Program-made: the position numbers and the translations under genes
Notes under the pieces: generated by a model
Told to the model about the DNA's origin: nothing
Seen by the model: only the letters and a program-made list of their open reading frames with translations
Databases searched by the model: none
Shown here: positions 1-64,000 of the stretch, piece by piece
Numbering within the stretch: position 1 is the stretch's first letter
Layout of the letters: each line of letters begins with the position of its first letter
Source: Ischnura elegans
Taxonomy: Eukaryota > Arthropoda > Insecta > Odonata > Coenagrionidae
Direction: 5' to 3'
Assembly (NCBI RefSeq): GCF_921293095.1
Contig: NC_060254.1
Coordinates: 58,264,069 to 58,328,068, forward strand
DNA length: 64,000 nucleotides

Positions 1-1
1 A

Positions 2-1387
2 GGCGAATGGAAGAAATCAGCCATCATTCCCCTCCCCAAGGTGCGATCCCCTTCTTCACCCAAGGATTACCGTCCCATAGCCATCGGAAACTGCCTGGGC
101 AAATTTTTCGATTCGATTGTGTTAAAGCAGATTTCTGACCATGTGCTACAGAACGAAATGCTGAGTGCGTCGCAGTCGGCGTTCCGACCATTTCACAGTA
201 CTCAACTAGCACTCGTAGGTGTCCTTGACCCCATCCGGGAGGCTATAGATGGAAGGCGCTTGGCTCTGGTGACGACCCTGGACGTCTCCAGGGCGTACGA
301 TTCGGTGGACCACGGTATCCTGATTGGCGTGCTGCGGGCGCTGGGGTTTGCTCCTGAGGTGATCGACTGGATGGCACAGTATCTGGAGGGGAGGACGGCA
401 GCCATCCGGGGTCCTGAGGGCATGCGGACCACCTGGCGCGCTTTCCCGACTGGAGTGCCACAGGGTTCCTGTCTGTCTCCCATGCTTTTTAATCTTTTTA
501 TTGATGGGGTGTCACGACTGCACACTCAATGCAGAATCATGCTCTATGCTGACGACGTCCTCTTGGTAACCGACTCCGATGCCTCATCCCTGGATGAATG
601 CGTGCTGAGTATGAATGAAGATATTGCTCGTGTGAATGAATGGTTTCGAGGGATGGGGCTTACCATTAATGTAAAAAAGTGTAATGCCATGGTAATCGGT
701 CAGAAAAGAATCAGGGCAAGATACTTTGGTCCACGTACTCCCCCTGTTAAGCTTAATGGTATTGGTATCCCGTATGTCTCTACTCTCAAATACCTTGGTA
801 TTTTAATCAGCTGTGACTTCTCTTGGACACCTATGGTATCTTCAACCGTATCACGGGTACACTGTGGTCTTCGGCGCCTTCGCGGTATGCAGTACAAACC
901 TGGTATGAGAACTAAAATAAGTTTAATCAAATCTTTGTTATTCCCCATATTGGACTATGCCATGGTCCCTTGCAGCGATCTCTCGGGAAATGACGTCTAC
1001 AGACTCCAAGTGGCGCAGAATGCGTGCATGAGATACGCGCTGCGTCCAGGTTGGGCAGAGCATATGACACCCTATTACTCCAGGGAAAAAATTCTTAAAA
1101 TCCAGGAAAGAAAAATACTGACCATGGTAACGACAGGTTATAAGGTATGGAGTAATAAGACTCCGAAATACGTTTACATCAATATGCGACTCCTCGGGCA
1201 AATCCACCAAGCCAACACCAGACACTCTCTGTCGTCGTTCCAAATCCCCCACCACAGGTCCTCACGGATGGCGGGATCATTCTTGGTTACCTTTGCCAGG
1301 GAATATAACTCGTTGCCCGAGGAGATAAAGAGCAACCTTACCAAACCTAGCCTGACAAGGTACCTTCTAAAAAGATACAGTTTTTAG
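2..1387 (+). CDS. Non-LTR retrotransposon reverse transcriptase, C-terminal part (5' truncated by window edge)
   Basis: The frame is open from base 2 to a stop at 1385-1387, 461 residues with no internal stop or frameshift, so it is the 3' part of a LINE ORF2 that starts upstream of the window. Visible reverse transcriptase motifs are KDYRPI near the start, LDVSRAYDSVDH (motif A, first catalytic Asp codon at 281-283), GVPQGSCLSPMLFNLFIDG (motif B) and YADD (545-556, catalytic pair). The region after YADD, with KYLGI and LDYAM, and the LPEEIK-type tail fit the CR1/L2/Jockey group of elements. The enzyme copies the element RNA into DNA at a nicked target. No RNase H domain is seen. The intact frame suggests a fairly young copy. 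The clade within the group is not certain. Confidence 0.9.
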   Translation, partial: GEWKKSAIIPLPKVRSPSSPKDYRPIAIGNCLGKFFDSIVLKQISDHVLQNEMLSASQSAFRPFHSTQLALVGVLDPIREAIDGRRLALVTTLDVSRAYDSVDHGILIGVLRALGFAPEVIDWMAQYLEGRTAAIRGPEGMRTTWRAFPTGVPQGSCLSPMLFNLFIDGVSRLHTQCRIMLYADDVLLVTDSDASSLDECVLSMNEDIARVNEWFRGMGLTINVKKCNAMVIGQKRIRARYFGPRTPPVKLNGIGIPYVSTLKYLGILISCDFSWTPMVSSTVSRVHCGLRRLRGMQYKPGMRTKISLIKSLLFPILDYAMVPCSDLSGNDVYRLQVAQNACMRYALRPGWAEHMTPYYSREKILKIQERKILTMVTTGYKVWSNKTPKYVYINMRLLGQIHQANTRHSLSSFQIPHHRSSRMAGSFLVTFAREYNSLPEEIKSNLTKPSLTRYLLKRYSF

Positions 1388-2322
1388 AGAACATATGTAT
1401 CAATATTTCCAATACTTTTAATTGTACACTTTCTTTCCCCAGTAGTACCTGTATTCATCCATAGGTGCTAATTCCAACTTCTATCATCGTGTGAATGTTC
1501 ATGTTTTTACTGTGCCTTATGTCCTTATACTAATTTCCTCACAGTCAGTATCTATCAATAAATCAGATTATCTATTACGAGACATACGGGTAATAGTAAA
1601 GTACCTAGGGCTGTTTTATGGTACATCATTTCAAATTTTCTTCCGTAATGTAATTATTTACAAATATTTAATCCTATCAATACCTATTTATTCCTATTTA
1701 TACCTATTTATTCCCATAATCGCTATTTATTCCTTTTATTTATTGCAATTCTACTGTTCATATTTAATCTTTATTCAAATCTTGTAAGCCTTTATTTTAT
1801 TCCTATATCTTCTTATGGCTTATAGAATTTTAAGTTAAAATGTTTTAACTTGAGAGTTATCTTTTTTTGTCAAAACCAAACTCAAATATCATTGTTAATA
1901 TCTTTCATTTTAATTGTTTTACCAAAATTTAAGTAGTACACTCAGTTTTATGCTTCAAACTTTTTCTAACATTTATGAATTGACCACATTTTTAAAATGT
2001 TTTGACTGAATTAAACTAATGAGTATTTGTTTCTATGATAATTTTTCAAGTACTAGAGCAATGGTGGCCTGAAATATCTCTGACAAAGGTGACGGATGGG
2101 AGTTAACATTTTCACCAGCTACCACCTCCTGACTTGGCTCATCAGCAGAACACACGAAATAAAACCTGGCCTGCGTGCCGGTTACCTAAGCTGATGCTAT
2201 ATATTAAACTAAAGTAAACCTGACTGAAACTCTGTAAAAGAGCCCTGGCCCGGGGGAAGAGGGGGCCGGATTGTGGCCTCACCCGGGCCAGGTAAAATAA
2301 AAAGCTAAAACAAACAAACAAA
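1388..2322 (+). mobile_element. 3' UTR and tail of the same LINE, with terminal hairpin
   Basis: AT-rich DNA without coding frames follows the reverse transcriptase stop. Near its end a GC-rich stem-loop has perfect 11-bp arms (CCTGGCCCGGG at 2244-2254 and its complement at 2282-2292). It is followed by AATAAA-like and AAAC repeats (2293-2322). A 3' hairpin followed by a short A-rich microsatellite is the usual template-recognition end of CR1/L2-type LINEs, so I end the element here. The 3' UTR is long and its middle part could contain other material. Confidence 0.6.
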
Positions 2323-2730
2323 CCTCCTCCACTTTCTTCTACCTCCTCCACTTCCTTCTACCTCCTCCACTTCCTTCTACCTCCTCCACTTTCTTCTTCC
2401 TCCTTCACTTCCTTCTACCTCCTCCACTTTCTTCTACATCCTCCACTTCCTTCTACCTCCTCCACTTCTTTCTACGTCCTCCAATTCCTTCTACCTCCTC
2501 CACTTCCTTCTACCTCCTCCACTTCCTTCTACCTCCTCCCCTTCCTTCTACCTCCTCCACTACCTTCTACCTCCTCCACTTCCTTCTACGTCCTCCACTT
2601 CCTTCTACCTCCTCCACTTCCTTCTACCTCCTCCACTTCCTTCTCTTTCCTCTTCTTCTTCTCCCTCCTCCTCTTCCTACTCAATCCTCCACTTCCATCT
2701 CTCTCCTCAACTTCCATCTCCCTCCTCAAC

Positions 2731-3678
2731 TTGCTTCTACCTCCTCCACTTCCTTCTACCTCCTCCACTTTCTTCTTCCTCCTTCACTTCCTTCTACCTC
2801 CTTCACTTCCTTCTATCTCCTCCACTTTCTTCTACCTCCTCCACTTCCTTCTACCTCCTTCACTTCCTTCTATCTCCTCCACTTGCTTCTACCTCCTCCA
2901 CTTCCTTCTACCTCCTCCACTTTCTTCTTCCTCCTTCACTTCCTTCTACCTCCTCCACTTTCTTCTACATCCTCCACTTCCTTCTACCTCCTCCACTTCC
3001 TTCTACCTCCTCCCCTTCCTTCTACCTCCTCCACTACCTTCTACGTCCTCCACTTCCTTCTACCTCCTCCACTTCCTTCTGACTCCTCCACTTCCTTCTC
3101 TTTCCTCTTCTTCCTTCTCCCTCCTCCCCTTTATTCTCTTTCCTCTTCATATTCTCCCTCCTCCTCTTCCTACTCAATCCTCCACTTCCATCTCACTCCT
3201 CAACTTGCTTCTACCTCCTCCACTTCCTTCTACCTCCTCCACTTTCTTCTTCCTCCTTCACTTCCTTCTACCTCCTTCACTTCCTTCTATCTCCTCCACT
3301 TTCTTCTACCTCCTCCACTTCCTTCTACCTCCTTCACTTCCTTCTATCTCCTCCACTTGCTTCTACCTCCTCCACTTCCTTCTACCTCCTCCACTTTCTT
3401 CTTCCTCCTTCACTTCCTTCTACCTCCTCCACTTTCTTCTACATCCTCCACTTCCTTCTACCTCCTCCACTTCCTTCTACCTCCTCCCCTTCCTTCTACC
3501 TCCTCCACTACCTTCTACGTCCTCCACTTCCTTCTACCTCCTCCACTTCCTTCTGACTCCTCCACTTCCTTCTCTTTCCTCTTCTTCCTTCTCCCTCCTC
3601 CCCTTTATTCTCTTTCCTCTTCATATTCTCCCTCCTCCTCTTCCTACTCAATCCTCCACTTCCATCTCACTCCTCAAC
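2731..3678. repeat. Higher-order duplication inside the minisatellite (two 474-bp blocks)
   Basis: 2731-3204 and 3205-3678 are near-identical blocks of about 25 units each. They share the same order of variant units, including the TTTATTCTCTTTCC and CCTACTCAATCC variants. Part of the same order is visible again in 2366-2728. This is segmental amplification of a multi-unit block on top of the 19-bp tandem growth. Confidence 0.9.
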
Positions 3679-5330
3679 TTCCTTCTACCTCCTTCACTTC
3701 CTTCAGCCTCCTCCACTTATTTCTACCTCCTCCACTTGCTTCTACCTCCTCCACTTCCTTCTACCTCCTCCACTTCCTTCTACCTCCTCCACTTCCTTCT
3801 ACCTCCTCCACTTCCTTCTACGTCCTCCACTTCCTTCTACCTCCTCCACTTCCTTCTACCTCCTCCACTTTCTTCTACCTCATCCACTTCCTTCTACCTC
3901 CTCCACTTCCTTCTACGTCCTCCACTTCCTTCTACCTCCTTCACTTCCTTCTACCTCCTCCACTTTCTTCTACCTCCTTCACTTCCTTCTACCTCCTCCA
4001 CTTCCTTCTACCTCCTCCACTTCCCTCTACCTCCTCCCCTTCCTTCTACCTCCTCCACTTCCTTCTACGTCCTCCACTTCCTTCTACGTCCTCCACTTTC
4101 TTCTACCTCCTCCACTTCCTTCTACCTCCTTCATTTCCTTCTACCTCCTCCACTTTCTTCTACCTCCTCCACTTCCTTCTACCCCCTCCACTTCCTTCTG
4201 CCTCCTCCACTTATTTCTACCTCCTCCACTTGCTTCTACCTCCTCCACTTCCTTCTACCTCCTCCACTTCCTTCTACCTCCTCCACTTCCTTCTACCTCC
4301 TCCACTTCCTTCTACGTCCTCCACTTCCTTCTACCTCCTCCACTTCCTTCTACCTCCTCCACTTTCTTCTACCTCCTCCACTTCCTTCTGCCTCCTCCAC
4401 TTCCTTCTACGTCCTCCACTTCCTTCTACCTCCTTCACTTCCTTCTACCTCCTCCACTTCCTTCTACCTCCTCCACTTCCTTCTACCTCCTCCACTTCCT
4501 TCTACCTCCTCCACTTCCTTCTACCTCCTGCCCTTCCTTCTACCTCCTCCACTTCTTTCTACCTCCTCCACTTCCTTCTACGTCCTCCACTTCCTTCTAC
4601 CTCCTCCACTTCCTTCTACCTCCTCCACTTTCTTCTACCTCCTCCACTTCCTTCTACCTCCTCCACTTCCTTCTACGTCCTCCACTTCCTTCTACCTCCT
4701 TCACTTCCTTCTACCTCCTCCACTTTCTTCTACCTCCTCCACTTCCTTCTACCTCCTCCACTTTCTTCTACCTCCTTCACTTCCTTCTACCTCCTCCACT
4801 TCCTTCTACCTCCTCCACTTCCTTCTACCTCCTCCACTTCCTTCTACCTCCTCCACTTCCTTCTACCTCCTCCACTTCCTTCTACCTCCTCCACTTCCTT
4901 CTACGTCCTCCACTTTCTTCTACCTCCTTCACTTCCTTCTACCTCCTCCACTTTCTTCTACCTCCTCCACTTTCTTCTACCTCCTCCACTTTCTTCTACC
5001 TCCTTCACTTCCTTCTACCTCCTCCACTTCCTTCTACCTCCTCCACTTCCTTCTACGTCCTCCACTTCCTTCTACCTCCTTCACTTCTTTCTACCTCCTC
5101 CACTTCCTTCTACCTCCTCCACTTCCATCTACCTCCTCCACTTCCTTCTACCTCCTCCACTTCCTTCTACCTCCTCCACTTCCTTCTACCTCCTCCACTT
5201 CCTTCTACCTCCTCCACTTCCTTCTACGTCCTCCACTTCCTTCTACCTCCTCCACTTCCTTCTACCTCCTCACCTTCCTTCTCCCTCCTGCATTTCCTTC
5301 TCCCTCTTCCCATTCCTTCTCCCTCCTCCA

Positions 5331-6390
5331 CTTCCTTCTCCAACCTCCCCTTCTTCTCCCTCCTCCCCTTCCTTCTCTTTCCTCCATTTCCTTCTACCTC
5401 CACCACTTCCTTCTACCTCCTTCATTTCCTTCTCCCTCCTCTCCTTCTTTCTCCCTCCTCCAATTCCGTCTTCCTCCTCCACTTCATTCACCTCCTCCAC
5501 TTTGTTCTACCTCCTCCAATTCCTTCTACCTCCTCCACTTCCTTCTACGTCCTCAACTTGCTTCTACCTCCTCCACTTCATTCTACCTCCTCCACTTCCT
5601 TCTACCTGCTCCACTTCCTTCTACGTCCTCCACTTTCTTCTACCTCCTTCACTTCCTTCTACCTCCTCCACTTTCTTCTACCTCCTCCACTTTCTTCTGC
5701 CTCCTCCACTTATTTCTACCTCCTCCACTTCCTTCTGACTCCTCCACTTCCTTCTACCTCCTACCCTTGCTTCTACCTCCACCCCTTCCTTCTCCCTCCT
5801 CCAATTCCTTCTCCCTCCTCCCCTTCCTTCTCCAACCTCCCCTTCTTCTCCCTCCTCCCCTTCCTTCTCTTTCCTCCATTTCCTTCTACCTCCTTCACTT
5901 CCTTCTACCTCCTCCACTTCCTTCTACCTCCTCTACTTCCTTCGACCTCCTCCACTTGCTTCTACCTCCTTTACTTCCTACTACCTCCTCCACTTCCTTC
6001 TGCCTCTTCCCCTTCCTTCTACCTACTCCACTTCCTTCTGCCTTCTCCCTTTCCTTCTACCTCCTCCACTTCCTTTTACCTCCTCCACGTCCTTCTACCT
6101 CCTCCACTTCCTTCTACCTCCTCCCCTTCCTTCTGGCTCCACCCCTTCCTTCTCCCTCCTCCATTCATTCTCCCTCCTCCCCTTCCTTCTCCAACCTCCC
6201 CTTCTTCTCCCTCCTCCCCTTCCTTCTCTTTCCTCCATTTCCTTCTACCTCCTCCACTTCCTTCTACATCCTCCATTTCCTTCTCCCTCCTCTCCTTTTT
6301 TCTCCCTCCTCCAATTCAGTCTTCCTCCTCCACTTCATTCACCTCCTCCACTTTGTTCTACCTCCTCCAATTCCATCTACCTCCTCCACT
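5331..6390. repeat. Second higher-order block in the distal minisatellite
   Basis: A variant run containing CTTCTCCAACCTCCCC then TTTCCTCCATTTCC starts at 5331, 5823 and 6182. The 5331 and 6182 copies continue in parallel for about 200 bp, including the AATTCNGTCTTCC variant and the CACTTCATTCACC variant (5461-5530 and 6312-6380). The distal array was therefore also amplified in multi-unit blocks. Confidence 0.8.
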
Positions 6391-6610
6391 TCCTTAAACC
6401 TTTTCCACCTCCTTCTGCCTCCTCCACTTCCTTCTGCCTCCTCCACTTATTTCTACCTCCTCCACTTCCTTCTGACTCCTCCACTTCCTTCTACGTCCTC
6501 CACTTCCTTATTCCTTCTCCAATTCCTGCTTCCTCCAATTCCTTCTACCTCCTCCACTTCCTTCTACCTCCTCAACTTTCTTCTATCTCCTCCACTACTC
6601 TCTATCTCTT

Positions 6611-6839
6611 ACTCAACCTGTCGCGAATCAACCTTCTGAAATCCACGTTTGCCGTTTACGCTATACACATAGTCATCCATTCCTACTGCGTTCAAAGTTG
6701 AACCGCTTCAGCATAGCAATAGCACTGAATTACGCGTTATGTATAGCGAATTCCTAGCTTGAGGCCCTTCCCAATGACCCCATGATCGTCCTCGCCACTG
6801 AGATTCCGGAAGAGGGCGTTAGAACATTCAAGGGAGGCC
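6611..6839. other. No recognised feature
   Basis: Mixed-composition DNA between the end of the minisatellite and the 316-bp duplication. I see no gene, RNA or terminal repeats. Confidence 0.5.
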
Positions 6840-7430
6840 TGTTTACTGGTGCGCATGTCTTAGTCCGCCATGTTGATCAACCGCTTTTGTTACTTCCCGT
6901 TGGCGTGCGCGATAAATAAATAGTAAAGTTTGCTGATATTTGAGGCTGAGGTTTTCTGAAGTCCCAATTTTCTTTTTCTAAGATATATTTATCCTAAGAG
7001 CCCGTGTACATATTTCTTTTTTTCACTCAAGGTAGAACAATATGGCGGACTGGTTGAAATCCCGCATCGCCCTGGTACAAATGCCTCCAATGGAAACGCC
7101 CTCTACAGATACCTCTACTTCGTTTGGTTTCCCTAATACATTGAAATCTGAACAGTGGATTGCAGGTAGCTGCAGCCCAGCGCGCTGGGCACATTTCGTA
7201 GTCCAGCATATTGATCAACTGCGGCGTGGGAGTAAAGTAAATCGTCAATGTTGCTATAGCACGAGGCTGCCGAAGTGTTCTGAGGTCACGATTTTTTTTC
7301 TGAGGAATATTTATCTTCATTTCCTGTGCGTTTCTGTTTCACAAGAGGTAGAACAATATGGCGGACTTGTTTAGATCCCTCATCGTCCGGTTCACGATAG
7401 AAACGCCCTCTCCAGATACCTCTACAGTCC
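6840..7430. repeat. Diverged tandem duplication, about 316-bp unit
   Basis: The motif AGGTAGAACAATATGGCGGAC occurs at 7030 and again 316 bp later. Flanking sequence also matches (TAGTCC.CCAT.TTGATCAAC upstream, GAAACGCCCTCTNCAGATAC downstream). The second unit is cut by the hAT MITE at 7435. Short frames in this stretch are not conserved between the units, so it is not coding. Confidence 0.75.
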
Positions 7431-7434
7431 ATAC

Positions 7435-7703
7435 CAGTGGCGTAACTAGGCATATTCTTTGGGGGGGGGGGGATGGGATAGCCTCGTGTGGCCACCCCCA
7501 GGCAACAGGGGTTCCGGAAAAAAACGGAATGTCTGTAAATACATTTTACATAATTTTGGCGCTTAATATTTAACTTTAAACAGATGCAGTCATTATACGT
7601 CAAAACAAGACTATACATTTAAATATTTTTTTGTCTGAGGCTTTGGGGGGGGGGGGGGATCTATCCCCTCATCGCCCCTACTGGTCCATACATATCGCCA
7701 CTG
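7435..7703 (+). mobile_element. hAT-like MITE, family A copy 1
   Basis: Terminal inverted repeats CAGTGGCGTAACTAG / CGCCACTG are flanked by a perfect 8-bp duplication GTCCATAC (7427-7434 and 7704-7711), the hallmark of hAT insertion. The interior has two G-runs and an AT-rich core shared with 37012-37458 and, inverted, with 53507-54075. No transposase frame. A further GTCCATAC lies 20 bp inside the right end (7684-7691), suggesting a rearranged or re-inserted terminus. Confidence 0.85.
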
Positions 7704-8065
7704 GTCCATACGAAAGATCTATGGGGCCATACAGTCTTTACGTGTATCGTAGATCGGGCAGAAGAAGAGCTCGCTTGCCTTGCCTCGCCATTGGTGGCCT
7801 CTCTTCTCTCTCTCTCTCTCACGGATGCACCGGAGGAGGGGAGGGGAGGCGCCGTTGGGAGGGGGGAGTAGGGGGAGCCTACGCTCTGGAATGTGCCGCT
7901 GGAATTCCAGGTATGCCGTGTGTTCGAGCGTGTGTGTGTGTATCCCCTCCCATCCCATCCCTCCTCCCACCATCTTACCGCTACAACATCTCTGCAAGGC
8001 GCCCCCTTTCACATTTCCTCGCCAGCCGCCATTGCGCTCTACTGATCTTCTTCCGTTTCGCTCGA
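7704..8065. other. Low-complexity CT, G-rich and TG tracts
   Basis: Contains a CT run (about 7800-7820), purine-rich G tracts (7838-7880) and a TG run (about 7929-7942). The open frames here follow from skewed composition and I do not call a gene. Confidence 0.5.
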
Positions 8066-8910
8066 TTCGCCTCGACCGTGTAGAAAGCTTAAGGTCATTT
8101 TAACCGCGAATAAGTGAATTCATTGATAAAATGCTGTCAAAAAACAACACAAGGCCAATTAAAAAGGGCTCGTAATGAAAAAAACCAATGATCAAATAAT
8201 AAACGAAACGTAAGCAACAATTAACTATACATATTCAACAGTATAATTAAATTACCAGCAAAAAATGGTTGTATTCAAATAGTACAGAGGGCAGTAGAGA
8301 TTCGCCTCGACCGTGTAGAAAGCTTAAGATCATTTTAACCAAGAATAAGTAAATTTACTTATTAAATGCAGTCCAAAAACAACACAAGGCCAATTACAAT
8401 GCGCTCGTAATGGTAAAGAAAACAATAAACAAATAGTAAACAAAACGTAGACAACAATGAACAATACAATATTCAACAGTACGATCAAATGACAAGCAAA
8501 ATATGGTAGTAATCATATTGTGGAGAGAGCAGTAGAGATTCGCCTCGAGCGACCGTGTGGAAAGCTTAAGGTCATATTAATTGCGAATAATTAAGTTTAT
8601 TTATATATCTAATTTATTTATTCAATGTAGTCCAAAAACAGCAAAATGATGGCAAAGAAAACAATAAACAAGTAGTGGACAAAACGAAGAAAACATTGTA
8701 CTAAACACTATTCTGCAGTCAAAGAGGTGTCTGAGGGCGTTTCTGCAAAGCAACACATGGCCAATTACAAAGAACTCATAATGGTAAAGAAAACAATTAA
8801 TAAATGGTGAAAAAACTTAGATAACAATAAAAAATTCAATATTCAACAGTATAATCAAACAACAAACAAAAAATTGTTACATTCATAAGCTGGAGAGAGG
8901 AGTAGAGGGA
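8066..8910. repeat. Satellite-like tandem repeat, about 235-bp unit, roughly three and a half units
   Basis: Units start with TTCGCCTCGACCGTGT at 8066, 8301 and 8539 (spacings 235 and 238) and carry the same order of sub-motifs: AAAGCTTAAG, AACACAAGGCCAATTA, ATATTCAACAGTA, GCAGTAGAGATT. The third unit is rearranged (internal deletion near 8645, partial restart near 8741). AT-rich and non-coding. Confidence 0.9.
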
Positions 8911-11900
8911 AAACTACAACGGAAATGGAGCAAGATAGATGAGGAATGAAAAAAAGATGAAAATTGCGAGCACATTTTGAATAAGAGTTTATGGAAGAAG
9001 GAAGTCTGAATAGAAAAGAATGTATAGGGACAGAAATACGTGGGGTTAAACCAAGAAATAAGTCAAGCGACCGCGTCTTGCGCGAAGATACTCTTCACGA
9101 CTTTCGAACAGGATACGTTCTTAAGTCTTGGCCGAAAGGTCGGATTCGTCGTAATTCATGGAATATATATATGCACAGAATTGAAATCATCTAAAAACCA
9201 AAATCTGGCCTAAAAAGTTGCTCTACCGACTGACGTGGGTTCGCGCTGTGAAGCACTCGTACTTTTTAAGCTGAATCGTTTAACCGAAATATTTTAAGAA
9301 CATTATTAATAACGAATTAAAAATAAAATTGCAAAAACTACTTTGCACAAGACAAAAATGGCTACATTGCAAATTAATACCAAAATGTATAACTCCGACT
9401 AACTATTGTAGAACAAAAGAAACCTATTAAAGACAACAAAAATATTTTGGGGATTTTTCCAAAGTTATTAAAAAACTATTTTGGTCGTAGGCTGGGGGAA
9501 AATGGTTGTATTAATGTAATCGGGCTCAATTACAAGTTCAAGTTGTAATTAATTTCAATAAAAAATTACTTTCAATTGAAAATGTAAACAGTAGGATTTC
9601 AAAGAACTGCATTGCGATTAGAATTACTTTAGTTATTGCTCCTGCACATGATGCATTCGCTGTCAACATTTCCATGAACATGGAGCACCTAAAATCAAAC
9701 CATCATTTTAATTATTATTTAATGCAGTAGCATACAGCTCACGATTCAAATTGTCACTCCTGAGTGCTCAAATGAAACGATTACTCACACGAGCATTGGA
9801 GTTGATTACAAGCTAACATTACTAGTTAAAAATGTATTTACTACAAGTAAAAATTAACAAAGATGTAATCGCTGACAGTAACTCGATTACTTTTCCTTCG
9901 TTACGAGGGGTTACGTTTGAGTTCCTTTTTTCCCCCGGATGGAAATGGTGATGAAAGGGAAATGTTTTGGTCATATTACAGAAGTGTAAAGAAAATCGAA
10001 GGCGGCGCTGCAAGGCATCGGAAACGACGAGTACCAAAGGTGTTTCGCGTTGTGGAAAAAATGCTTTGTTTGTTTTTAGGGTGCCTCGACAACTAAGGTC
10101 ATTTGCAATGGAAAAAAAAATGTTTTCACCGATGTATCAGTGTAAATGGAGAGTACTTTGAAGGCGACTGAAGTTTGTAAGGCAACAAATTAAATGTTGA
10201 ATTTTTTAAAAATTGTGAATTAAAAAAAAATTATTTTTGGGTCCACCGTCGTACGTCACATCACTGATCGGATGTTGGGGAGTATCTACACTCTAATGAA
10301 GGATTCTCAAGACCCAAGTATTGTCACCCATATGGCAACAGAGTCCTCTAGATTTCTAATTCAACACTACTCATCCATGCAATCGTGTCGTCGCCATTGA
10401 TCGACATTATTAACTAGACTTGATTTACTCTTAGGAAACGATGCTTTCTTGTGTCTTCGCCAATTCAAATGCACTCGGAGAAATTGGAACAAAATGGGTG
10501 CAGTTTCCAGATGGTCATCATCTTACGACAATGATCATGTTGGTATTATATTTTATACAGTATAAGTAAAACCATGATGATGATGATGGCGAATTTATTT
10601 ATCATCTTGGGAGATTGTAGCTCAGCAAGGATCAAAACTGAACCAAATTCAATAAATACATTGGTATAGACCGATTGGAATGTCGTTATCAATCATTATA
10701 TTTTTTGCTTTTGCTGAAATTTCACGTCAGGATATGGTCGCTCTGCGCCAGAGATACTTTCTCAGCTGCTTCGATCAGCTCTGAAACATACTAACCCGCC
10801 GCAAGTTTGCAATGAATGTCAAGTTTTTTTGCGACAATCTATTTACATTCTCGGTATACTTTGGTTTTTACGTGAGCTGGGCACTTAAATCTAAACATTG
10901 ATGACCTTTTCAAAGGTAAAGAACAATCATTTTTAAGACGGATTTCAGAATATTAGCTTTGTATGCAAATGCATACATAAAAAAAATGGATATTAAAATT
11001 TTTCATTTTATGATATTTTTCTCTCATTTTTATGTATCATTAAATGTATAAGATATTTTTGATCTGCACAATGTTATTGTTTATCGTTTTCACATTTGAA
11101 TCCGATAAATACAAAAATTATAGTTGATAAAGCTCGTACGTAGTATAAGATAATTGAAACATAGGACTCACTCATAGAAGATTAACTTGATGAGACAGAG
11201 TACACTTCGACGGAATACTAGGGTCATAGTCCTACATGCTCGTGAGTAGCCTATTTTTAATTGCTTCTAACCTGGAATTAAAATTATTGCCGAATGTATA
11301 TATTGAATCATCAATGAAGAGAAACTTATCTGAACGGATATAAAAAATACGGATCCGTTAGTGAGGAAAAGACGGGCGAATTTATTTAGGAATTATTCTA
11401 GTTTATCATTTTGTTACATCATGAGCAAACATTTCGCAGCTGAATTAAACGCATTCATTTTTTAAATACTCATTCATTGAGAAACTACTTATGGCAAGTT
11501 TTTAAATTGTTTAATATTTACTTAAAATTTTAAAGAGCATGAAAACCGAAGTAAACGAATTCGGTGAGGGGATTTAATGAACGCTATTCAGAACTGCTTT
11601 GACACAATAAAATCTTCAATTGTTCTCACGCTTAAGTTACAAGCAGAATCGAATTCCAGATAGCGCTAACTATAGTACGCATATTGTATTAGATAATATA
11701 GGAATTAAAACGTACGACCAATGGAAAGCGCTGGTTCATGAGCTCCTTCGATTGAGACAGGGTCGGATGGGTGGCTCCAAAGAGGTTTTTCACTCTCAAT
11801 TTAATCTATTGTTTTTCATGTTTTTAATGAAAAAATGTGCTCAAATGGGACATTTACACGTTGTAATGGTTTAGTTCAAGGTAAACCAAAAAAAATAATT

Positions 11901-12147
11901 GCATCGCCAAGGAAACAAACGACACACGATTATGGACGAAGTTCATGGGAATATCATTCCGCTGGAATTTTCTTTAAGTCCTGTATTGTTCGTTATAAAG
12001 TAAGTAAAGCGAGAAACTTAGTTATCTAAAAGCGCAAATCTCATGAGGTGTTTCTCATATTCATCTACCGTCCAGTTTTATCGGTAATCGCAGTCATCTC
12101 GTCTTGTGCGAGTCGACGTGAGGCAGGCAGGGACCTTGGAGGCCGGC
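8911..12147. other. Intergenic AT-rich DNA, no supported gene
   Basis: No protein frame of note, no RNA gene. 9490-9930 has repeated GTAAT/ATTAC-type motifs in both orientations, reminiscent of hAT subterminal regions, but I could not place ends. A short ATG microsatellite is at 10574-10590. Frames of 60-85 residues at 9822-10161 and 11620-12030 show no recognisable motif. Confidence 0.5.
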
Positions 12148-12153
12148 AAAAAA
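12148..12153 (-). terminator. RNA polymerase III terminator of tRNA-Ala
   Basis: Six T on the minus strand start two bases after the tRNA 3' end, the standard Pol III stop. This supports a functional gene over a SINE head. Confidence 0.85.
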
Positions 12154-12155
12154 TT

Positions 12156-12227
12156 TGGAGATGCCGGGGATCGAACCCGGGACCTTTCACATGCAAAGCG
12201 AACGCTCTACCACTGAGCTACATCCCC
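12156..12227 (-). tRNA. tRNA-Ala (anticodon TGC)
   Basis: The minus strand reads a 72-nt cloverleaf. The acceptor stem is GGGGATG with CATCTCC (one G-T pair) and discriminator A. The D arm is TAGCTCAGTGGTAGAGC, a normal A box. The anticodon stem TTCGC/GTGAA closes the 7-nt loop TTTGCAT, giving anticodon TGC. The T arm CCGGGTTCGATCCCCGG is a perfect B box and stem. No intron. All stems pair, and it closely resembles insect tRNA-Ala as I know it. The CCA end is not encoded. It decodes GCA and wobble alanine codons in cytosolic translation. Confidence 0.95.
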
Positions 12228-12900
12228 ATTTATTTAATGACAATCATCTGCAAGAAGACTTCATAGAGGAGTGCCAGTTCCATCACACAGAAGGCTGATT
12301 TCTGTTGCCACTTCGGTCGCATTTTAATTGGCTTTCAAAAATGCCGGCGGCGAGGTTATGAGCGCAATGCGATCCACTTTTTTCAAAATATTTTGCATTA
12401 TAATGATTGTCATTGCGAGGAATAGCATTGAATAGTTATGAATTTGATAAATCACACAATCATAAATGTAAATTTTGGTTGACATCCCTAATTATTCCTT
12501 ATTTCCCCGTGAAATTCGGATCAATTTGTCCGTCAGCGACGTGAGTGGCGACTTTTGCAAACCCATTTAAACGCGTGGTGGATGACAACGCATTTAGAGA
12601 CCGACTCGAGGATCCTCTTTCGTAATATTCGTGATCATGTATTTCATGCCGAGTCGACGCGTGGGCGAAAAATCATTAGTGGGGAAGTAAGCGTGGAGTG
12701 ATGATGGCATAATGTTGCGCGGTGGTGGAGGGAAGGGGGGAGGAGTCTGGAGGGGATGAGGAGGGTTGAGACGAGATTCCAGAGGGGAAAAAGAGGTCTC
12801 GGTCGTCCGAATTGCAAGCAGACAAGAGTGGAATTGGGTCACACCCCGGAACATGACGGACAATCTCGAACTGGGGTCGCCTCTCTTCCCATACATATTT
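12228..12900. other. No recognised feature
   Basis: The minus-strand frame at 12594-12998 has proline-rich low-complexity sequence from a G-rich stretch near 12720-12760 and runs into the repeat at 12901. No motif supports a gene. Confidence 0.45.
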
Positions 12901-13450
12901 ACATCTACATACCACCTAGCAAGCCGCCTCACTAAGCGTTTGGCAGGGGGTGTTAGGACACTAGCCGAAAACAAAAAAAAAGAATAGGAAATACGCATGC
13001 TGCGTTTCGTCTAGCGTTTATTTCAGTCCAAGTTTATCCTGCAATTAAAAGAAAAGATATAAGTTTCATTAATTTCACCGTTGATAATTGTTATAAATAA
13101 AAGAGGATCGAAATTAAAATACCAGTTTATTATTTAAAGAAAGATGTAAAAATGTAAAAACAAAAAAATATAAAAGTTTCAATCTACAATTTTATAACCT
13201 CTATAAATTACATTCAAATATCATATTATGACAATGTCATATTGGTAGGTTTAAGTGTTCTTTTTCTCACAAACAACATTTGTCTCCTCCAAATCAAGCA
13301 TTTACGCTAAAAATCTTATTTTATTTGTTAACCGGTTGGTTGGGTAAGTCACTGCATTAGTTCGTGATTGTTCGAGGGAGAAACGAATTCGTACAATTAT
13401 CAGTTCTTATAGTATCTCTCTTAATATGTTGTTTTGGTCGGACCTTGAAT
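12901..13450 (-). mobile_element. Degenerate retroelement 3' end with conserved terminal box
   Basis: 12901-12958 carries a conserved box (ACATCTACATACCACC, AAGCCGCC, TTTGGCAGGGGGTG) also found at 14893, 50191, 58704 and 62768. 13365-13450 resembles the 58830-58900 part of the copy at 58704 (GAGAAACGAATTC, ATCTCTCTTAAT). At 14893 and 62768 the box is the 3' end of a LINE on the minus strand, so I infer the same here. The middle is too diverged to align by eye. Confidence 0.55.
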
Positions 13451-13603
13451 TATTGGGAGTTTCTCAGACGATGTTCTCCATGTCGCTCTAAAGAATAGAT
13501 GCTCAAGGAATTAAGAATAAATACGAGTATCATCAAACTGACATAGTACGTGCCCGTAGTTTCCGAGTTTCTAACGGTTTCCAGCATAATTCGCTTGAAA
13601 GCT

Positions 13604-13770
13604 GTAAATACCATTTTACACGGGTTATCTCATTGCGCAATCTGACGTACGTAAAGAAGGTGCAGTAAAAATTGCGGCGTGCAAAGCGGTGAATTGCTAG
13701 AACGCATGCGAGAATGCGTGGTTGCGAGACGGCAAAATAGCCCGAGCTCGCATTCTCGAAATTTCAAGCT
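13604..13770 (+). mobile_element. PIF/Harbinger MITE fragment (one end lost)
   Basis: Shares CCATTTTACACGGG, CATTGCGCAATCTGACG, GTGCAGTAAAAATTGCGGCG and AAAGCGGTGAATTGCTAGAAC with the complete MITEs at 22624-23718. The left inverted repeat is degenerate and the right half is missing after about 13770. Confidence 0.75.
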
Positions 13771-14310
13771 TTTTTCCGATAGATGTCGCGGTGGTAAACA
13801 TGAATATTATGAAGATTATTCAAAATATTCTCGTGAAATGAGCAAAAATTCTCCTAATTACTTCTTATAAATAAGTATCAGATGTGAAAATGGCAAGTTG
13901 TGTAAGAATAATTGTCTGAGTACCAATAGGAAATATTTGATTTGGTATATGAAAACTTTGAGTCATTTGCCGATTGTGTCTTGAATAATGTCTCGCGATA
14001 CTACAGTGGTAGATAAGTAAACGTAAGGATATTTTATTAGAATTACGTTTTTCGAATTCACATTATTATAGCTGTCACCGTTTTCTGCGATTATTCACTG
14101 TCTCCCATTGCCAATATCTCCTTGAAAAAAATACATTTTTGGAAAGAAGGAACCGCCGCTGTTGAAACAAAAAAATACTCATTGTAATTTATCTCCAGAG
14201 ACTGTTCGAGTATTTTGTAGAATATCATATCGAGAACGGCCTACCGTCCGTTCTATTAGACGTTGAGCTTGGCAGAGTCTCTAAATAAATTGCTTCATGT
14301 ACAACGGAAA
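13771..14310. other. No recognised feature
   Basis: AT-rich DNA with many stops in all frames. Nothing identified. Confidence 0.45.
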
Positions 14311-14457
14311 ACGTTGGGAGCTTGTTCTACTATAACATTCAATTTATACTTAACATCATAGCATAATGAAATTACAAAATATAATGAATTACCGCTAGCC
14401 ACATTTTAATTGGCGTTAAGTATAAATTGAGTGTTAAAGTGAACATGCGCCCAACGC
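14311..14457. mobile_element. Very short fold-back MITE
   Basis: Inverted arms at 14311-14354 and 14415-14457 match over about 44 bp, with a perfect 19-bp core CATTCAATTTATACTTAAC (14336-14354) against 14415-14433. The outer part, ACGTTGGGAG.TTGTTC, pairs with the right end less exactly. Only about 60 bp lies between the arms, so the element is nearly all inverted repeat. No clear target-site duplication. Confidence 0.7.
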
Positions 14458-14579
14458 CTTGGCTTATTTCATTAAGAATAGGCTCATGTCGTCTCCGAGT
14501 TTTTCTCTAGTCGAGCGACTAAGGGAGCAAATATTGAACTTTATTATTTTTCAGAGACTAACCGATCACTGCTTAACTG

Positions 14580-14750
14580 GTTTGTGGATGGCAATTTTAG
14601 TAAACCACTCCGTCCGTCGCATGGGACGTTGAGCCGTTGTACCCGTGGCGCTTTTCTTTTAGGGCAGGATAATGCCGACGCCAAGTTTCTCTTCTCCTTT
14701 CTTCCCTACCCTTCCCTCATGACGCAAATAGCCTCAGTTTTCCTAAGTCG
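14580..14750 (+). mobile_element. SINE core fragment
   Basis: Contains CCGTCCGTCGCATGGGACG, GAGCCGTTGT, AATGCCGACGCCA and TTCCCTCATGACGCAAAT in the same order as the SINEs at 15570-15860 (minus) and 16870-17008. No tRNA-like head is visible, so this is a truncated copy. Confidence 0.65.
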
Positions 14751-14892
14751 TTAGTCGTCCTCAGCGTCCATATTTCCCCACTATAAAGCATTAGAATGCT
14801 ACACATCAGGCTCTTCTTTGCTCTCTTACACAACGATCCTCTCATCAGTTCTTTTCTATTCATGAAAACCTTCTTAGTAGACGAAATACTTT

Positions 14893-15510
14893 CTACATCT
14901 ACATAATACCCTGCGAGCCATCTCTATGGTGTTTGGCATGGGGGTGACCAATCACCAACATGCAGCATGCAAGAGGACCGTCACATGCACACCGCACGGT
15001 CATAGAAATATTACGCATACTAACAAAATATAGATGCATAATCATAGAAAAACTTGCTAATGGTTATTAATTCCTAGAGCTAATACATGCAAGGTTAGAA
15101 CTATGGAAAAAAACATGCAATGAGTCATCCTAGCGAGTGACGCCATTAATCCTATCAATTGAGACAACGTTCCTATCCTTAATAGTACGAGGGAAGAATG
15201 ATATTTTAAATCTCTCTGTTTTGCAGTCTATTTCTTTTATTTTCTTACCATGATCACGTCTACCATAGTACGACGGTAATCGAAGGATATGATTCACGTC
15301 GTCTTAGAAAATATCTTCTTCGAATTTACAGAGTAAATTAAGCCTACACTACTATCTACGCTCCAGTAAAGATTCACATCCTAACTCGTGCAACATACTG
15401 GAAACGCTACACTTTTTGTCGTAACAACTCATCACAAGTCTGGCCGCCTTTCGCTGTACTCGACTGATTTCTGCTATCAGTCCTACTTCATTAGGGTCCC
15501 CTACGTTAGC
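14893..15510 (-). pseudogene. LINE 3' end, decayed copy of the 62768-63420 element
   Basis: Aligns along its length with 62768-63396: shared 3' box at 14893-14948, CCAATCACCAACATGCAGCATG, GAGTCATCCTAGCGAGTGACG, and the coding part that in the other copy encodes LHELGW. The frame is broken here. 3' end at 14893. Confidence 0.85.
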
Positions 15511-15569
15511 AGCATATGATTCACGTCGTAATGCTCATGCTTTCCTGATGCTCATCATTCGATAGGTAT

Positions 15570-15860
15570 TTAAAGTGGGCGACCGACAGCTGAGGTCATT
15601 TGCGCTATGAGGGAAGGATTTGGAAGAAATGACGGAGAGACACTCTGTGTCGGCATTGGGCTGCTCTTAACATAAGGCCCCAAGGGGACCACGGCTTAAC
15701 GTCCCATCTGACGGACGAAATGTTTTTATTGAATCGCCCTCCACATAGCTATCAATCAGGAATCGGCCAGTCTCTGAAAATTCTCTCCCACCGCCGGGAT
15801 TTGAACACGAGCCCGCGGGGTGGGAAGCCAGCATTCTAGTCACCACACCAACCCGATCCT
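15570..15860 (-). mobile_element. tRNA-derived SINE
   Basis: On the minus strand a tRNA-like head runs from 15857 to 15785, with A-box-like TTGGTGTGGTGACTAG and B-box-like TGTTCAAATCCC. Then comes the core CCGTCAGATGGGACGTTAAG, then AATGCCGACAC and TTCCCTCAT.GCGCAAATGACCTCAGCTGTCGG. Pol III-type promoter boxes plus a conserved core indicate a SINE moved by a LINE. Its intact AATGACCTCAGCTGTCGG segment serves as the empty-site reference for the insertion at 17009. Confidence 0.75.
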
Positions 15861-16116
15861 CGAATTTGAATGTACAAAAGTCGGCAATCGCAGACGAACA
15901 GAGCGATCCAGAGTTCCAGGAGAAATAACCTATAACCAGGGCTGTGAAGCGAAATTAATATTCCTCATGACGTGATTTATCAAGTTAACAAGTTTCAATG
16001 CCATTCCTCGTGACTAGGATGTTTTTATGACACTTTTAAGCTAATCATTTCTTATGAATTTCAAGTAATTTTTAAAATCGGAAGGATCAAGTGTGATGGA
16101 GAGGCATTTTTCCATA

Positions 16117-16300
16117 TTGAAAAAAATACTTGCAATATTCCACAATAATAAAGTTTATTACGACATAGGTTTCAATGTAACTATATTATCATAAAGGTGA
16201 TGAGAGCACATGATCACCTTGAAGGTAATGCAGTAACACTGTAACCTAGGTCGTAATACATTTTATAATCATGAAAAATTCCAAATATTTTTCGAAAAAT
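16117..16300. mobile_element. Fold-back MITE, about 184 bp
   Basis: The two halves are imperfect inverted copies over about 85 bp each. The best part is TATTACGACATAGGTT (about 16157-16172) against AACCTAGGTCGTAATA (about 16244-16259). Outer AAAAATA.TTG.AAT.TTCCA and an inner AAGGTGAT/ATCACCTT stem also pair. No coding frame. Confidence 0.65.
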
Positions 16301-16790
16301 AAATTCTCTTGGAATAAAGGAAATTTATGAGAATTCATAATAAATAAAAACACTTTTTTTCAAATTCTCTAATATTTAGGAGGGTTTAACCCCCATGATC
16401 TACATTGCCTCCGTCCGTGTGTTTTCTATTGGCGCGATCGGGCAAGAGGTATTCATATCATATCTATTATCCAGAAAATTTAATGCAGGGGCTGCATACT
16501 GCTTCAATCAACAATTGACATAGAGATCGCAAGATTTTCATCATGAAACCATAAAAAAATTACGTTAAAGACCAAGCCCATAATATAAGCCGTGGATGAG
16601 GTTGATGTGAATTTTACCTTATTTCATAACATCGAATCGTGTGACGACTAAGATTTTTTAAGGCTTGAATGAATTAAATACATAATACAAAGGATTTTAC
16701 CTCTAAAACATAGATATCGTCTGTTTTTTTAGTAGCACGTAATGACTTTCAAATTTTCAGTGATTTAGCATTTCAGCATATCAGTGATTT
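16301..16790. other. No recognised feature
   Basis: AT-rich sequence without identifiable genes or repeats. Confidence 0.4.
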
Positions 16791-16795
16791 ATGCC

Positions 16796-17480
16796 GGGGT
16801 GGGAGCCCACGAGGTTGGAAGCCAACTCTATAGCCACAACACCAACCCGATCCCCGAGTGCTTTGTAGATGACACTTCGAGTACAGCCCACCGTCCGTCG
16901 GATGGGATGTTAAGCCGTTGTCCACTAGGCGCCTTGCCTCAAGAGCAGGAATACGCCGACGCCAGGTTTCCCTCCACCTATCCTTCCCTCATGGTGCGAA
17001 TGACCTCATGCCTCGTTCAGATTAAGATTGTTCCAGCAATCGTTGGAACTATCGTGCATTCACACGACGATGGTTAAACCCTGTGCTACCCTCTAGTGCT
17101 GACATCTAAAGTGAACGGGAACTTGACGGTTAGAAAAGCTGTTGATGTATGCAGGGTGAATATATTACTGTGTTCAACGTGTATTTACCGAATAATTTTT
17201 CTTCCACTCATATTCTTCCTTCTTAGGACAAATCCATGAAAAAATGGAGCGAAAAGTGCTTCACGAACTTTTAGTCTTTCTCTTGTCGCTTCATCTTCCG
17301 GTCTCCTAGCGCCTAACCATCGTAAAGTGGCAACGGTCGGAACTACAGTAACTATCGTCAGGACGTGCATTCACACTGCTAGATCGGCCAACTATCGTTA
17401 GGACGATCGCTCGGACAATCGTAATCTGAACGAGGCATCAGCTGTCGTTCGTCTCCTCCAAATACCATTTCCACGGCAAG
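16796..17480 (+). mobile_element. SINE interrupted by a 429-bp MITE
   Basis: 16870-17008 carries the core CCGTCCGTCGGATGGGATG, AAGCCGTTGTCC, TACGCCGACGCCAGG and TTCCCTCATGGTGCGAATG. It stops in GACCTCA at 17008 and resumes at 17438 with TCAGCTGTCG and an AAATACC match, as in the intact SINE at 15570-15860. 16800-16860 resembles the tRNA-like head of that SINE but in the opposite orientation to the core, so the left part may be a separate abutting fragment. Confidence 0.7.
17009..17437. mobile_element. MITE with TGCCTCGTTCAG inverted ends, TCA duplication (copy 1)
   Basis: Ends are TGCCTCGTTCAGATTA and the complement of TAATCTGAACGAGGCA. The flanks are TCA on both sides (17006-17008 and 17438-17440). 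Removing the element plus one TCA restores the SINE sequence GACCTCAGCTGTCG found intact near 15590. The second copy is 31220-31647. Internal short repeats such as ACTATCG and CACACNACGATGG lie near both ends. No transposase. A 3-bp duplication fits several superfamilies and I do not assign one. Confidence 0.88.
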
Positions 17481-18248
17481 AGCGCGTTCATGCGATCGGT
17501 GACATTGACCGCTGGAATAGCACTTGGTACGTCCTTCAGTCGCATCTGCAGCGGGCGCCATAGCAGCGGCCGCTTCTCGGAATTCCTCCTTCTTGTGGAA
17601 AGAAAGCGCCCCAACGAGCAAGTACCGTTCCGGTCACGTATTCCCCTTCGCCGCCGCGATGCCAAAGTCGCGACGAGGGCACGCACTTGAACCCACGGCG
17701 ACTCGTACCCCATTTACATGACGAACGACCTTATGATGGTCGATGCAGACGTACCCCCTTGAAGAACCTGTGAACGAGCGAACTAACCGACGCCTAACCA
17801 ATCCTACTTAAGATAATTCCGGTCTGTAGAAAAAAATAGCAACAAATTCAAATTTAGCGCTTAACGAACAAAGTAATGGATCGAGCGATGATTAATGTGG
17901 ATAGGATAATGGGTATATATCAGGTGAAAATCGCCTTAAGAAACACCTGGGAGTTCAGCGCCATGATGACAATGAAAGCATAAAAACAAGAGTTCTACAG
18001 TGGCTATCAACTCAGACTGCAAATTTCCATGACGACGGAATACAAAAGCTTGTTTTTCGATACGATAAGTGACTTAAGATTGAAGAAAATTATGGGGAAG
18101 GATAGTTTAAAGTGTGGGCTTTTATTTTAATGTGAAGTTGTTTCAAAAGGTTTCCTGGTTTCCTTTATATTTCAAAACGGGACTTACTAAAAAAAACACA
18201 GCCTGTATTAAAGTATTCTACCGGTTAAGGTAGGTTTCCATGGAGGAC
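17481..18248. other. No supported gene; GC-richer patch
   Basis: 17490-17720 is GC-richer than its surroundings with overlapping frames of 60-90 residues on both strands. No domain, splice or start context singles one out. Confidence 0.4.
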
Positions 18249-18518
18249 TTAAGAAGAATTCTGACAACCTCTACTTCCTTCATGTTCTGCCCTCTTCAAT
18301 TCAGAATATGGCCTACTCCATTTCATTCTATCTAAAAATTCTATTCTTTTCCTTCCCCTCCCTCGTTTACCTAACATTCTACCCTCCAACACTATTTTCA
18401 CCATCCCCTTCCCGCTAAGTACTCCATCCATCCTTACTTTCTGTCTCTTCCGTATCTCATCTAGAAACTGCCTCACCTCACCCACCATGTCCAGCACTTC
18501 ATCTTTCATCCTCCTCAC
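18249..18518 (-). pseudogene. LINE C-terminal fragment
   Basis: An 89-residue minus-strand frame includes LEGRMLGKRGRGRKRI, FLDRMK and YSELKRAEHE. This matches the basic tail seen at the end of RTE-like LINE polyproteins in arthropods (GRGRxR...YxELKRxAED). The rest of the element is absent. Related fragments are at 38230-38600 and 44768-44880. Confidence 0.7.
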
Positions 18519-18559
18519 AGTCCTCTCAGGTAAAAAAAGAAAATAATAAAACTAAGATA

Positions 18560-19285
18560 TTAGCATGCATTAGAACATTAAAACAGGGAAACAAAACCTG
18601 AAAGAGTGATTGAATTCTGTCATTTGGGAAGCAGAGTAATTAGAAATGGGAGAAGCAAGAAAGAAATTATTAGTAGCGTGGCCCTGGCGAAGAGACCATT
18701 CCGCCAAAAGCAAGTGATCTTACAGTGGGAAATTTAATCATAGAAGAAAGGAAAAAATTTATCAGAACATACATTTGGAGTATGCTCCTCAATGGAAGTG
18801 AGGCATGGGCAATGACAACAGCAGATAAATAAAGGTGGGAAGTAAAATCTGATGCTTTCCCGGCGAATATGTTCAAAAAAGGCTATTCGGGCTTCCAGCC
18901 GGGTGGTCTCCCTCCATTCTGCCGACGTTTCGACGTTTCATATAAAGGTGGGAAGGCTTTCGAAATGTGGTACGGCAGAAGAATGATGAGGATCAAATGA
19001 ATCGGCCGAGTAAGTAATGAGGAAGTCCTAAGGAGAGCGGTAGAATACGGAATATCCTTATCGGCTATATCTTATGATATGGTCCCTTGTTGAAGACAAT
19101 CGTCGAAGGAATAGTAGATGGCAAGAACGGAAAAGGAAGACTTCGAACAAATTATTTTGAACTGGTAAAGAATGAAGTGGAAGATAAGAAATATGTACGC
19201 AGAAGTGAAAAGATTAGCTAATAGAAGAATTGAGTGGAGAGATTCGTCAAACCAATCTTAGGATTGCTGACCGGTGGTGATGAAC
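18560..19285 (+). pseudogene. RTE-like LINE 3' end, decayed, with a small insertion
   Basis: Broken frames give LLNGSEAWAMTTAD, then after an insertion AFEMWYGRRMMRIK, and later VEGIVDGKNGKG. They correspond to YGSEAWTMTAAEKxRxEAFEMWCYRRMMKIKW and VEGQVEGK in the copies at 47885-48662. The 3' end is CGTCAAACCAATCTTAGGATTGCTGACC followed by a short GTGATGA tail. Many stops, so not functional. Confidence 0.8.
18843..18941. mobile_element. 99-bp insertion with 14-bp target-site duplication
   Basis: ATAAAGGTGGGAAG occurs at 18829-18842 and 18942-18955 and flanks 99 bp that split the LINE frame. A 14-bp duplication indicates target-primed retrotransposition. The insert contains CCGACGTTTCGACGTTTC, a string type also present at the 3' end of the Penelope-like insertion at 46631, so it may be a short 5'-truncated retroelement end. 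Confidence 0.7.
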
Positions 19286-21340
19286 GAAAAATTAGGTTCA
19301 CATCTTTGTGGCGTTTACTGATTAAATCAGAGTGGAATGGACGCCATCTGTCATTATTCCGATGAACTACCCGCAAACTGTCCTCCAAACTGTATTGAAC
19401 TTGAGTTCAGTGGTTTTTCAGCTTCATCAGGTGTTAAATTCAAATTAAATACCCTAACACTTGTTATTTTATTATGTCTAAAGTTGCCACCCACATTTAG
19501 CAAGTTCTTGACATCATTAAAATTTTGGTCACATTAATTTGTGTAGAACATTAGTAATTGAGGGAAGGAATCCCTAAACTCAGAATCGAAGCGATTGGAG
19601 ATTGCAGGGCAGTAGCGGATACAGAAAAAACTCAAGGGAGGGGGCGCAAAAGATATTGAAAACATGAGAACAATATAAAATACAATTTTATACAATATTT
19701 TTACATAATGAAATGTTACGAAAGAGTTTTTTTTACAATAATAAAATCTAAAAGAATATAAGAAACACAAAACATTTTGAAGTACATCAACAACAAATAA
19801 AAACTAGCAACTTTTTTGCATCATATACATTTGACCTATACTCCAAGAATTACTTTATCATTATTTAAATGAGGTCAAGATAAGAGTAAAAAAAATTATC
19901 ACGTAAACGTATTATTTACTGGACTCTGACGTCACGCTCAGCCAACATGGCTATGGGTCGTTTAGAGTGCAGTATTACTATACGATTTTCAAAGTGGAAT
20001 TTTACGAATAATACGCAGGTTAAAGAAGAACTACTTTCACTGTACTTTTCAGCGTGAAGGATATTTTTTTCTCGCATAATCTTCCATTTTCAGTGGAATC
20101 CCCCATTATGATATGAGCTAGGTAACGGAATTGATAGGAAAAATGAGTCATTTCAAAAGGGTTGTTCACCGATTATGATGTAATGATTGGTCAGTGATTG
20201 CCTGCCACGCGAATGGAAGGCTAATGCACGGATGGTAAGGCCTCACTACGTTCCGGAAGCGGACTCGCATCATCTAAAGGGAACGGCTGCACTTCCTGCG
20301 AGGGAGACGTCGCTTCCGGTTGCAATTCGTGGCCAGAATGGCGGATCATTTAGCGTGATCCCTTCTTCCAGTCTGTCGATAGAGTCGGGGAGGGTGGTGT
20401 ACCTAGGGCATAGTGTACCTAAGAACACTAGGAATTATCGGCAAGTACTTCGACCTAGGGGCTTTATGGTAATCTATTACGTGAAAGATGCGCTAGAGAA
20501 TAGCATACGTCAATTTGAGTTCATTTGGGTTATATTTGCAAAGAAGGCGCCATTTTGAAGTTTTTGACGCTGAAAAAAAATATGTTTAGTTACATATCGA
20601 AGTTTTTTACCAAAAATCTATCACACCAGCAGTGGTTATCGTGGCACAGTTGAAATTGACATATGATGGTGAGTAATAGTAGCTACTTATTTGGTATTTT
20701 AGATGTAATATTAACCTGAAAAATCAGCCGGAATTCAAAATGGCTACCTCTTGTACCAAGGGACACAAGCACATGATATACCCAGGAACATGTTTTCATA
20801 GGAGATATCTGTAAAATATGCAATCAAATACATTATCAGTGGACTTAAGACTCCTGGAATTTTCCCTCTGGATCGTGGTGTATTCACAGACGACGACTGT
20901 ATGCCACCATATGTTAGTAATCGGCCCCTTAAACGGAAGATATCTCTTCTTGTTCTTGAAAGGAGTTATATTTTAATATTGAGTTTTAACCAACTACATT
21001 AATTTTCTTTATGTAACATTTTAATTTACTTTCAAATTTTAATAAACATAATACAAATTGATTTCATTTTTCACGAGTTTCGTTGCTGTTCCCTCCAATC
21101 TAACTTGTATTCCTTGGTACAATAGGTAGTGTTCCGAGGTATATGAACGTGATGTTGCAACTAGAAGCAATTACAAACACTTTTAGAAGTTCTAATTAGA
21201 TCCATTAGTAGTAAAGGTACAAGTATAAAACTGAAAACTTATGTGAAGTAATCCTGATGGATTGAATAGCTACTATGAGACTGAATATTTAGTAAATATA
21301 TTGTGATTTATATACAAAAGTTGGGAAAGTGTTCCGTGGA
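19286..21340. other. No supported gene
   Basis: 19616 begins CAGTAGCGGATACAG, similar to a hAT terminal repeat, but no partner end was found. 19927 holds TGACGTCA. The 123-residue frame at 20187-20558 has no recognisable domain and no splice or promoter support. The remainder is AT-rich and unannotated. Confidence 0.4.
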
Positions 21341-21353
21341 ACAACACTCATCA

Positions 21354-21390
21354 TTTCGCTGATGAATCAATGGATGATTCATCAGCGAAA
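21354..21390. repeat. Perfect 16-bp inverted repeat, 5-bp loop
   Basis: TTTCGCTGATGAATCA (21354-21369) and its exact complement (21375-21390) are separated by ATGGA. About 110 bp downstream a second inverted repeat has 13-bp arms (ATATTTCCTATCA and complement, about 21495-21538). Confidence 0.85.
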
Positions 21391-21719
21391 CGCTATTTCT
21401 TAAGAAACTCCATGTAATATTCGGGAAAACTGTGGGAACAGCGACAAAAAATATATAATGCATGAAATCTCTTCATTACTAATTTCACCCGTTATATTTC
21501 CTATCAATGAGTCCCATTTCCTACGCTGATAGGAAATATCAGAAGTAAAATTTTTAATGTAGAGTTTTTATAATTCATATATTTTTTCCGCAGTTCTCAA
21601 GGTAATTCCGATTATTCCATTGACTCTCTTAAGAATCTCGTTTCGCATTTGAATCACCCACCATCGAGAAATCTTAGCATTCGAAAATAAGGTTTTACGT
21701 AAGGCATATGTATCCATAT

Positions 21720-21975
21720 ATGAACAAGGTAGGTGGAGGAGAAAATTCAATAAGGTGATGAGAGAACTCTACAGGAGTAGCGATATTATTGATGAAATTG
21801 GGAACAGAAGAATAAGATGGTTGGGCCATGTACTGAGAAAAGAAGAAGGAAGTAAGATGAAGGAGGTTCTATAAGTAAACCCGGATGGACAAAGACCGAG
21901 AGGAAGAGCAAAAAATAGATGGTGGGACCAACTAAAACCGATTAGAAGAAGGTTGGAGCTTCAGAACAAAGGAAC
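21720..21975 (+). pseudogene. LINE C-terminal fragment (RTE-like)
   Basis: The broken frame encodes RIRWLGHVLRKEEGSKMKEV, then PDGQRPRGRAKNRWWDQLK. It is nearly parallel to the fragment at 29099-29460 (RIRWFGHVRRKEGGSKMKEV, PRGRPRKRWW). An internal TAA and a frameshift make it non-functional. It abuts another LINE fragment at 21980. Confidence 0.8.
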
Positions 21976-21979
21976 AGGT

Positions 21980-22545
21980 TCAAAATGTAAAAATAGAATT
22001 TTCAGTTACAATCAATGACTTAGGTACAATTATAAACAGAACGATAACCTGGGATGAACACGTAACACATGTTTCTAATAAAGTAGTAAAAGCCTTGCAC
22101 CAGCTAAAAAGTTTTCGCAATCTGGTGTCCACATCACTGCGACTTAAACTAGTTAATACTTAGTTGATCCCTCATATCGATTATTGCTCTTTGGTTATGT
22201 AAAATATTTCAAAATCACAATTATCTAAACTGCAAAAAAAAAAAACAAAATTGTGCCATGCGTTATATCTACGATGTTGTATATTATGACCAAATTACCC
22301 TAAATTACCAAAAATTAAAAAAATTCTAAAAATTGAGCAGCAAATAAAATGGCAAATTGGTGTATTTATGTATAACCTCTTAAAATCTGAAACCCTGGTA
22401 AAAATGCGGCCTGACTGCCTCGTCGTTTTTCTACTGTATGTTCCCTTCCCTTTCTTTCCTTACCTGAATTTATTTTTATATTTTCTGTATTTGATAATGG
22501 TGTAACAGCCGATACCGGACTAAAATAGAAATAAAAAAATATTTT
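21980..22545 (+). pseudogene. CR1/L2/Jockey-group LINE 3' end
   Basis: The conceptual translation gives a reverse-transcriptase thumb region: TITWDEHVTHVSNKV, ALHQLKSFRNLVSTSLRLKLV, then stop, then IPHIDYCSLVM, later IEQQIKWQIGVFMYNLLKSE. Several stops are present. The 3' UTR ends in AAATAAAAAAATA near 22532-22545. Oriented plus. Confidence 0.75.
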
Positions 22546-22623
22546 GTGGAAGAAACAAAGTGTCTGTTATTGATACTGCAGTCCTACATCATTAGGGTCC
22601 CTAGCCCTAGCAGCATATAATAA

Positions 22624-22829
22624 AGGCCGTTTTACACGGGGCACGTCATTGCGCAATCTGACGCATGCACGAAGGTGCAGTAAAAATTGCGGCGTGTAAA
22701 GCGATGAGTTGCCAGAACGCATGCGAGAATGCAAAATTGCACCTGCTCTAATACCGGCCTCGAATTCTCGCAATCAAAAATGTTTTCAGTGCTAACCTGC
22801 GCAATAATATGCCCCGTGTAAAACGGCCT
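22624..22829 (+). mobile_element. PIF/Harbinger-type MITE 1
   Basis: Inverted ends AGGCCGTTTTACACG / CGTGTAAAACGGCCT are flanked by TAA on both sides (22621-22623, 22830-22832). The 3-bp TWA duplication is the PIF/Harbinger (Tourist) signature. The interior has repeated GCGCAAT and GCATGCG motifs. 206 bp, no frame. Confidence 0.88.
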
Positions 22830-22906
22830 TAAGAGAGGTCTTACTAGATTCACGTTCCTTATCTTTTTCACCTGTCTATAGTTATTACGGAGAATTCTTT
22901 TTATAA

Positions 22907-23140
22907 AGGCCATTTTACACGGGGCACGGAATTGCGCAGGTTAGAACTTCATTAATTTCTAAAATTGCGTGGAATCACGCGAATGCATGAATGAAATTAG
23001 AAGAGGGGCTAATTTTCCATTTCACGTCCACTCATTCTCGCATGTGTTCTAACAATTCACCGCTTTACACGACGCCATTTTGACTGCGCCTCTGTACACA
23101 CGTGGGATTGTGCAAGTACGTGCCCCGTGTAAAACGGCCT
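22907..23140 (-). mobile_element. PIF/Harbinger-type MITE 2
   Basis: 234 bp with ends AGGCCATTTTACACG / CGTGTAAAACGGCCT and TAA flanks (22904-22906, 23141-23143). The interior is inverted relative to MITE 1 and MITE 3. It inserted only 75 bp from MITE 1. Confidence 0.88.
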
Positions 23141-23484
23141 TAAAACCCAGTTTACGTTAGGCTCTTGTGTTTGTGTGTGGGGGGGAGGTCGAGGGTAGAG
23201 GCAGTTAGTTGCAGAGTGAATGGATGTTGTTGGTGGAGTGAGAGGAGGTTATAGTCAAGGAGGTTGCAAATATCCTGGAGTTGGCACCACTGGTTCCGAG
23301 CGTTGAGCGCAGTGTGGCGGGAATGGGGGTGCTTGGGTAGGATAGCCACACCTACTTCGACCAAAATATTGATGATCCCATAAGAGTTAATGATAACTAT
23401 TTGGTGAAATATTCGGTCATGATCGTTGTTACGTTAAAATAAACTTTCGCAAATGATCACAGTAAACCCTTTTTTCTGTCATTA

Positions 23485-23718
23485 AGGCCGTTTTACACGA
23501 TACACGGAATTGCGCAATCTGACGTACGTGCGAAGGCGCAATCAAAATTGCGTCGTGTAAAGCGGTGAATTGCTAGAACACATGCGAGAATGCGTGGATG
23601 CGAGACGGAAAAATAGCCCCTGTTCTAATTTCGCTCATGCATTCGCGCAATTCCGCGCCATTTTAGAAATTAATGCAGCTCTAACCTGCGCAATTCCGTG
23701 CCCCGTGTAAAACGGCCT
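23485..23718 (+). mobile_element. PIF/Harbinger-type MITE 3
   Basis: Also 234 bp. Ends AGGCCGTTTTACACG / CGTGTAAAACGGCCT, left flank TTA, right flank TTG (one change). Shares ATTGCGCAATCTGACGTACG and AAAGCGGTGAATTGCTAGAAC with the fragment at 13604. Confidence 0.87.
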
Positions 23719-24175
23719 TTGTGGGAAGGCTTCGGGAAAATATGCCTCGAATATCATTTCCCGAGGAAAAATTATTATCTCTCACCACGGTTCCGCTGTG
23801 CAACTGGCTTAGCCGAAAATAACCATTTTCTAGTGTAAAGTATCCATTCCCATGCACTTTGACTGGTAATTAATAAGATTACAGCCAACGGAAATCTTAC
23901 GATAGCGGGCCGGTCGCAATAATAGTACTACGATATATTATCACCACGATTTGACAATATGGACAGTTTAATATTCACAGTAGTATGACGAACGATCGGA
24001 AAACTCCGACGACAATCAAGAAGTAATTTGTGCATTTTCATTTTATAAATGAGAGGCGATATAAGGAATAGAATACTTGATTATATACGTACACTGTTTG
24101 AGACTACGTCCGAAAATTGTCAAACCAAGATGGCGGAATTCTGACTACGCTTAAAACTCGAATACAGCGCCTCCA
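23719..24175. other. No recognised feature
   Basis: Mixed DNA without gene signals apart from an AAGATGGCGG (YY1/Pho-like) match at about 24128. Confidence 0.4.
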
Positions 24176-24179
24176 GATA

Positions 24180-24440
24180 TTTACAACCTCCTTGGTTATA
24201 GTGTTGTTCGTCGATTAGTCTCGCCTCCGCGCTCGCCTTGGTCGCGATCTTTGCCCACCGGAAGCGACGTCACTCATTGATAGAGACAGCCGGGCAGAGG
24301 GGTGCGTGCCAGCGGGGAGTCAGTGGCGTGTCATGTGCCGTGGCTGCTGCAGAAGGGGCAGATTCATTCATTCCCACGAGAAGACGAGCTTCAGTTTGCG
24401 CAGTCCTCGTCCTACCACCATTGCACGACATCTCTCTCCG
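24180..24440 (+). other. GC-rich patch, weak promoter or exon candidate
   Basis: CpG-containing sequence with an 85-residue plus-strand frame (24238-24495) of no recognisable family. The frame runs into the tandem repeat at 24440, so its end is repeat-derived. No clear initiation or splice signal beyond the repeat unit's own GGTGAG. Confidence 0.2.
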
Positions 24441-25030
24441 TAATTCAAACCTTGTTTTGGTTCGTATAGGTGAGGTTAGAGTCTCCTCGGACTAGTCCAT
24501 TTGTGTGTGAATTCACTCACTTACTGAGTAAACCCTTTGGTTGCTTTCGATAGGTTTGGGTAAGAGTTGTCCCGAATTTAGTCGCAGGCGTCTGAATTCG
24601 CATATTCAGTGTTTAAACACTCAGGAATTCAACCCGTAGGTTGATTTGCATGGGCCGAGGTAGAGTTCTACCCAGACTTGTGTGAATTTACACACTCATT
24701 AAGTCAACCGTTGAGTTGGTTTTGAAAGGTTAGGGTGGGGGTCACCCCGGGCTTAACCGCAGGCGTGTGAATTAACCCATTCAGGGTTCACACACTCAGC
24801 AATTCAACCCTTATGTTGATTTTTATAGGTGAGGGTAGAGCTCAACCGGGCTTGGCCTCGGGGTTGTGAATCCATTCACTTATTGAGCTAACCCTTGGGT
24901 TGGTTTGGATAGGTTGGGAAGAGGTCACCCCGGACTACACCACAGGCGTATGATTTCAAACATATAGGATTCACTTACTCATTGAGTCAACTCTTAGGCT
25001 GGTTTGTGTAGGTTAGGGTAGAGCTTCGAT
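24440..25030. repeat. Degenerate tandem repeat, about 90-bp monomers paired into about 180-bp dimers
   Basis: The motif CACTCANTNAGTCAACCCTTNGGTTGGTTT recurs at about 24507, 24617, 24692, 24791, 24875 and 24971, with alternating long and short spacings (110, 75, 99, 84, 96). Each is followed by ATAGGTTAGGGTAGAG and GCAGGCGTGTGAATT-type strings. Confidence 0.85.
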
Positions 25031-26975
25031 CATATACGTTAATGGATATATATGCTCTTTTCTACACTTGAGCGTCGAGATTGTTCGTCCTAACGTCAGA
25101 GCAGGTCACTGACGTCGAGCTGTTCACATTAACGACTGAGGAGAGTGGACCCATTCGTGACATGAGTTTCATCTAGCTGTTTCGAATTGCGCATACTGAT
25201 AGCGACTCACTAGTCATAAGGTGGTAGAGGTCCAGAGACAAAATTTCATGGCTCATTGACATCAACGAATCCACGAACCAGCTTAACACTATTGGTGATA
25301 GCCCATTACATCCAATGCCTTAACGCCAGTGCTGGGTATTTTTCCCAAATTTTAGAAAGTTTTAGTGATTTTACTGCAGTACATAGAAAGTTGAAATAAA
25401 AATTGCCATATCTAAGACTCAACCTTCTAGTGTATTTTCTGTGCACTAACTTGTCTACACAATAATTCTACGTAGCTATCCGACCGTAATATTACGGCGG
25501 CAATTAAATGGACGATCAAATGCAAACATATGCATTATTACGTTTCCGGCAGTCTCCTAAGTTTTGCGAGACCGTAATATTATGTCATAAGCACTCAAAG
25601 TGTTGAGAGTGCATATCGATATTTCATGGAACCCTGCAACTGGTAATATAATCTCTAGCAAACGTTTCCACGGTCCACAACATTTTCCTCACAGGCTCAG
25701 GTTTCAACAAACTGTGGAAAAATATATAAGCTACTGAAAATGAAATTATTGCCGGGTCGTCAACCCCTCGAGTGCCGGGCCCTATCTATCTCTCGCAAAA
25801 AGTATCAGGAGTGCGATAGCGCTCCTCCTGCAGTGTCACTCTTAGATGCTGATAGTTCACTAATCATACAATAGTCAATGTTCATTTTATTTTAACATTA
25901 ACTATTTTCTTTTAATTATAAAAATTAACTCACATTACCAAAAATTCGTCAAATAATAAATTAAAAAGGTGACACCACATGTAAGAAAGATTTCCTAAAG
26001 TTTTTGAATATATACCTTTAGTTGTTTTTGAGACCTAATTTTTTTCTAACCTACTGCAAAATCAGCAAAAATGCCTCGGCACTTTTATCATAGTACCTAT
26101 GCAATCGGTTGGCACTGAAAGGGTTAAATATGATGGTTGAGGATAGGCGGCTTCTAGATGATAATAGATGGAGAAAGATGGTTTAGATACGGGTAGTACT
26201 GAGCAGGGAGGGGATGTTGACAACAGTGATACAGGGAAAAAAGTTGGGTAAACAAAGATGAGGGAGGAAGAGACTACGATTTTTTTGATAGAATTGAAGG
26301 AAATAGGCCTCACTGTTAATTGAAAAGGGAAGTCTGTGATTGGAGTGGACACCGCCAGAATAACTCGTAAATACTCCATTGAAACCGTCTTAATTGGTAG
26401 AATACCTTAATAAATTGTAAAAATGGACCTACTCATGCCGATTAATACCGTTAGTGTGAACTATCTCTCTGTATTTCAATAATTTCGGCCAATGGGCAAC
26501 CCTTTTTCCGATAGAAAAATTATATTTCGCAACAAATAAGCTTTTTATCTTACTTTTTGAAAATTCAGTGTTTTAACGCTCCGATAATCTCTTTATCATC
26601 CACCATAAACATAAAAAACCCTTGTAATCACGACGGTATCAATCCCCTCAAAAAATCTTACTCTTCCCATCTTTTTCAATTTCACAGAGATGATTTTAAT
26701 GCTGAAAATAAAATTTGAAAAATGTTACGATAAAAAATTTCGAAGTTCCTTTTTTTGAGTGGTAAATTACCAAGATTTTTCTCGGTGAATTTCTCTCCGT
26801 TTTTAACGTGTACGAGAATGACAAAAATTTCCTGGATGGATTTACCTTTTGTATAGTTTCTGTTTACCCGGAATGTCTTTTGCGCGTTATGAAAATCCGC
26901 ATATCGCCTTGATTGTCTTCTTGTCCTGATCTCTTCAACGACCTAACTGGCCAGTGGCTGCTGTGAGCCGGATTC
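25031..26975. other. No supported gene
   Basis: AT-rich. The 105-residue minus-strand frame at 26062-26379 has no recognisable motif. No terminal repeats found. Confidence 0.4.
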
Positions 26976-26978
26976 ATG

Positions 26979-27344
26979 CTGTTCGCTTAAGCCTCTATCA
27001 CACGATTATTCATGGGCATACCCAGCGGGGGTGGGGGAAAGGGTGGGAGGATAGGAGGGGGCAGCTGCAGCCTTGATGCGAAGGTAAATGTAGATAAAAA
27101 TGAAGTAAAAAAAATTCTTTAAACCCAAGAAGAGTGATATTAGTATAAAACATGCAATTAATATATAAATATATTTTCCGAGCGAACAAATTTAAAAACT
27201 GATAAAGCGCTGTTATAATTTTCTTGAAATTTTAGATTCTTTAACCTTTTCTGTGTTGCAACTTGAACGACCATGGCTTTCCCCCCTTTAGTCTTGACAC
27301 TGGGTTCGCCCTTGCGATTATTGCTGGAGCTGGTAATTGTATTT
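26979..27344. mobile_element. MITE fragment related to 36402-36840, split by a hAT element
   Basis: CTGTTCGCTTAAGC then TATCACACGATTATT before 27010 matches the left end of 36402-36840 (CTGTTCGCTTAAAC, AATCACACGATCATT). The sequence resumes after the hAT element at 27315. Only the first part is recognisable. Confidence 0.5.
27011..27314. mobile_element. hAT-like MITE, family C
   Basis: Ends CATGGGCATACCCAG and CTGGGTTCGCCCTTG (12 of 15 matching as inverted repeats) are flanked by a perfect 8-bp duplication CGATTATT (27003-27010, 27315-27322). G-rich left subterminal region, AT-rich interior, no transposase. 304 bp. A further right end of this type is at 35977-35994. Confidence 0.82.
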
Positions 27345-27480
27345 AGGGTAAAATGACTGCACGCAGCGTTCGACCTCATGGCAGTACGATGAAGTTGACG
27401 TTTAGTAGGTTGCTAACTCCTCCGCTCAATAAAGTTAACTATTTTCTCATACATGTATATATTTCAGAACTAAACGTAAT

Positions 27481-27736
27481 ATATCGATGGCCAAGTTCTA
27501 ACAACCTGTATATCAAAAATAGCAAATTTTCAGGAGAGCAACACTTATTTTTTTTACTTGTGCACTGAAACTAAAAACCAAAAGTTCATAAAACTGAAAA
27601 AGAAGCATTCATTTGCAAACAAAGAGATGTTTTTTGCTTGTATTTTATTTTTTTATGTTATTACACTTTGCTTAAGATACCTGTCTCAAACCGGTCGAAT
27701 TTGAGATACCTGTTGTTAGAACTTACCCATCGATAT
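27481..27736 (+). mobile_element. MITE with about 38-bp inverted ends (copy 1)
   Basis: Left end ATATCGATGGCCAAGTTCTA (27481) continues to TATATCAAAAA. The right end (27699-27736) reads TTTGAGATACC to CCCATCGATAT, an imperfect complement over about 38 bp. The interior shares AGCAAATTTTCAGGAGAGCAA and AGAAGCATTCATTTGCAAAC with an inverted copy at 34227-34467. No frame. The superfamily is unclear because the duplication is not obvious. Confidence 0.78.
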
Positions 27737-27841
27737 CCACCTTTGAGAAGCCAAAAACACTGATTAACCTTAACACCAATTGAACGAACTTTTTAATGGA
27801 TAACTCTCCGAACGTTAGCACCATTGTGAATACAACCGTTT

Positions 27842-28480
27842 TTTTAAATAATAATAATAATATATAATTTATTCCATTTACAATCAAATATTACATTTTA
27901 GAACATACTTAAATATTTTGGAATATATAGGTACCCCTTTTAGTAGTTTTGGGGCTACCATCATAAACTTTTTACATAGGTCTGGTGCTAGCACACATGA
28001 GAAGTAAAATTTCTTTGTATTCAGTTATTTGTTCTATTGCCGATTGCATTCATTATTACAAAACGTATTTCAAATATTTGGACAAGGATAACTATTTTTC
28101 TTATTTTTCTTATATAAACGCATAATTACATACATAGAATATACAATATACCTTTTATTGTAAACTTTTTAACCCACCTTTCTTAGTAGAAACTCTACTT
28201 CCTCACACATCATAAGCCATTTTTTAACGGCGGATTTAAATCCCCATCTTTTTTCCGAGTTTGCTACATTACTCGGCAACATGCTAAACAATTTAGGCCC
28301 TAAGTAATTGTATGACTGTCGATAAATTTCGGTCGTCGGCCTAGGTATATGGAAGTTTCTCCAAGCTCTAATGTCATAGTTTTGTGGTCGGGCCTTTTCA
28401 CCACTACGGTTATAGAATATTCTAAGGACTTTTACGTGATAAGGATTGCTATCTAGATATTATTCAGGTTAATTGGTATA
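27842..28480 (-). pseudogene. LINE 3' end (CR1/Jockey group)
   Basis: Minus-strand translation of 28190-28400 gives AWRNFHIPRPTTEIYRQSYN, then LGPKLFSMLPSNVANSEKRW and KSAVKKWLM, the classic end of a LINE reverse transcriptase ORF. The 3' UTR runs down to AATAAA and an ATT repeat (27847-27875). Frame open over the visible part, 5' truncated. Confidence 0.8.
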
Positions 28481-28552
28481 TACTATTATCTATTGTCGTC
28501 TATGCCGTTCATATTACGTGCTGAAAGTTAAATTCATCCTTGAAGTATCTAT

Positions 28553-28800
28553 ACATCATCATCAGTGGTCAAAAATCTTGAGATTGATTTGACGCAGCTC
28601 CCCACTCAGTTCTCCTGACAGCTTATCTTTTCAAACCTACATATTACTTCTCTTTCACATCCTCCTTTATCTGTTCCATATATTGCACCCGAGGTCTTCC
28701 TTTTCTATTTCTGCCGTTTATTTTTCCTCGGCCATTGTCGTCACCAGGCCATCGTGTCTCAAGACAGGCAGAGAAATATTTTTACATCCTCCGGTATTTG
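28553..28800 (-). pseudogene. RTE-like LINE 3' end with GAT tail
   Basis: The minus strand ends in CTGATGATGATG at 28553. Upstream is the 3' UTR box TCAAATCAATCTCAAGATTT and a broken coding part equivalent to 48240-48420 (HDGLMK and following residues). 5' truncated near 28800. Confidence 0.8.
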
Positions 28801-29098
28801 CGAATGCATTCTTAAATTTCGTCTTACGATAGCTCTCTTACGATTATGAAATTGAAAAATGTCCAGTTATAAAGAAATGATCATCATCTTGATCTCTTGA
28901 TTTTGCTTTCCAAAGGGGAACATTTCTTTAATATCGCATGATACTTGAGAAGAAATTGAAATACAAAATAAATTCTTGTTAGCAAACAGATACCTACACG
29001 CAAATCGTAAGCATCTCTTAAAAATATCTATCTCATAAAACAAAAATGAGTACATTCACAACAATAATGTTACCAATACCGATACATGCGTCAGATAT

Positions 29099-29460
29099 GT
29101 GGATACTAAAGCAGATAGAGGAGAAATCATTCATAGTTTCGAAAATAAGATTTTGCGTAAGATATATGGACCCACTTGTGAACAAAGGAGGTGGAGAAGA
29201 AAATTTAGTAAGGAGAAGAGACATCTCTACAAGGGTGGTGATATTACCTATTGGTGTAGTTGGGGGCAGAAGAATAAGATGGTTTGGCCATGTGCGGAGA
29301 AAAGAAGGCGGAAGTAAGATGAAGGAGGTTGTAAAAGCAAACCCTGACGGACGAACACCGCGAGGAAGACCAAGAAAGAGATGGTGGCACCAACTAAAGG
29401 CTGATTTGGAGAAGGTCGGAGCTTCAGAACAGAAAGCAACGGACAGAAAGAGATGGGGGT
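29099..29460 (+). pseudogene. LINE C-terminal fragment (RTE-like)
   Basis: Two frames join across a frameshift: SFENKILRKIYGP, CEQRRWRRKF in one, then RRIRWFGHVRRKEGGSKMKE, PDGRTPRGRPRKRWWHQLKA in the other. This is the same tail as 21720-21975, with a longer 5' part. Non-functional. Confidence 0.82.
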
Positions 29461-29644
29461 AAAGTTTTTGTACGGCTATATTTCAATTAGATAATTAGAT
29501 TTTCTTTTTCCTCTTATCTTTACCCCATTAAATTAATGATAAAATAATTCCTGGAATTAGGAAGGTGAAACGATGACATTTGACCGACAAAGAATGAGAC
29601 CAACGAAAGAAATCTCATTTGACGAATGAAAAAGTATACCATTT

Positions 29645-29745
29645 GCCGCATCGAGAAAGGAAAACATCGATGGATCTGAGTTCTTGGAGACCAGAAATGG
29701 AGGTTGGTTGCGAGGGCCGTTGGTTCGATCCCCCTTGGTCCATTG
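29645..29745 (+). mobile_element. Partial tRNA-SINE unit
   Basis: TCGAGAAAGGAAAACATCGA, GAGTTCTTGGAGACCAG, AAATGGAGGTTGGTTGCGAG and GTTGGTTCGATCCCCC (B box) match one monomer of the minus-strand SINE array at 30519-30918. Confidence 0.75.
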
Positions 29746-30072
29746 TTTACCAAAGTGATATCATTATATATGGAATTAATTGTTTCGCACTATGTAATTA
29801 AGTTACACTTTTGGAATTTTACAAAAGTGCGATGAATATTTTTCACTTTGGGAAAGGATTCCTGTTACCCACTCATTTGGGGTTTCAATCACAAGTGATA
29901 CATACGTGTATCTTCGCAGAAATATTAGGGCTAACAACTTTTTTTCATTTTATGTATTACCTATACTCCAGGAATTATTTTAACATTATGTCAATTAGGA
30001 TACAAGTGGCCCTGTGGGTGAGTGAGGAGTGTAAATGCAGATGAATGGCAAGTTAAAAGTCCAACCTCAATT

Positions 30073-30510
30073 CAGGGCCGGATATACCGTAAGGCAAAAT
30101 AGTTACGTGCATAGGAGTGTCGCGTCTTCAAGGGCGGCAGTTCATTCAGTTACAGCAGGACGTAATGTTTTTATTTTTGAATTTACCATCCTTTTTTGTT
30201 GTATGAATTAAGGCTAGACATTATATATGGAAAGGGTATTCATAAAGTGTTTTAGTTGCGTAAAAGATAAACTGTTTCATGCAGTTTTACTCCAAGCTGT
30301 TTTCTTTAATTGAATTGATTATGTTTTCCCTGCGTACAAATTCAAGCATAAACTTATGCTGTCAGCCATATATCTGTTTGTTCCTTTTTACCGAACCTTA
30401 CCTTATGCGAGTGGCTATGCCTTATCAGTAAAATTAAGGGGGGGTTCAAGTGAGGAGGGGCGCTCAATGGAGAGGTGCCTATAGCGTAACTTTGGGTAAA
30501 TCCGGCCCTG
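30073..30510. mobile_element. hAT-like MITE, family D
   Basis: Ends CAGGGCCGGATATACC and GGTAAATCCGGCCCTG; flanks CCTCAATT and CCTCCATT (7 of 8). 438 bp, no transposase. The flanking DNA on both sides matches the neighbouring SINE (complement of AATGGAGGTTGG), so the element landed in a SINE. Confidence 0.8.
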
Positions 30511-30518
30511 CCTCCATT

Positions 30519-30918
30519 TCTCTTCTTCAACAACTCTGATCCACGGATATTTTTTCCATCCTAGATTTATACCCAAAAGTGATTATAGTAATAATTCGTC
30601 TTTATTGGGCGAGATTGGGACTATTAAGCCCCATCTTCCCGCTTAAAAAAAATTGGGACCACGGGGGATCGAACCAACGGCCCTCGTAACCAACCTCCAT
30701 TTCTGGTCTCCAAGAACTCAGATCCATCGATGTTTTCCTTTCTCGATATATACCCAAATGTAAAAGTAACTATAATTTGTCTTCATTGGACGAGATTGGG
30801 ACTAGAAGGACCCATCTACCATCTTGAAGCTAAAAACAATATGACTCATGGGGGGATCGAACCCACGACCTTCAGGTAATTAAGCAAGGCGTTCTAACCA
30901 ACTGAGCTAATGGTTGCA
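30519..30918 (-). mobile_element. Dimeric tRNA-Ile-derived SINE
   Basis: The minus strand starts with a tRNA-like head (30917-30850): ATTAGCTCAGTTGGTTAGAA, CCTTGCTTAATTACCTGAAGG, TCGTGGGTTCGATCCCCC. This resembles tRNA-Ile(AAT) with an extra base in the anticodon arm and a mismatched acceptor, so it is not a functional tRNA. Two tail monomers follow, offset about 187 bp, each with a B-box-like GGTTCGATCCCCC, GGGACTA-type and CCCAATCTCG strings. Confidence 0.75.
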
Positions 30919-30984
30919 ATGGGCCTGCATAATATTCTTGTATGATACCCTGATACTTCTTTGGGCAGGGGCAACGTGAAAAGA

Positions 30985-31171
30985 GCAGAAGGGATTATCG
31001 GGTTTTCCACCAGCTAATTGGATCCATGTCGCCCGACGTTTCGAAGAACGACTCTTTGCTCATCATCCTCAGGGGCAGAAGATCCCCCGAGGATGAAGAG
31101 CAAGTCGTTCTACGAAACGTCTGGCAACATGGAGCCAATTACCCGGAGGAAAACCCGAGAATCCTTTCTGC
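30985..31171. repeat. Long near-perfect hairpin, about 90-bp arms
   Basis: The left arm begins GCAGAAGGGATTATCGGG and runs to ATCCTCAGGGG; the right arm begins CCCCCGAGGATGAAGAGCAA and runs to CCCGAGAATCCTTTCTGC. The arms pair over nearly their whole length with scattered mismatches and a loop of only a few bases near 31075. CCGACGTTTCG and its complement are in the middle of the arms. Confidence 0.9.
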
Positions 31172-31219
31172 ACTTGAGAACCGGGAAAATTTAAGATATT
31201 ACAGCGTTCCAGGAGGTTT

Positions 31220-31647
31220 TGCCTTGTTCAGATTATGATTGTTCCGGCAATCGTTCTAACTATCGAGCATTCACACAACGATGGTTAAAACCTGTGCTGC
31301 CCTCTAGTGCTGACATCTAAAGTGAACGAGGAATTGACTGTTAGCAAAGCTGTTGAGGTATGCAGGGTCAAGATATTACTCTTTTCAACGTGTATTTAAA
31401 GATTAATTTTTCTTCCACCCATATTATTCCTTGTTTGGACAAATCCGTGAAAAAAAGAGAGCGAAGAGAGTTTCACAAACTTTTCGTCTTTCTTGTCTCT
31501 TCCTCTTCCGGTCTCCCAGCGCCTAACCATCGCAAAGTGACAACGTTCGGAACTACGTGAACTATTGTCAGGACATGTATTCACACTGTTAGTTCGGCCA
31601 ACTATCGTTTGGACGATCGCTCGGACAATCGTAATCTGAACGAGGCA
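31220..31647. mobile_element. MITE with TGCC.TGTTCAG inverted ends (copy 2)
   Basis: 428 bp, parallel to 17009-17437 throughout (ACGATGGTTAAA, CTGTGCTNCCCTCTAGTGCT, CAACGTGTATTTA, GATCGCTCGGACAATCGTAA). Flanks TTT and TTA, so the 3-bp duplication is less clean than in copy 1. Confidence 0.87.
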
Positions 31648-31734
31648 TTACAGAGGTTTCCATCATCGGTATCGCCGTTAGTATCGTCGCGCATATATCG
31701 CTGTTCGCTAGTATCGCTGTAACGGGGAAGTGTG

Positions 31735-32298
31735 CAACGCCAGACTCCTCTCATTCCCCCCCTCCACGCACACACAGAATGGGAATGGGGGGAGGCGTGA
31801 GGGGGGTTTGGCCCGTTAGTCGCCTTCCCCTACTTTCCCCTCCTCCTCCCGCCCTTCGGCGGCGGCAGCTCTCTCGGAGCGTGAGAAGAAGCGAGGATTG
31901 GAACGCGGTGGGGTGAGGTGCTGGCAGGAGCGGTTGAAGGGGGAAGGGGGGGTTTAAAAGGACTCTGGAATGGAGGGGAGGGATGGGGGTGGTGGGAGGG
32001 GTTTATTAGAACGTCCGCTCCGCATTCTGACGGCGCTGCCGTCGTCTAAGCGGCATTCGGTGAGTCGCACGGTCCCCGAGCAAACTTCTTTGTTAGTCAG
32101 TAGTCGACGACGCTGTTGCCGCATCCAGGCTGTCGGGTGCGGTCAGGGTCCACGCCGCATTAGGATAGTGTCTCTCGGTGCTCTTTTTTTATGGGTGCAC
32201 CACGCGCGGTGCTCTGGTGCCTTCCTGATTCCTCAACATCATTGTGGTGACCGTGTTGGTGACTTCTGCCGTGGAGGATTCGATCCGCGTCGGAAGAA
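31735..32298 (+). promoter_or_regulatory. CpG-rich candidate promoter and 5' UTR
   Basis: A GC- and CpG-rich stretch, unlike the AT-rich surroundings, and the only sizeable one not explained by repeats. It includes a TTTAAAAG box (about 31953), an arthropod-type initiator TCAGT (about 32097), and sequence leading to a good start-codon context at 32299. A 115-residue frame at 31970-32317 is arginine-rich and composition-driven; I treat it as 5' UTR. Inference only. Confidence 0.35.
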
Positions 32299-32349
32299 AT
32301 GGACGCACCCATTCTGAAGTGTGCAGTATGTCTGGGACGTGCCGTGGAG
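32299..32349 (+). CDS. Candidate first coding exon (17 codons) before a splice donor
   Basis: ATG at 32299 has A at -3 and G at +4, and opens MDAPILKCAVCLGRAVE. The frame then meets GAG|GTGAGA at 32350, a strong 5' splice site, leaving phase 0. A short first exon with a CxxC pair after a CpG-rich leader fits the start of a real gene with a long first intron, but no second exon was recognised. The product is unknown and the call could be chance. Confidence 0.3.
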
Positions 32350-33230
32350 GTGAGATTATTGGAGATGGCCGCGCACTTGTTGCGCAACAATGGCTTCCTT
32401 ATTGTTGGACACCCCTCCCCCTTAACTCGGAGTGTCCCCCTCTGCAACCGGCGTGGTCTATAACCACATCTCCCCCTTCTTCTCCGCACTATTCCAGAGG
32501 GCCTATGCTAGTTCGTATCAGAGCTTGTGAAGATACGATGTTACCCACTACCAGAGAGCATCACACAGCTTTTACAGGGATCAGTATGGGAACCAACACA
32601 TAATCTGATTCTACATACAAGGCTTAGAGTGTTTGAACAATTAAGAACAGATATTTCAGAGCGGCTAAGATAGCATCATATTAGAGCATCTCTATTCTTC
32701 TAGTTTGACGCTAACGATAAAATACGAGAGATTTTTCGAAATGGATGGGTGTAGTAGCAATTGCCCCGTACAAATAGCTTTTAGATGACTGATAAGTGGG
32801 ACTCATGAGGTCAAGTTACCCCAAAGTGCAGATTCTTTTCATTTTACGTGAACTGCTGACATTCAAATACCACATATACCGTCACACCCCTATTGAAGCG
32901 GCTTGCGGAGTGGTTTGTAGAAAATCTGGGAAGCTTGAAGGCAAAGAACGTATGAAGGAAGGTTGAGGAAGATGAAATTGGTAGCTAACCCGTTTCGAAA
33001 GCAAGGCCTCCTTCGTCATGCTAAGAAGGCTGAGGTCCTGATTGTTTATTTGTGGCTGTTCTCATTAGAATGCTCACAAAGTTTCATTAGAAGTCGCTAG
33101 AAACTGATACTTCCTTTGGATACGACTTCAGCTTCAGCTCGAGGCAAATTAGGGTCTAGTATGGATCGTATTACAACCTCGGTAATCTCTACCGACTCGT
33201 TACTAAGGTTTCGTTTCGCGGTTACCGTCG
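32350..33230 (+). other. No recognised feature (possible intron of the candidate gene)
   Basis: GC content falls after about 32600. No domain-bearing frame and no terminal repeats seen. Confidence 0.35.
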
Positions 33231-33236
33231 TTACAA

Positions 33237-33440
33237 TGTTAACAAAGATAAAGTATGGGTCCTAAGTAACTGGAGACTTTCCCCACATAACAAGCTAGTT
33301 TCAGAACCAGAGTCAACCAATACGAAGGTAGCTACTATATTTGGCTTAAACCGTGTTTTAAACATGCCACAACGTTGTTTGCGTTTAGATTGTATCCACA
33401 ATTTGCAGACCTGAGAATCATTGAGTTTATTATTATTCTG
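33237..33440 (-). pseudogene. Possible LTR-retrotransposon aspartic protease fragment
   Basis: The minus-strand frame includes IVATFVLVDSGSETSLLCGE. The hydrophobic-LVDSGSETSLL pattern matches the active-site D-S/T-G loop of BEL/Pao or gypsy-type retropepsins. Upstream residues have Cys spacings but no clean zinc knuckle. No LTRs or integrase nearby. A chance match is possible. Confidence 0.35.
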
Positions 33441-33455
33441 AAAACGCGGCAGCAC

Positions 33456-34220
33456 AAATTAGATTTGCTGCTGTGCTCTGATTGGCAGCAAGGATTGTTA
33501 CCTACGAGCCAATGATGGAAAATACGAAGGTTTCACTTGTCCTTAAAGTGACAGAAATAAGCTAGGATGTCCACGTAAATGGTGCTTTTCCCATGGACTT
33601 CATCGTGATAAACGATCATGTGGTTTCGGCCCATTGGAAGTCTCTATAATCTTGTGACTTACGTCACTAAATGTGAACATTCAAACGAGAATATCAACGA
33701 AAAGAAACCTCAGTTACGTTGCTAGGGGAGATAGCTGGGGGATAGTATTTGAATTTGCGAGAAATTTCCAAATTCCAAGTATTTATTTGCAGTAGGTGTT
33801 ATGTGGTTTACAAAGATCTTCATGAAAACGTCCAGATTTATTTTAGCTTAGGTAATTGTTTTTTAAAATTTAAAATTGTATTAGTTTCGCATCAATATCA
33901 TTGCTGCGTGAACGCCCAACCATTGGTTCTTCGCATAGTGACGTCATCTTGCACACAAACGACAAGTGGAGATACTGCACTTACGTTGAAATGATCTTCA
34001 CGGCAGCACCAATGCGATATGGAAATGGCTTCGTCTTATAACCCTTCGACAGGCAATCATCCACTTTCTTCTCAATGTAGATTTGATTGGCACGCTTTCG
34101 AAATCTTTTCCGAGTAAGAAATACTCGTACTATAACTGCGCGGAAGAAAATAGTACTCTTTCCTTGTATTCTGGCGTGGAATTTCCTTAAATGAAGTACT
34201 TTCCTCCAACATAAATAAAT
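33456..34220. other. No recognised feature
   Basis: Frames at 33749-33994 and 33981-34259 have no known motif. One TGACGTCA at about 33942. Confidence 0.4.
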
Positions 34221-34226
34221 TTTTTC

Positions 34227-34467
34227 ATATCGATGGCTAAATTCTAACATGTATCTCAAAATTTGGCTAATGGTGTTAATAAAAAATTAACTTCAAGCAA
34301 AAAACAACTCTTTGTTTGCATATGTATGCTTCTTCTTCAGTTTGATGTATTTTTGGTTTTTAATTTCAATTAAAATTATATACAATTTAAAAAATAAATC
34401 TTCATTTTTGCTCCCCTGAAAAGCTGCTATTTTTGATATATGTGTTGTTAGAACATAGCCTTTGATA
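34227..34467 (-). mobile_element. MITE with long inverted ends (copy 2)
   Basis: Inverted relative to 27481-27736. Left ATATCGATGGCTAAATTCTA; right TTGTTAGAACATAGCC and TTTGATAT. The interior shares CTTTGTTTGCATATGTATGC and CCCTGAAAAGCTGCTATTTT as complements of copy 1. Confidence 0.72.
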
Positions 34468-34739
34468 TATTCATTTACTCCCAGATGGTTTAAGCGAATA
34501 GTCTAAATGAGGAGTTATTTGAGAATTCCAGAAATAAGTTAGAATCTCCTGTTGCCATGCTTCAAAAATGAACAAACAAATGCCAAAGAGCACAACACCG
34601 TGTTGTGTGCAAGCTGACGTCACGTATCGAAAAAATGGAATTTGCAGCACATTTGCATTTCGTAGATTTAAATGGTTAATAATAAATTGATGATAGGTTT
34701 GGGATTCGGAAGTATTGGCTGGTACCAATATTTTAGGCA

Positions 34740-35060
34740 GATTCCCAAAAGTGAGTTAGTATACATCTTTTGACGCCCATTATTGCTTGTCTCCAACTAG
34801 CACTCGCAATGTGGACATGCATTGTTGAAGGCTAACCTTGTCTCCGACTCAGGGTTTGGAACTCGGATTGTCGTCGATGTTCAGGAAATCGTGTCGATCT
34901 CAATCGTCTGGGATTAACTGGGGTTAGTCCTGATGAAGGTGAACGACTAGTACTCCGAAGCGTCGGAGATATGGAAGTTACCACCGCGTGATTGACGTGA
35001 ATGGCGTTCAACAGTGCAATACGCCTGAGGACCATGGGATTACCCAGAATCAAAACTATT
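34740..35060. other. Unassigned; weak Penelope-like 3' UTR resemblance
   Basis: CCTGATGAAGGTGAACGACT followed by TCCGAAGCGTCGG resembles the CTGATGA...CGAAACGTCGG strings around Penelope-like element ends. No protein frame supports it. Confidence 0.2.
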
Positions 35061-35142
35061 GGGGGGCACAACTAGCCGTGGTCGTTCAGTTGCAACTTTT
35101 TTGCACAGAAAAGGCTAACGAAACCAAAATTTTAGGGAAATA

Positions 35143-35794
35143 GGGTAGTTTCCTTCATCAAAGAAAACGAAAGGCATTGATTGCGATTCGTTACCCACCA
35201 TTAGTGTATTCATAATACACAAATTATTTGGTTTTTGAATAGACGAATGGCAAGGGTCAAATTTTATCCTCATTTGAAAAAGGCCAGATTGGCGCCCATG
35301 CGATTCCACTCCGCATGACGTCACAGGGACCTAGTTTCTACACGAGAGGATAGGAGTTATACATCGTCTGAGGTTACCAATGCATGCATGAGGCACAGAG
35401 CTCAGGGAAACATGTCTTAATAATCACCTATTAAAACTGGCTAAGTTCGGAAAGTTTTCTTCGTTTGATAAGGTATTAATAAACCTTTTTTAAGCCAAGC
35501 GCTACCATTCAGCAAGGTACTCAGCTATCCGCTAGCATCCTGCGACGTATCAGCGCTAAGCCTCGCCTCAAGGTCACCTCACCGGGCGGGAGGGGGAACC
35601 AGAAATACGACGTACGGAGATATTTCCCGGCATTCATACTTAAGCGTCGCGTTTTCGCGCGCTTGAAAGTTTTCACTTTTCATTTAATCGCGAAAAATAG
35701 ATGTTGTCATTTAAAAATCTAAAAGCGTGAAATACGTACTCCAGGAGTAATAATCTTTCGATTAAAGCAATAAAAAAATAACAGGAAACCACCC
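35143..35794 (-). mobile_element. Tc1/mariner-like non-autonomous element, copy 1
   Basis: 652 bp between TA dinucleotides. Ends GGGTAGTTTCC and GGAAACCACCC. Parallel over its whole length, in inverse orientation, to 39865-40518 and 56736-57395. Contains one TGACGTCA at 35316; the second site is mutated in this copy. No transposase frame. Confidence 0.82.
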
Positions 35795-35939
35795 TATTAT
35801 GATAGCAATTTATTAGTTTTTATAATTATTTGCTTGAAAATATAATGATTTTGATTTTAGTTCCATGTCTTATGCTAATATCATTTTTCTTCAAAAGGAA
35901 AAATTGTTCATAACTTTTGTTTTGAACTAAATTTATTTT

Positions 35940-35994
35940 CGCTTGTAGGGGGGGGGGTCGTTACTCCACCCCTGCTCTCCGCTGGGTACGCCCA
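35940..35994. mobile_element. hAT-like right end fragment (family C type)
   Basis: A G-run, then CCGCTGGGTACGCCCATG ending at 35994, which is the complement of the family C left end at 27011. No matching left end was found upstream, so this is truncated. Confidence 0.5.
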
Positions 35995-36401
35995 TGCTGA
36001 GGACATGATGCTTCATGTACCGCAATGGCATTCACGCGAGGTATTGTGTTCGAATATTATCGCAGCGCGTAATGTCTTTTTTAATAGGAGCATTTTGAGC
36101 GTCTAGCCTCTCTTAGCCCACTCTCACCGTAAATCCAAGCCCCGAGAAGGATATTTTTCCCAGTCTTTATTCGAACCATCTACCTACGGTTAGCGTTGGA
36201 GATCAGGATACGTTCACACAAAATTAATTATTTCTGGATTGGTTATGCGTAACTTTTCCGAACGGTTAATTATAATATTTTGGTTTTCAGTACTTCAATT
36301 TTATTGATCACCCAGTTTTCAGAATTACCCAACAATGAATGATATTATAGTTACTCGGGTTGCCCCGAGTTAAAAAATTGAATTTTTTTTACTGGGCTAA
36401 T

Positions 36402-36840
36402 ACTGTTCGCTTAAACTACAATCACACGATCATTTTTTTCTCATCCCTTCCGAGGGACAACTCCAGCGATCGCTCCAATGATGGCGAAAAAATGACCGTT
36501 TCACGCGATCATTTTCAGCGATGGCTCCAGGGATCGAAATCCCATCCCTTTTTCCATCACTCGGGAGTTCCCTATTTCCATCGCTGGCACCGTCCCTCAG
36601 CCAATCAGAACGTACGGCCGCTAACAGCGATTGTCACGCCACGCTTGGCTTTTAACTGAACGACTGATGTAAATACGGAAAGCGACGGAATAAGCGATGG
36701 GAAGAGGGACGGTAGGAATGACCGTTTGTTAAAGAAAATGATGGATCGAGCGATCACTCTTATGATCCCTAAAAACCTACCGTTTGAGCTATCATTCTGA
36801 GGGACGGAAAAAATGATCTTGTGACTCAGGCTTCAGGGTT
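36402..36840. mobile_element. MITE with GATC-rich subterminal repeats
   Basis: Left CTGTTCGCTTAAACTACAAT then CACACGATCATTTTTT; right AAAAAATGATCTTGTGACTC then AGGCTTCAG, an imperfect inverted repeat of about 35 bp. The subterminal regions carry many CGATC/GATCG motifs in both directions. A fragment of the same family is at 26979. The 99-residue frame at 36360-36659 crosses its end and is not a gene. Confidence 0.65.
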
Positions 36841-36949
36841 AGCCACGACAACTATGCTTAGAAAATTCTTTTCGAGTATTTATTTCACCAACATCTCTAG
36901 CCTTGGTATTGGAGGAGGCATACGTTACATCAAATACACATGGGAATGT

Positions 36950-37011
36950 GGTGGCCTCGTGCGTAGATCTATTGGCTGTTGATCGAGAGATCCCGGGTGT
37001 AGCCTACGGAC
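36950..37011 (+). mobile_element. tRNA-like SINE head, split by hAT element
   Basis: TGGCCTCGTGCGTAGATCTA and GAGAGATCCCGGGTGTAGCC have the spacing of degenerate A and B boxes. The sequence continues after the hAT copy at 37459. No tail identified. Confidence 0.4.
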
Positions 37012-37458
37012 CAGTGGCGTAACTAGGAACATGTTTTTTTTATAGATATTTATTCATGCCCTGGGTAAACCCTTGGAGCGAAAACAATAATTGGCTCATC
37101 AAAGCACAAAGTTCATGAAAATATCAAGTAATAACTATAAAGTTGTTTGATACACATATAACAAAGAAATTACACGTAAACAAGGATTGAAATTTGACAA
37201 CACACGGAATGTGTAGGCTGTATTTTTCGGAGGAATTTATTTTCGCTCTCCATTGAGGCTAGGACCCCCTAGGCAGACGGGAAAATTTTTGAAAAATGAC
37301 ACGCCTAGAAATACATTTTACATGATTTTGGCACAAAATTTAACTTTAAACAGATGCAGTTATTTTATGTCAAAAACAGACAATGGTGTTAAATAATTTT
37401 TTTATTTCTCAGAAACTTTAGGGGGGTGTTGGATCTATCCCCCTTAGTTACGCCACTG
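37012..37458 (+). mobile_element. hAT-like MITE, family A copy 2
   Basis: Ends CAGTGGCGTAACTAGG and TAGTTACGCCACTG; perfect 8-bp duplication CTACGGAC (37004-37011, 37459-37466). Core AAATACATTTTACATGATTT and AACTTTAAACAGATGCAGTT as in 7435-7703, plus an extra left segment. No transposase. Confidence 0.9.
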
Positions 37459-37839
37459 CTACGGACAAACACTGACGGATCATTAGCGAGATCATATAGT
37501 TACAATCGGATAGCAAAAAGGTTCAGTTCAATAAGTCAAAAGGATATCACCGCGATTTCATTTATTTAATTTCAGGGAAATATACAATGTTACCATTTTT
37601 ATCACATCGAAATATTCCTATAGTGTCACCAGGAGTTTAATCTGTAAGATATTCCTTGAAAACTCATAAATGCCGATTCATAAAACGTTTTTTCATGTTT
37701 GCTGCCCTGTATCTAGGCAACGACAATTTTTCATGAGAGTTGAAATCCATTTCGTTAATTGCCACCCACAAATGAATATTTTTGTAAAGTTTATGCTTCG
37801 TACCTCGAAAAACGTCATTTCATAATTTGGTTCACTTTT

Positions 37840-38060
37840 TTCAATTTCAGCCTACCGTGAGTCACGTGCTTCTCGAGCTATACCCTGAGGAAAATCGGAA
37901 TTTAATATCGATAAAAACTATGGCGTCACAGACTCATGCCGAGCGGGTCACCGCTTCTCAGCTACTCCTTGGTCTATTTCATGGGCCTTCCGTTGCTAAT
38001 TTTTATTCATATTCTTGTGGGAGATTCCTTACCTTAATTCCTTCCCTTAGTTTTTTTCTG
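37840..38060 (+). repeat. Dispersed repeat G, copy 1
   Basis: ACTCATGCCGAGCGGGTCAC then CGCTTCTCAGCTACTCCTT, and a later TTAATTCCTTCCCTTAG, recur at 46500-46616 and 50720-50830. Longer homology is only approximate. The 120-residue frame here is not conserved in the other copies. Type unknown. Confidence 0.55.
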
Positions 38061-38229
38061 AGCGAATTAATGAGCCGAAATACTGATGAAGGCCTGATTT
38101 CATGCAGGTGCTGTTCGCTTATTATTAAAGTATTGATTCGTAATAAAAAAGTAATCATTGCGATTCAATCAAAGTGCGTTTCCATTTAGTATTTGCAAAA
38201 AAATCTTACAGTATCCCTTCTCTTCAATT

Positions 38230-38910
38230 CACTGGACTTCCATCTCCAATTCACAAAGAGGCCTGCTCCCTTTCATTCTATCTAAATATTACACATTCCC
38301 TTTCTTCCTCTCCCTCGTATACCCAACATTTTTTCCTTTAAAACTATTTTTGCCATCCCTTCCCCGCTAAGTACAGACTCCAACGTTCAGTCTCCCCACT
38401 AACTCATCTAGAAGCTTCCTTTCCTCCCCCACCAAGTCCAGCACTTCGTCGTTTCTTCTCCTCTCCTTCTCTTCACTTTCTCCATTCTTCTCCAGACACA
38501 AATCTTGAATGCCTCCTATTTTCTCTCGTCTCTCTTAATAATTGTCCATGTTGCCGCCCCGTAAAGCGCTGAACTCCACTTCAGACCCTCGGGTAGCCTT
38601 TTCTTTAAACGCTTTTATAACGATCATCTCATGCGGTCTTTCCTGTTCTTTAACGCCTCCTTTCATAACGTAATTCTCTTACTGTTATACTTACTGCCGT
38701 AGCCGTTTTCCCCTGATGTGCTGCCCAAACAGTGAAATTACTTTACCTGCTCAGTGCTCACCTACTACGAGGAGTCGGCAATAGTCTCTCTCATTTGTTA
38801 ATCAACGCCTGATCATCCGCGAACCTCCGAATCTCATCTCGAAGCCTCTTCTCCTCACCCACCATGTCCAGCACTTCGTCGTTCCTCTTCACCTTCTCAT
38901 TGGTCGCTTA
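38230..38910 (-). pseudogene. LINE C-terminal remnants (RTE-like)
   Basis: 38230-38470 aligns with the minus-strand fragment at 18300-18518 (TTCATTCTATCTAAA, CATCCCTTCCCCGCTAAGTA, ACCAAGTCCAGCACTTCGTC). 38820-38905 repeats the last part. Frames are broken. Confidence 0.65.
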
Positions 38911-38999
38911 ATCAGTTATTACGTTATTTCATGACTAGATAATACGAATAAATTCAAATGCTCCTCTCCTGTAAAAGGCGAAGAATATAATTGAAAACA

Positions 39000-39860
39000 A
39001 AAGTGGTTATGAATAGAAGAGTCGGATACCAACATGAAACTAGGAAACCAAAACTTGAGTAGGAATAGGTAGGGGTTAAAAAAGTTCCGATGCATGGGTA
39101 GCAGAGTGATCAGCTATGGATCATGGTAGAAGGAAATAGTAGAATTGCTCAATAGTAAGGGCGTTCCTCAAAAAGAGCAGTCTTCTTACAGCTGAAAATA
39201 CAAGCGTTGGAGCTAGGAAACAATTCATTAGAACTCTCATTTGGATCATGCTTCTGTATGGAAGTGAGAATGGACGATGGAAGCAGAGGAAAAATCAAGG
39301 TAGGAACCTTTCGATCAGTGGCGTAGTCAGGGAGAGGGGGGGTTAGGGGGGTCCGGACCCTCCCTCCCCTCCTGAAATATAAAACACAATTATTTACCTC
39401 CGTAAAAAATATCAAAAAACATGAATTTACAAAACGTTTCTTTAACAAATTAAGTTTTTTCGATTATGAAAAGCGTTAAAATTAGTTTAAAACCCTCTAC
39501 TTAGTACCTTATTTTTCAAAAAATTACCCCCCTGGTTTTGGACCTCCACCGAACAAAATTCCAGGCAACGCCACTGCTTTCGGTGCGTGGTAATGTAAAC
39601 GAATGATATAGACCAAACTAATAGATCGTGTAGATAGTTAACTAATTGACAATGCTGAAGTTGTTAGAAAAGTAGGAGAGAAGTATTTTGACAAACTTTG
39701 GTAGGGGACGGGAAAATTTAATCGGAATCAATATGATAATACAATAGAATAATGAAAATTATCGTTGAAGGACAGGTGCAAGAGCGGAAAGGCAAGGGTG
39801 AACCGTGGATGAGATGCGTAGAGCTTGTGCTGAAGAATGTAAAGTAGAAGACCACACGTT
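39000..39860 (+). pseudogene. Decayed RTE-like LINE, split by hAT B1
   Basis: 39180-39310 encodes a broken version of RTLIWIMLLYGSE as in 18750 and 48600. After the hAT copy (39316-39576), ATTATCGTTGAAGGACAGGT and GAACCGTGGATGAG correspond to the VEGQVEGK...P-M segment of 48100-48160. Ends where a mariner-like element begins. Confidence 0.7.
39316..39576. mobile_element. hAT-like MITE, family B copy 1
   Basis: Ends CAGTGGCGTAGTCAGG / CGCCACTG; flanks CTTTCGAT and CTTTCGGT (7 of 8). The interior CCCTCTACTTAGTACC and GATTATGAAAAGCGTTAAAA is shared with 44390-44666. Inserted in a LINE remnant. Confidence 0.87.
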
Positions 39861-39864
39861 TATA

Positions 39865-40518
39865 GGATGGTTTCCTATTATTTTTTTTTACTAATTCGAA
39901 AGATTATTACTCCTGGAGTACGCATTTCACGCTTTTAGATTTTTAAATGACGATATCTATTTTCCGCGATTGAATGAAAAGCAAAAATTTAAAACGCGCG
40001 AAAACCAGACCTATAAGTATGAATGCTGGGAAAAGCCCGTGTGACGTCATTCTGGTTCCCGCTGCCGCCATATGAGGCCACCTTGGGGCGAGGCTCTGAG
40101 CGCCGATACAATGCAGGCTGCTTCCAGGCAGCAGTACCCTGCTATCAGGTGGCGCTTGGCTTAAATAAGGACTATTAATACCCTATCAAACGAAGGAAAC
40201 TTTCCGACCATAGGCAATTTTAATAGTTGATTATTAAGAAATATTTCCCTGAGCTCTGTGCCACATGCATGCATTGGTAATCTCAGACGATGTAAAACTC
40301 CTGACTACTCGTATAGCATCTAGGTCCCTGTGACGTCACGTGGAGTGGCATCGCATGGCCGCCAATCTGGCCCTTTGAAATGAGGTTAAAATTGACCATT
40401 AACATTCGTCTAAACTGGGATTTCTAAAACAAAATAATTTTTATATTATGAATACACTAATGGAGGTTAACGAATCGCAATCAATGCCTTTCGTTTTCTT
40501 TGATGAACGAGACTACCC
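39865..40518 (+). mobile_element. Tc1/mariner-like non-autonomous element, copy 2
   Basis: 654 bp between TA dinucleotides, ends GGATGGTTTCC and CTACCC. Two perfect TGACGTCA octamers at 40042-40049 and 40331-40338, the second running into CACGTG. Inserted at the end of a LINE remnant. Confidence 0.84.
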
Positions 40519-41145
40519 TATTGCAGCGCCGCAGGCGCGATGAAGCTGTCCCGGTGAACCATGTTCACCCTAACCAGCCAGTTGACAATTGAATTTATAT
40601 TGTGCGCGAGTGTTTGTGTAATGTGGGTAGCGTTATGTTTTTGTGAGCAGAAACTTAAAGCTAATAATTTAGTTGAACTTTGCAAAAGCAATTTTTTATC
40701 AACATATATATTTACCTTTTTATCTACTTTTTTTTATCATAATTTTTTTTGTTTTGTTGTTATTTTTTCCTATTAGCCTTTTTTTCTTTTCTTTTTCAAA
40801 TGCGGATATTTTGGTGAAATTAAACAACAAACACCTTATGATTGTGCTTGCTTATTCTACAAGAAGGAGAGAGTCTTAGGCGAGTAACTTTTTAAGGCAG
40901 CTTGTGTGTAGTTGGAATTGCAGGGTATAGCCTGGACTTAACGAGGTGTATTTTTACTCAACTTGAAGGAGCAGTATGTGTTCGACCAGGAAAGTTTTTC
41001 TTTCCGCGGTGTTGTGAAGAGAGGAAAGGTGAGAGCTATTATCTGTGAACCACGTTAAGAGATCACTGATTTCAGATTTGGGATTTGCAGATGAATTGAT
41101 TGATGTGAGCATTTAAATACTAGTCGATCGGAGAATTAATTTGAA
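40519..41145. other. No supported gene
   Basis: The frames at 40561-40879 are T-rich and hydrophobic by composition. Nothing recognisable. Confidence 0.4.
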
Positions 41146-41200
41146 GACTCCGTCAAACATATCCTAGGGCTGATGACCATCGATGATGATTATGATGAGC
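41146..41200 (+). mobile_element. RTE-like LINE terminal fragment
   Basis: CCGTCAAACATATCCTAGGG, CTGATGACC and an imperfect GAT tail match the 3' ends at 19245 and 48735. Confidence 0.6.
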
Positions 41201-41399
41201 ATGGAAAAGTTGTTAATTGTATGGCTTATATCTTGCCGAACATAAATCAGCTAAATTGCTAAAATACCGTTTATTTACCCGTGAAATTCGGATCGCTCTC
41301 CGGATATGACGAATCTGCAGATAGGAATCTCTGCGGAATTCGGATTTGCATCTCAATACACGCATCGCTGCGCCACGGACGTTTTTGAAGACCGATTAA

Positions 41400-42361
41400 A
41401 ATGGCGACGATAATGAAGCCTTGTGTAACAAGGCACTGGAATTAAAATCGAAGAAGAGATTGGTGAAATGCTATATGTGGATTGTGTTTATGTATGGATG
41501 TGAGACTTGGACGATGGAGAAGAGAGACTGGGACAGGATTGGGGAATTTGAAATGTGGGTTTGGAAGAAGATGGAGGGAATACGGTGGACGGATCGAGTT
41601 AGGAATGAGCAAGTGTTAAATAGGATAGACGAGAAAAGAGCGTCGATGGACAAAATAAATGAAAGGAAGGGTAACAGACTGGTACATTTGATGAGTGGGA
41701 ATGGAATTTTGAAGGTAGCCTTTGGAGGGAACGGTGGAAGGGATCGGAAGACGGGGTAGGAGAAGGCTGAAGTTTATCGTCAACGTAAAAATTGGAAGAT
41801 ATGGAGACTTCAAGGAGATGGTCGGAGACAGGAGGAATGGTGACAACTAGGGATGGACGGATCCAGGATTTTCATCGGATACGGATTCGGATCGGATCCT
41901 TGATTTTCGGAGCCGGATCTTTCGGATCGGATATTTTCGGATCCAAATGCATTTTCAAATTCCTGTCGCTGAGATTCCCCCGATGATTGTTCAATCTCTT
42001 GGGAAGAATCACACCATGTGCCAGTCGTGTTTTGCCTTTTTTATTTTCCACGGCTGAAATTCTCCTACGTAACCTCTGCGAGAGCTTTCAAACAAAACGA
42101 TTCATGAGTAGGACAAGAATCGCATGCGACGTCGCATTCGAAGATAGAATCGGAACTCTTTCCGCACTGGGGCGTTGCGTTCACTGAAGCTATTATTCAA
42201 AATTTCGGATCCAGATCCGATGTCTTCCGCGACTTTGGATCCGATGTATCCGATGAAGGGCAATATCCGCGGATATTCGGATCCGAGGATTCGGATCCAA
42301 CCATCCCTAGTGACAACATTGGCGCGGGGGACCTGCCGACGGGCAGAATACTACAAGATGA
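41400..42361 (+). pseudogene. RTE-like LINE C-terminus interrupted by hAT E1
   Basis: The frame at 41421-41759 encodes KALELKSKKRLVKCYMWIVF, MYGCETWTMEKRDW, FEMWVWKKMEGIRWTDRVRN, a clear LINE C-terminal region. A frameshift follows near 41756. After the hAT element (41848-42309) the sequence resumes and reads GAGDLPTGRILQDDA, the usual last residues of this LINE type, before a stop at about 42361. Confidence 0.83.
41848..42309. mobile_element. hAT-like element E1 with GGATC subterminal repeats
   Basis: Ends TAGGGATGG / CCATCCCTA with a perfect 8-bp duplication GTGACAAC (41840-41847, 42310-42317). Both subterminal regions carry many GGATC and CGGAT motifs in both orientations, a pattern expected of transposase-binding sites. 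462 bp, no transposase. Inserted in the LINE frame. Confidence 0.9.
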
Positions 42362-42641
42362 CGCCTCATATATGTAGTGTCCCTGTGTTACCTTCTGTCT
42401 TCGAAGGCGGACATCCGAGGTGGCATCAGTCTTATTCCGTGGTGGCGGCATCGGTCTCATCGGTTCCCCCACATGATCCCGCAATGGTCTTCCCGCTTTC
42501 CTCCCCCTCTGCCCCTCAATATAATCCCCACCACTCCAGTCAGGATACAGGATGCGTAACGCCTCCCCCCAACCAATCGGAGGCACACTGAATTCCCCGC
42601 ATCCGGCCATGCCGTATTAGTGCCTCACTTCTATGCGGCAT

Positions 42642-43658
42642 TAGTGATGGGTCGGTCATGAACGATCGAATCATGTGACCAGGGTCATCTCCGAGATTGA
42701 TCGGTGAACGGGATCATTCAGATGACCGAGAGGGTCATTTCCTCCCGTCGGTCGTTCGTGACCGTGGACGTTCTCCATCAGTCGCGATCGTCGGTCATTC
42801 ATCATTGTTCTAGACGCAGGTCATTCGTGATCGTGGTCGTTCTCCGTCAATCGCCAGCCATTAGGTCATTCGTGATTGTTCATTGCATAGGTCATTCCCA
42901 AACACAGTCCAATCGCTATCATTCTTCGAAGATGTCGCGGTTGATGATCGTCACTCGCGACCTGAATTGACCGTTTTTGACTGCTCTTTCACTCGTGGTG
43001 ATGAATGGCATGGTATTGCAATCACTTTTAGGGGCAATGTTCGTAATAATTGTAAAGTTTTCGATAATCGACATTTTAGGGTACCTATGGCCTTCGTATC
43101 TCAGGTGATGGGTATGCCGAAAATCTTGAGAGAGCCCAGTTTTCTCTCATGCCTTTCAATCAGTTCCATTATTTATATTGACTTTCCATAATAAAATATT
43201 GATCACTAACACTATGCCCCACGAATGATTGGAAATTATCGTTGATTCTGTATCTTGAAAAACAATAAAAGGAGTGTAATAAACAACATTTAAGGCACAT
43301 TCTGTATTTGTAAATGTTTTGGAAGTAATTAAGATAAAAATTAACTAGTTTCTGGTTTTAATAAATGAAAAAACTGTATAGATTAATAATAATCACAACT
43401 CACCTCTCGTTTAACAAGCTACATAGATATTGTCCTTAAGAAGAAAGCGATAAGCGGGTCATGAGTGACCACAGGGTAGTGACTGCCCCCTCGGTCGTGA
43501 TTGTCTACGCGGTCGTGATTGCCTACTCGGTCGTGATTGCCGTCCACTTTCCACAATCATGACCCATTCAATCATGACCTCCCGTTCATGACAGAGTCAC
43601 TCAAATGAATGGTCACCGTGATTGGGATCACGAGAATGACCGACTAAGTCCATCACTA
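42642..43658. mobile_element. hAT-like element E2 with GGTCATTCGTGATCG subterminal repeats
   Basis: Ends TAGTGATGGG / CCATCACTA, perfect 8-bp duplication TGCGGCAT (42634-42641, 43659-43666). GGTCATTCGTGATCGT-type units recur through 42650-42960 and, inverted or shuffled, through 43450-43650. The interior 42960-43430 has a 102-residue frame with no transposase motif. 1017 bp. Confidence 0.9.
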
Positions 43659-43724
43659 TGCGGCATAGATGAATGCCCTGCCCTGAGCTATAGTAGTACT
43701 CATCTGCGTAGGTTAAAGTACATT

Positions 43725-44022
43725 CTTGTGTGGGCGTTTTCCTGCAGTGGGTTTTTTCGCTGAAGGATATTACACCCTTATCCTTATGTTTTTTCCCACA
43801 AACTTAAATCTTTTTTACACAAAAATTTCACGTATAGTTGTTTATATTTTTTGACATTTGACAAACAGTGTATATTGTATATTCTTGGTACTGTAAACGT
43901 TTGTCTAATATTTTATGATATACTTGCATTGACGTTATCGAGGGGTTAGGTGGAAGAGGGGACTTTCCAGTCTCAACCTCGCCCGAATAAAGGCATTTTA
44001 TTATTATTATTATTATTATTTA
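43725..44022 (+). mobile_element. LINE 3' UTR and ATT tail
   Basis: TTCTTGTGTGGGCGTTTTCC then TGCAGTGGGTTTTTTC is shared with 63835-63870, downstream of a LINE C-terminus. Here it continues to CCCGAATAAAGGCATTTTA and a TTA microsatellite (44000-44022), typical of a CR1/Jockey-group LINE end. Confidence 0.7.
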
Positions 44023-44029
44023 AAATATT

Positions 44030-44055
44030 GTACTACCCTGCAAACCGCCTAAATA
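44030..44055 (-). repeat. Fragment of the conserved retroelement 3' box
   Basis: TACTACCCTGCAAACCGCCT matches the box at 50191-50248. The rest is missing. Confidence 0.5.
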
Positions 44056-44389
44056 TTATCGACGGATTCGGGCGCGATAGAGTGGAATGTGTCCACAATA
44101 GATACACTTTATCACTTTCCTACTTTTGTATTTAAAAGATGCTACATTGGTTTCAGCTCACAGAGCCATCTTAAAGTGTAAGACCAAGGTTTAAAAAAAT
44201 AAAAAAGTGGTAAAGTACTAAAGTGCTTCTATAATAATGGTAATATTCATTGAAACATTACATTTACTTATCAAGTAGCCTGTATCTTTTTATAAATAGG
44301 TGTCAAGTCACATTTAGTAAAAAAAAGCATTCATGCAACAATCATTTACAGTTTAATAATGCTAACTAATTCAATTAAAGCATACATAC

Positions 44390-44666
44390 AAGTGGCGTAG
44401 CGAAGGGGTCTTCGGGGGGTCCGAACTCCCCTGAAATATAAAAGCACACTTACTTTGCATCACAAAAGAATACAAAATATCGAAAAATAATGAATTTACT
44501 AAAGATGTCGCTGAAAAATGAAGTTTGTTCGATTATGAAAAGTGTTAAAATTAGAAAAATTAAATTAGAAAAAAATTAAAAAAACCCTCTACTTAGTACC
44601 CTGTTTTTTAAATCCCCCCCTGGTTTTGAACCCCCCTTACGAACAAAATTCCTGACTACGCCGCTG
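44390..44666. mobile_element. hAT-like MITE, family B copy 2
   Basis: Ends AAGTGGCGTAG / CGCCGCTG (one change in each), flanks ATACATAC and ATACATTA (6 of 8). Shares TGAATTTAC, GATTATGAAAAGTGTTAAAA and CCCTCTACTTAGTACC with 39316-39576. Confidence 0.82.
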
Positions 44667-44767
44667 ATACATTAAACAATTTTAATTTTAAAAATAAGCG
44701 TCTTCATAAAAATCATTTTTAGTATCCTACCACTTATGAATTAATATTTTCTTTCCTTGTCGAGATA

Positions 44768-44880
44768 GCTATTGTGTTGATTGCTTCTACTCTCTAACAC
44801 TTCAACATCCCTTCCCCGTTCGGTACTCATCGCTCCAACCATACCTTCTGCCTCCTCCGTAACTCATCTAAATAGAACTC
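44768..44880 (-). pseudogene. Short LINE C-terminal remnant
   Basis: CATCCCTTCCCCGTTCGGTA and CTTCTGCCTCCTCCGTAACT then CATCTA are parallel to 18405-18470. Broken. Confidence 0.5.
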
Positions 44881-45589
44881 CATAATCAGGCACTGAATCC
44901 TATAGCTGGAAATACCAAGGTTGTTCAAGCAGTTCGCATTCGAAGAAGAATTCCATGCGCTAGCTTCCGTTTTTGAATGTAACTGACTGCTAACCATCTC
45001 TCGTCCATGAACGTACCACACTGACTTCGGTCACGAACGACGGGACCTGATATCGGTCGAGATACCCGTTCATCCCATCATCCCGTTCATTAAACGTTCA
45101 CACCAAAGATTTCAATCGCTCACTTCGGTCGCTAACGACCGACTCATCAATACGCATCCAATTGGCCATCGTGTGTAACAGGTGCGGCCGAAAAAGTACG
45201 AGTAACGCATCTTTTTCACTGTTTCATCTCATAACCAATGCGTTGGAATATAATGATATAGTGCAGCGAAGACAAAGAGAAATAATGCTCTTTCACTAAA
45301 TTGTTTGTATTGCCGATTGTTATAGAGATTGAAAAATAAAGGGAGACATATTTAGCCATTTTTAATCCGTTGTAACGTCAGTCGTTTGTTTTGCTCCGAA
45401 TCCTTTTTATTTTCTTAGAGATACCTTCTTTATTCTTTTTTCCTCACTACTTCGAGCAACTTTTCGCTTTTTTCTCTTCAACAATCCCTCCTCCCCTCCC
45501 ATCAATAACTCCCTAACAACATCAACAACTAAATATCGTAAGTTTCACCGTCTTCTACGTCTCGAGTTAAATTTCCCCGGAATTCTAGA

Positions 45590-45670
45590 ATCGAACTATG
45601 GACTTCTCGCTTTCCAGACCTCCACGTAGAGCACTACGTTATCTTTGGCGAGGTTGAAGATGCTAGTTGG
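45590..45670 (-). mobile_element. Possible tRNA-like SINE head
   Basis: The minus strand reads GATAACGTAGTGCTCTACGT, later ATAGTTCGATTCTAG (B-box-like). The stems do not fold into a full tRNA. Low certainty. Confidence 0.3.
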
Positions 45671-45734
45671 TTGCCGTGGTTTAATCCCGACTGAGGGGAA
45701 TTTTTCGCAGGGGGGGGGTGAATTACGAATTTAA

Positions 45735-46330
45735 CCCTAATACGGGCGACACATTTTTCTGACGTAATCGGGCAAGGTGAGTCCAATGGACTCTTTTAAC
45801 TTATGCCTTTTAATGTAAACTATTAAACAGTGAAAAATATTACTTTTCACATCAATTGGTACATATTGTGCACTATAGAATCAATTAACATAAAATTGAT
45901 TATTTTCTGTTTAACAAAGTTTTACATTACTTATTAATTTCATACATAGTCAAACAGCGAGAACAGTGGACTCTTTTGACTGGTTCTTTCTGTTTTCACT
46001 GCATAAAACACCAAATATTTATCGTTACATGTACATAGTGATAATTTTACATGATTTTGACAATTCAAACCAAATATTTGTAAAATGCACATTACTTTTT
46101 ACATTTCGTGCAAACAGACTAACCTTGCCCGAATTTGTAGGAATTCAGGGAAAAAAAATATTTTTTAAGTTACTTTAATTCCGAAAGAAGTTTGAATTTA
46201 TCTAATTTATAGGAAATATACAATTAGAAAGAGTAAAAAATTTACAACATGCTGACATTTCAATAACATAATAAAATTCTCAAAAATGTGATGCGATGAG
46301 TCCTAGAGACTCACCTTGCCCGTATTAGGG
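45735..46330. mobile_element. piggyBac-type MITE
   Basis: Ends CCCTAATACGGGC / GCCCGTATTAGGG are flanked by TTAA on both sides (45731-45734, 46331-46334), the piggyBac signature. A second, inner inverted repeat (GGGCAAGGTGAGTC at about 45771 and its complement near 46306) is also typical of piggyBac ends. 596 bp, no transposase. Confidence 0.92.
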
Positions 46331-46499
46331 TTAAACGCTCTTCACGCGGTAAGATAAAAAGTGTGTCTCAGTGTCCACCGATTTTAGTTTAATGTCTTTA
46401 GTGAAAAAGTTCTATTATTATTAAAGTATTTTTCCATTTTTCAATCCGTCGCCTACTTATCGTGCTATTCATGGCGAAAAATCAACGGCGAGATACGTT

Positions 46500-47200
46500 G
46501 AAGATGTCATAAATTCATGCCGAGCAGTTCACCGCTTCTGAGCTACTCAATTTTGCCTGGCTCTCTCGTGGTTGATTGTTTACACACTTGTGACCGATTA
46601 ATTCCTTCAGCGAAAACTTTTGACTATTACTTTTCGTCTGAAGACTTTCACAGCTTCTTTTATCTATGTTGCTGGTGGTTTTCGGGTATTGCTGTGTAGA
46701 AAACATTTTAACTCGACGTTTCACTCCTCCTACTGGGAGCGTTATCAAGAGAATGGAAGGAATTTATACTCGTCCCGAGCTTATATATGCTTTTCGCTAC
46801 CCATTGTTGTGCCGGATTTGAATTTTAGCCGATAGCCGTGGGCCATTATAATGTGCTAGGAACCCTCTCCATATACGGCTGAGGTTATACCCATCCTCCC
46901 TATTAAAGTTATTAGGTCTTTTCGCAATCTCGATGGATTCACGTATAAGACGCGGATGGTATTCTTCCGTCTTCGCTAACACCCGTGTAGCGTCAAACAT
47001 TATTCTATGCCCAGGGCTGGAGGCAAAATGTTCAGCAACAGCTGATGCGTCCCACTGATGTAATTTTAACGCCCTTTCGTGCTCCTTAAGCCTTTTGACT
47101 ATTACATTAACCAGGACTCAAAAGACGTCACCAACTCACGAAAAGTGGGCGGTACTTTCGAAATTTTTATTTCGTAACTTACGAATGAGGAGGATTTTTT
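46500..47200 (+). repeat. Dispersed repeat G, copy 2, split by a Penelope-like insertion
   Basis: CATGCCGAGCAGTTCACCGC then TTCTGAGCTACTC before the insertion and AAAGACGTCACCAACTCACG after it match copies at 37840 and 50720-50900. The uninterrupted 50720 copy shows that the 46631-47091 segment is an insertion. Confidence 0.6.
46631..47091 (-). mobile_element. 5'-truncated Penelope-like element with endonuclease C-terminus
   Basis: The minus-strand frame from 47091 to 46797 encodes LKEHERALKLHQWDASAVAE, then RPNNFNREDGYNLSRIW, the conserved C-terminal part of the GIY-YIG endonuclease region of Penelope-like retroelements (NNFNREDGYxLSxxW). A short 3' UTR with AACGTCGAGTTAAAATG follows. The insertion is flanked by a perfect 14-bp duplication CTTTTGACTATTAC (46617-46630, 47092-47105). 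Truncated at the 5' end, so inactive; the remaining frame is intact. Confidence 0.88.
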
Positions 47201-47291
47201 TTCTCGTCGTATCTTATCTTTTTTTCTATCTATCATATTCTTGTGAACGATTTGCTATTTCGGGTCGGATACCATTTAGAAATTGCTAGAA

Positions 47292-47870
47292 AAATCTAAA
47301 GTTACTTTTCTAGACGACCGCATTGTTCGAAAGATGTTCTGTTAATTTTTTGGTTCTGGGACAAAAGGGCAAATTTCTGTATTCATATTTTACAAATCAC
47401 TTATTTTTATTTTGTTTAAAATTTTCTGATAATGTTAGCATCTATGTTTATACTTGTATATTTATATACAACAGCGAAACACGTCCTACTTTACAGTAAT
47501 GTAGCGGAAACAATTTTAATGTCTGATTAAGCATTTGAAATTCCCTCCATACCGTGACGCAAACCATATGTGATGTTATACATTTTCAGTTTGAGAATTT
47601 TACTTCCCATAGTTTTTGTATTGATCTTACAACCTTGAGTCCTTTTAGCTCCGCGTATTTCATGGGACAAAGAAAAACATGGAAGTAGCCAAGACTTTGA
47701 CTTCGGGCTCTGTAATGTCTTGCTAGTTTATTTTTCATTTTTTAAATTCAAAATATGGTTAGAAATAAAATTTGTTGTATAGCTCCTCCTTAGCGACAGG
47801 CACTCTATTGTTATAAATGTATGAATATGTAAGGATGATATAATATAATTTTACGTAATATATTATGATA
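47292..47870. other. No recognised feature
   Basis: AT-rich DNA, nothing identified. Confidence 0.4.
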
Positions 47871-47884
47871 TGGCGTGATATCTC

Positions 47885-48181
47885 GCGGCTCAAGCGAGGC
47901 TTGGACGTTGACAGCAGCAGGGAAGTCAAGAGTGGAAGCATTCGAAATGTGGTGCTATCGAAGAATGATGAAGATAAAATGGATTGACCGTGTGAGTAAC
48001 GATGAAGTGCTAAGAAGAGTGGGAGGAAAGAGAAGTCTTCTCAAAACCTTTAGCAGAAGACGGGATAGCTTAGTTGGGTACATTTTGAGGCATGATGGCC
48101 TGATGAAGACAGTCGTCGAAGGACAGGTGGAAGGGAAGAAGGGCAAGGGACAGCCCCGAATGAGTTACATAGGACAGGTTA

Positions 48182-48221
<40 letters not shown>

Positions 48222-48786
48222 CTGGTCAGCAATCCTAGGATTGGTTTGACGCAGCTCTCCACTCAGTTCTCTTATCAGCTAATCTTTTCACACCTACGTA
48301 TTTCTTCTCTTTCACATCTCTCTTTACTTGTTCCATATATTTTGTTCAGGGTCTTCCTTTTCCATTCTTGCCTTCCACTTGTCCTTCGACGATTGTCTTC
48401 ATCAGGCCATCATGTCTCAAGATGTGGCCTATAAGGTTGTTCCATCTTCTTGTTAAGGTTTTCATGAGGCTTCTCCTCTCTCCTACCCTTCTTAGCACTT
48501 CCTCGTTACTAACTCGGTCGATCCATTTGATTTTCATCATTCTTCTGTAGCACCACATTTCAAAGGCCTCTATCCTTGCTTTCTCCGCTGCGGTCATTGT
48601 CCATGCCTCACTACCGTATAGGAGCATACTCCAGATGTAGGTTCTTATAAATTGTTTCTTTAGACAGGTTATTAAGGATGTGAAAGAGAAGAAATGCGTA
48701 GCTATGAAAAGTTTAGCGGATAGGAGAGAGGAATGGAGAGCTGCGTCAAACCAATCTTAGGATTGTTGATTAATGATGATGATGGA
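47885..48786 (+). pseudogene. RTE-like LINE 3' end, split by a copy of its own family
   Basis: The frame from 47893 encodes EAWTLTAAGKSRVEAFEMWC, YRRMMKIKWIDRVSNDEVLR, LVGYILRHDGLMKTVVEGQV, up to 48183. The sequence resumes at 48674 with KDVKEKKCVAMKSLADRREEW and a stop, then the 3' UTR TTAGGATTGTTGATTAATGA and a GAT tail to 48786. The 5' end is truncated at about 47885. Confidence 0.9.
48184..48662 (-). mobile_element. 5'-truncated RTE-like LINE with GAT tail, inserted in the older copy
   Basis: The minus strand encodes MLLYGSEAWTMTAAEKARIE, FEMWCYRRMMKIKWIDRVSN, HDGLMKTIVEGQVEGKNGKG, then the 3' UTR and a GAT microsatellite ending at 48184. The 11-bp duplication GACAGGTTATT flanks it (48173-48183, 48663-48673). 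The coding frame is still open over 93 residues. Recent, 5'-truncated target-primed insertion. Confidence 0.93.
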
Positions 48787-48789
48787 GTA

Positions 48790-49609
48790 ATATAATGTAA
48801 TTTAAATGATATGATATTGTATGATACAATATGATATATTATAAAGCGCAGTATGGCTACATACTGCGGCTATGCTTCCACGTACAGTTTCTTATTTTCC
48901 TCATTTCCTCGGACCACCCCTTGCATGCGTCCCTGACTCCCTTGTGTGAAGGATCCCTATTTTAGGTAGATGAATGCTAATTCCCGAGTCCGCCCGCATA
49001 TACGAAGTTCCATTCCTCTTAACCTTGTCTGCGGGCTTCCGTTTAGAAAACTTCTTCCCTTATTGACTCGAAAGGGACGAACGACAGCTAGCCCCAGAGT
49101 GGCAATGAATAGGCGCGTGCCAAGATGGCCACCGCCCGCATCATACCCGCATGGCTGACTCTCTCCCCCAGCCATTTGCACGGATATAGAAATATTGGCT
49201 ATTCTGTGTATCTCCAGCGCCAGTCGAAGTTCTGCGAGTGACTGCGGCCAAAAATTCCGTCTCTTATAATACGATGGCACCTCAGTTGTACGAGGTTCCA
49301 GATCAGAAGGGAAAACGTCGTATTAGTGAGAAAATCGTGCAATCGTTATCTTGCTTTACCAAGCCTTCTTAACATGAATTCAAGATAAACTCATATGACA
49401 GACGATATTGTTCCATTTTAAGATGCCAAGGATTTAGAAATTAAACTGCAGAATAGGAGTTCATTGAAAAACATTTACTGAATTTAACAATACCACCTAT
49501 TTTGCAGTTTTGAACGATCCTGTTGACATTTTTTTGTAAGAACACAAATATAACAAAAATGAGCATATTTTGCGATTTTTTTTTGCATACCTAAATGCAG
49601 TTAATAATT
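48790..49609. other. No supported gene; GC-richer patch at 48960-49290
   Basis: A 107-residue minus-strand frame (48957-49280) lies in a GC-richer patch with an AAGATGGCC (YY1-like) string at about 49123. No domain recognised and no splice evidence. Confidence 0.35.
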
Positions 49610-49612
49610 ACG

Positions 49613-49805
49613 CCGGCCTCGGTGGCGGCGGGGTAACCTCCTCGCCTGCCAAACAAGAGGTCGCGGGTCCCAGTCCCGCCTGGGTAGGTTTCTCCTGTCC
49701 AGGGCATGGTTTTTCGTGTACGTTCACTTGTTAAATTTGTAGACAACCCCGATGTTAAATGGCCAATACGAGCTGTATTCGGTGGTTTAAGGATAAAATA
49801 AATAT
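49613..49805 (+). mobile_element. tRNA-derived SINE, apparently complete
   Basis: The head GCCGGCCTCGGTGGCGGCGG, CTCCTCGCCTGCCAAACAAG, GAGGTCGCGGGTCCCAGTCC has A- and B-box spacing. Body TTTTTCGTGTACGTTCACTT, then CCCGATGTTAAATGGCC, a core like that of the SINEs at 14580-17000. The tail is GGATAAAATAAATATATAAA. Possible duplication TAATAAT on both sides. Confidence 0.75.
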
Positions 49806-49866
49806 ATAAAAAAGTAAATCTAATAATGCGCTTTTTGTAATTTCATCCTAAATATAAACCGTGATG

Positions 49867-49905
49867 TGGCGACATAAAATGGTGCCGTCATCTTTTATGT
49901 CGTTG
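49867..49905. repeat. Short inverted repeat
   Basis: GCGACATAAAA and TTTTATGTCGTTGC flank a loop of about 13 bases. No terminator or RNA context. Confidence 0.5.
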
Positions 49906-50190
49906 CCAAGGAGGCCTTGCTGATTTGTTTATGTTTAAGTATCTAAGTCACAGTTACAGATTGTTGGGGACATTACATGAAAATCTCTAGTAAATTGATT
50001 TGATTAACATGTAGATCTTCTCACTACCAATCTCCAAAATGATTATATAGAATATTAATTTAATTAATTTTTATATCATGTTTATTCTTATTTTTTATTG
50101 TTAATGAACTTGATTAAAACGTAAGGGTGGGGCATAAGCCGCTTTAAATAATCATTGATTGCAAACTGTTGCATTGAAACCATACTTCAT

Positions 50191-50248
50191 CTACATCTGC
50201 AGACTACCCCGCAAACCGCCTAGAAGGCGTGTGGCAGGGGGTGTTAGG
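50191..50248 (-). repeat. Conserved retroelement 3' box
   Basis: CTACATCTGCAGACTACCCC, GCAAACCGCCTAGAAGGCGT, GTGGCAGGGGGTGTTAGG. CGCCT/AGGCG can pair around a short loop. See copies at 12901, 14893, 58704 and 62768. Confidence 0.7.
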
Positions 50249-50689
50249 AAACTTGTGACAGTTCACCGTAGTCCTACATTGGGTACACACGTCATTTTTG
50301 TCATGAGATTAGCGGCGTCGTACAGAACAACTCTAATTGATATATGTGGTAATAAATTAACGTGGTTAGGCTCTTTGAGTCGTACAAAAGGAAAAGTCGT
50401 GCTATTGAATGTGGTAGAGCTTAAGGTAACTTCCCATATAAATGCCTTTACGCTGGGCAAAGCAAGTTTCTTCGTACAACCGAGAGTCTTACACCTGAAG
50501 GTCGTTCAATAGAGGTTCTGCTGTTATATGCTCATCTCTCCAAGGTTTTTCCGGCCACTATAGGCTAATTCGCCAATTTTATTTTAATTTCGATTTTATT
50601 GGGTTTAGAAATGAAGATAACCATACTTAAAGATTTTCGAAGTAGGTAACCATCCATCGCTGGCTGTTTGTAACGGATAATCGAGGGCC

Positions 50690-50960
50690 TTGACCCTTTC
50701 AAAGTTAAGTTGATGTCGTCATGAGCTTGTTTCGTGCGGGTCACCGCTTCTCCTTTACTCCTTAGCCTTGTGCCTCGCGTTGTTCTTCATTGATTACTAT
50801 CTTGTGAGCAATTCCTTCCTTTAATGAAAAGTATATCCACATCATGCGAATTCGCCAAAACTCATATGACGTCACTAACTCATGGAATTAGGCGGCGACT
50901 TTAGCGCTTCTTTTTTTATTAATTACTAGAGTATGGCTCATCATTTTCAGACAATCAAAG
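50690..50960 (+). repeat. Dispersed repeat G, copy 3 (uninterrupted)
   Basis: GTGCGGGTCACCGCTTCTCC, GAGCAATTCCTTCCTTTAAT and ATGACGTCACTAACTCATGG align with the two halves of copy 2. Confidence 0.55.
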
Positions 50961-52539
50961 CATTTTGATTTCGGGGCTTGGTGAACGACCCCATTTGTGA
51001 AAGCTTGAAAAAAAAGAAACAAATTTTAAGTAATGCCTTTCATAGATTCAACACCTACATTGAATTCTATTGAAAAGTAACTTATTGAGGTAAAAATATT
51101 AAATTATACGTTTCACTCATTCATTAATGCATATTGTTTTAATCTTAGGATTTGTTAACTCTATCTATAATTTTCCCCCTCTTCCTTTACTAATATTAGT
51201 TTACTGATGTTTATCGTGGTTGTGTCCTTCCTTATCTGCCCCATGTTTTTATTTCCTCGTCTTTTCTCGAGGTCTTTTCCCTCGATTTTTCTCTTCATCA
51301 TATTTCTCACGCTCTTACCGAGTGTTGTGACATTGCCTATTGACCGGGTCCTTCTCTGCCATACGGCTCCCTACCATACCATTTCTTCTCTCCTTATCCT
51401 CGTGTATCTCCGACTATGTTCAAAGGTTAAACTTTACATCTCATTATTAATAATTACTAAGTTATGGAGGTAACATATATTCGTAGTTGTCTCAATTTCT
51501 CAAGGAGGTTGGATCATTTAAAACAAGAGACTTTAACAGTTAAGGTAACGTTTCAGAATAATTACGAACAATTTCAGAGATATAAGGGATATCGGATAAC
51601 TTCTGAGATAAAAGGGATATCAGATATCTTCTGAAATATAAGGGATATCGGATATCTTCTGAGATATCATATTTCTTTTCTCATTCTATCCCTCCATGCA
51701 ACCTTCGGCAACCTTCTACTGCAGTATGTCTTCTATCCTTTTTGAAATATTTTTTTTACATTTATCCATGTTTCTTGTTCAAGTTGAATGCTAATACCAC
51801 GCTACTTTTGATTTACATTGACGAACCGAACTCAAGCCGCCTTAATAGGGATATGGCAGGGAGTTTTAACACACCAACCATTTTCATAAAGTAACCCTAA
51901 ATTGCTCGCTTTCTTAGATGATTTAAAAAAATAAAATAACGTCGTTAGAAATCAGAGTTTTTTATAGTCTTATTATTTCTTATAATTCTACCTGAGTAAA
52001 GTTGGATTTTCAAAGTATTGCTTAGTTTCGCTGCTACCGATGTTTTGACCCGTCGCGACCGTGGGCGTATCAGATTTTTTCTGTCTTTAACCCGATTCTT
52101 TATTCTGTTTTAGTCATATATATAAGTCGGTTTTATATATCAGTCTGATTTCTTCAAATGTTGTGAAGCTCAATATATTTCCCTTTTTTTTATAAAATTC
52201 ATGTTTCTATGCATAAGTTCTCTGCATAAATATTGATACCGTTTTCTATTCAGCGGCTAGAGTTTATCTAATGTTTATTGTATATCTAACAGCAAGTTTA
52301 ACAATAAAAATATATGAAACTTATTCGATAAACTTACTTAGGGAGTAGCAGTAAAATGACACCAATGTATTTACAAAAATATTTATACACTCAAATCGGA
52401 TCACAAAGACCCAACGCGACCAGTTACGTAGGTTTTGAGGTGCGTCCATTTATGGGTTAAAATAAGTTCAGCGTGAATTATGTTTGACTACCGAATCGTT
52501 TTGCCTTCGCGACGGCACTATCTTCAGCATCGCGTCTAG
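50961..52539. other. No supported gene; 28-bp triplication at 51577-51660
   Basis: GAGATATAAGGGATATCGGA and following bases repeat three times at 28-bp spacing (51577, 51605, 51633). The 88-residue frame at 51207-51473 is leucine- and phenylalanine-rich without known family. Confidence 0.5.
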
Positions 52540-52544
52540 ATACG

Positions 52545-53146
52545 TGTTGAAGTTAATGAATTAATCGATTGATAAATTAAATTAATAGAAAAAAAGCAAA
52601 AGGGTTGTCAAGGGTTAACAGTTGTTTATAAGTTACGGATAAAAATCGTCAGTCAAACAGACAACAACAACGAGTATAATGAAGGAATAATAACATCATT
52701 ATTTATGTTAATACTGTGTCTAATAGTTATTTATGGAGCAAGAGAAGAACTAAATCCTAAAGGTTATGGGCCCAGCACGCTTCCACCGATATCTTCGATT
52801 GAAGATATTGAGCTCTAAAATGGGTCTTTTCTAAATGAATGAATCCAAGAGTTGTATTGTTGATTAATTAAGAAAGGAAAGAGTCTGAGTAATTGTTTGA
52901 TCGACATGTTTTTTTAATCAACAAAGGAAAGTGTTGAAGTTCATGAATTAATGGATTGCTAATTTAAATTAATAGCAATAAGCAAATGGGTTGCCACGGG
53001 TTAACAGTTGTTGATTAGTTACCGGATAAAAACCATAAGTCAAAGAGGCAACAACGACGTGCATCATTAAAGATTAATTAGATCATTATTTACGTTAATA
53101 CTGCGTCTATTAGTTATTTATGGAGCAAGAGAAGAACTAAAACCCT
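52545..53146 (+). mobile_element. Miniature copia-class LTR element (TRIM-like)
   Basis: Two direct repeats of about 215 bp (52545-52759 and 52932-53146) both begin TGTTGAAGTT, a copia-style LTR start, and end in GAAGAACTAAA.CCTA. Directly after the first is GGTTATGGGCCCAGCAC (52762 on), the complement of the anticodon arm of initiator tRNA-Met; complementarity continues for 25 bases to 52786. This is the half-tRNA primer site known from Drosophila copia. Directly before the second repeat is a purine tract AAAGGAAAG (52923-52931). Only about 170 bp lies between, with no gag-pol, so the element is non-autonomous. LTR 3' ends are not the usual CA and the 5-bp duplication is uncertain (ATACG against ATAAC). 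Confidence 0.85.
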
Positions 53147-53149
53147 ATA

Positions 53150-53500
53150 ACGCGTCGCTAGGAGGCGTCTAGCTTTTGGTTGTGGGCAGCATCCTCCAAT
53201 GGTCTCCTTCCTATGATGGCACCCTGGGGGGTTCTCTCTCCCAATACTCCACCCCTCCCCTCTGCTTCCTCCGCAGCTATTCTTAGTTGGCGCGGTTATG
53301 TGAATGCCTCCCTCCAATCCTCGCACCCATCTGCTCCTCTGGCCCATTCCTCCTCTGCGAATGAGCTGTGCCGTTCGTGAGTGAGCCGTTAATTACGAAC
53401 GATTCCCTGTCGTGGACCGAATGAGTGGAATCGCCGTTTTCGTTTCAAATGGCTCTTTGTGCATTAAATTGGTCACGTGAATCATTTCGGACCTGTGGCT
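53150..53500. other. No supported gene
   Basis: A pyrimidine tract ending in CCTCCGCAG near 53276 looks like a splice acceptor, but no convincing exon follows. Confidence 0.35.
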
Positions 53501-53506
53501 CCAGTC

Positions 53507-54075
53507 CAGTGGCGTAACTACGGGGGGGGGGGGGGAATGAGGGGAATGAGGGGATTAATTCTCCCCCCCCAAAACCTCAGAGCCAATCAAAAAATAAAAA
53601 AATATTTAAAAATAGTGTCTGGTCTGGATTTGTTGTATAATAACTGCATCTGCGTAAAGTTAAATTATAAGTGCAAAAACGATGTAAAATGCATTTCCAT
53701 GCATGTTATTTTTCAAAAATTTTCCTATACTCCCCGTTTCTTGGGGGGGGGGGTTGCCCCCACTAATCCCCCTCACCCCGCCCAAAGCCCCCTCATCACC
53801 CTATGTCATACTTCTAGTTATGCCACTGCCCTCCTAAAGCCTCAGAGAAATCATAAAATTATTTAAAAATCTTGTCTGGATTTGATAGATAATAACTGCT
53901 TAAAGTTAAATTATATGTGCCAAAACTGATGTAAAATGCATTTTCAGGTATGTTATTTTCCAAAATTTTTCCTGTACTCCCCAGTTTTCAGGGGGGTTAG
54001 CCCCTTCTAACCTCCCTCGTCCCCCCTCGTCCCCCCTTCATCCCCTCCCAAAGCAAATTACTAGTTACGCAACTG
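53507..54075 (-). mobile_element. hAT-like MITE, family A copy 3, head-to-tail dimer
   Basis: Ends CAGTGGCGTAACTA and TAGTTACGCAACTG; flanks CTCCAGTC and TTCCAGTC (7 of 8). An internal right-type end TAGTTATGCCACTG (about 53816-53829) is followed by a second copy of the body that lacks a left end. The core is the inverse of 7435-7703. The G/C runs sit at the ends of each unit. Confidence 0.85.
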
Positions 54076-54189
54076 TTCCAGTCTATGAATTGGTTCATGT
54101 CTATCCCTTGCTACTTACCGATAATTTGATTCAAGTCGACCATTGGTTCCAACGGTATATTCACGAACATCTTCAGAGTAAAAACGGGA

Positions 54190-54390
54190 AAAGCGATGTG
54201 TAATTGCTAGAAAATTTATATTTCCTGAAACTGCATGGAATGCACTAAAAAGTAGAAAAATAAGGTTTTCATCTCTTGGAAAATATATATCTTGAGTGAG
54301 AATTACGTTTATAAGAAATGAGCGAAGAAGATCCCTGATAGGAGAGCAAAGATCGACATGCAATATTAATATCAAAACCAAAATAAGCAT
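54190..54390 (+). repeat. Dispersed repeat H, copy 1
   Basis: CACTAAAAAGTAGAAAAATA, CATCTCTTG, ATTACGTTTATAAGAAAT and CAATATTAATATC are parallel to 59755-59900. No terminal repeats found. Confidence 0.6.
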
Positions 54391-55181
54391 CCACGCCTTA
54401 TTTTCCGAGTGCTTAAAAGCTTATTTAGTAATTTTTAGGCAATGTACACTACTTTTAGAAAAAGCGTGTTTTTTCTTTTCTTTTTTAAGCTTATGTTTAT
54501 TCTCTACTTTTTGGTGATTAATCATGTAATCTATGGAACCAGAGATATTAAAGACATTTCTACCCAAAAACTTTATAGCTAAACCCAGCTATTGAGAGAA
54601 TTTAAAACCATTTTACCATATGGATTACCATTAATTAAAGTACAATAGAAACAAATGTCTGATTGTTGGATATTGTATTGTCATCAGAAGAAAGCGACTG
54701 TGCATAATTTCAAGCATATGCGACAATGGGAAGATGGTCGAAAATCAATTACAACACTATATCAATAATAGAGACGAAATGAGTCGAGAAAAGGTCGGGA
54801 AAAAAGAATATCGAATACCAATATATCCTATGGTACCAAATTATCAACGCACTGACCGCTAGATGTCTCTTTCATCGGGGTTGGTTTGTCGATTGTCATT
54901 GGAGATCGTTGTCCCACGTCATCAAGTGAACTCGGAATCTAGTAAACTTAATTATGGGCGCTATAAAGCACGAATGTAGTGTGAATAATACATAAATGAA
55001 TATGCTAAAGGTTCTTAGTGCTTGTGAATTGAGAAACTCGAGACAAGCTTCCATATCATCATTTCTAAATCTTTTTCTTATATATTTTGCGAAATATTCC
55101 CATTACTTTTATTAAATTCCATTTTTCTCCAGATCAACGCTATTTCTCGTTTAAAGTCTAGTTATGTTTCGAGTTGACGTT
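54391..55181. other. No recognised feature
   Basis: AT-rich DNA; no gene or complete repeat identified. Confidence 0.4.
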
Positions 55182-55189
55182 GTTGTTGT

Positions 55190-56084
55190 TAGTGATGGGC
55201 AAAGTCGATCATTTTAGTGATTCAATCATTTTGACTCGAGTCACATAAGTGATTCAATCAATTGATTCAATCTCTATGATCGAAAAGACTCAAATGAATC
55301 AAGATCGAAAAGACTCAAAGGAGTCATGATTGAAAAGACTCAAAAGGAATCATGATCGAAAAGACTCAAAAGGAATCAAGATCGAAAAGACTCAATCAAT
55401 GGATGTAATAAATCACTTTGAATAATCGAATAAATACTGCCTCATCTGCGAAGGGCATTGGTAACGCTGATTGCTATCCATATTATCATTTCATATACTA
55501 TTTTTATTGTGAATTCCTAGATGAGTAAATTAGATTTCAAAAATGAAGGAAGTAGTGTCATGAAAATATTTGGGAAGGCAAAACTGCCAGTTTCTTAACA
55601 CTAATAAAATAATTTCTAACTACATATCTCAATATATAACACAAAATACACCACACACTATGCATGAATCTGATCTGCAGGATAGTTTTATGAACGGCAC
55701 AATAAAATGTAACCAACTTTAACTTCTACTTCTTAACGTTCTCCTACAGGAGTCATCTTAATATTTTCCTTTTACGTGTATTGGTGTTATTCATACTGAT
55801 AACTGCTGGAAAACGTTTAAGAAAAAGATTACACAAGTATTCAGTTCTTGATAACATAGTATTTAATTTTCTCACAACTATTTCTGCCCTGAGGAAAAGA
55901 GATCAAGCATCTATCGTTCCAAATTTTGAAACAAACCGGAAACCGAGATGATTGATATGAAACCGGAAGTCGGAGTGATTGATGATTGATGATCGACTTG
56001 TTTAACGAAATGAATCATGAGTCATTTGATTCACCTAGTGATTCAATCTTTTTGATCGAATCGTTCATGATCGACCCATCACTA
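55190..56084. mobile_element. hAT-like element E3 with 26-bp subterminal repeats
   Basis: Ends TAGTGATGGGCAAAGTCGAT / GATCGACCCATCACTA, perfect 8-bp duplication GTTGTTGT (55182-55189, 56085-56092). 55270-55395 is a tandem of GATCGAAAAGACTCAAAAGG-type units; the right side has TGATTGATGATCGA and GATTCA motifs. 895 bp, no transposase. Confidence 0.9.
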
Positions 56085-56159
56085 GTTGTTGTTCTTCGAA
56101 ATGCGCTATTATATCAGTATTCTAACTGTAAAATCAAGAAATTTTTTTATATCTGTTAA

Positions 56160-56240
56160 GATTTTAGGACCTTGTGGATCCACGACAATAAACGTTTATT
56201 ATTATCATTATTATTCTATATAATTATTATTAATATTATT
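56160..56240 (+). mobile_element. Possible LINE 3' tail
   Basis: CCACGACAATAAACGTTTAT followed by an imperfect ATT microsatellite resembles the ends at 27842 and 44000. No coding part next to it. Confidence 0.4.
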
Positions 56241-56289
56241 TATTTTCCCTCTTGCAATCTTGCAAGGTGTCTGCAGTGAACGGAACAAG

Positions 56290-56590
56290 TTAAGTTTCAC
56301 TGTGTTTTTTCCAGTTTTCCACAGATAGGAACCGTCGGACAATATGACAGGTGTCCACTGTCCAGGATGACTGATTTTTTTATTTTTCCTAAAATGCCTT
56401 CCATGTTTAGTTTTTTAATTGATGAAGCACTTCACACGGTGTAATTCCAGTTGTTGTTATGGCAATTGGGCATACATCCACCGATTGCATTTTCCATATG
56501 GCTTTAATCTCTGCAGCAAGTTCGGTATATTTATTGATTTTGGAGGAATGTGCTTTCTGTACATTGTGGTTTAACGGGAATCTTACGTCT
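56290..56590 (-). pseudogene. LINE C-terminal fragment
   Basis: The minus-strand frame 56590-56410 encodes DVRFPLNHNVQKAHSSKINK, ELAAEIKAIWKMQSVDVCPI, ITTTGITPCEVLHQLK. The pattern (NVQ...K..KY..LA.EI...W.....V.PI...TTG..P..L...L) is that of a common non-LTR retrotransposon C-terminus in insects. After a frameshift MEGILGKIKKSVILDS continues the family pattern. Confidence 0.65.
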
Positions 56591-56735
56591 ATGAGTTATT
56601 ATAATCATTTCATTTTATATTCATTAATGTAGCTAATGATAAAAAAATGATAAATTTTTGCTCATTGATTTAATATAAAGATTAGCGACCAATCACGGCT
56701 ATTTCTTTTCGAAATTCACTCTTTTCGCCGATATA

Positions 56736-57395
56736 GGGTGGTATCCTATAATTTTTTTATTGTCTAAATAGAAATTTTATTACTCCTGGAGTACGCAATT
56801 CACGCTTATAGATTTTTACTTGACGATATCTATTTTTCACTATTAAATGAAAAGGGAAAATTTACATGCGCACGAAAACGCGACGGCTAAGTATGAATGC
56901 TGGGAAAAGCCCGTGTGACGTCATTCTGGTTCCCGATGCCGCCGTTTGAGGTGACTTTGGGGCGAGGATATCACGCCGATGCGATGCAGGCTGCTAGCAG
57001 AAAGCAGAGTACCCTACCAGCAGGTAGCGCTTGCCTTAAATAAGGATTATTATTACCTTATCAAACGAAGGAAACTTTCCGACCTTAGGACAGTTTTAAT
57101 AGGTGATTATTAAGAGATGTTTCCCTGAGCTCAGTGCCTCATGCGTGCATTGTTAATCTCAAACGATGTAAAACTCCTATCTACTCGTATAGAAACTAGG
57201 TCCCTGTGACGTCACGTGGAGTGGCATCGCATGGCCGCCAATCTGGCCTTTTTCAAATGAGGTTAAAATTGACCATTAACATTCGTCTGAACTGGGATTT
57301 CTAAAACCAAATAATTTGTACATTTTGAATGCACTAATGGTGGGTAACGAATCGCAATCAATGCCTTTCGTTTTCTTTGATGAAGAAAACTACCC
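56736..57395 (+). mobile_element. Tc1/mariner-like non-autonomous element, copy 3
   Basis: 660 bp between TA dinucleotides; ends GGGTGGTATCC and CTACCC. Two perfect TGACGTCA octamers (56916-56923, 57207-57214) at the same places as in copy 2. Confidence 0.84.
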
Positions 57396-58700
57396 TATTG
57401 TGAGCCCACCAGGAAGGTCGAATTAAGTTTGAGAACGATAAGGAAGCAATAACGTGTGCGGGAATGTGATGACGACGTCGCCATTCATACTCCCATAGAC
57501 TTATTCGCTCGTAGGAGATGAATTGCGGACGCTTGTTCCAGTTTTGCAACACGAGTCAGCGATAGCGATTACGATTGGGCAGCGCAGTGACTCTCCCCTC
57601 TCCTATTCGGGGTCAGAGCCGCGCAGCCGAGCAACAATCCAAGATCGTCCGGAGGGCTCTGATTGGCCGATGAGACGGAGGCGAAAGTGCGTCACACAGT
57701 TGGAGAGATTAAAGAATGAACGCAAGGAAGATGTGCGTCGCCATTATTGGAGAAAAGGGAGAATGGAGTGGTTTTTGCGTCTCGTATGATGAAGAGGCGC
57801 TCTATCGCGACTGTATTCGACACTGAAATCACCGGTGGCAGCGCTGAAGGCGCAGACGTCAGTTTCCAACATGGCCGACGCATCGAGGATAGGGTTGTTA
57901 TGAAAACAATGGTGTAATGGGATTAATCGTCGGGTTACTGAGAAAAATAAAGAAGAAATTGTCCAGAAAGATTTTTCTTGGTTTAGTTGAGGTATTTTGA
58001 TAGCTAGGGACAATGGCAAATAGCACTAAAGACTCAGGGTGTAATAAATTTTAGCACAAATATTCGCTACATCTTCATGGAGATTACTCAAGGGGTTCCT
58101 AATGACCATAAATGCCAGACTCTGATAAAAAACTCTGTTTTAGCAGTAGAAAAGAAAAAGTGTGACTCGTTGGTTAGCTTAAAATCCGCAAACGTACAGA
58201 GCACCGTCACAGTAATGTAGCAATTGTAGCAATGAATGGCTACTAAAGGGCACTATAAATAAATATGATTACATAAAATTTATTACTTACGACGGTATGA
58301 TAGCTCAATACCAAAAAGATAGCAATATAAAAAAATAAATTCCCAACAATGCCAATGATTTGTCAACGTGGTATGTTTCCTACAGTTGGTATTCTCGGTA
58401 CTTTGTATCCTTGGACCTTCACCTCCGAATTCGGCCGATAGTTGGCGTCTCATCTATTTGGAATTTCGAATAGAGTTGGAAATATTGCTTCACGACATTG
58501 ACGACTCCTTCGCCGTCTGCGGAAACGTCAGTAATGAAAATCACTTGATTTCAATTTTACTTGTTCACGAGGGAGAACGATCTCCTATGACAATTAACGA
58601 ACTACCGTAACGGAAGAGACATCTAACGGCCATTGCCGCGTTAATGACCTCGGTTCTATTGGAAATTCGATGCTCATATTTTAAAACTCGGATGGTGATC
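57396..58700. other. No supported gene; GC-richer patch 57480-57900
   Basis: 57580-57680 has CCAAT-type and GC-rich strings, and AACATGGCCGACGC at about 57868 looks like a start or YY1/Pho site but is followed by a stop after ten codons. The 80-residue frame at 58368-58610 has no known motif. Confidence 0.4.
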
Positions 58701-58703
58701 TAT

Positions 58704-59035
58704 CTACATCTATACACTACCCAGCAAGCCGCCTAAAAGGCGTGTGGCAGGGGGTTTTAGGACGCCAGCTTTTTACACATACAAGGAAATGCCCTTAGGA
58801 AATTACGAATAGCGTTTATAAAAGTCCTTTATTGTTCGGGAGAAAAACGAATTCCCATATTTTTATCCGTTCGGAAAAATATCTCTCTTAATTTATCGCT
58901 TCTGTCGCACATGGAAATATAAATAAATATGATAATGACGGTAGTAGAAAAATTGTCTGCCGAGTAGGCATACCTCTTAACATTCTCGATGAGAATGCGT
59001 ATAAATACTACGTGATCATGAAATCCAAATTCCAA
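58704..59035 (-). mobile_element. Retroelement 3' fragment with conserved box
   Basis: The box (CTACATCTATACACTACCCA, GCAAGCCGCCTAAAAGGCGT, GTGGCAGGGGG) is at 58704-58760 and the minus-strand frame at 58829-59035 includes GIRFSPEQ. Part of this region matches 13365-13450. Family not identified. Confidence 0.55.
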
Positions 59036-59720
59036 GTTTTTTACTTCTCTGTGTACTATCCTTCCCGCCGGTAGGTCTGCTAATATTCGTGATTGTTATA
59101 TTCGTGCGTGGATGAATGAGCTGTTGAGGGAGTGACCGGGACGGGCGAGCCACGACGGATAGAGGGAGCAAAGAAAGAATGGAAACAAAGGAAGACGGCT
59201 GTGCGGCGTTTGTAGAAGCGAGATGGAAATAGACGATGGAGGAGGATCGGTTTGAGAATGGGCGCAGGTGTTAACTTTGGGGCCAGCCAGCCTGCGTCTA
59301 TTTCGGGCCACTACCCGACACCCTCACATGTACACGCCACACCAATATACATACAGAGAGAGAGTTACAGTTGGGTGTAAGTGGCCATAGAAATTGATTG
59401 CAATGAGTAGCGTTAGTAACACTATGACATATTCATGGATGAGTAAACATCAGTGCACTGTCAGTTAACTATTAAGGCCGGTTCAGAGAAAATAAAATAA
59501 ATAGATAAAAAAACACGTTTTTTCCAAAAACAGTGTAAAATGCCCCAAAAAGTAAAAAAATAAGCTTTTTGTCAATCGGAGAAATTTAGGGCGTATGCGG
59601 AAGTGCCAAAAATCAAGTTTACTAGATTTGTTTTTCTTGATGACGTAGGAATACCTATCACAAATTGTCATCTACCTTAAATGGAGGAGGTATCTAGTTC
59701 GCCGAGTTAAAATAAAATAA
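59036..59720. other. No recognised feature
   Basis: A GC-richer patch at 59050-59330 and a short AG run near 59357. 59510-59580 partly repeats the repeat H motif AAAAGTAAAAAAATAAGCTT. Confidence 0.4.
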
Positions 59721-59729
59721 AAAAATGGT

Positions 59730-59920
59730 AAAAATGAAATGCTTTTTCCGAAATCGATTTTGAATTCACTAAAAAGTAAAAAAAGTAAGCTTTTCATCTC
59801 TTGAAGAATAAAGTGTTGATGTTAATTATGTTTATTAGAAATTAGTATTGAAGAATCTGGTATGTTATTAAGGATTGGCAATCAATATTAATATCTAAAC
59901 TACAAAGAATGCTGCTTAAT
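59730..59920 (+). repeat. Dispersed repeat H, copy 2
   Basis: CACTAAAAAGTAAAAAAAGT, CTTTTCATCTCTTGAAGAAT and CAATATTAATATCTAAACTA parallel 54230-54385. Confidence 0.6.
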
Positions 59921-62149
59921 TAAGCAGCGTTTTTTAAAAAAGGTTTGTTTCAAGTTGAAGAATTTTATTTGTATTGAATGACTGTCGTAGGATAGGCCTA
60001 ACGTTTTCTGAGTGTAGCGGCCGGCGGTAGGTTAGGTACGTCTGGTGAATGTGAGTAGAAAAATATAATGATTTTGGTTGAGAAATCCTGGGAGATCTAA
60101 TTAAATCACTCAGAAAAGTGTACTTGAAATGGGTGCATTAATTATAGATTAACATTTTAAATTAGACTCGTGTGTGCTTGGCTTACTTACCTGTTCAATG
60201 TTTTTAATGTGCGATTCTTTGATGCTATCAATGCTATTAAGAGGAAGCGTATTTGGCGGTCTATCGACATTTGTGGTGAAGGATTAATCGCTCAAAACTT
60301 AAGATATCATCTTGAAATTTTCACTCTACATAAAGAAGACTCTGATCAACAATTGCTGGTATCTCAAATTTATTATTGGAGAGAGGGCATTGCATCCTAT
60401 TAATAAAGCATTTTATGAGAATTAGAGTTCTTTGCTCATAAGATGTTTCTAAATGTTTTTTTTTTCTTTTAAACTAGGTGGTGTTCGAAGATTGCATGCC
60501 CTGGAAGGACCTAGTCGTCAGTGCCTTCTTTCTACTAGAAGCTAAATCAAAAAGGTTAGAAATATATTGCTTTTATTAGTTACTAAGCAGGTGCTATTAA
60601 CACAAGTTATAAATGTAGAGTTAATTGGATAAAATGAAAAGCGTTGTTACGTGCGACTGCATATGGCTTTTCGCATTGATATTCCCAAGGGTTTACATGC
60701 ATGTAGCCTTTTAGGGCATTTCAGTTTGTCGCCCTTCGGTGTTTGTATATAATACTATCGCGAACCCTGGGTGGTACTACTTTGCTATGATATGAAACGA
60801 TGGGTCGATAATAGCATGGGAACTAATATAAATGCAAGGTTTGAAAACTCATTGAAAATAAGGATATCCCATCGTTATTAATTTGTTAACATATGAGGAT
60901 ATAAATGCATACGTTGGGTCGTTATTTTTTATCGCGTGTATCAGTATTTAGTTGCGCAAGGTGCCTAATGTTTCATTTAGAGAGAGCTGAGCAATGGCCG
61001 CTGTACGAGGCAGACGTTTATGGGTGAAGTCGTTCTTTACAAAAAAAAGTCTGTCTTGCCGTTCATTTATCACTCCTCTCAAAACAGAAGGTGAGAAGAC
61101 AAGGGGTGCAACTGATATTTTTCTCAACAGAGTCAGGTAAAGTTAATTGTTAGAAGGAATGCACAAAAACTTGGTTGCCAAGGGATACGAGTGAGTCTCT
61201 GTTCTCTGCTGGCATCCAGTGGAAAATCAAATGCACTACTAAATATCTAGTTCAATTCGTTTGTTTTCTATACTCAATTTGTTTACCTAACACTGCATGG
61301 GAAAAAGAAATCACTTGTACCCCTTGGCTTCTCAGCCACTCATATATGACGGAGTATCACCCCATTTTATTTTGTATTTAAATATATTTGAACAATAAAA
61401 TTTTAGATGACGAAGTGTCACTGTATTCCGCGGACGTGTCATCGCACAGGGTTTGTCGTAGTAATCAGGACTAAATCATTTTGTGTAAAGGAAAAAAAGA
61501 AATATTACGGGTTTCTTCGTTTTTTAAAGTAAATCACAATCGACGGTAACAAAAATTCGATGGATTAGCCCATCCATGTCGACCTCACCTCCGTGGATGA
61601 CCCAACATCAATGTATTGCAATCTCAATATTGGTACTCGTTTACGCTCGATGGGTGGAGGGGGGCTCTGTCCCCAGATCTTTCGCGAAAGGCGGCCTTTT
61701 CTGGTCTCTCTGCCAGTTCTTAAAATTTTTGTTTGCCGTTCGTACCATAAGGATCGTTTTTTTGTGATATCTAACGTACTTAAATTGATTTATGAGAATA
61801 ACAAAACATTTTTGGTTTCCAGAATTTCTGACTGTTGCAATACGTGGGCTAATGACTGCCACAACGATATTGGTACCATTTACAAGCTTCCCTGCGATTT
61901 TCAAATTCATCATTACCATGGATTTTTTTGACACCCAAATGCCCCCAAAAGTAGAGGAATAGGGGCAGTTGGCAACAATGTAGTAGATAGAAACTTTAGT
62001 GTTTAGAGTGTTTTTCCTAAGGTTTTAGACGACTAGGGGGTCGATTCTATGACTTTTTTTGCTCTATCTCGTCTCGTTCACCCCAAACATTTCTATGAAT
62101 GACTCATTCAGTGGTCGGAAGTGTATTTTATAGTATAGTGATTTTGCTG
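59921..62149. other. No supported gene
   Basis: Frames at 60170-60403, 61175-61381 and 61593-61931 have no recognisable domain or start and splice context. Confidence 0.4.
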
Positions 62150-62280
62150 CACTCAATGTTATCCCTATTCAATGCTAGTCCTTTTACCTCGCTTAGGCTT
62201 TTATTCTCCATATCCGTCTTGATTTTTCCAAGATAATTGTCCCTCGGTCTTCCTCTGGGGATTTTAAATCAGTTTTTCCT
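62150..62280 (-). pseudogene. LINE C-terminal fragment
   Basis: The minus strand encodes LKIPRGRPRDNYLGKIKTDM then LSEVKGLALNRDN, matching the GRPR...W...I..D......LA.nR tail of LINE polyproteins. Short and isolated. Confidence 0.5.
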
Positions 62281-62767
62281 TCCATTATATATTTAATTTA
62301 TTTTTCACACACAGCCGTGTCGCCAATTTACAGTGAATTTTTTTAAACAATAACGTCAATTAGACACAATACAATAACAATATAAAAACTAGCAATTAAT
62401 TAACCAGTAGGGAAATTAAAACATTCAATTGGCTGATAGATGGGACATAGCTTGAGCGGTGAATTTCTTGCATGACAGATAATAAGAATCGGTGGAAGTA
62501 GGGAGCGAATTTAGAAGGGAGGAGAGGCGATATAAAGGTGAGAATTGTTATGTTATATTATGTTTCCTACGTAACTGCTGTCTTATTACGCGGTCAATAC
62601 ACATACGCGGTTTTTTGGTGTACAGTGACCCATAATGGCCTTTCTTCTCCTACCTCTTCTATATCCCTCCTCGTTTCCCACCCTATTTGTTCATTTTATC
62701 TTCATCAACCTCCTCCAGCAACATATCACGAAGGCCTCTACTCTTTTATGATCATTTTCTCAATGAT
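62281..62767. other. No recognised feature
   Basis: Nothing identified. The 112-residue frame starting at 62538 runs into the LINE box. Confidence 0.4.
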
Positions 62768-63420
62768 CTACGTCTACATAATACCCTGCGAGCCACCTCT
62801 AGGGTGTATGGCAGGGGGTGACCAATCACCAACATGCAGCATGGAGGACCGCCTTATGCACACCGCACGGTCATAGAAATATTACGCATGCTAGCAAAAT
62901 TTACATGCATATTCATAAAAAAAACTTGCAAATAGTTTGCAATTCCTAGAGCAAATACATGAAAGGTTAGAACTATGGATAAAAACATGTAATGAGTCAT
63001 CCTAGCGAGTGACGCCATTAATCCTATTAATTGAGACACCATTCCTATCCTTAATAGTACGAGGGAATAATGACATTTTAAATCCCTCTGTTTTGCTGTA
63101 TATTTCTTTTATTTTCTTCTCATGATCACGTCTACCATAGCACGACGGTAAACGAAGGATATGATTCACGTCGTCTGAGAAAATATCTTCTTCGAATTTA
63201 CTAAGTAAATAAAGCCTATACTTCGATCTACGCTCCTGTAAAGATTCCCATCCTAACTCATGTAACTTACTGGAAACGCTGCACTTTTTGTCGTAGCAAC
63301 TCATCACAAGTCTGGCCGCCTTTCGCTGTATTCGATTAATTTCAGCTATCAGTCCTACTTCATAAGGGTCCAACACGCTAGCAGCACATTCGAAGTGAAG
63401 CCTCACTGGAGGCAGGTAGC
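62768..63420 (-). pseudogene. LINE 3' end (CR1/Jockey group) with conserved 3' box
   Basis: The minus-strand frame 63406-63002 encodes EINRIQRKAARLVMSCYDKK, SSKLHELGWESLQERRSKYR, DHEKKIKEIYSKTEGFKMSL, FPRTIKDRNGVSINRI. The AARLV...L..LGW..L..RR....L...FPRTI.dwN pattern is the C-terminus of LINE reverse transcriptase ORFs. The 3' UTR runs to the box CTACGTCTACATAATACCCT (62768), whose complement is the RNA 3' end. Frame open over 134 residues, 5' truncated. Older copy at 14893-15510. Confidence 0.85.
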
Positions 63421-63426
63421 TTAAGC

Positions 63427-63990
63427 ATGTTCCAAGCTTCTAAACTATGGAGTGTCACTTCCCTCACGAATGTTTTCACGTACTGTGACCTGTATCGTTC
63501 GTTATACCTCACCACCGGACAGTCAGATTCAATAAATCATTCATTGTTACTGCATGCCGCGAATGGAACAACATTGACCTACCACTACGTAAATCATCAT
63601 CACTCGCCTCCTTCAAAAAGGCACTACACGTAAAACTTCTTCGAGAACAACAGCAAGACATGTAACATCACGGGAACAGTACGAAAGATTCATCAATTAT
63701 CTCATCCGGCTTCATCTAATTTTCCTTTTCTTTACAGGTACTGGGTGAAATTTTCCATGTAATTCATTGTATTTGTATACTCAGGTTTACATTAGCTTTC
63801 TCAGTAGGTTTTCGCAGGTTTTTCACGCCCCCCTTCTTGTGTGGGCGTTTTCCTGCAGTGGGTTTTTTCCAATAAGGACGACAGTCAATATCCTTAGGTT
63901 TTTCCCACGTTCACTAACATCTTTTTACACTTGGTCAATAGTAACTTTGTTAAATTATAATGCTAATTGTTGATTGAAAATGGAACTTCT
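63427..63990 (+). pseudogene. LINE 3' end, opposite orientation
   Basis: The plus-strand frame near 63535-63671 encodes CREWNNIDLPLRKSSSLASF, KKALHVKLLREQQQDM, then stop: the standard WN.LP...R...S...FK.AL tail of a CR1/Jockey-group LINE. The 3' UTR holds the TTCTTGTGTGGGCGTTTTCC box (63835) shared with 43725. Frameshifts upstream; the window ends within the UTR. Confidence 0.75.
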
Positions 63991-64000
63991 ACTTATTTTT

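Follow-up and report, generated by a model that had tools for sequence, protein, structure and literature searches.

Two direct repeats lying close together in a 64,000-nucleotide stretch of Ischnura elegans DNA (the window) raise the question of whether they bound a miniature LTR retroelement and, if so, whose enzymes copied it. The repeats (5′ LTR at 52545–52759, 3′ LTR at 52932–53147) are 86.4% identical, with a K2P distance of 0.149; their alignment has 214 columns with 29 differences (10 transitions and 19 transversions) and 3 gap columns. The pair was recovered with E 1e-63 in a self-comparison of the 64-kb window that left out positions 2300–6700, and again by a repeat finder, as three ungapped pieces. 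A 19-bp minisatellite (225.6 copies, 87% matches) occupies 2322–6596 and opens spurious frames of up to 1302 aa. The whole element measures 603 bp, with LTRs of 215 and 216 bp and an interior of 172 bp (52760–52931), and is laid out as follows.

52540..52544, no strand: candidate left target-site duplication ATACG, one insertion away from ATAACG at 53147–53152
52545..52759, + strand: 5′ LTR, 215 bp, beginning TGTTG, 27% GC
52762..52786, + strand: primer binding site complementary to initiator tRNA-Met (23 bases, 52762–52784, against nt 17–39 of the human tRNA; 25 bases if nt 16 is T)
52787..52810, + strand: hairpin immediately downstream of the primer site, from the minimum-energy fold of the whole interior
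52870..52883, + strand: second purine run, within 52864–52884, a stretch 86% like the PPT/LTR junction
52923..52931, + strand: polypurine tract (PPT) AAAGGAAAG, adjoining the 3′ LTR
52932..53147, + strand: 3′ LTR, 216 bp (end at 53146 with ATAACG as the duplication)
53147..53152, no strand: candidate right target-site duplication ATAACG, imperfect partner of ATACG

The inner border of the 3′ LTR is sharply marked, in that the nine purines of the PPT end exactly where the LTR starts, against a background in which nine purines precede 421 of 63,800 window positions (0.66%). The outer borders are less regular. The target-site duplication is imperfect, and a match within one edit is expected in 0.5% of random pairs with one fixed end and a 6-base right side, a figure that rises to 10% when four ends and lengths of 4–6 are allowed; the 3′ terminus of the LTR reads CCTA or CCT rather than the usual CA. 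Within the interior, the 21 bases at 52864–52884 could represent a duplicated PPT region, a possibility that rests on a weak likeness, its local score being matched or beaten by 6 of 1000 base-shuffled pairs. The order in which the LTR pair, the primer site and the PPT are arranged, and the borders at which they lie, are those of an LTR retroelement, with which coincidence does not seriously compete as an explanation. The earlier note had described two LTRs of about 215 bp, a purine tract and only about 170 bp in between, all of which measurement bears out; of its span, 52545–53146, the start stands and the end becomes 53146 or 53147.

The primer binding site begins two bases after the 5′ LTR, and its first 23 bases (52762–52784) are exactly complementary to nt 17–39 of human initiator tRNA-Met, in the sequence printed in PMC8216282. 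A site for the 3′ end of tRNA-iMet is absent (9 of 18 positions matched), and human elongator tRNA-Met and tRNA-Lys, also compared, have at most 5 bases in common with the primer site. The match grows to 25 bases, reaching 52786, if nt 16 of the tRNA is T, as we take it to be in the initiator tRNA-Met of insects; the 25-base interior match claimed earlier is therefore exact over 23 bases against the human molecule and hinges on T16 for its full length. The predicted duplex of the primer site with the 39-nt 5′ half of the tRNA has an energy of −53.1 kcal/mol. With up to one mismatch allowed, the 14-base core of the site occurs once in the window, against 0.02 occurrences expected, and no other stretch of the 64 kb matches initiator tRNA-Met over 12 or more bases in either sense. 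The sole tRNA that ARAGORN or Rfam finds in the window is a tRNA-Ala (TGC) gene on the minus strand at 12155–12228, scoring 70.4 bits in Rfam.

The decayed LTRs indicate that the insertion is old. With the rates given in PMC3532108 for Drosophila (1.6e-8) and for ants (0.54e-8), K/(2r) yields an insertion age of about 4.7 or 14 million years, respectively, figures that indicate scale only. Decay amounts to about 7.5% per LTR, and at this level about 14% of neutral copies would still show an undamaged 25-base site by chance. The intact primer site was therefore rejected as evidence of selection, and it does not show that the half-tRNA signal has been kept by parasites of copia elements.

No gene is recognisable in the element. 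Stop-to-stop pieces of the interior reach 36 aa at most over the six frames, and four of the five interior pieces of at least 20 aa have no Pfam match; the fifth matched DUF6385 at E 0.084, far below the cut-off, and this was taken as chance. An 80-aa open stretch that starts within the 5′ LTR and continues into the interior (52576–52818) is likewise without a Pfam match. At the RNA level, the predicted fold of the interior is only moderately better than that of shuffled sequences (z = −2.06; 7 of 200 shuffles as good) and includes the hairpin at 52787–52810, with a 10-bp stem containing one G-U pair and a 4-base loop. Because of the G-U pair, this hairpin escaped a search restricted to perfect stems of 9 bp; to assign it a function in the leader or in packaging would be guesswork. 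Strong structure of the whole element was rejected (z = −1.71; 2 of 20 shuffles as good).

The reading that we favor, and consider rather likely, is that the locus holds a non-autonomous LTR retroelement, in an old and inactive copy, with the size and anatomy of a TRIM, whose replication would have depended on an element of the Copia superfamily. TRIMs are delimited in PMC6934838 as shorter than 1000 bp with terminal direct repeats of 100–250 bp, limits within which 603 bp and repeats of 215/216 bp fall. The layout is also that of a TRIM, with primer site and PPT lying at the inner ends of the 5′ and 3′ repeats, respectively, as is the lack of coding capacity (interior pieces of at most 36 aa, and the 80-aa stretch unmatched in Pfam). 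The link to Copia comes from the half-tRNA primer site (tRNA-iMet nt 17–39). In the plant survey as given in PMC6317226, half-molecule primers occur exclusively in Ty1/copia elements, so that a Copia element is, by analogy with plants, fungi and Drosophila, the most likely source of the enzymes that copied the present element. Most plant Copia groups use the 3′ end of tRNA-Met (PMC6317226), as the metazoan GalEa elements are also described as doing, and this end is not matched here. The 5-bp duplication typical of Copia would correspond here at best to the imperfect pair ATACG/ATAACG. Four observations count against this explanation, namely, the single copy in 64 kb, the imperfect duplication, an LTR 3′ end other than CA, and an uninformative LTR length.

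Under this Copia-dependent scheme, transcription would start in the 5′ LTR, and the RNA would be packaged by the Gag of a copia element. Initiator tRNA-Met, cleaved after nt 39, would then supply its 5′ half for annealing to 52762–52786, minus-strand synthesis would follow, the plus strand would be primed at the PPT, and copia integrase would insert the element with a 5-bp duplication.

The alternative that survives best, possible though somewhat doubtful, is that a full-length Copia element underwent a private internal deletion after insertion, its LTRs, leader and PPT being what is left over, in which case there would be no miniature family. The age of the copy (K2P 0.149) would have allowed time for deletions, and the duplicated PPT-like stretch hints, weakly, at internal rearrangement. 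LTR length, normal for an animal Copia element, cannot separate a TRIM from a full element, given that shrimp CoRex1, a full Copia element, has 217-bp LTRs (PMC3587641). Against a private deletion, nothing in the 172 bp is recognisable as gag or pol, remnants of which a random deletion would often leave, although the point is weak because short, old pieces could escape Pfam. Outside the element, no Copia domain was detected by Pfam in 15 chosen window frames (5 searched at E 0.001 and 10 at E 0.1). The only Pfam hit among these frames was an RVT_1 domain (E 1.2e-35) in a 448-aa frame at 41–1387, which probably derives from a non-LTR retrotransposon.

Copy number also bears on a private deletion, which the single copy in the window favors: with the element as query and E up to 10, no third copy was found in the 64 kb, other matches extending over at most 37 bases (28.3 bits). 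Neither the 23-mer of the primer site nor a 28-base U5 stretch matched viral contigs, and the 23-mer had no match in bacterial and archaeal contigs, in both cases collections without host DNA and therefore silent on copy number. A single viral match to a 17-mer of the primer site lies at a predicted tRNA-Met gene, one of 19 tRNA genes predicted there, and does not belong to a retroelement. The self-comparison revealed a window rich in interspersed repeats of other kinds. One of about 670 bp is a dispersed family within the window, with three copies (35139–35797, 39861–40523 and 56732–57400) that are 83–87% identical, the first inverted with respect to the other two; another, of about 627 bp, has two copies (14892–15517 and 62767–63389) that are 90% identical. 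With these repeats and the RVT_1 frame the window has the look of animal DNA, and the repeat content together with the T16 variant would point more narrowly to an arthropod.

An improbable alternative is a TRIM of another sort, either with a small-RNA promoter in its LTR, as in Helenus, Ajax and Cassandra, or dependent on Gypsy. Animal precedents lend it some credit, in that animal Helenus families use tRNA 3′ ends and are linked to Gypsy (PMC10886601). The harvester-ant PbTRIM is similar to the present element in being animal, 480–781 bp long, with LTRs of 152–184 bp, a primer site and a PPT and no coding capacity; in contrast, it has a tRNA-Leu primer site, 4-bp AT-rich duplications and many demonstrated copies (all PMC3532108). 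The present site instead fits tRNA-iMet over 23 nt, and fits its interior rather than its 3′ end. Neither ARAGORN nor Rfam (to E = 5) found a tRNA-like stretch in the LTRs, and no tRNA or 5S family appears among the four Rfam matches to E = 5 in 52400–53300, although decay could hide such a stretch and a decayed promoter could escape. On this basis, the element appears to be neither a Helenus nor an Ajax or Cassandra. Considered separately, the idea that the LTR contains a pol III promoter found no support, all four matches scoring far below the gathering thresholds.

Lastly, that the locus is no retroelement at all, being a local duplication whose spacer imitates primer site and PPT by accident, is hardly credible: the repeat-rich window has many direct repeats, but here 23 bases that match a tRNA exactly lie at the border of one repeat, and a run of purines ends precisely where the other begins.

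How far a Copia-dependent miniature element would be new was judged against known systems. Among autonomous elements, Drosophila copia shares half-tRNA priming with the present element and differs in coding for gag-pol, which is lacking here. Priming of copia by a half-tRNA is documented in PMC5371799. The primer of copia is specifically the 5′ half of tRNA-iMet, as the earlier note held, cut after nt 39, and its primer site is shorter than that of the present element.

Among gene-less elements, half-tRNA priming had been put forward earlier as new, a claim that gives way to a published case: priming by half of tRNA-iMet is described for the Helenus TRIMs of fungi (Kojima 2024, PMC10886601, section 3.6). 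These elements are similar to the present one in being gene-less LTR elements, Copia-linked and flanked by 5-bp duplications, and differ in carrying a tRNA-like sequence in their LTRs (PMC10886601), of which none was detected here; moreover, the Helenus elements described there with this primer are fungal, whereas the present element is animal. The best-known TRIMs being from plants was likewise offered as a point of novelty and cannot serve as one, since animal TRIMs have been reported from hymenopterans (bees and ants, the harvester ant of PMC3532108 among them), from taeniid tapeworms and from bivalves, the last in PMC6934838. The bivalve biv-TRIMs, some of which also have hairpins in the interior, include two species with similarity to the middle of tRNA-Tyr immediately downstream of the 5′ repeat (PMC6934838). 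The tRNA involved is tRNA-Tyr rather than tRNA-iMet, and a canonical primer site was not identifiable to the authors; even so, an interior-tRNA site in an animal TRIM is at least hinted at by this similarity, the closest such hint among the accounts of animal TRIMs consulted.

Likeness to TRIMs of plants extends to size, anatomy and the use of tRNA-Met. Plant TRIM sites match the 3′ end of that tRNA. They comprise 12–18 nt complementary to tRNA-Met (PMC3532108), whereas the present site fits the interior.

The element is, in sum, probably another TRIM of an already known sort. A Copia-dependent TRIM primed by half of tRNA-iMet could still be new for an animal, none having been described in the open-access literature among the matches listed. 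We also propose, tentatively and with slightly less than even confidence, that the locus belongs to a dispersed animal TRIM family moved by Copia, with a 25-nt half-tRNA-iMet site reaching the D loop, which would be to animals what the Helenus elements with a half-tRNA primer are to fungi.

Taken as one old locus, the element is ordinary. If it belongs to a family, animals would gain a miniature element that depends on Copia and is primed by a half-tRNA, and the pattern seen in fungi, in which TRIMs ride on Copia with a half-tRNA primer, would have an animal counterpart. Such a family would also offer a minimal natural substrate for asking which cis sequences copia-type machinery needs.
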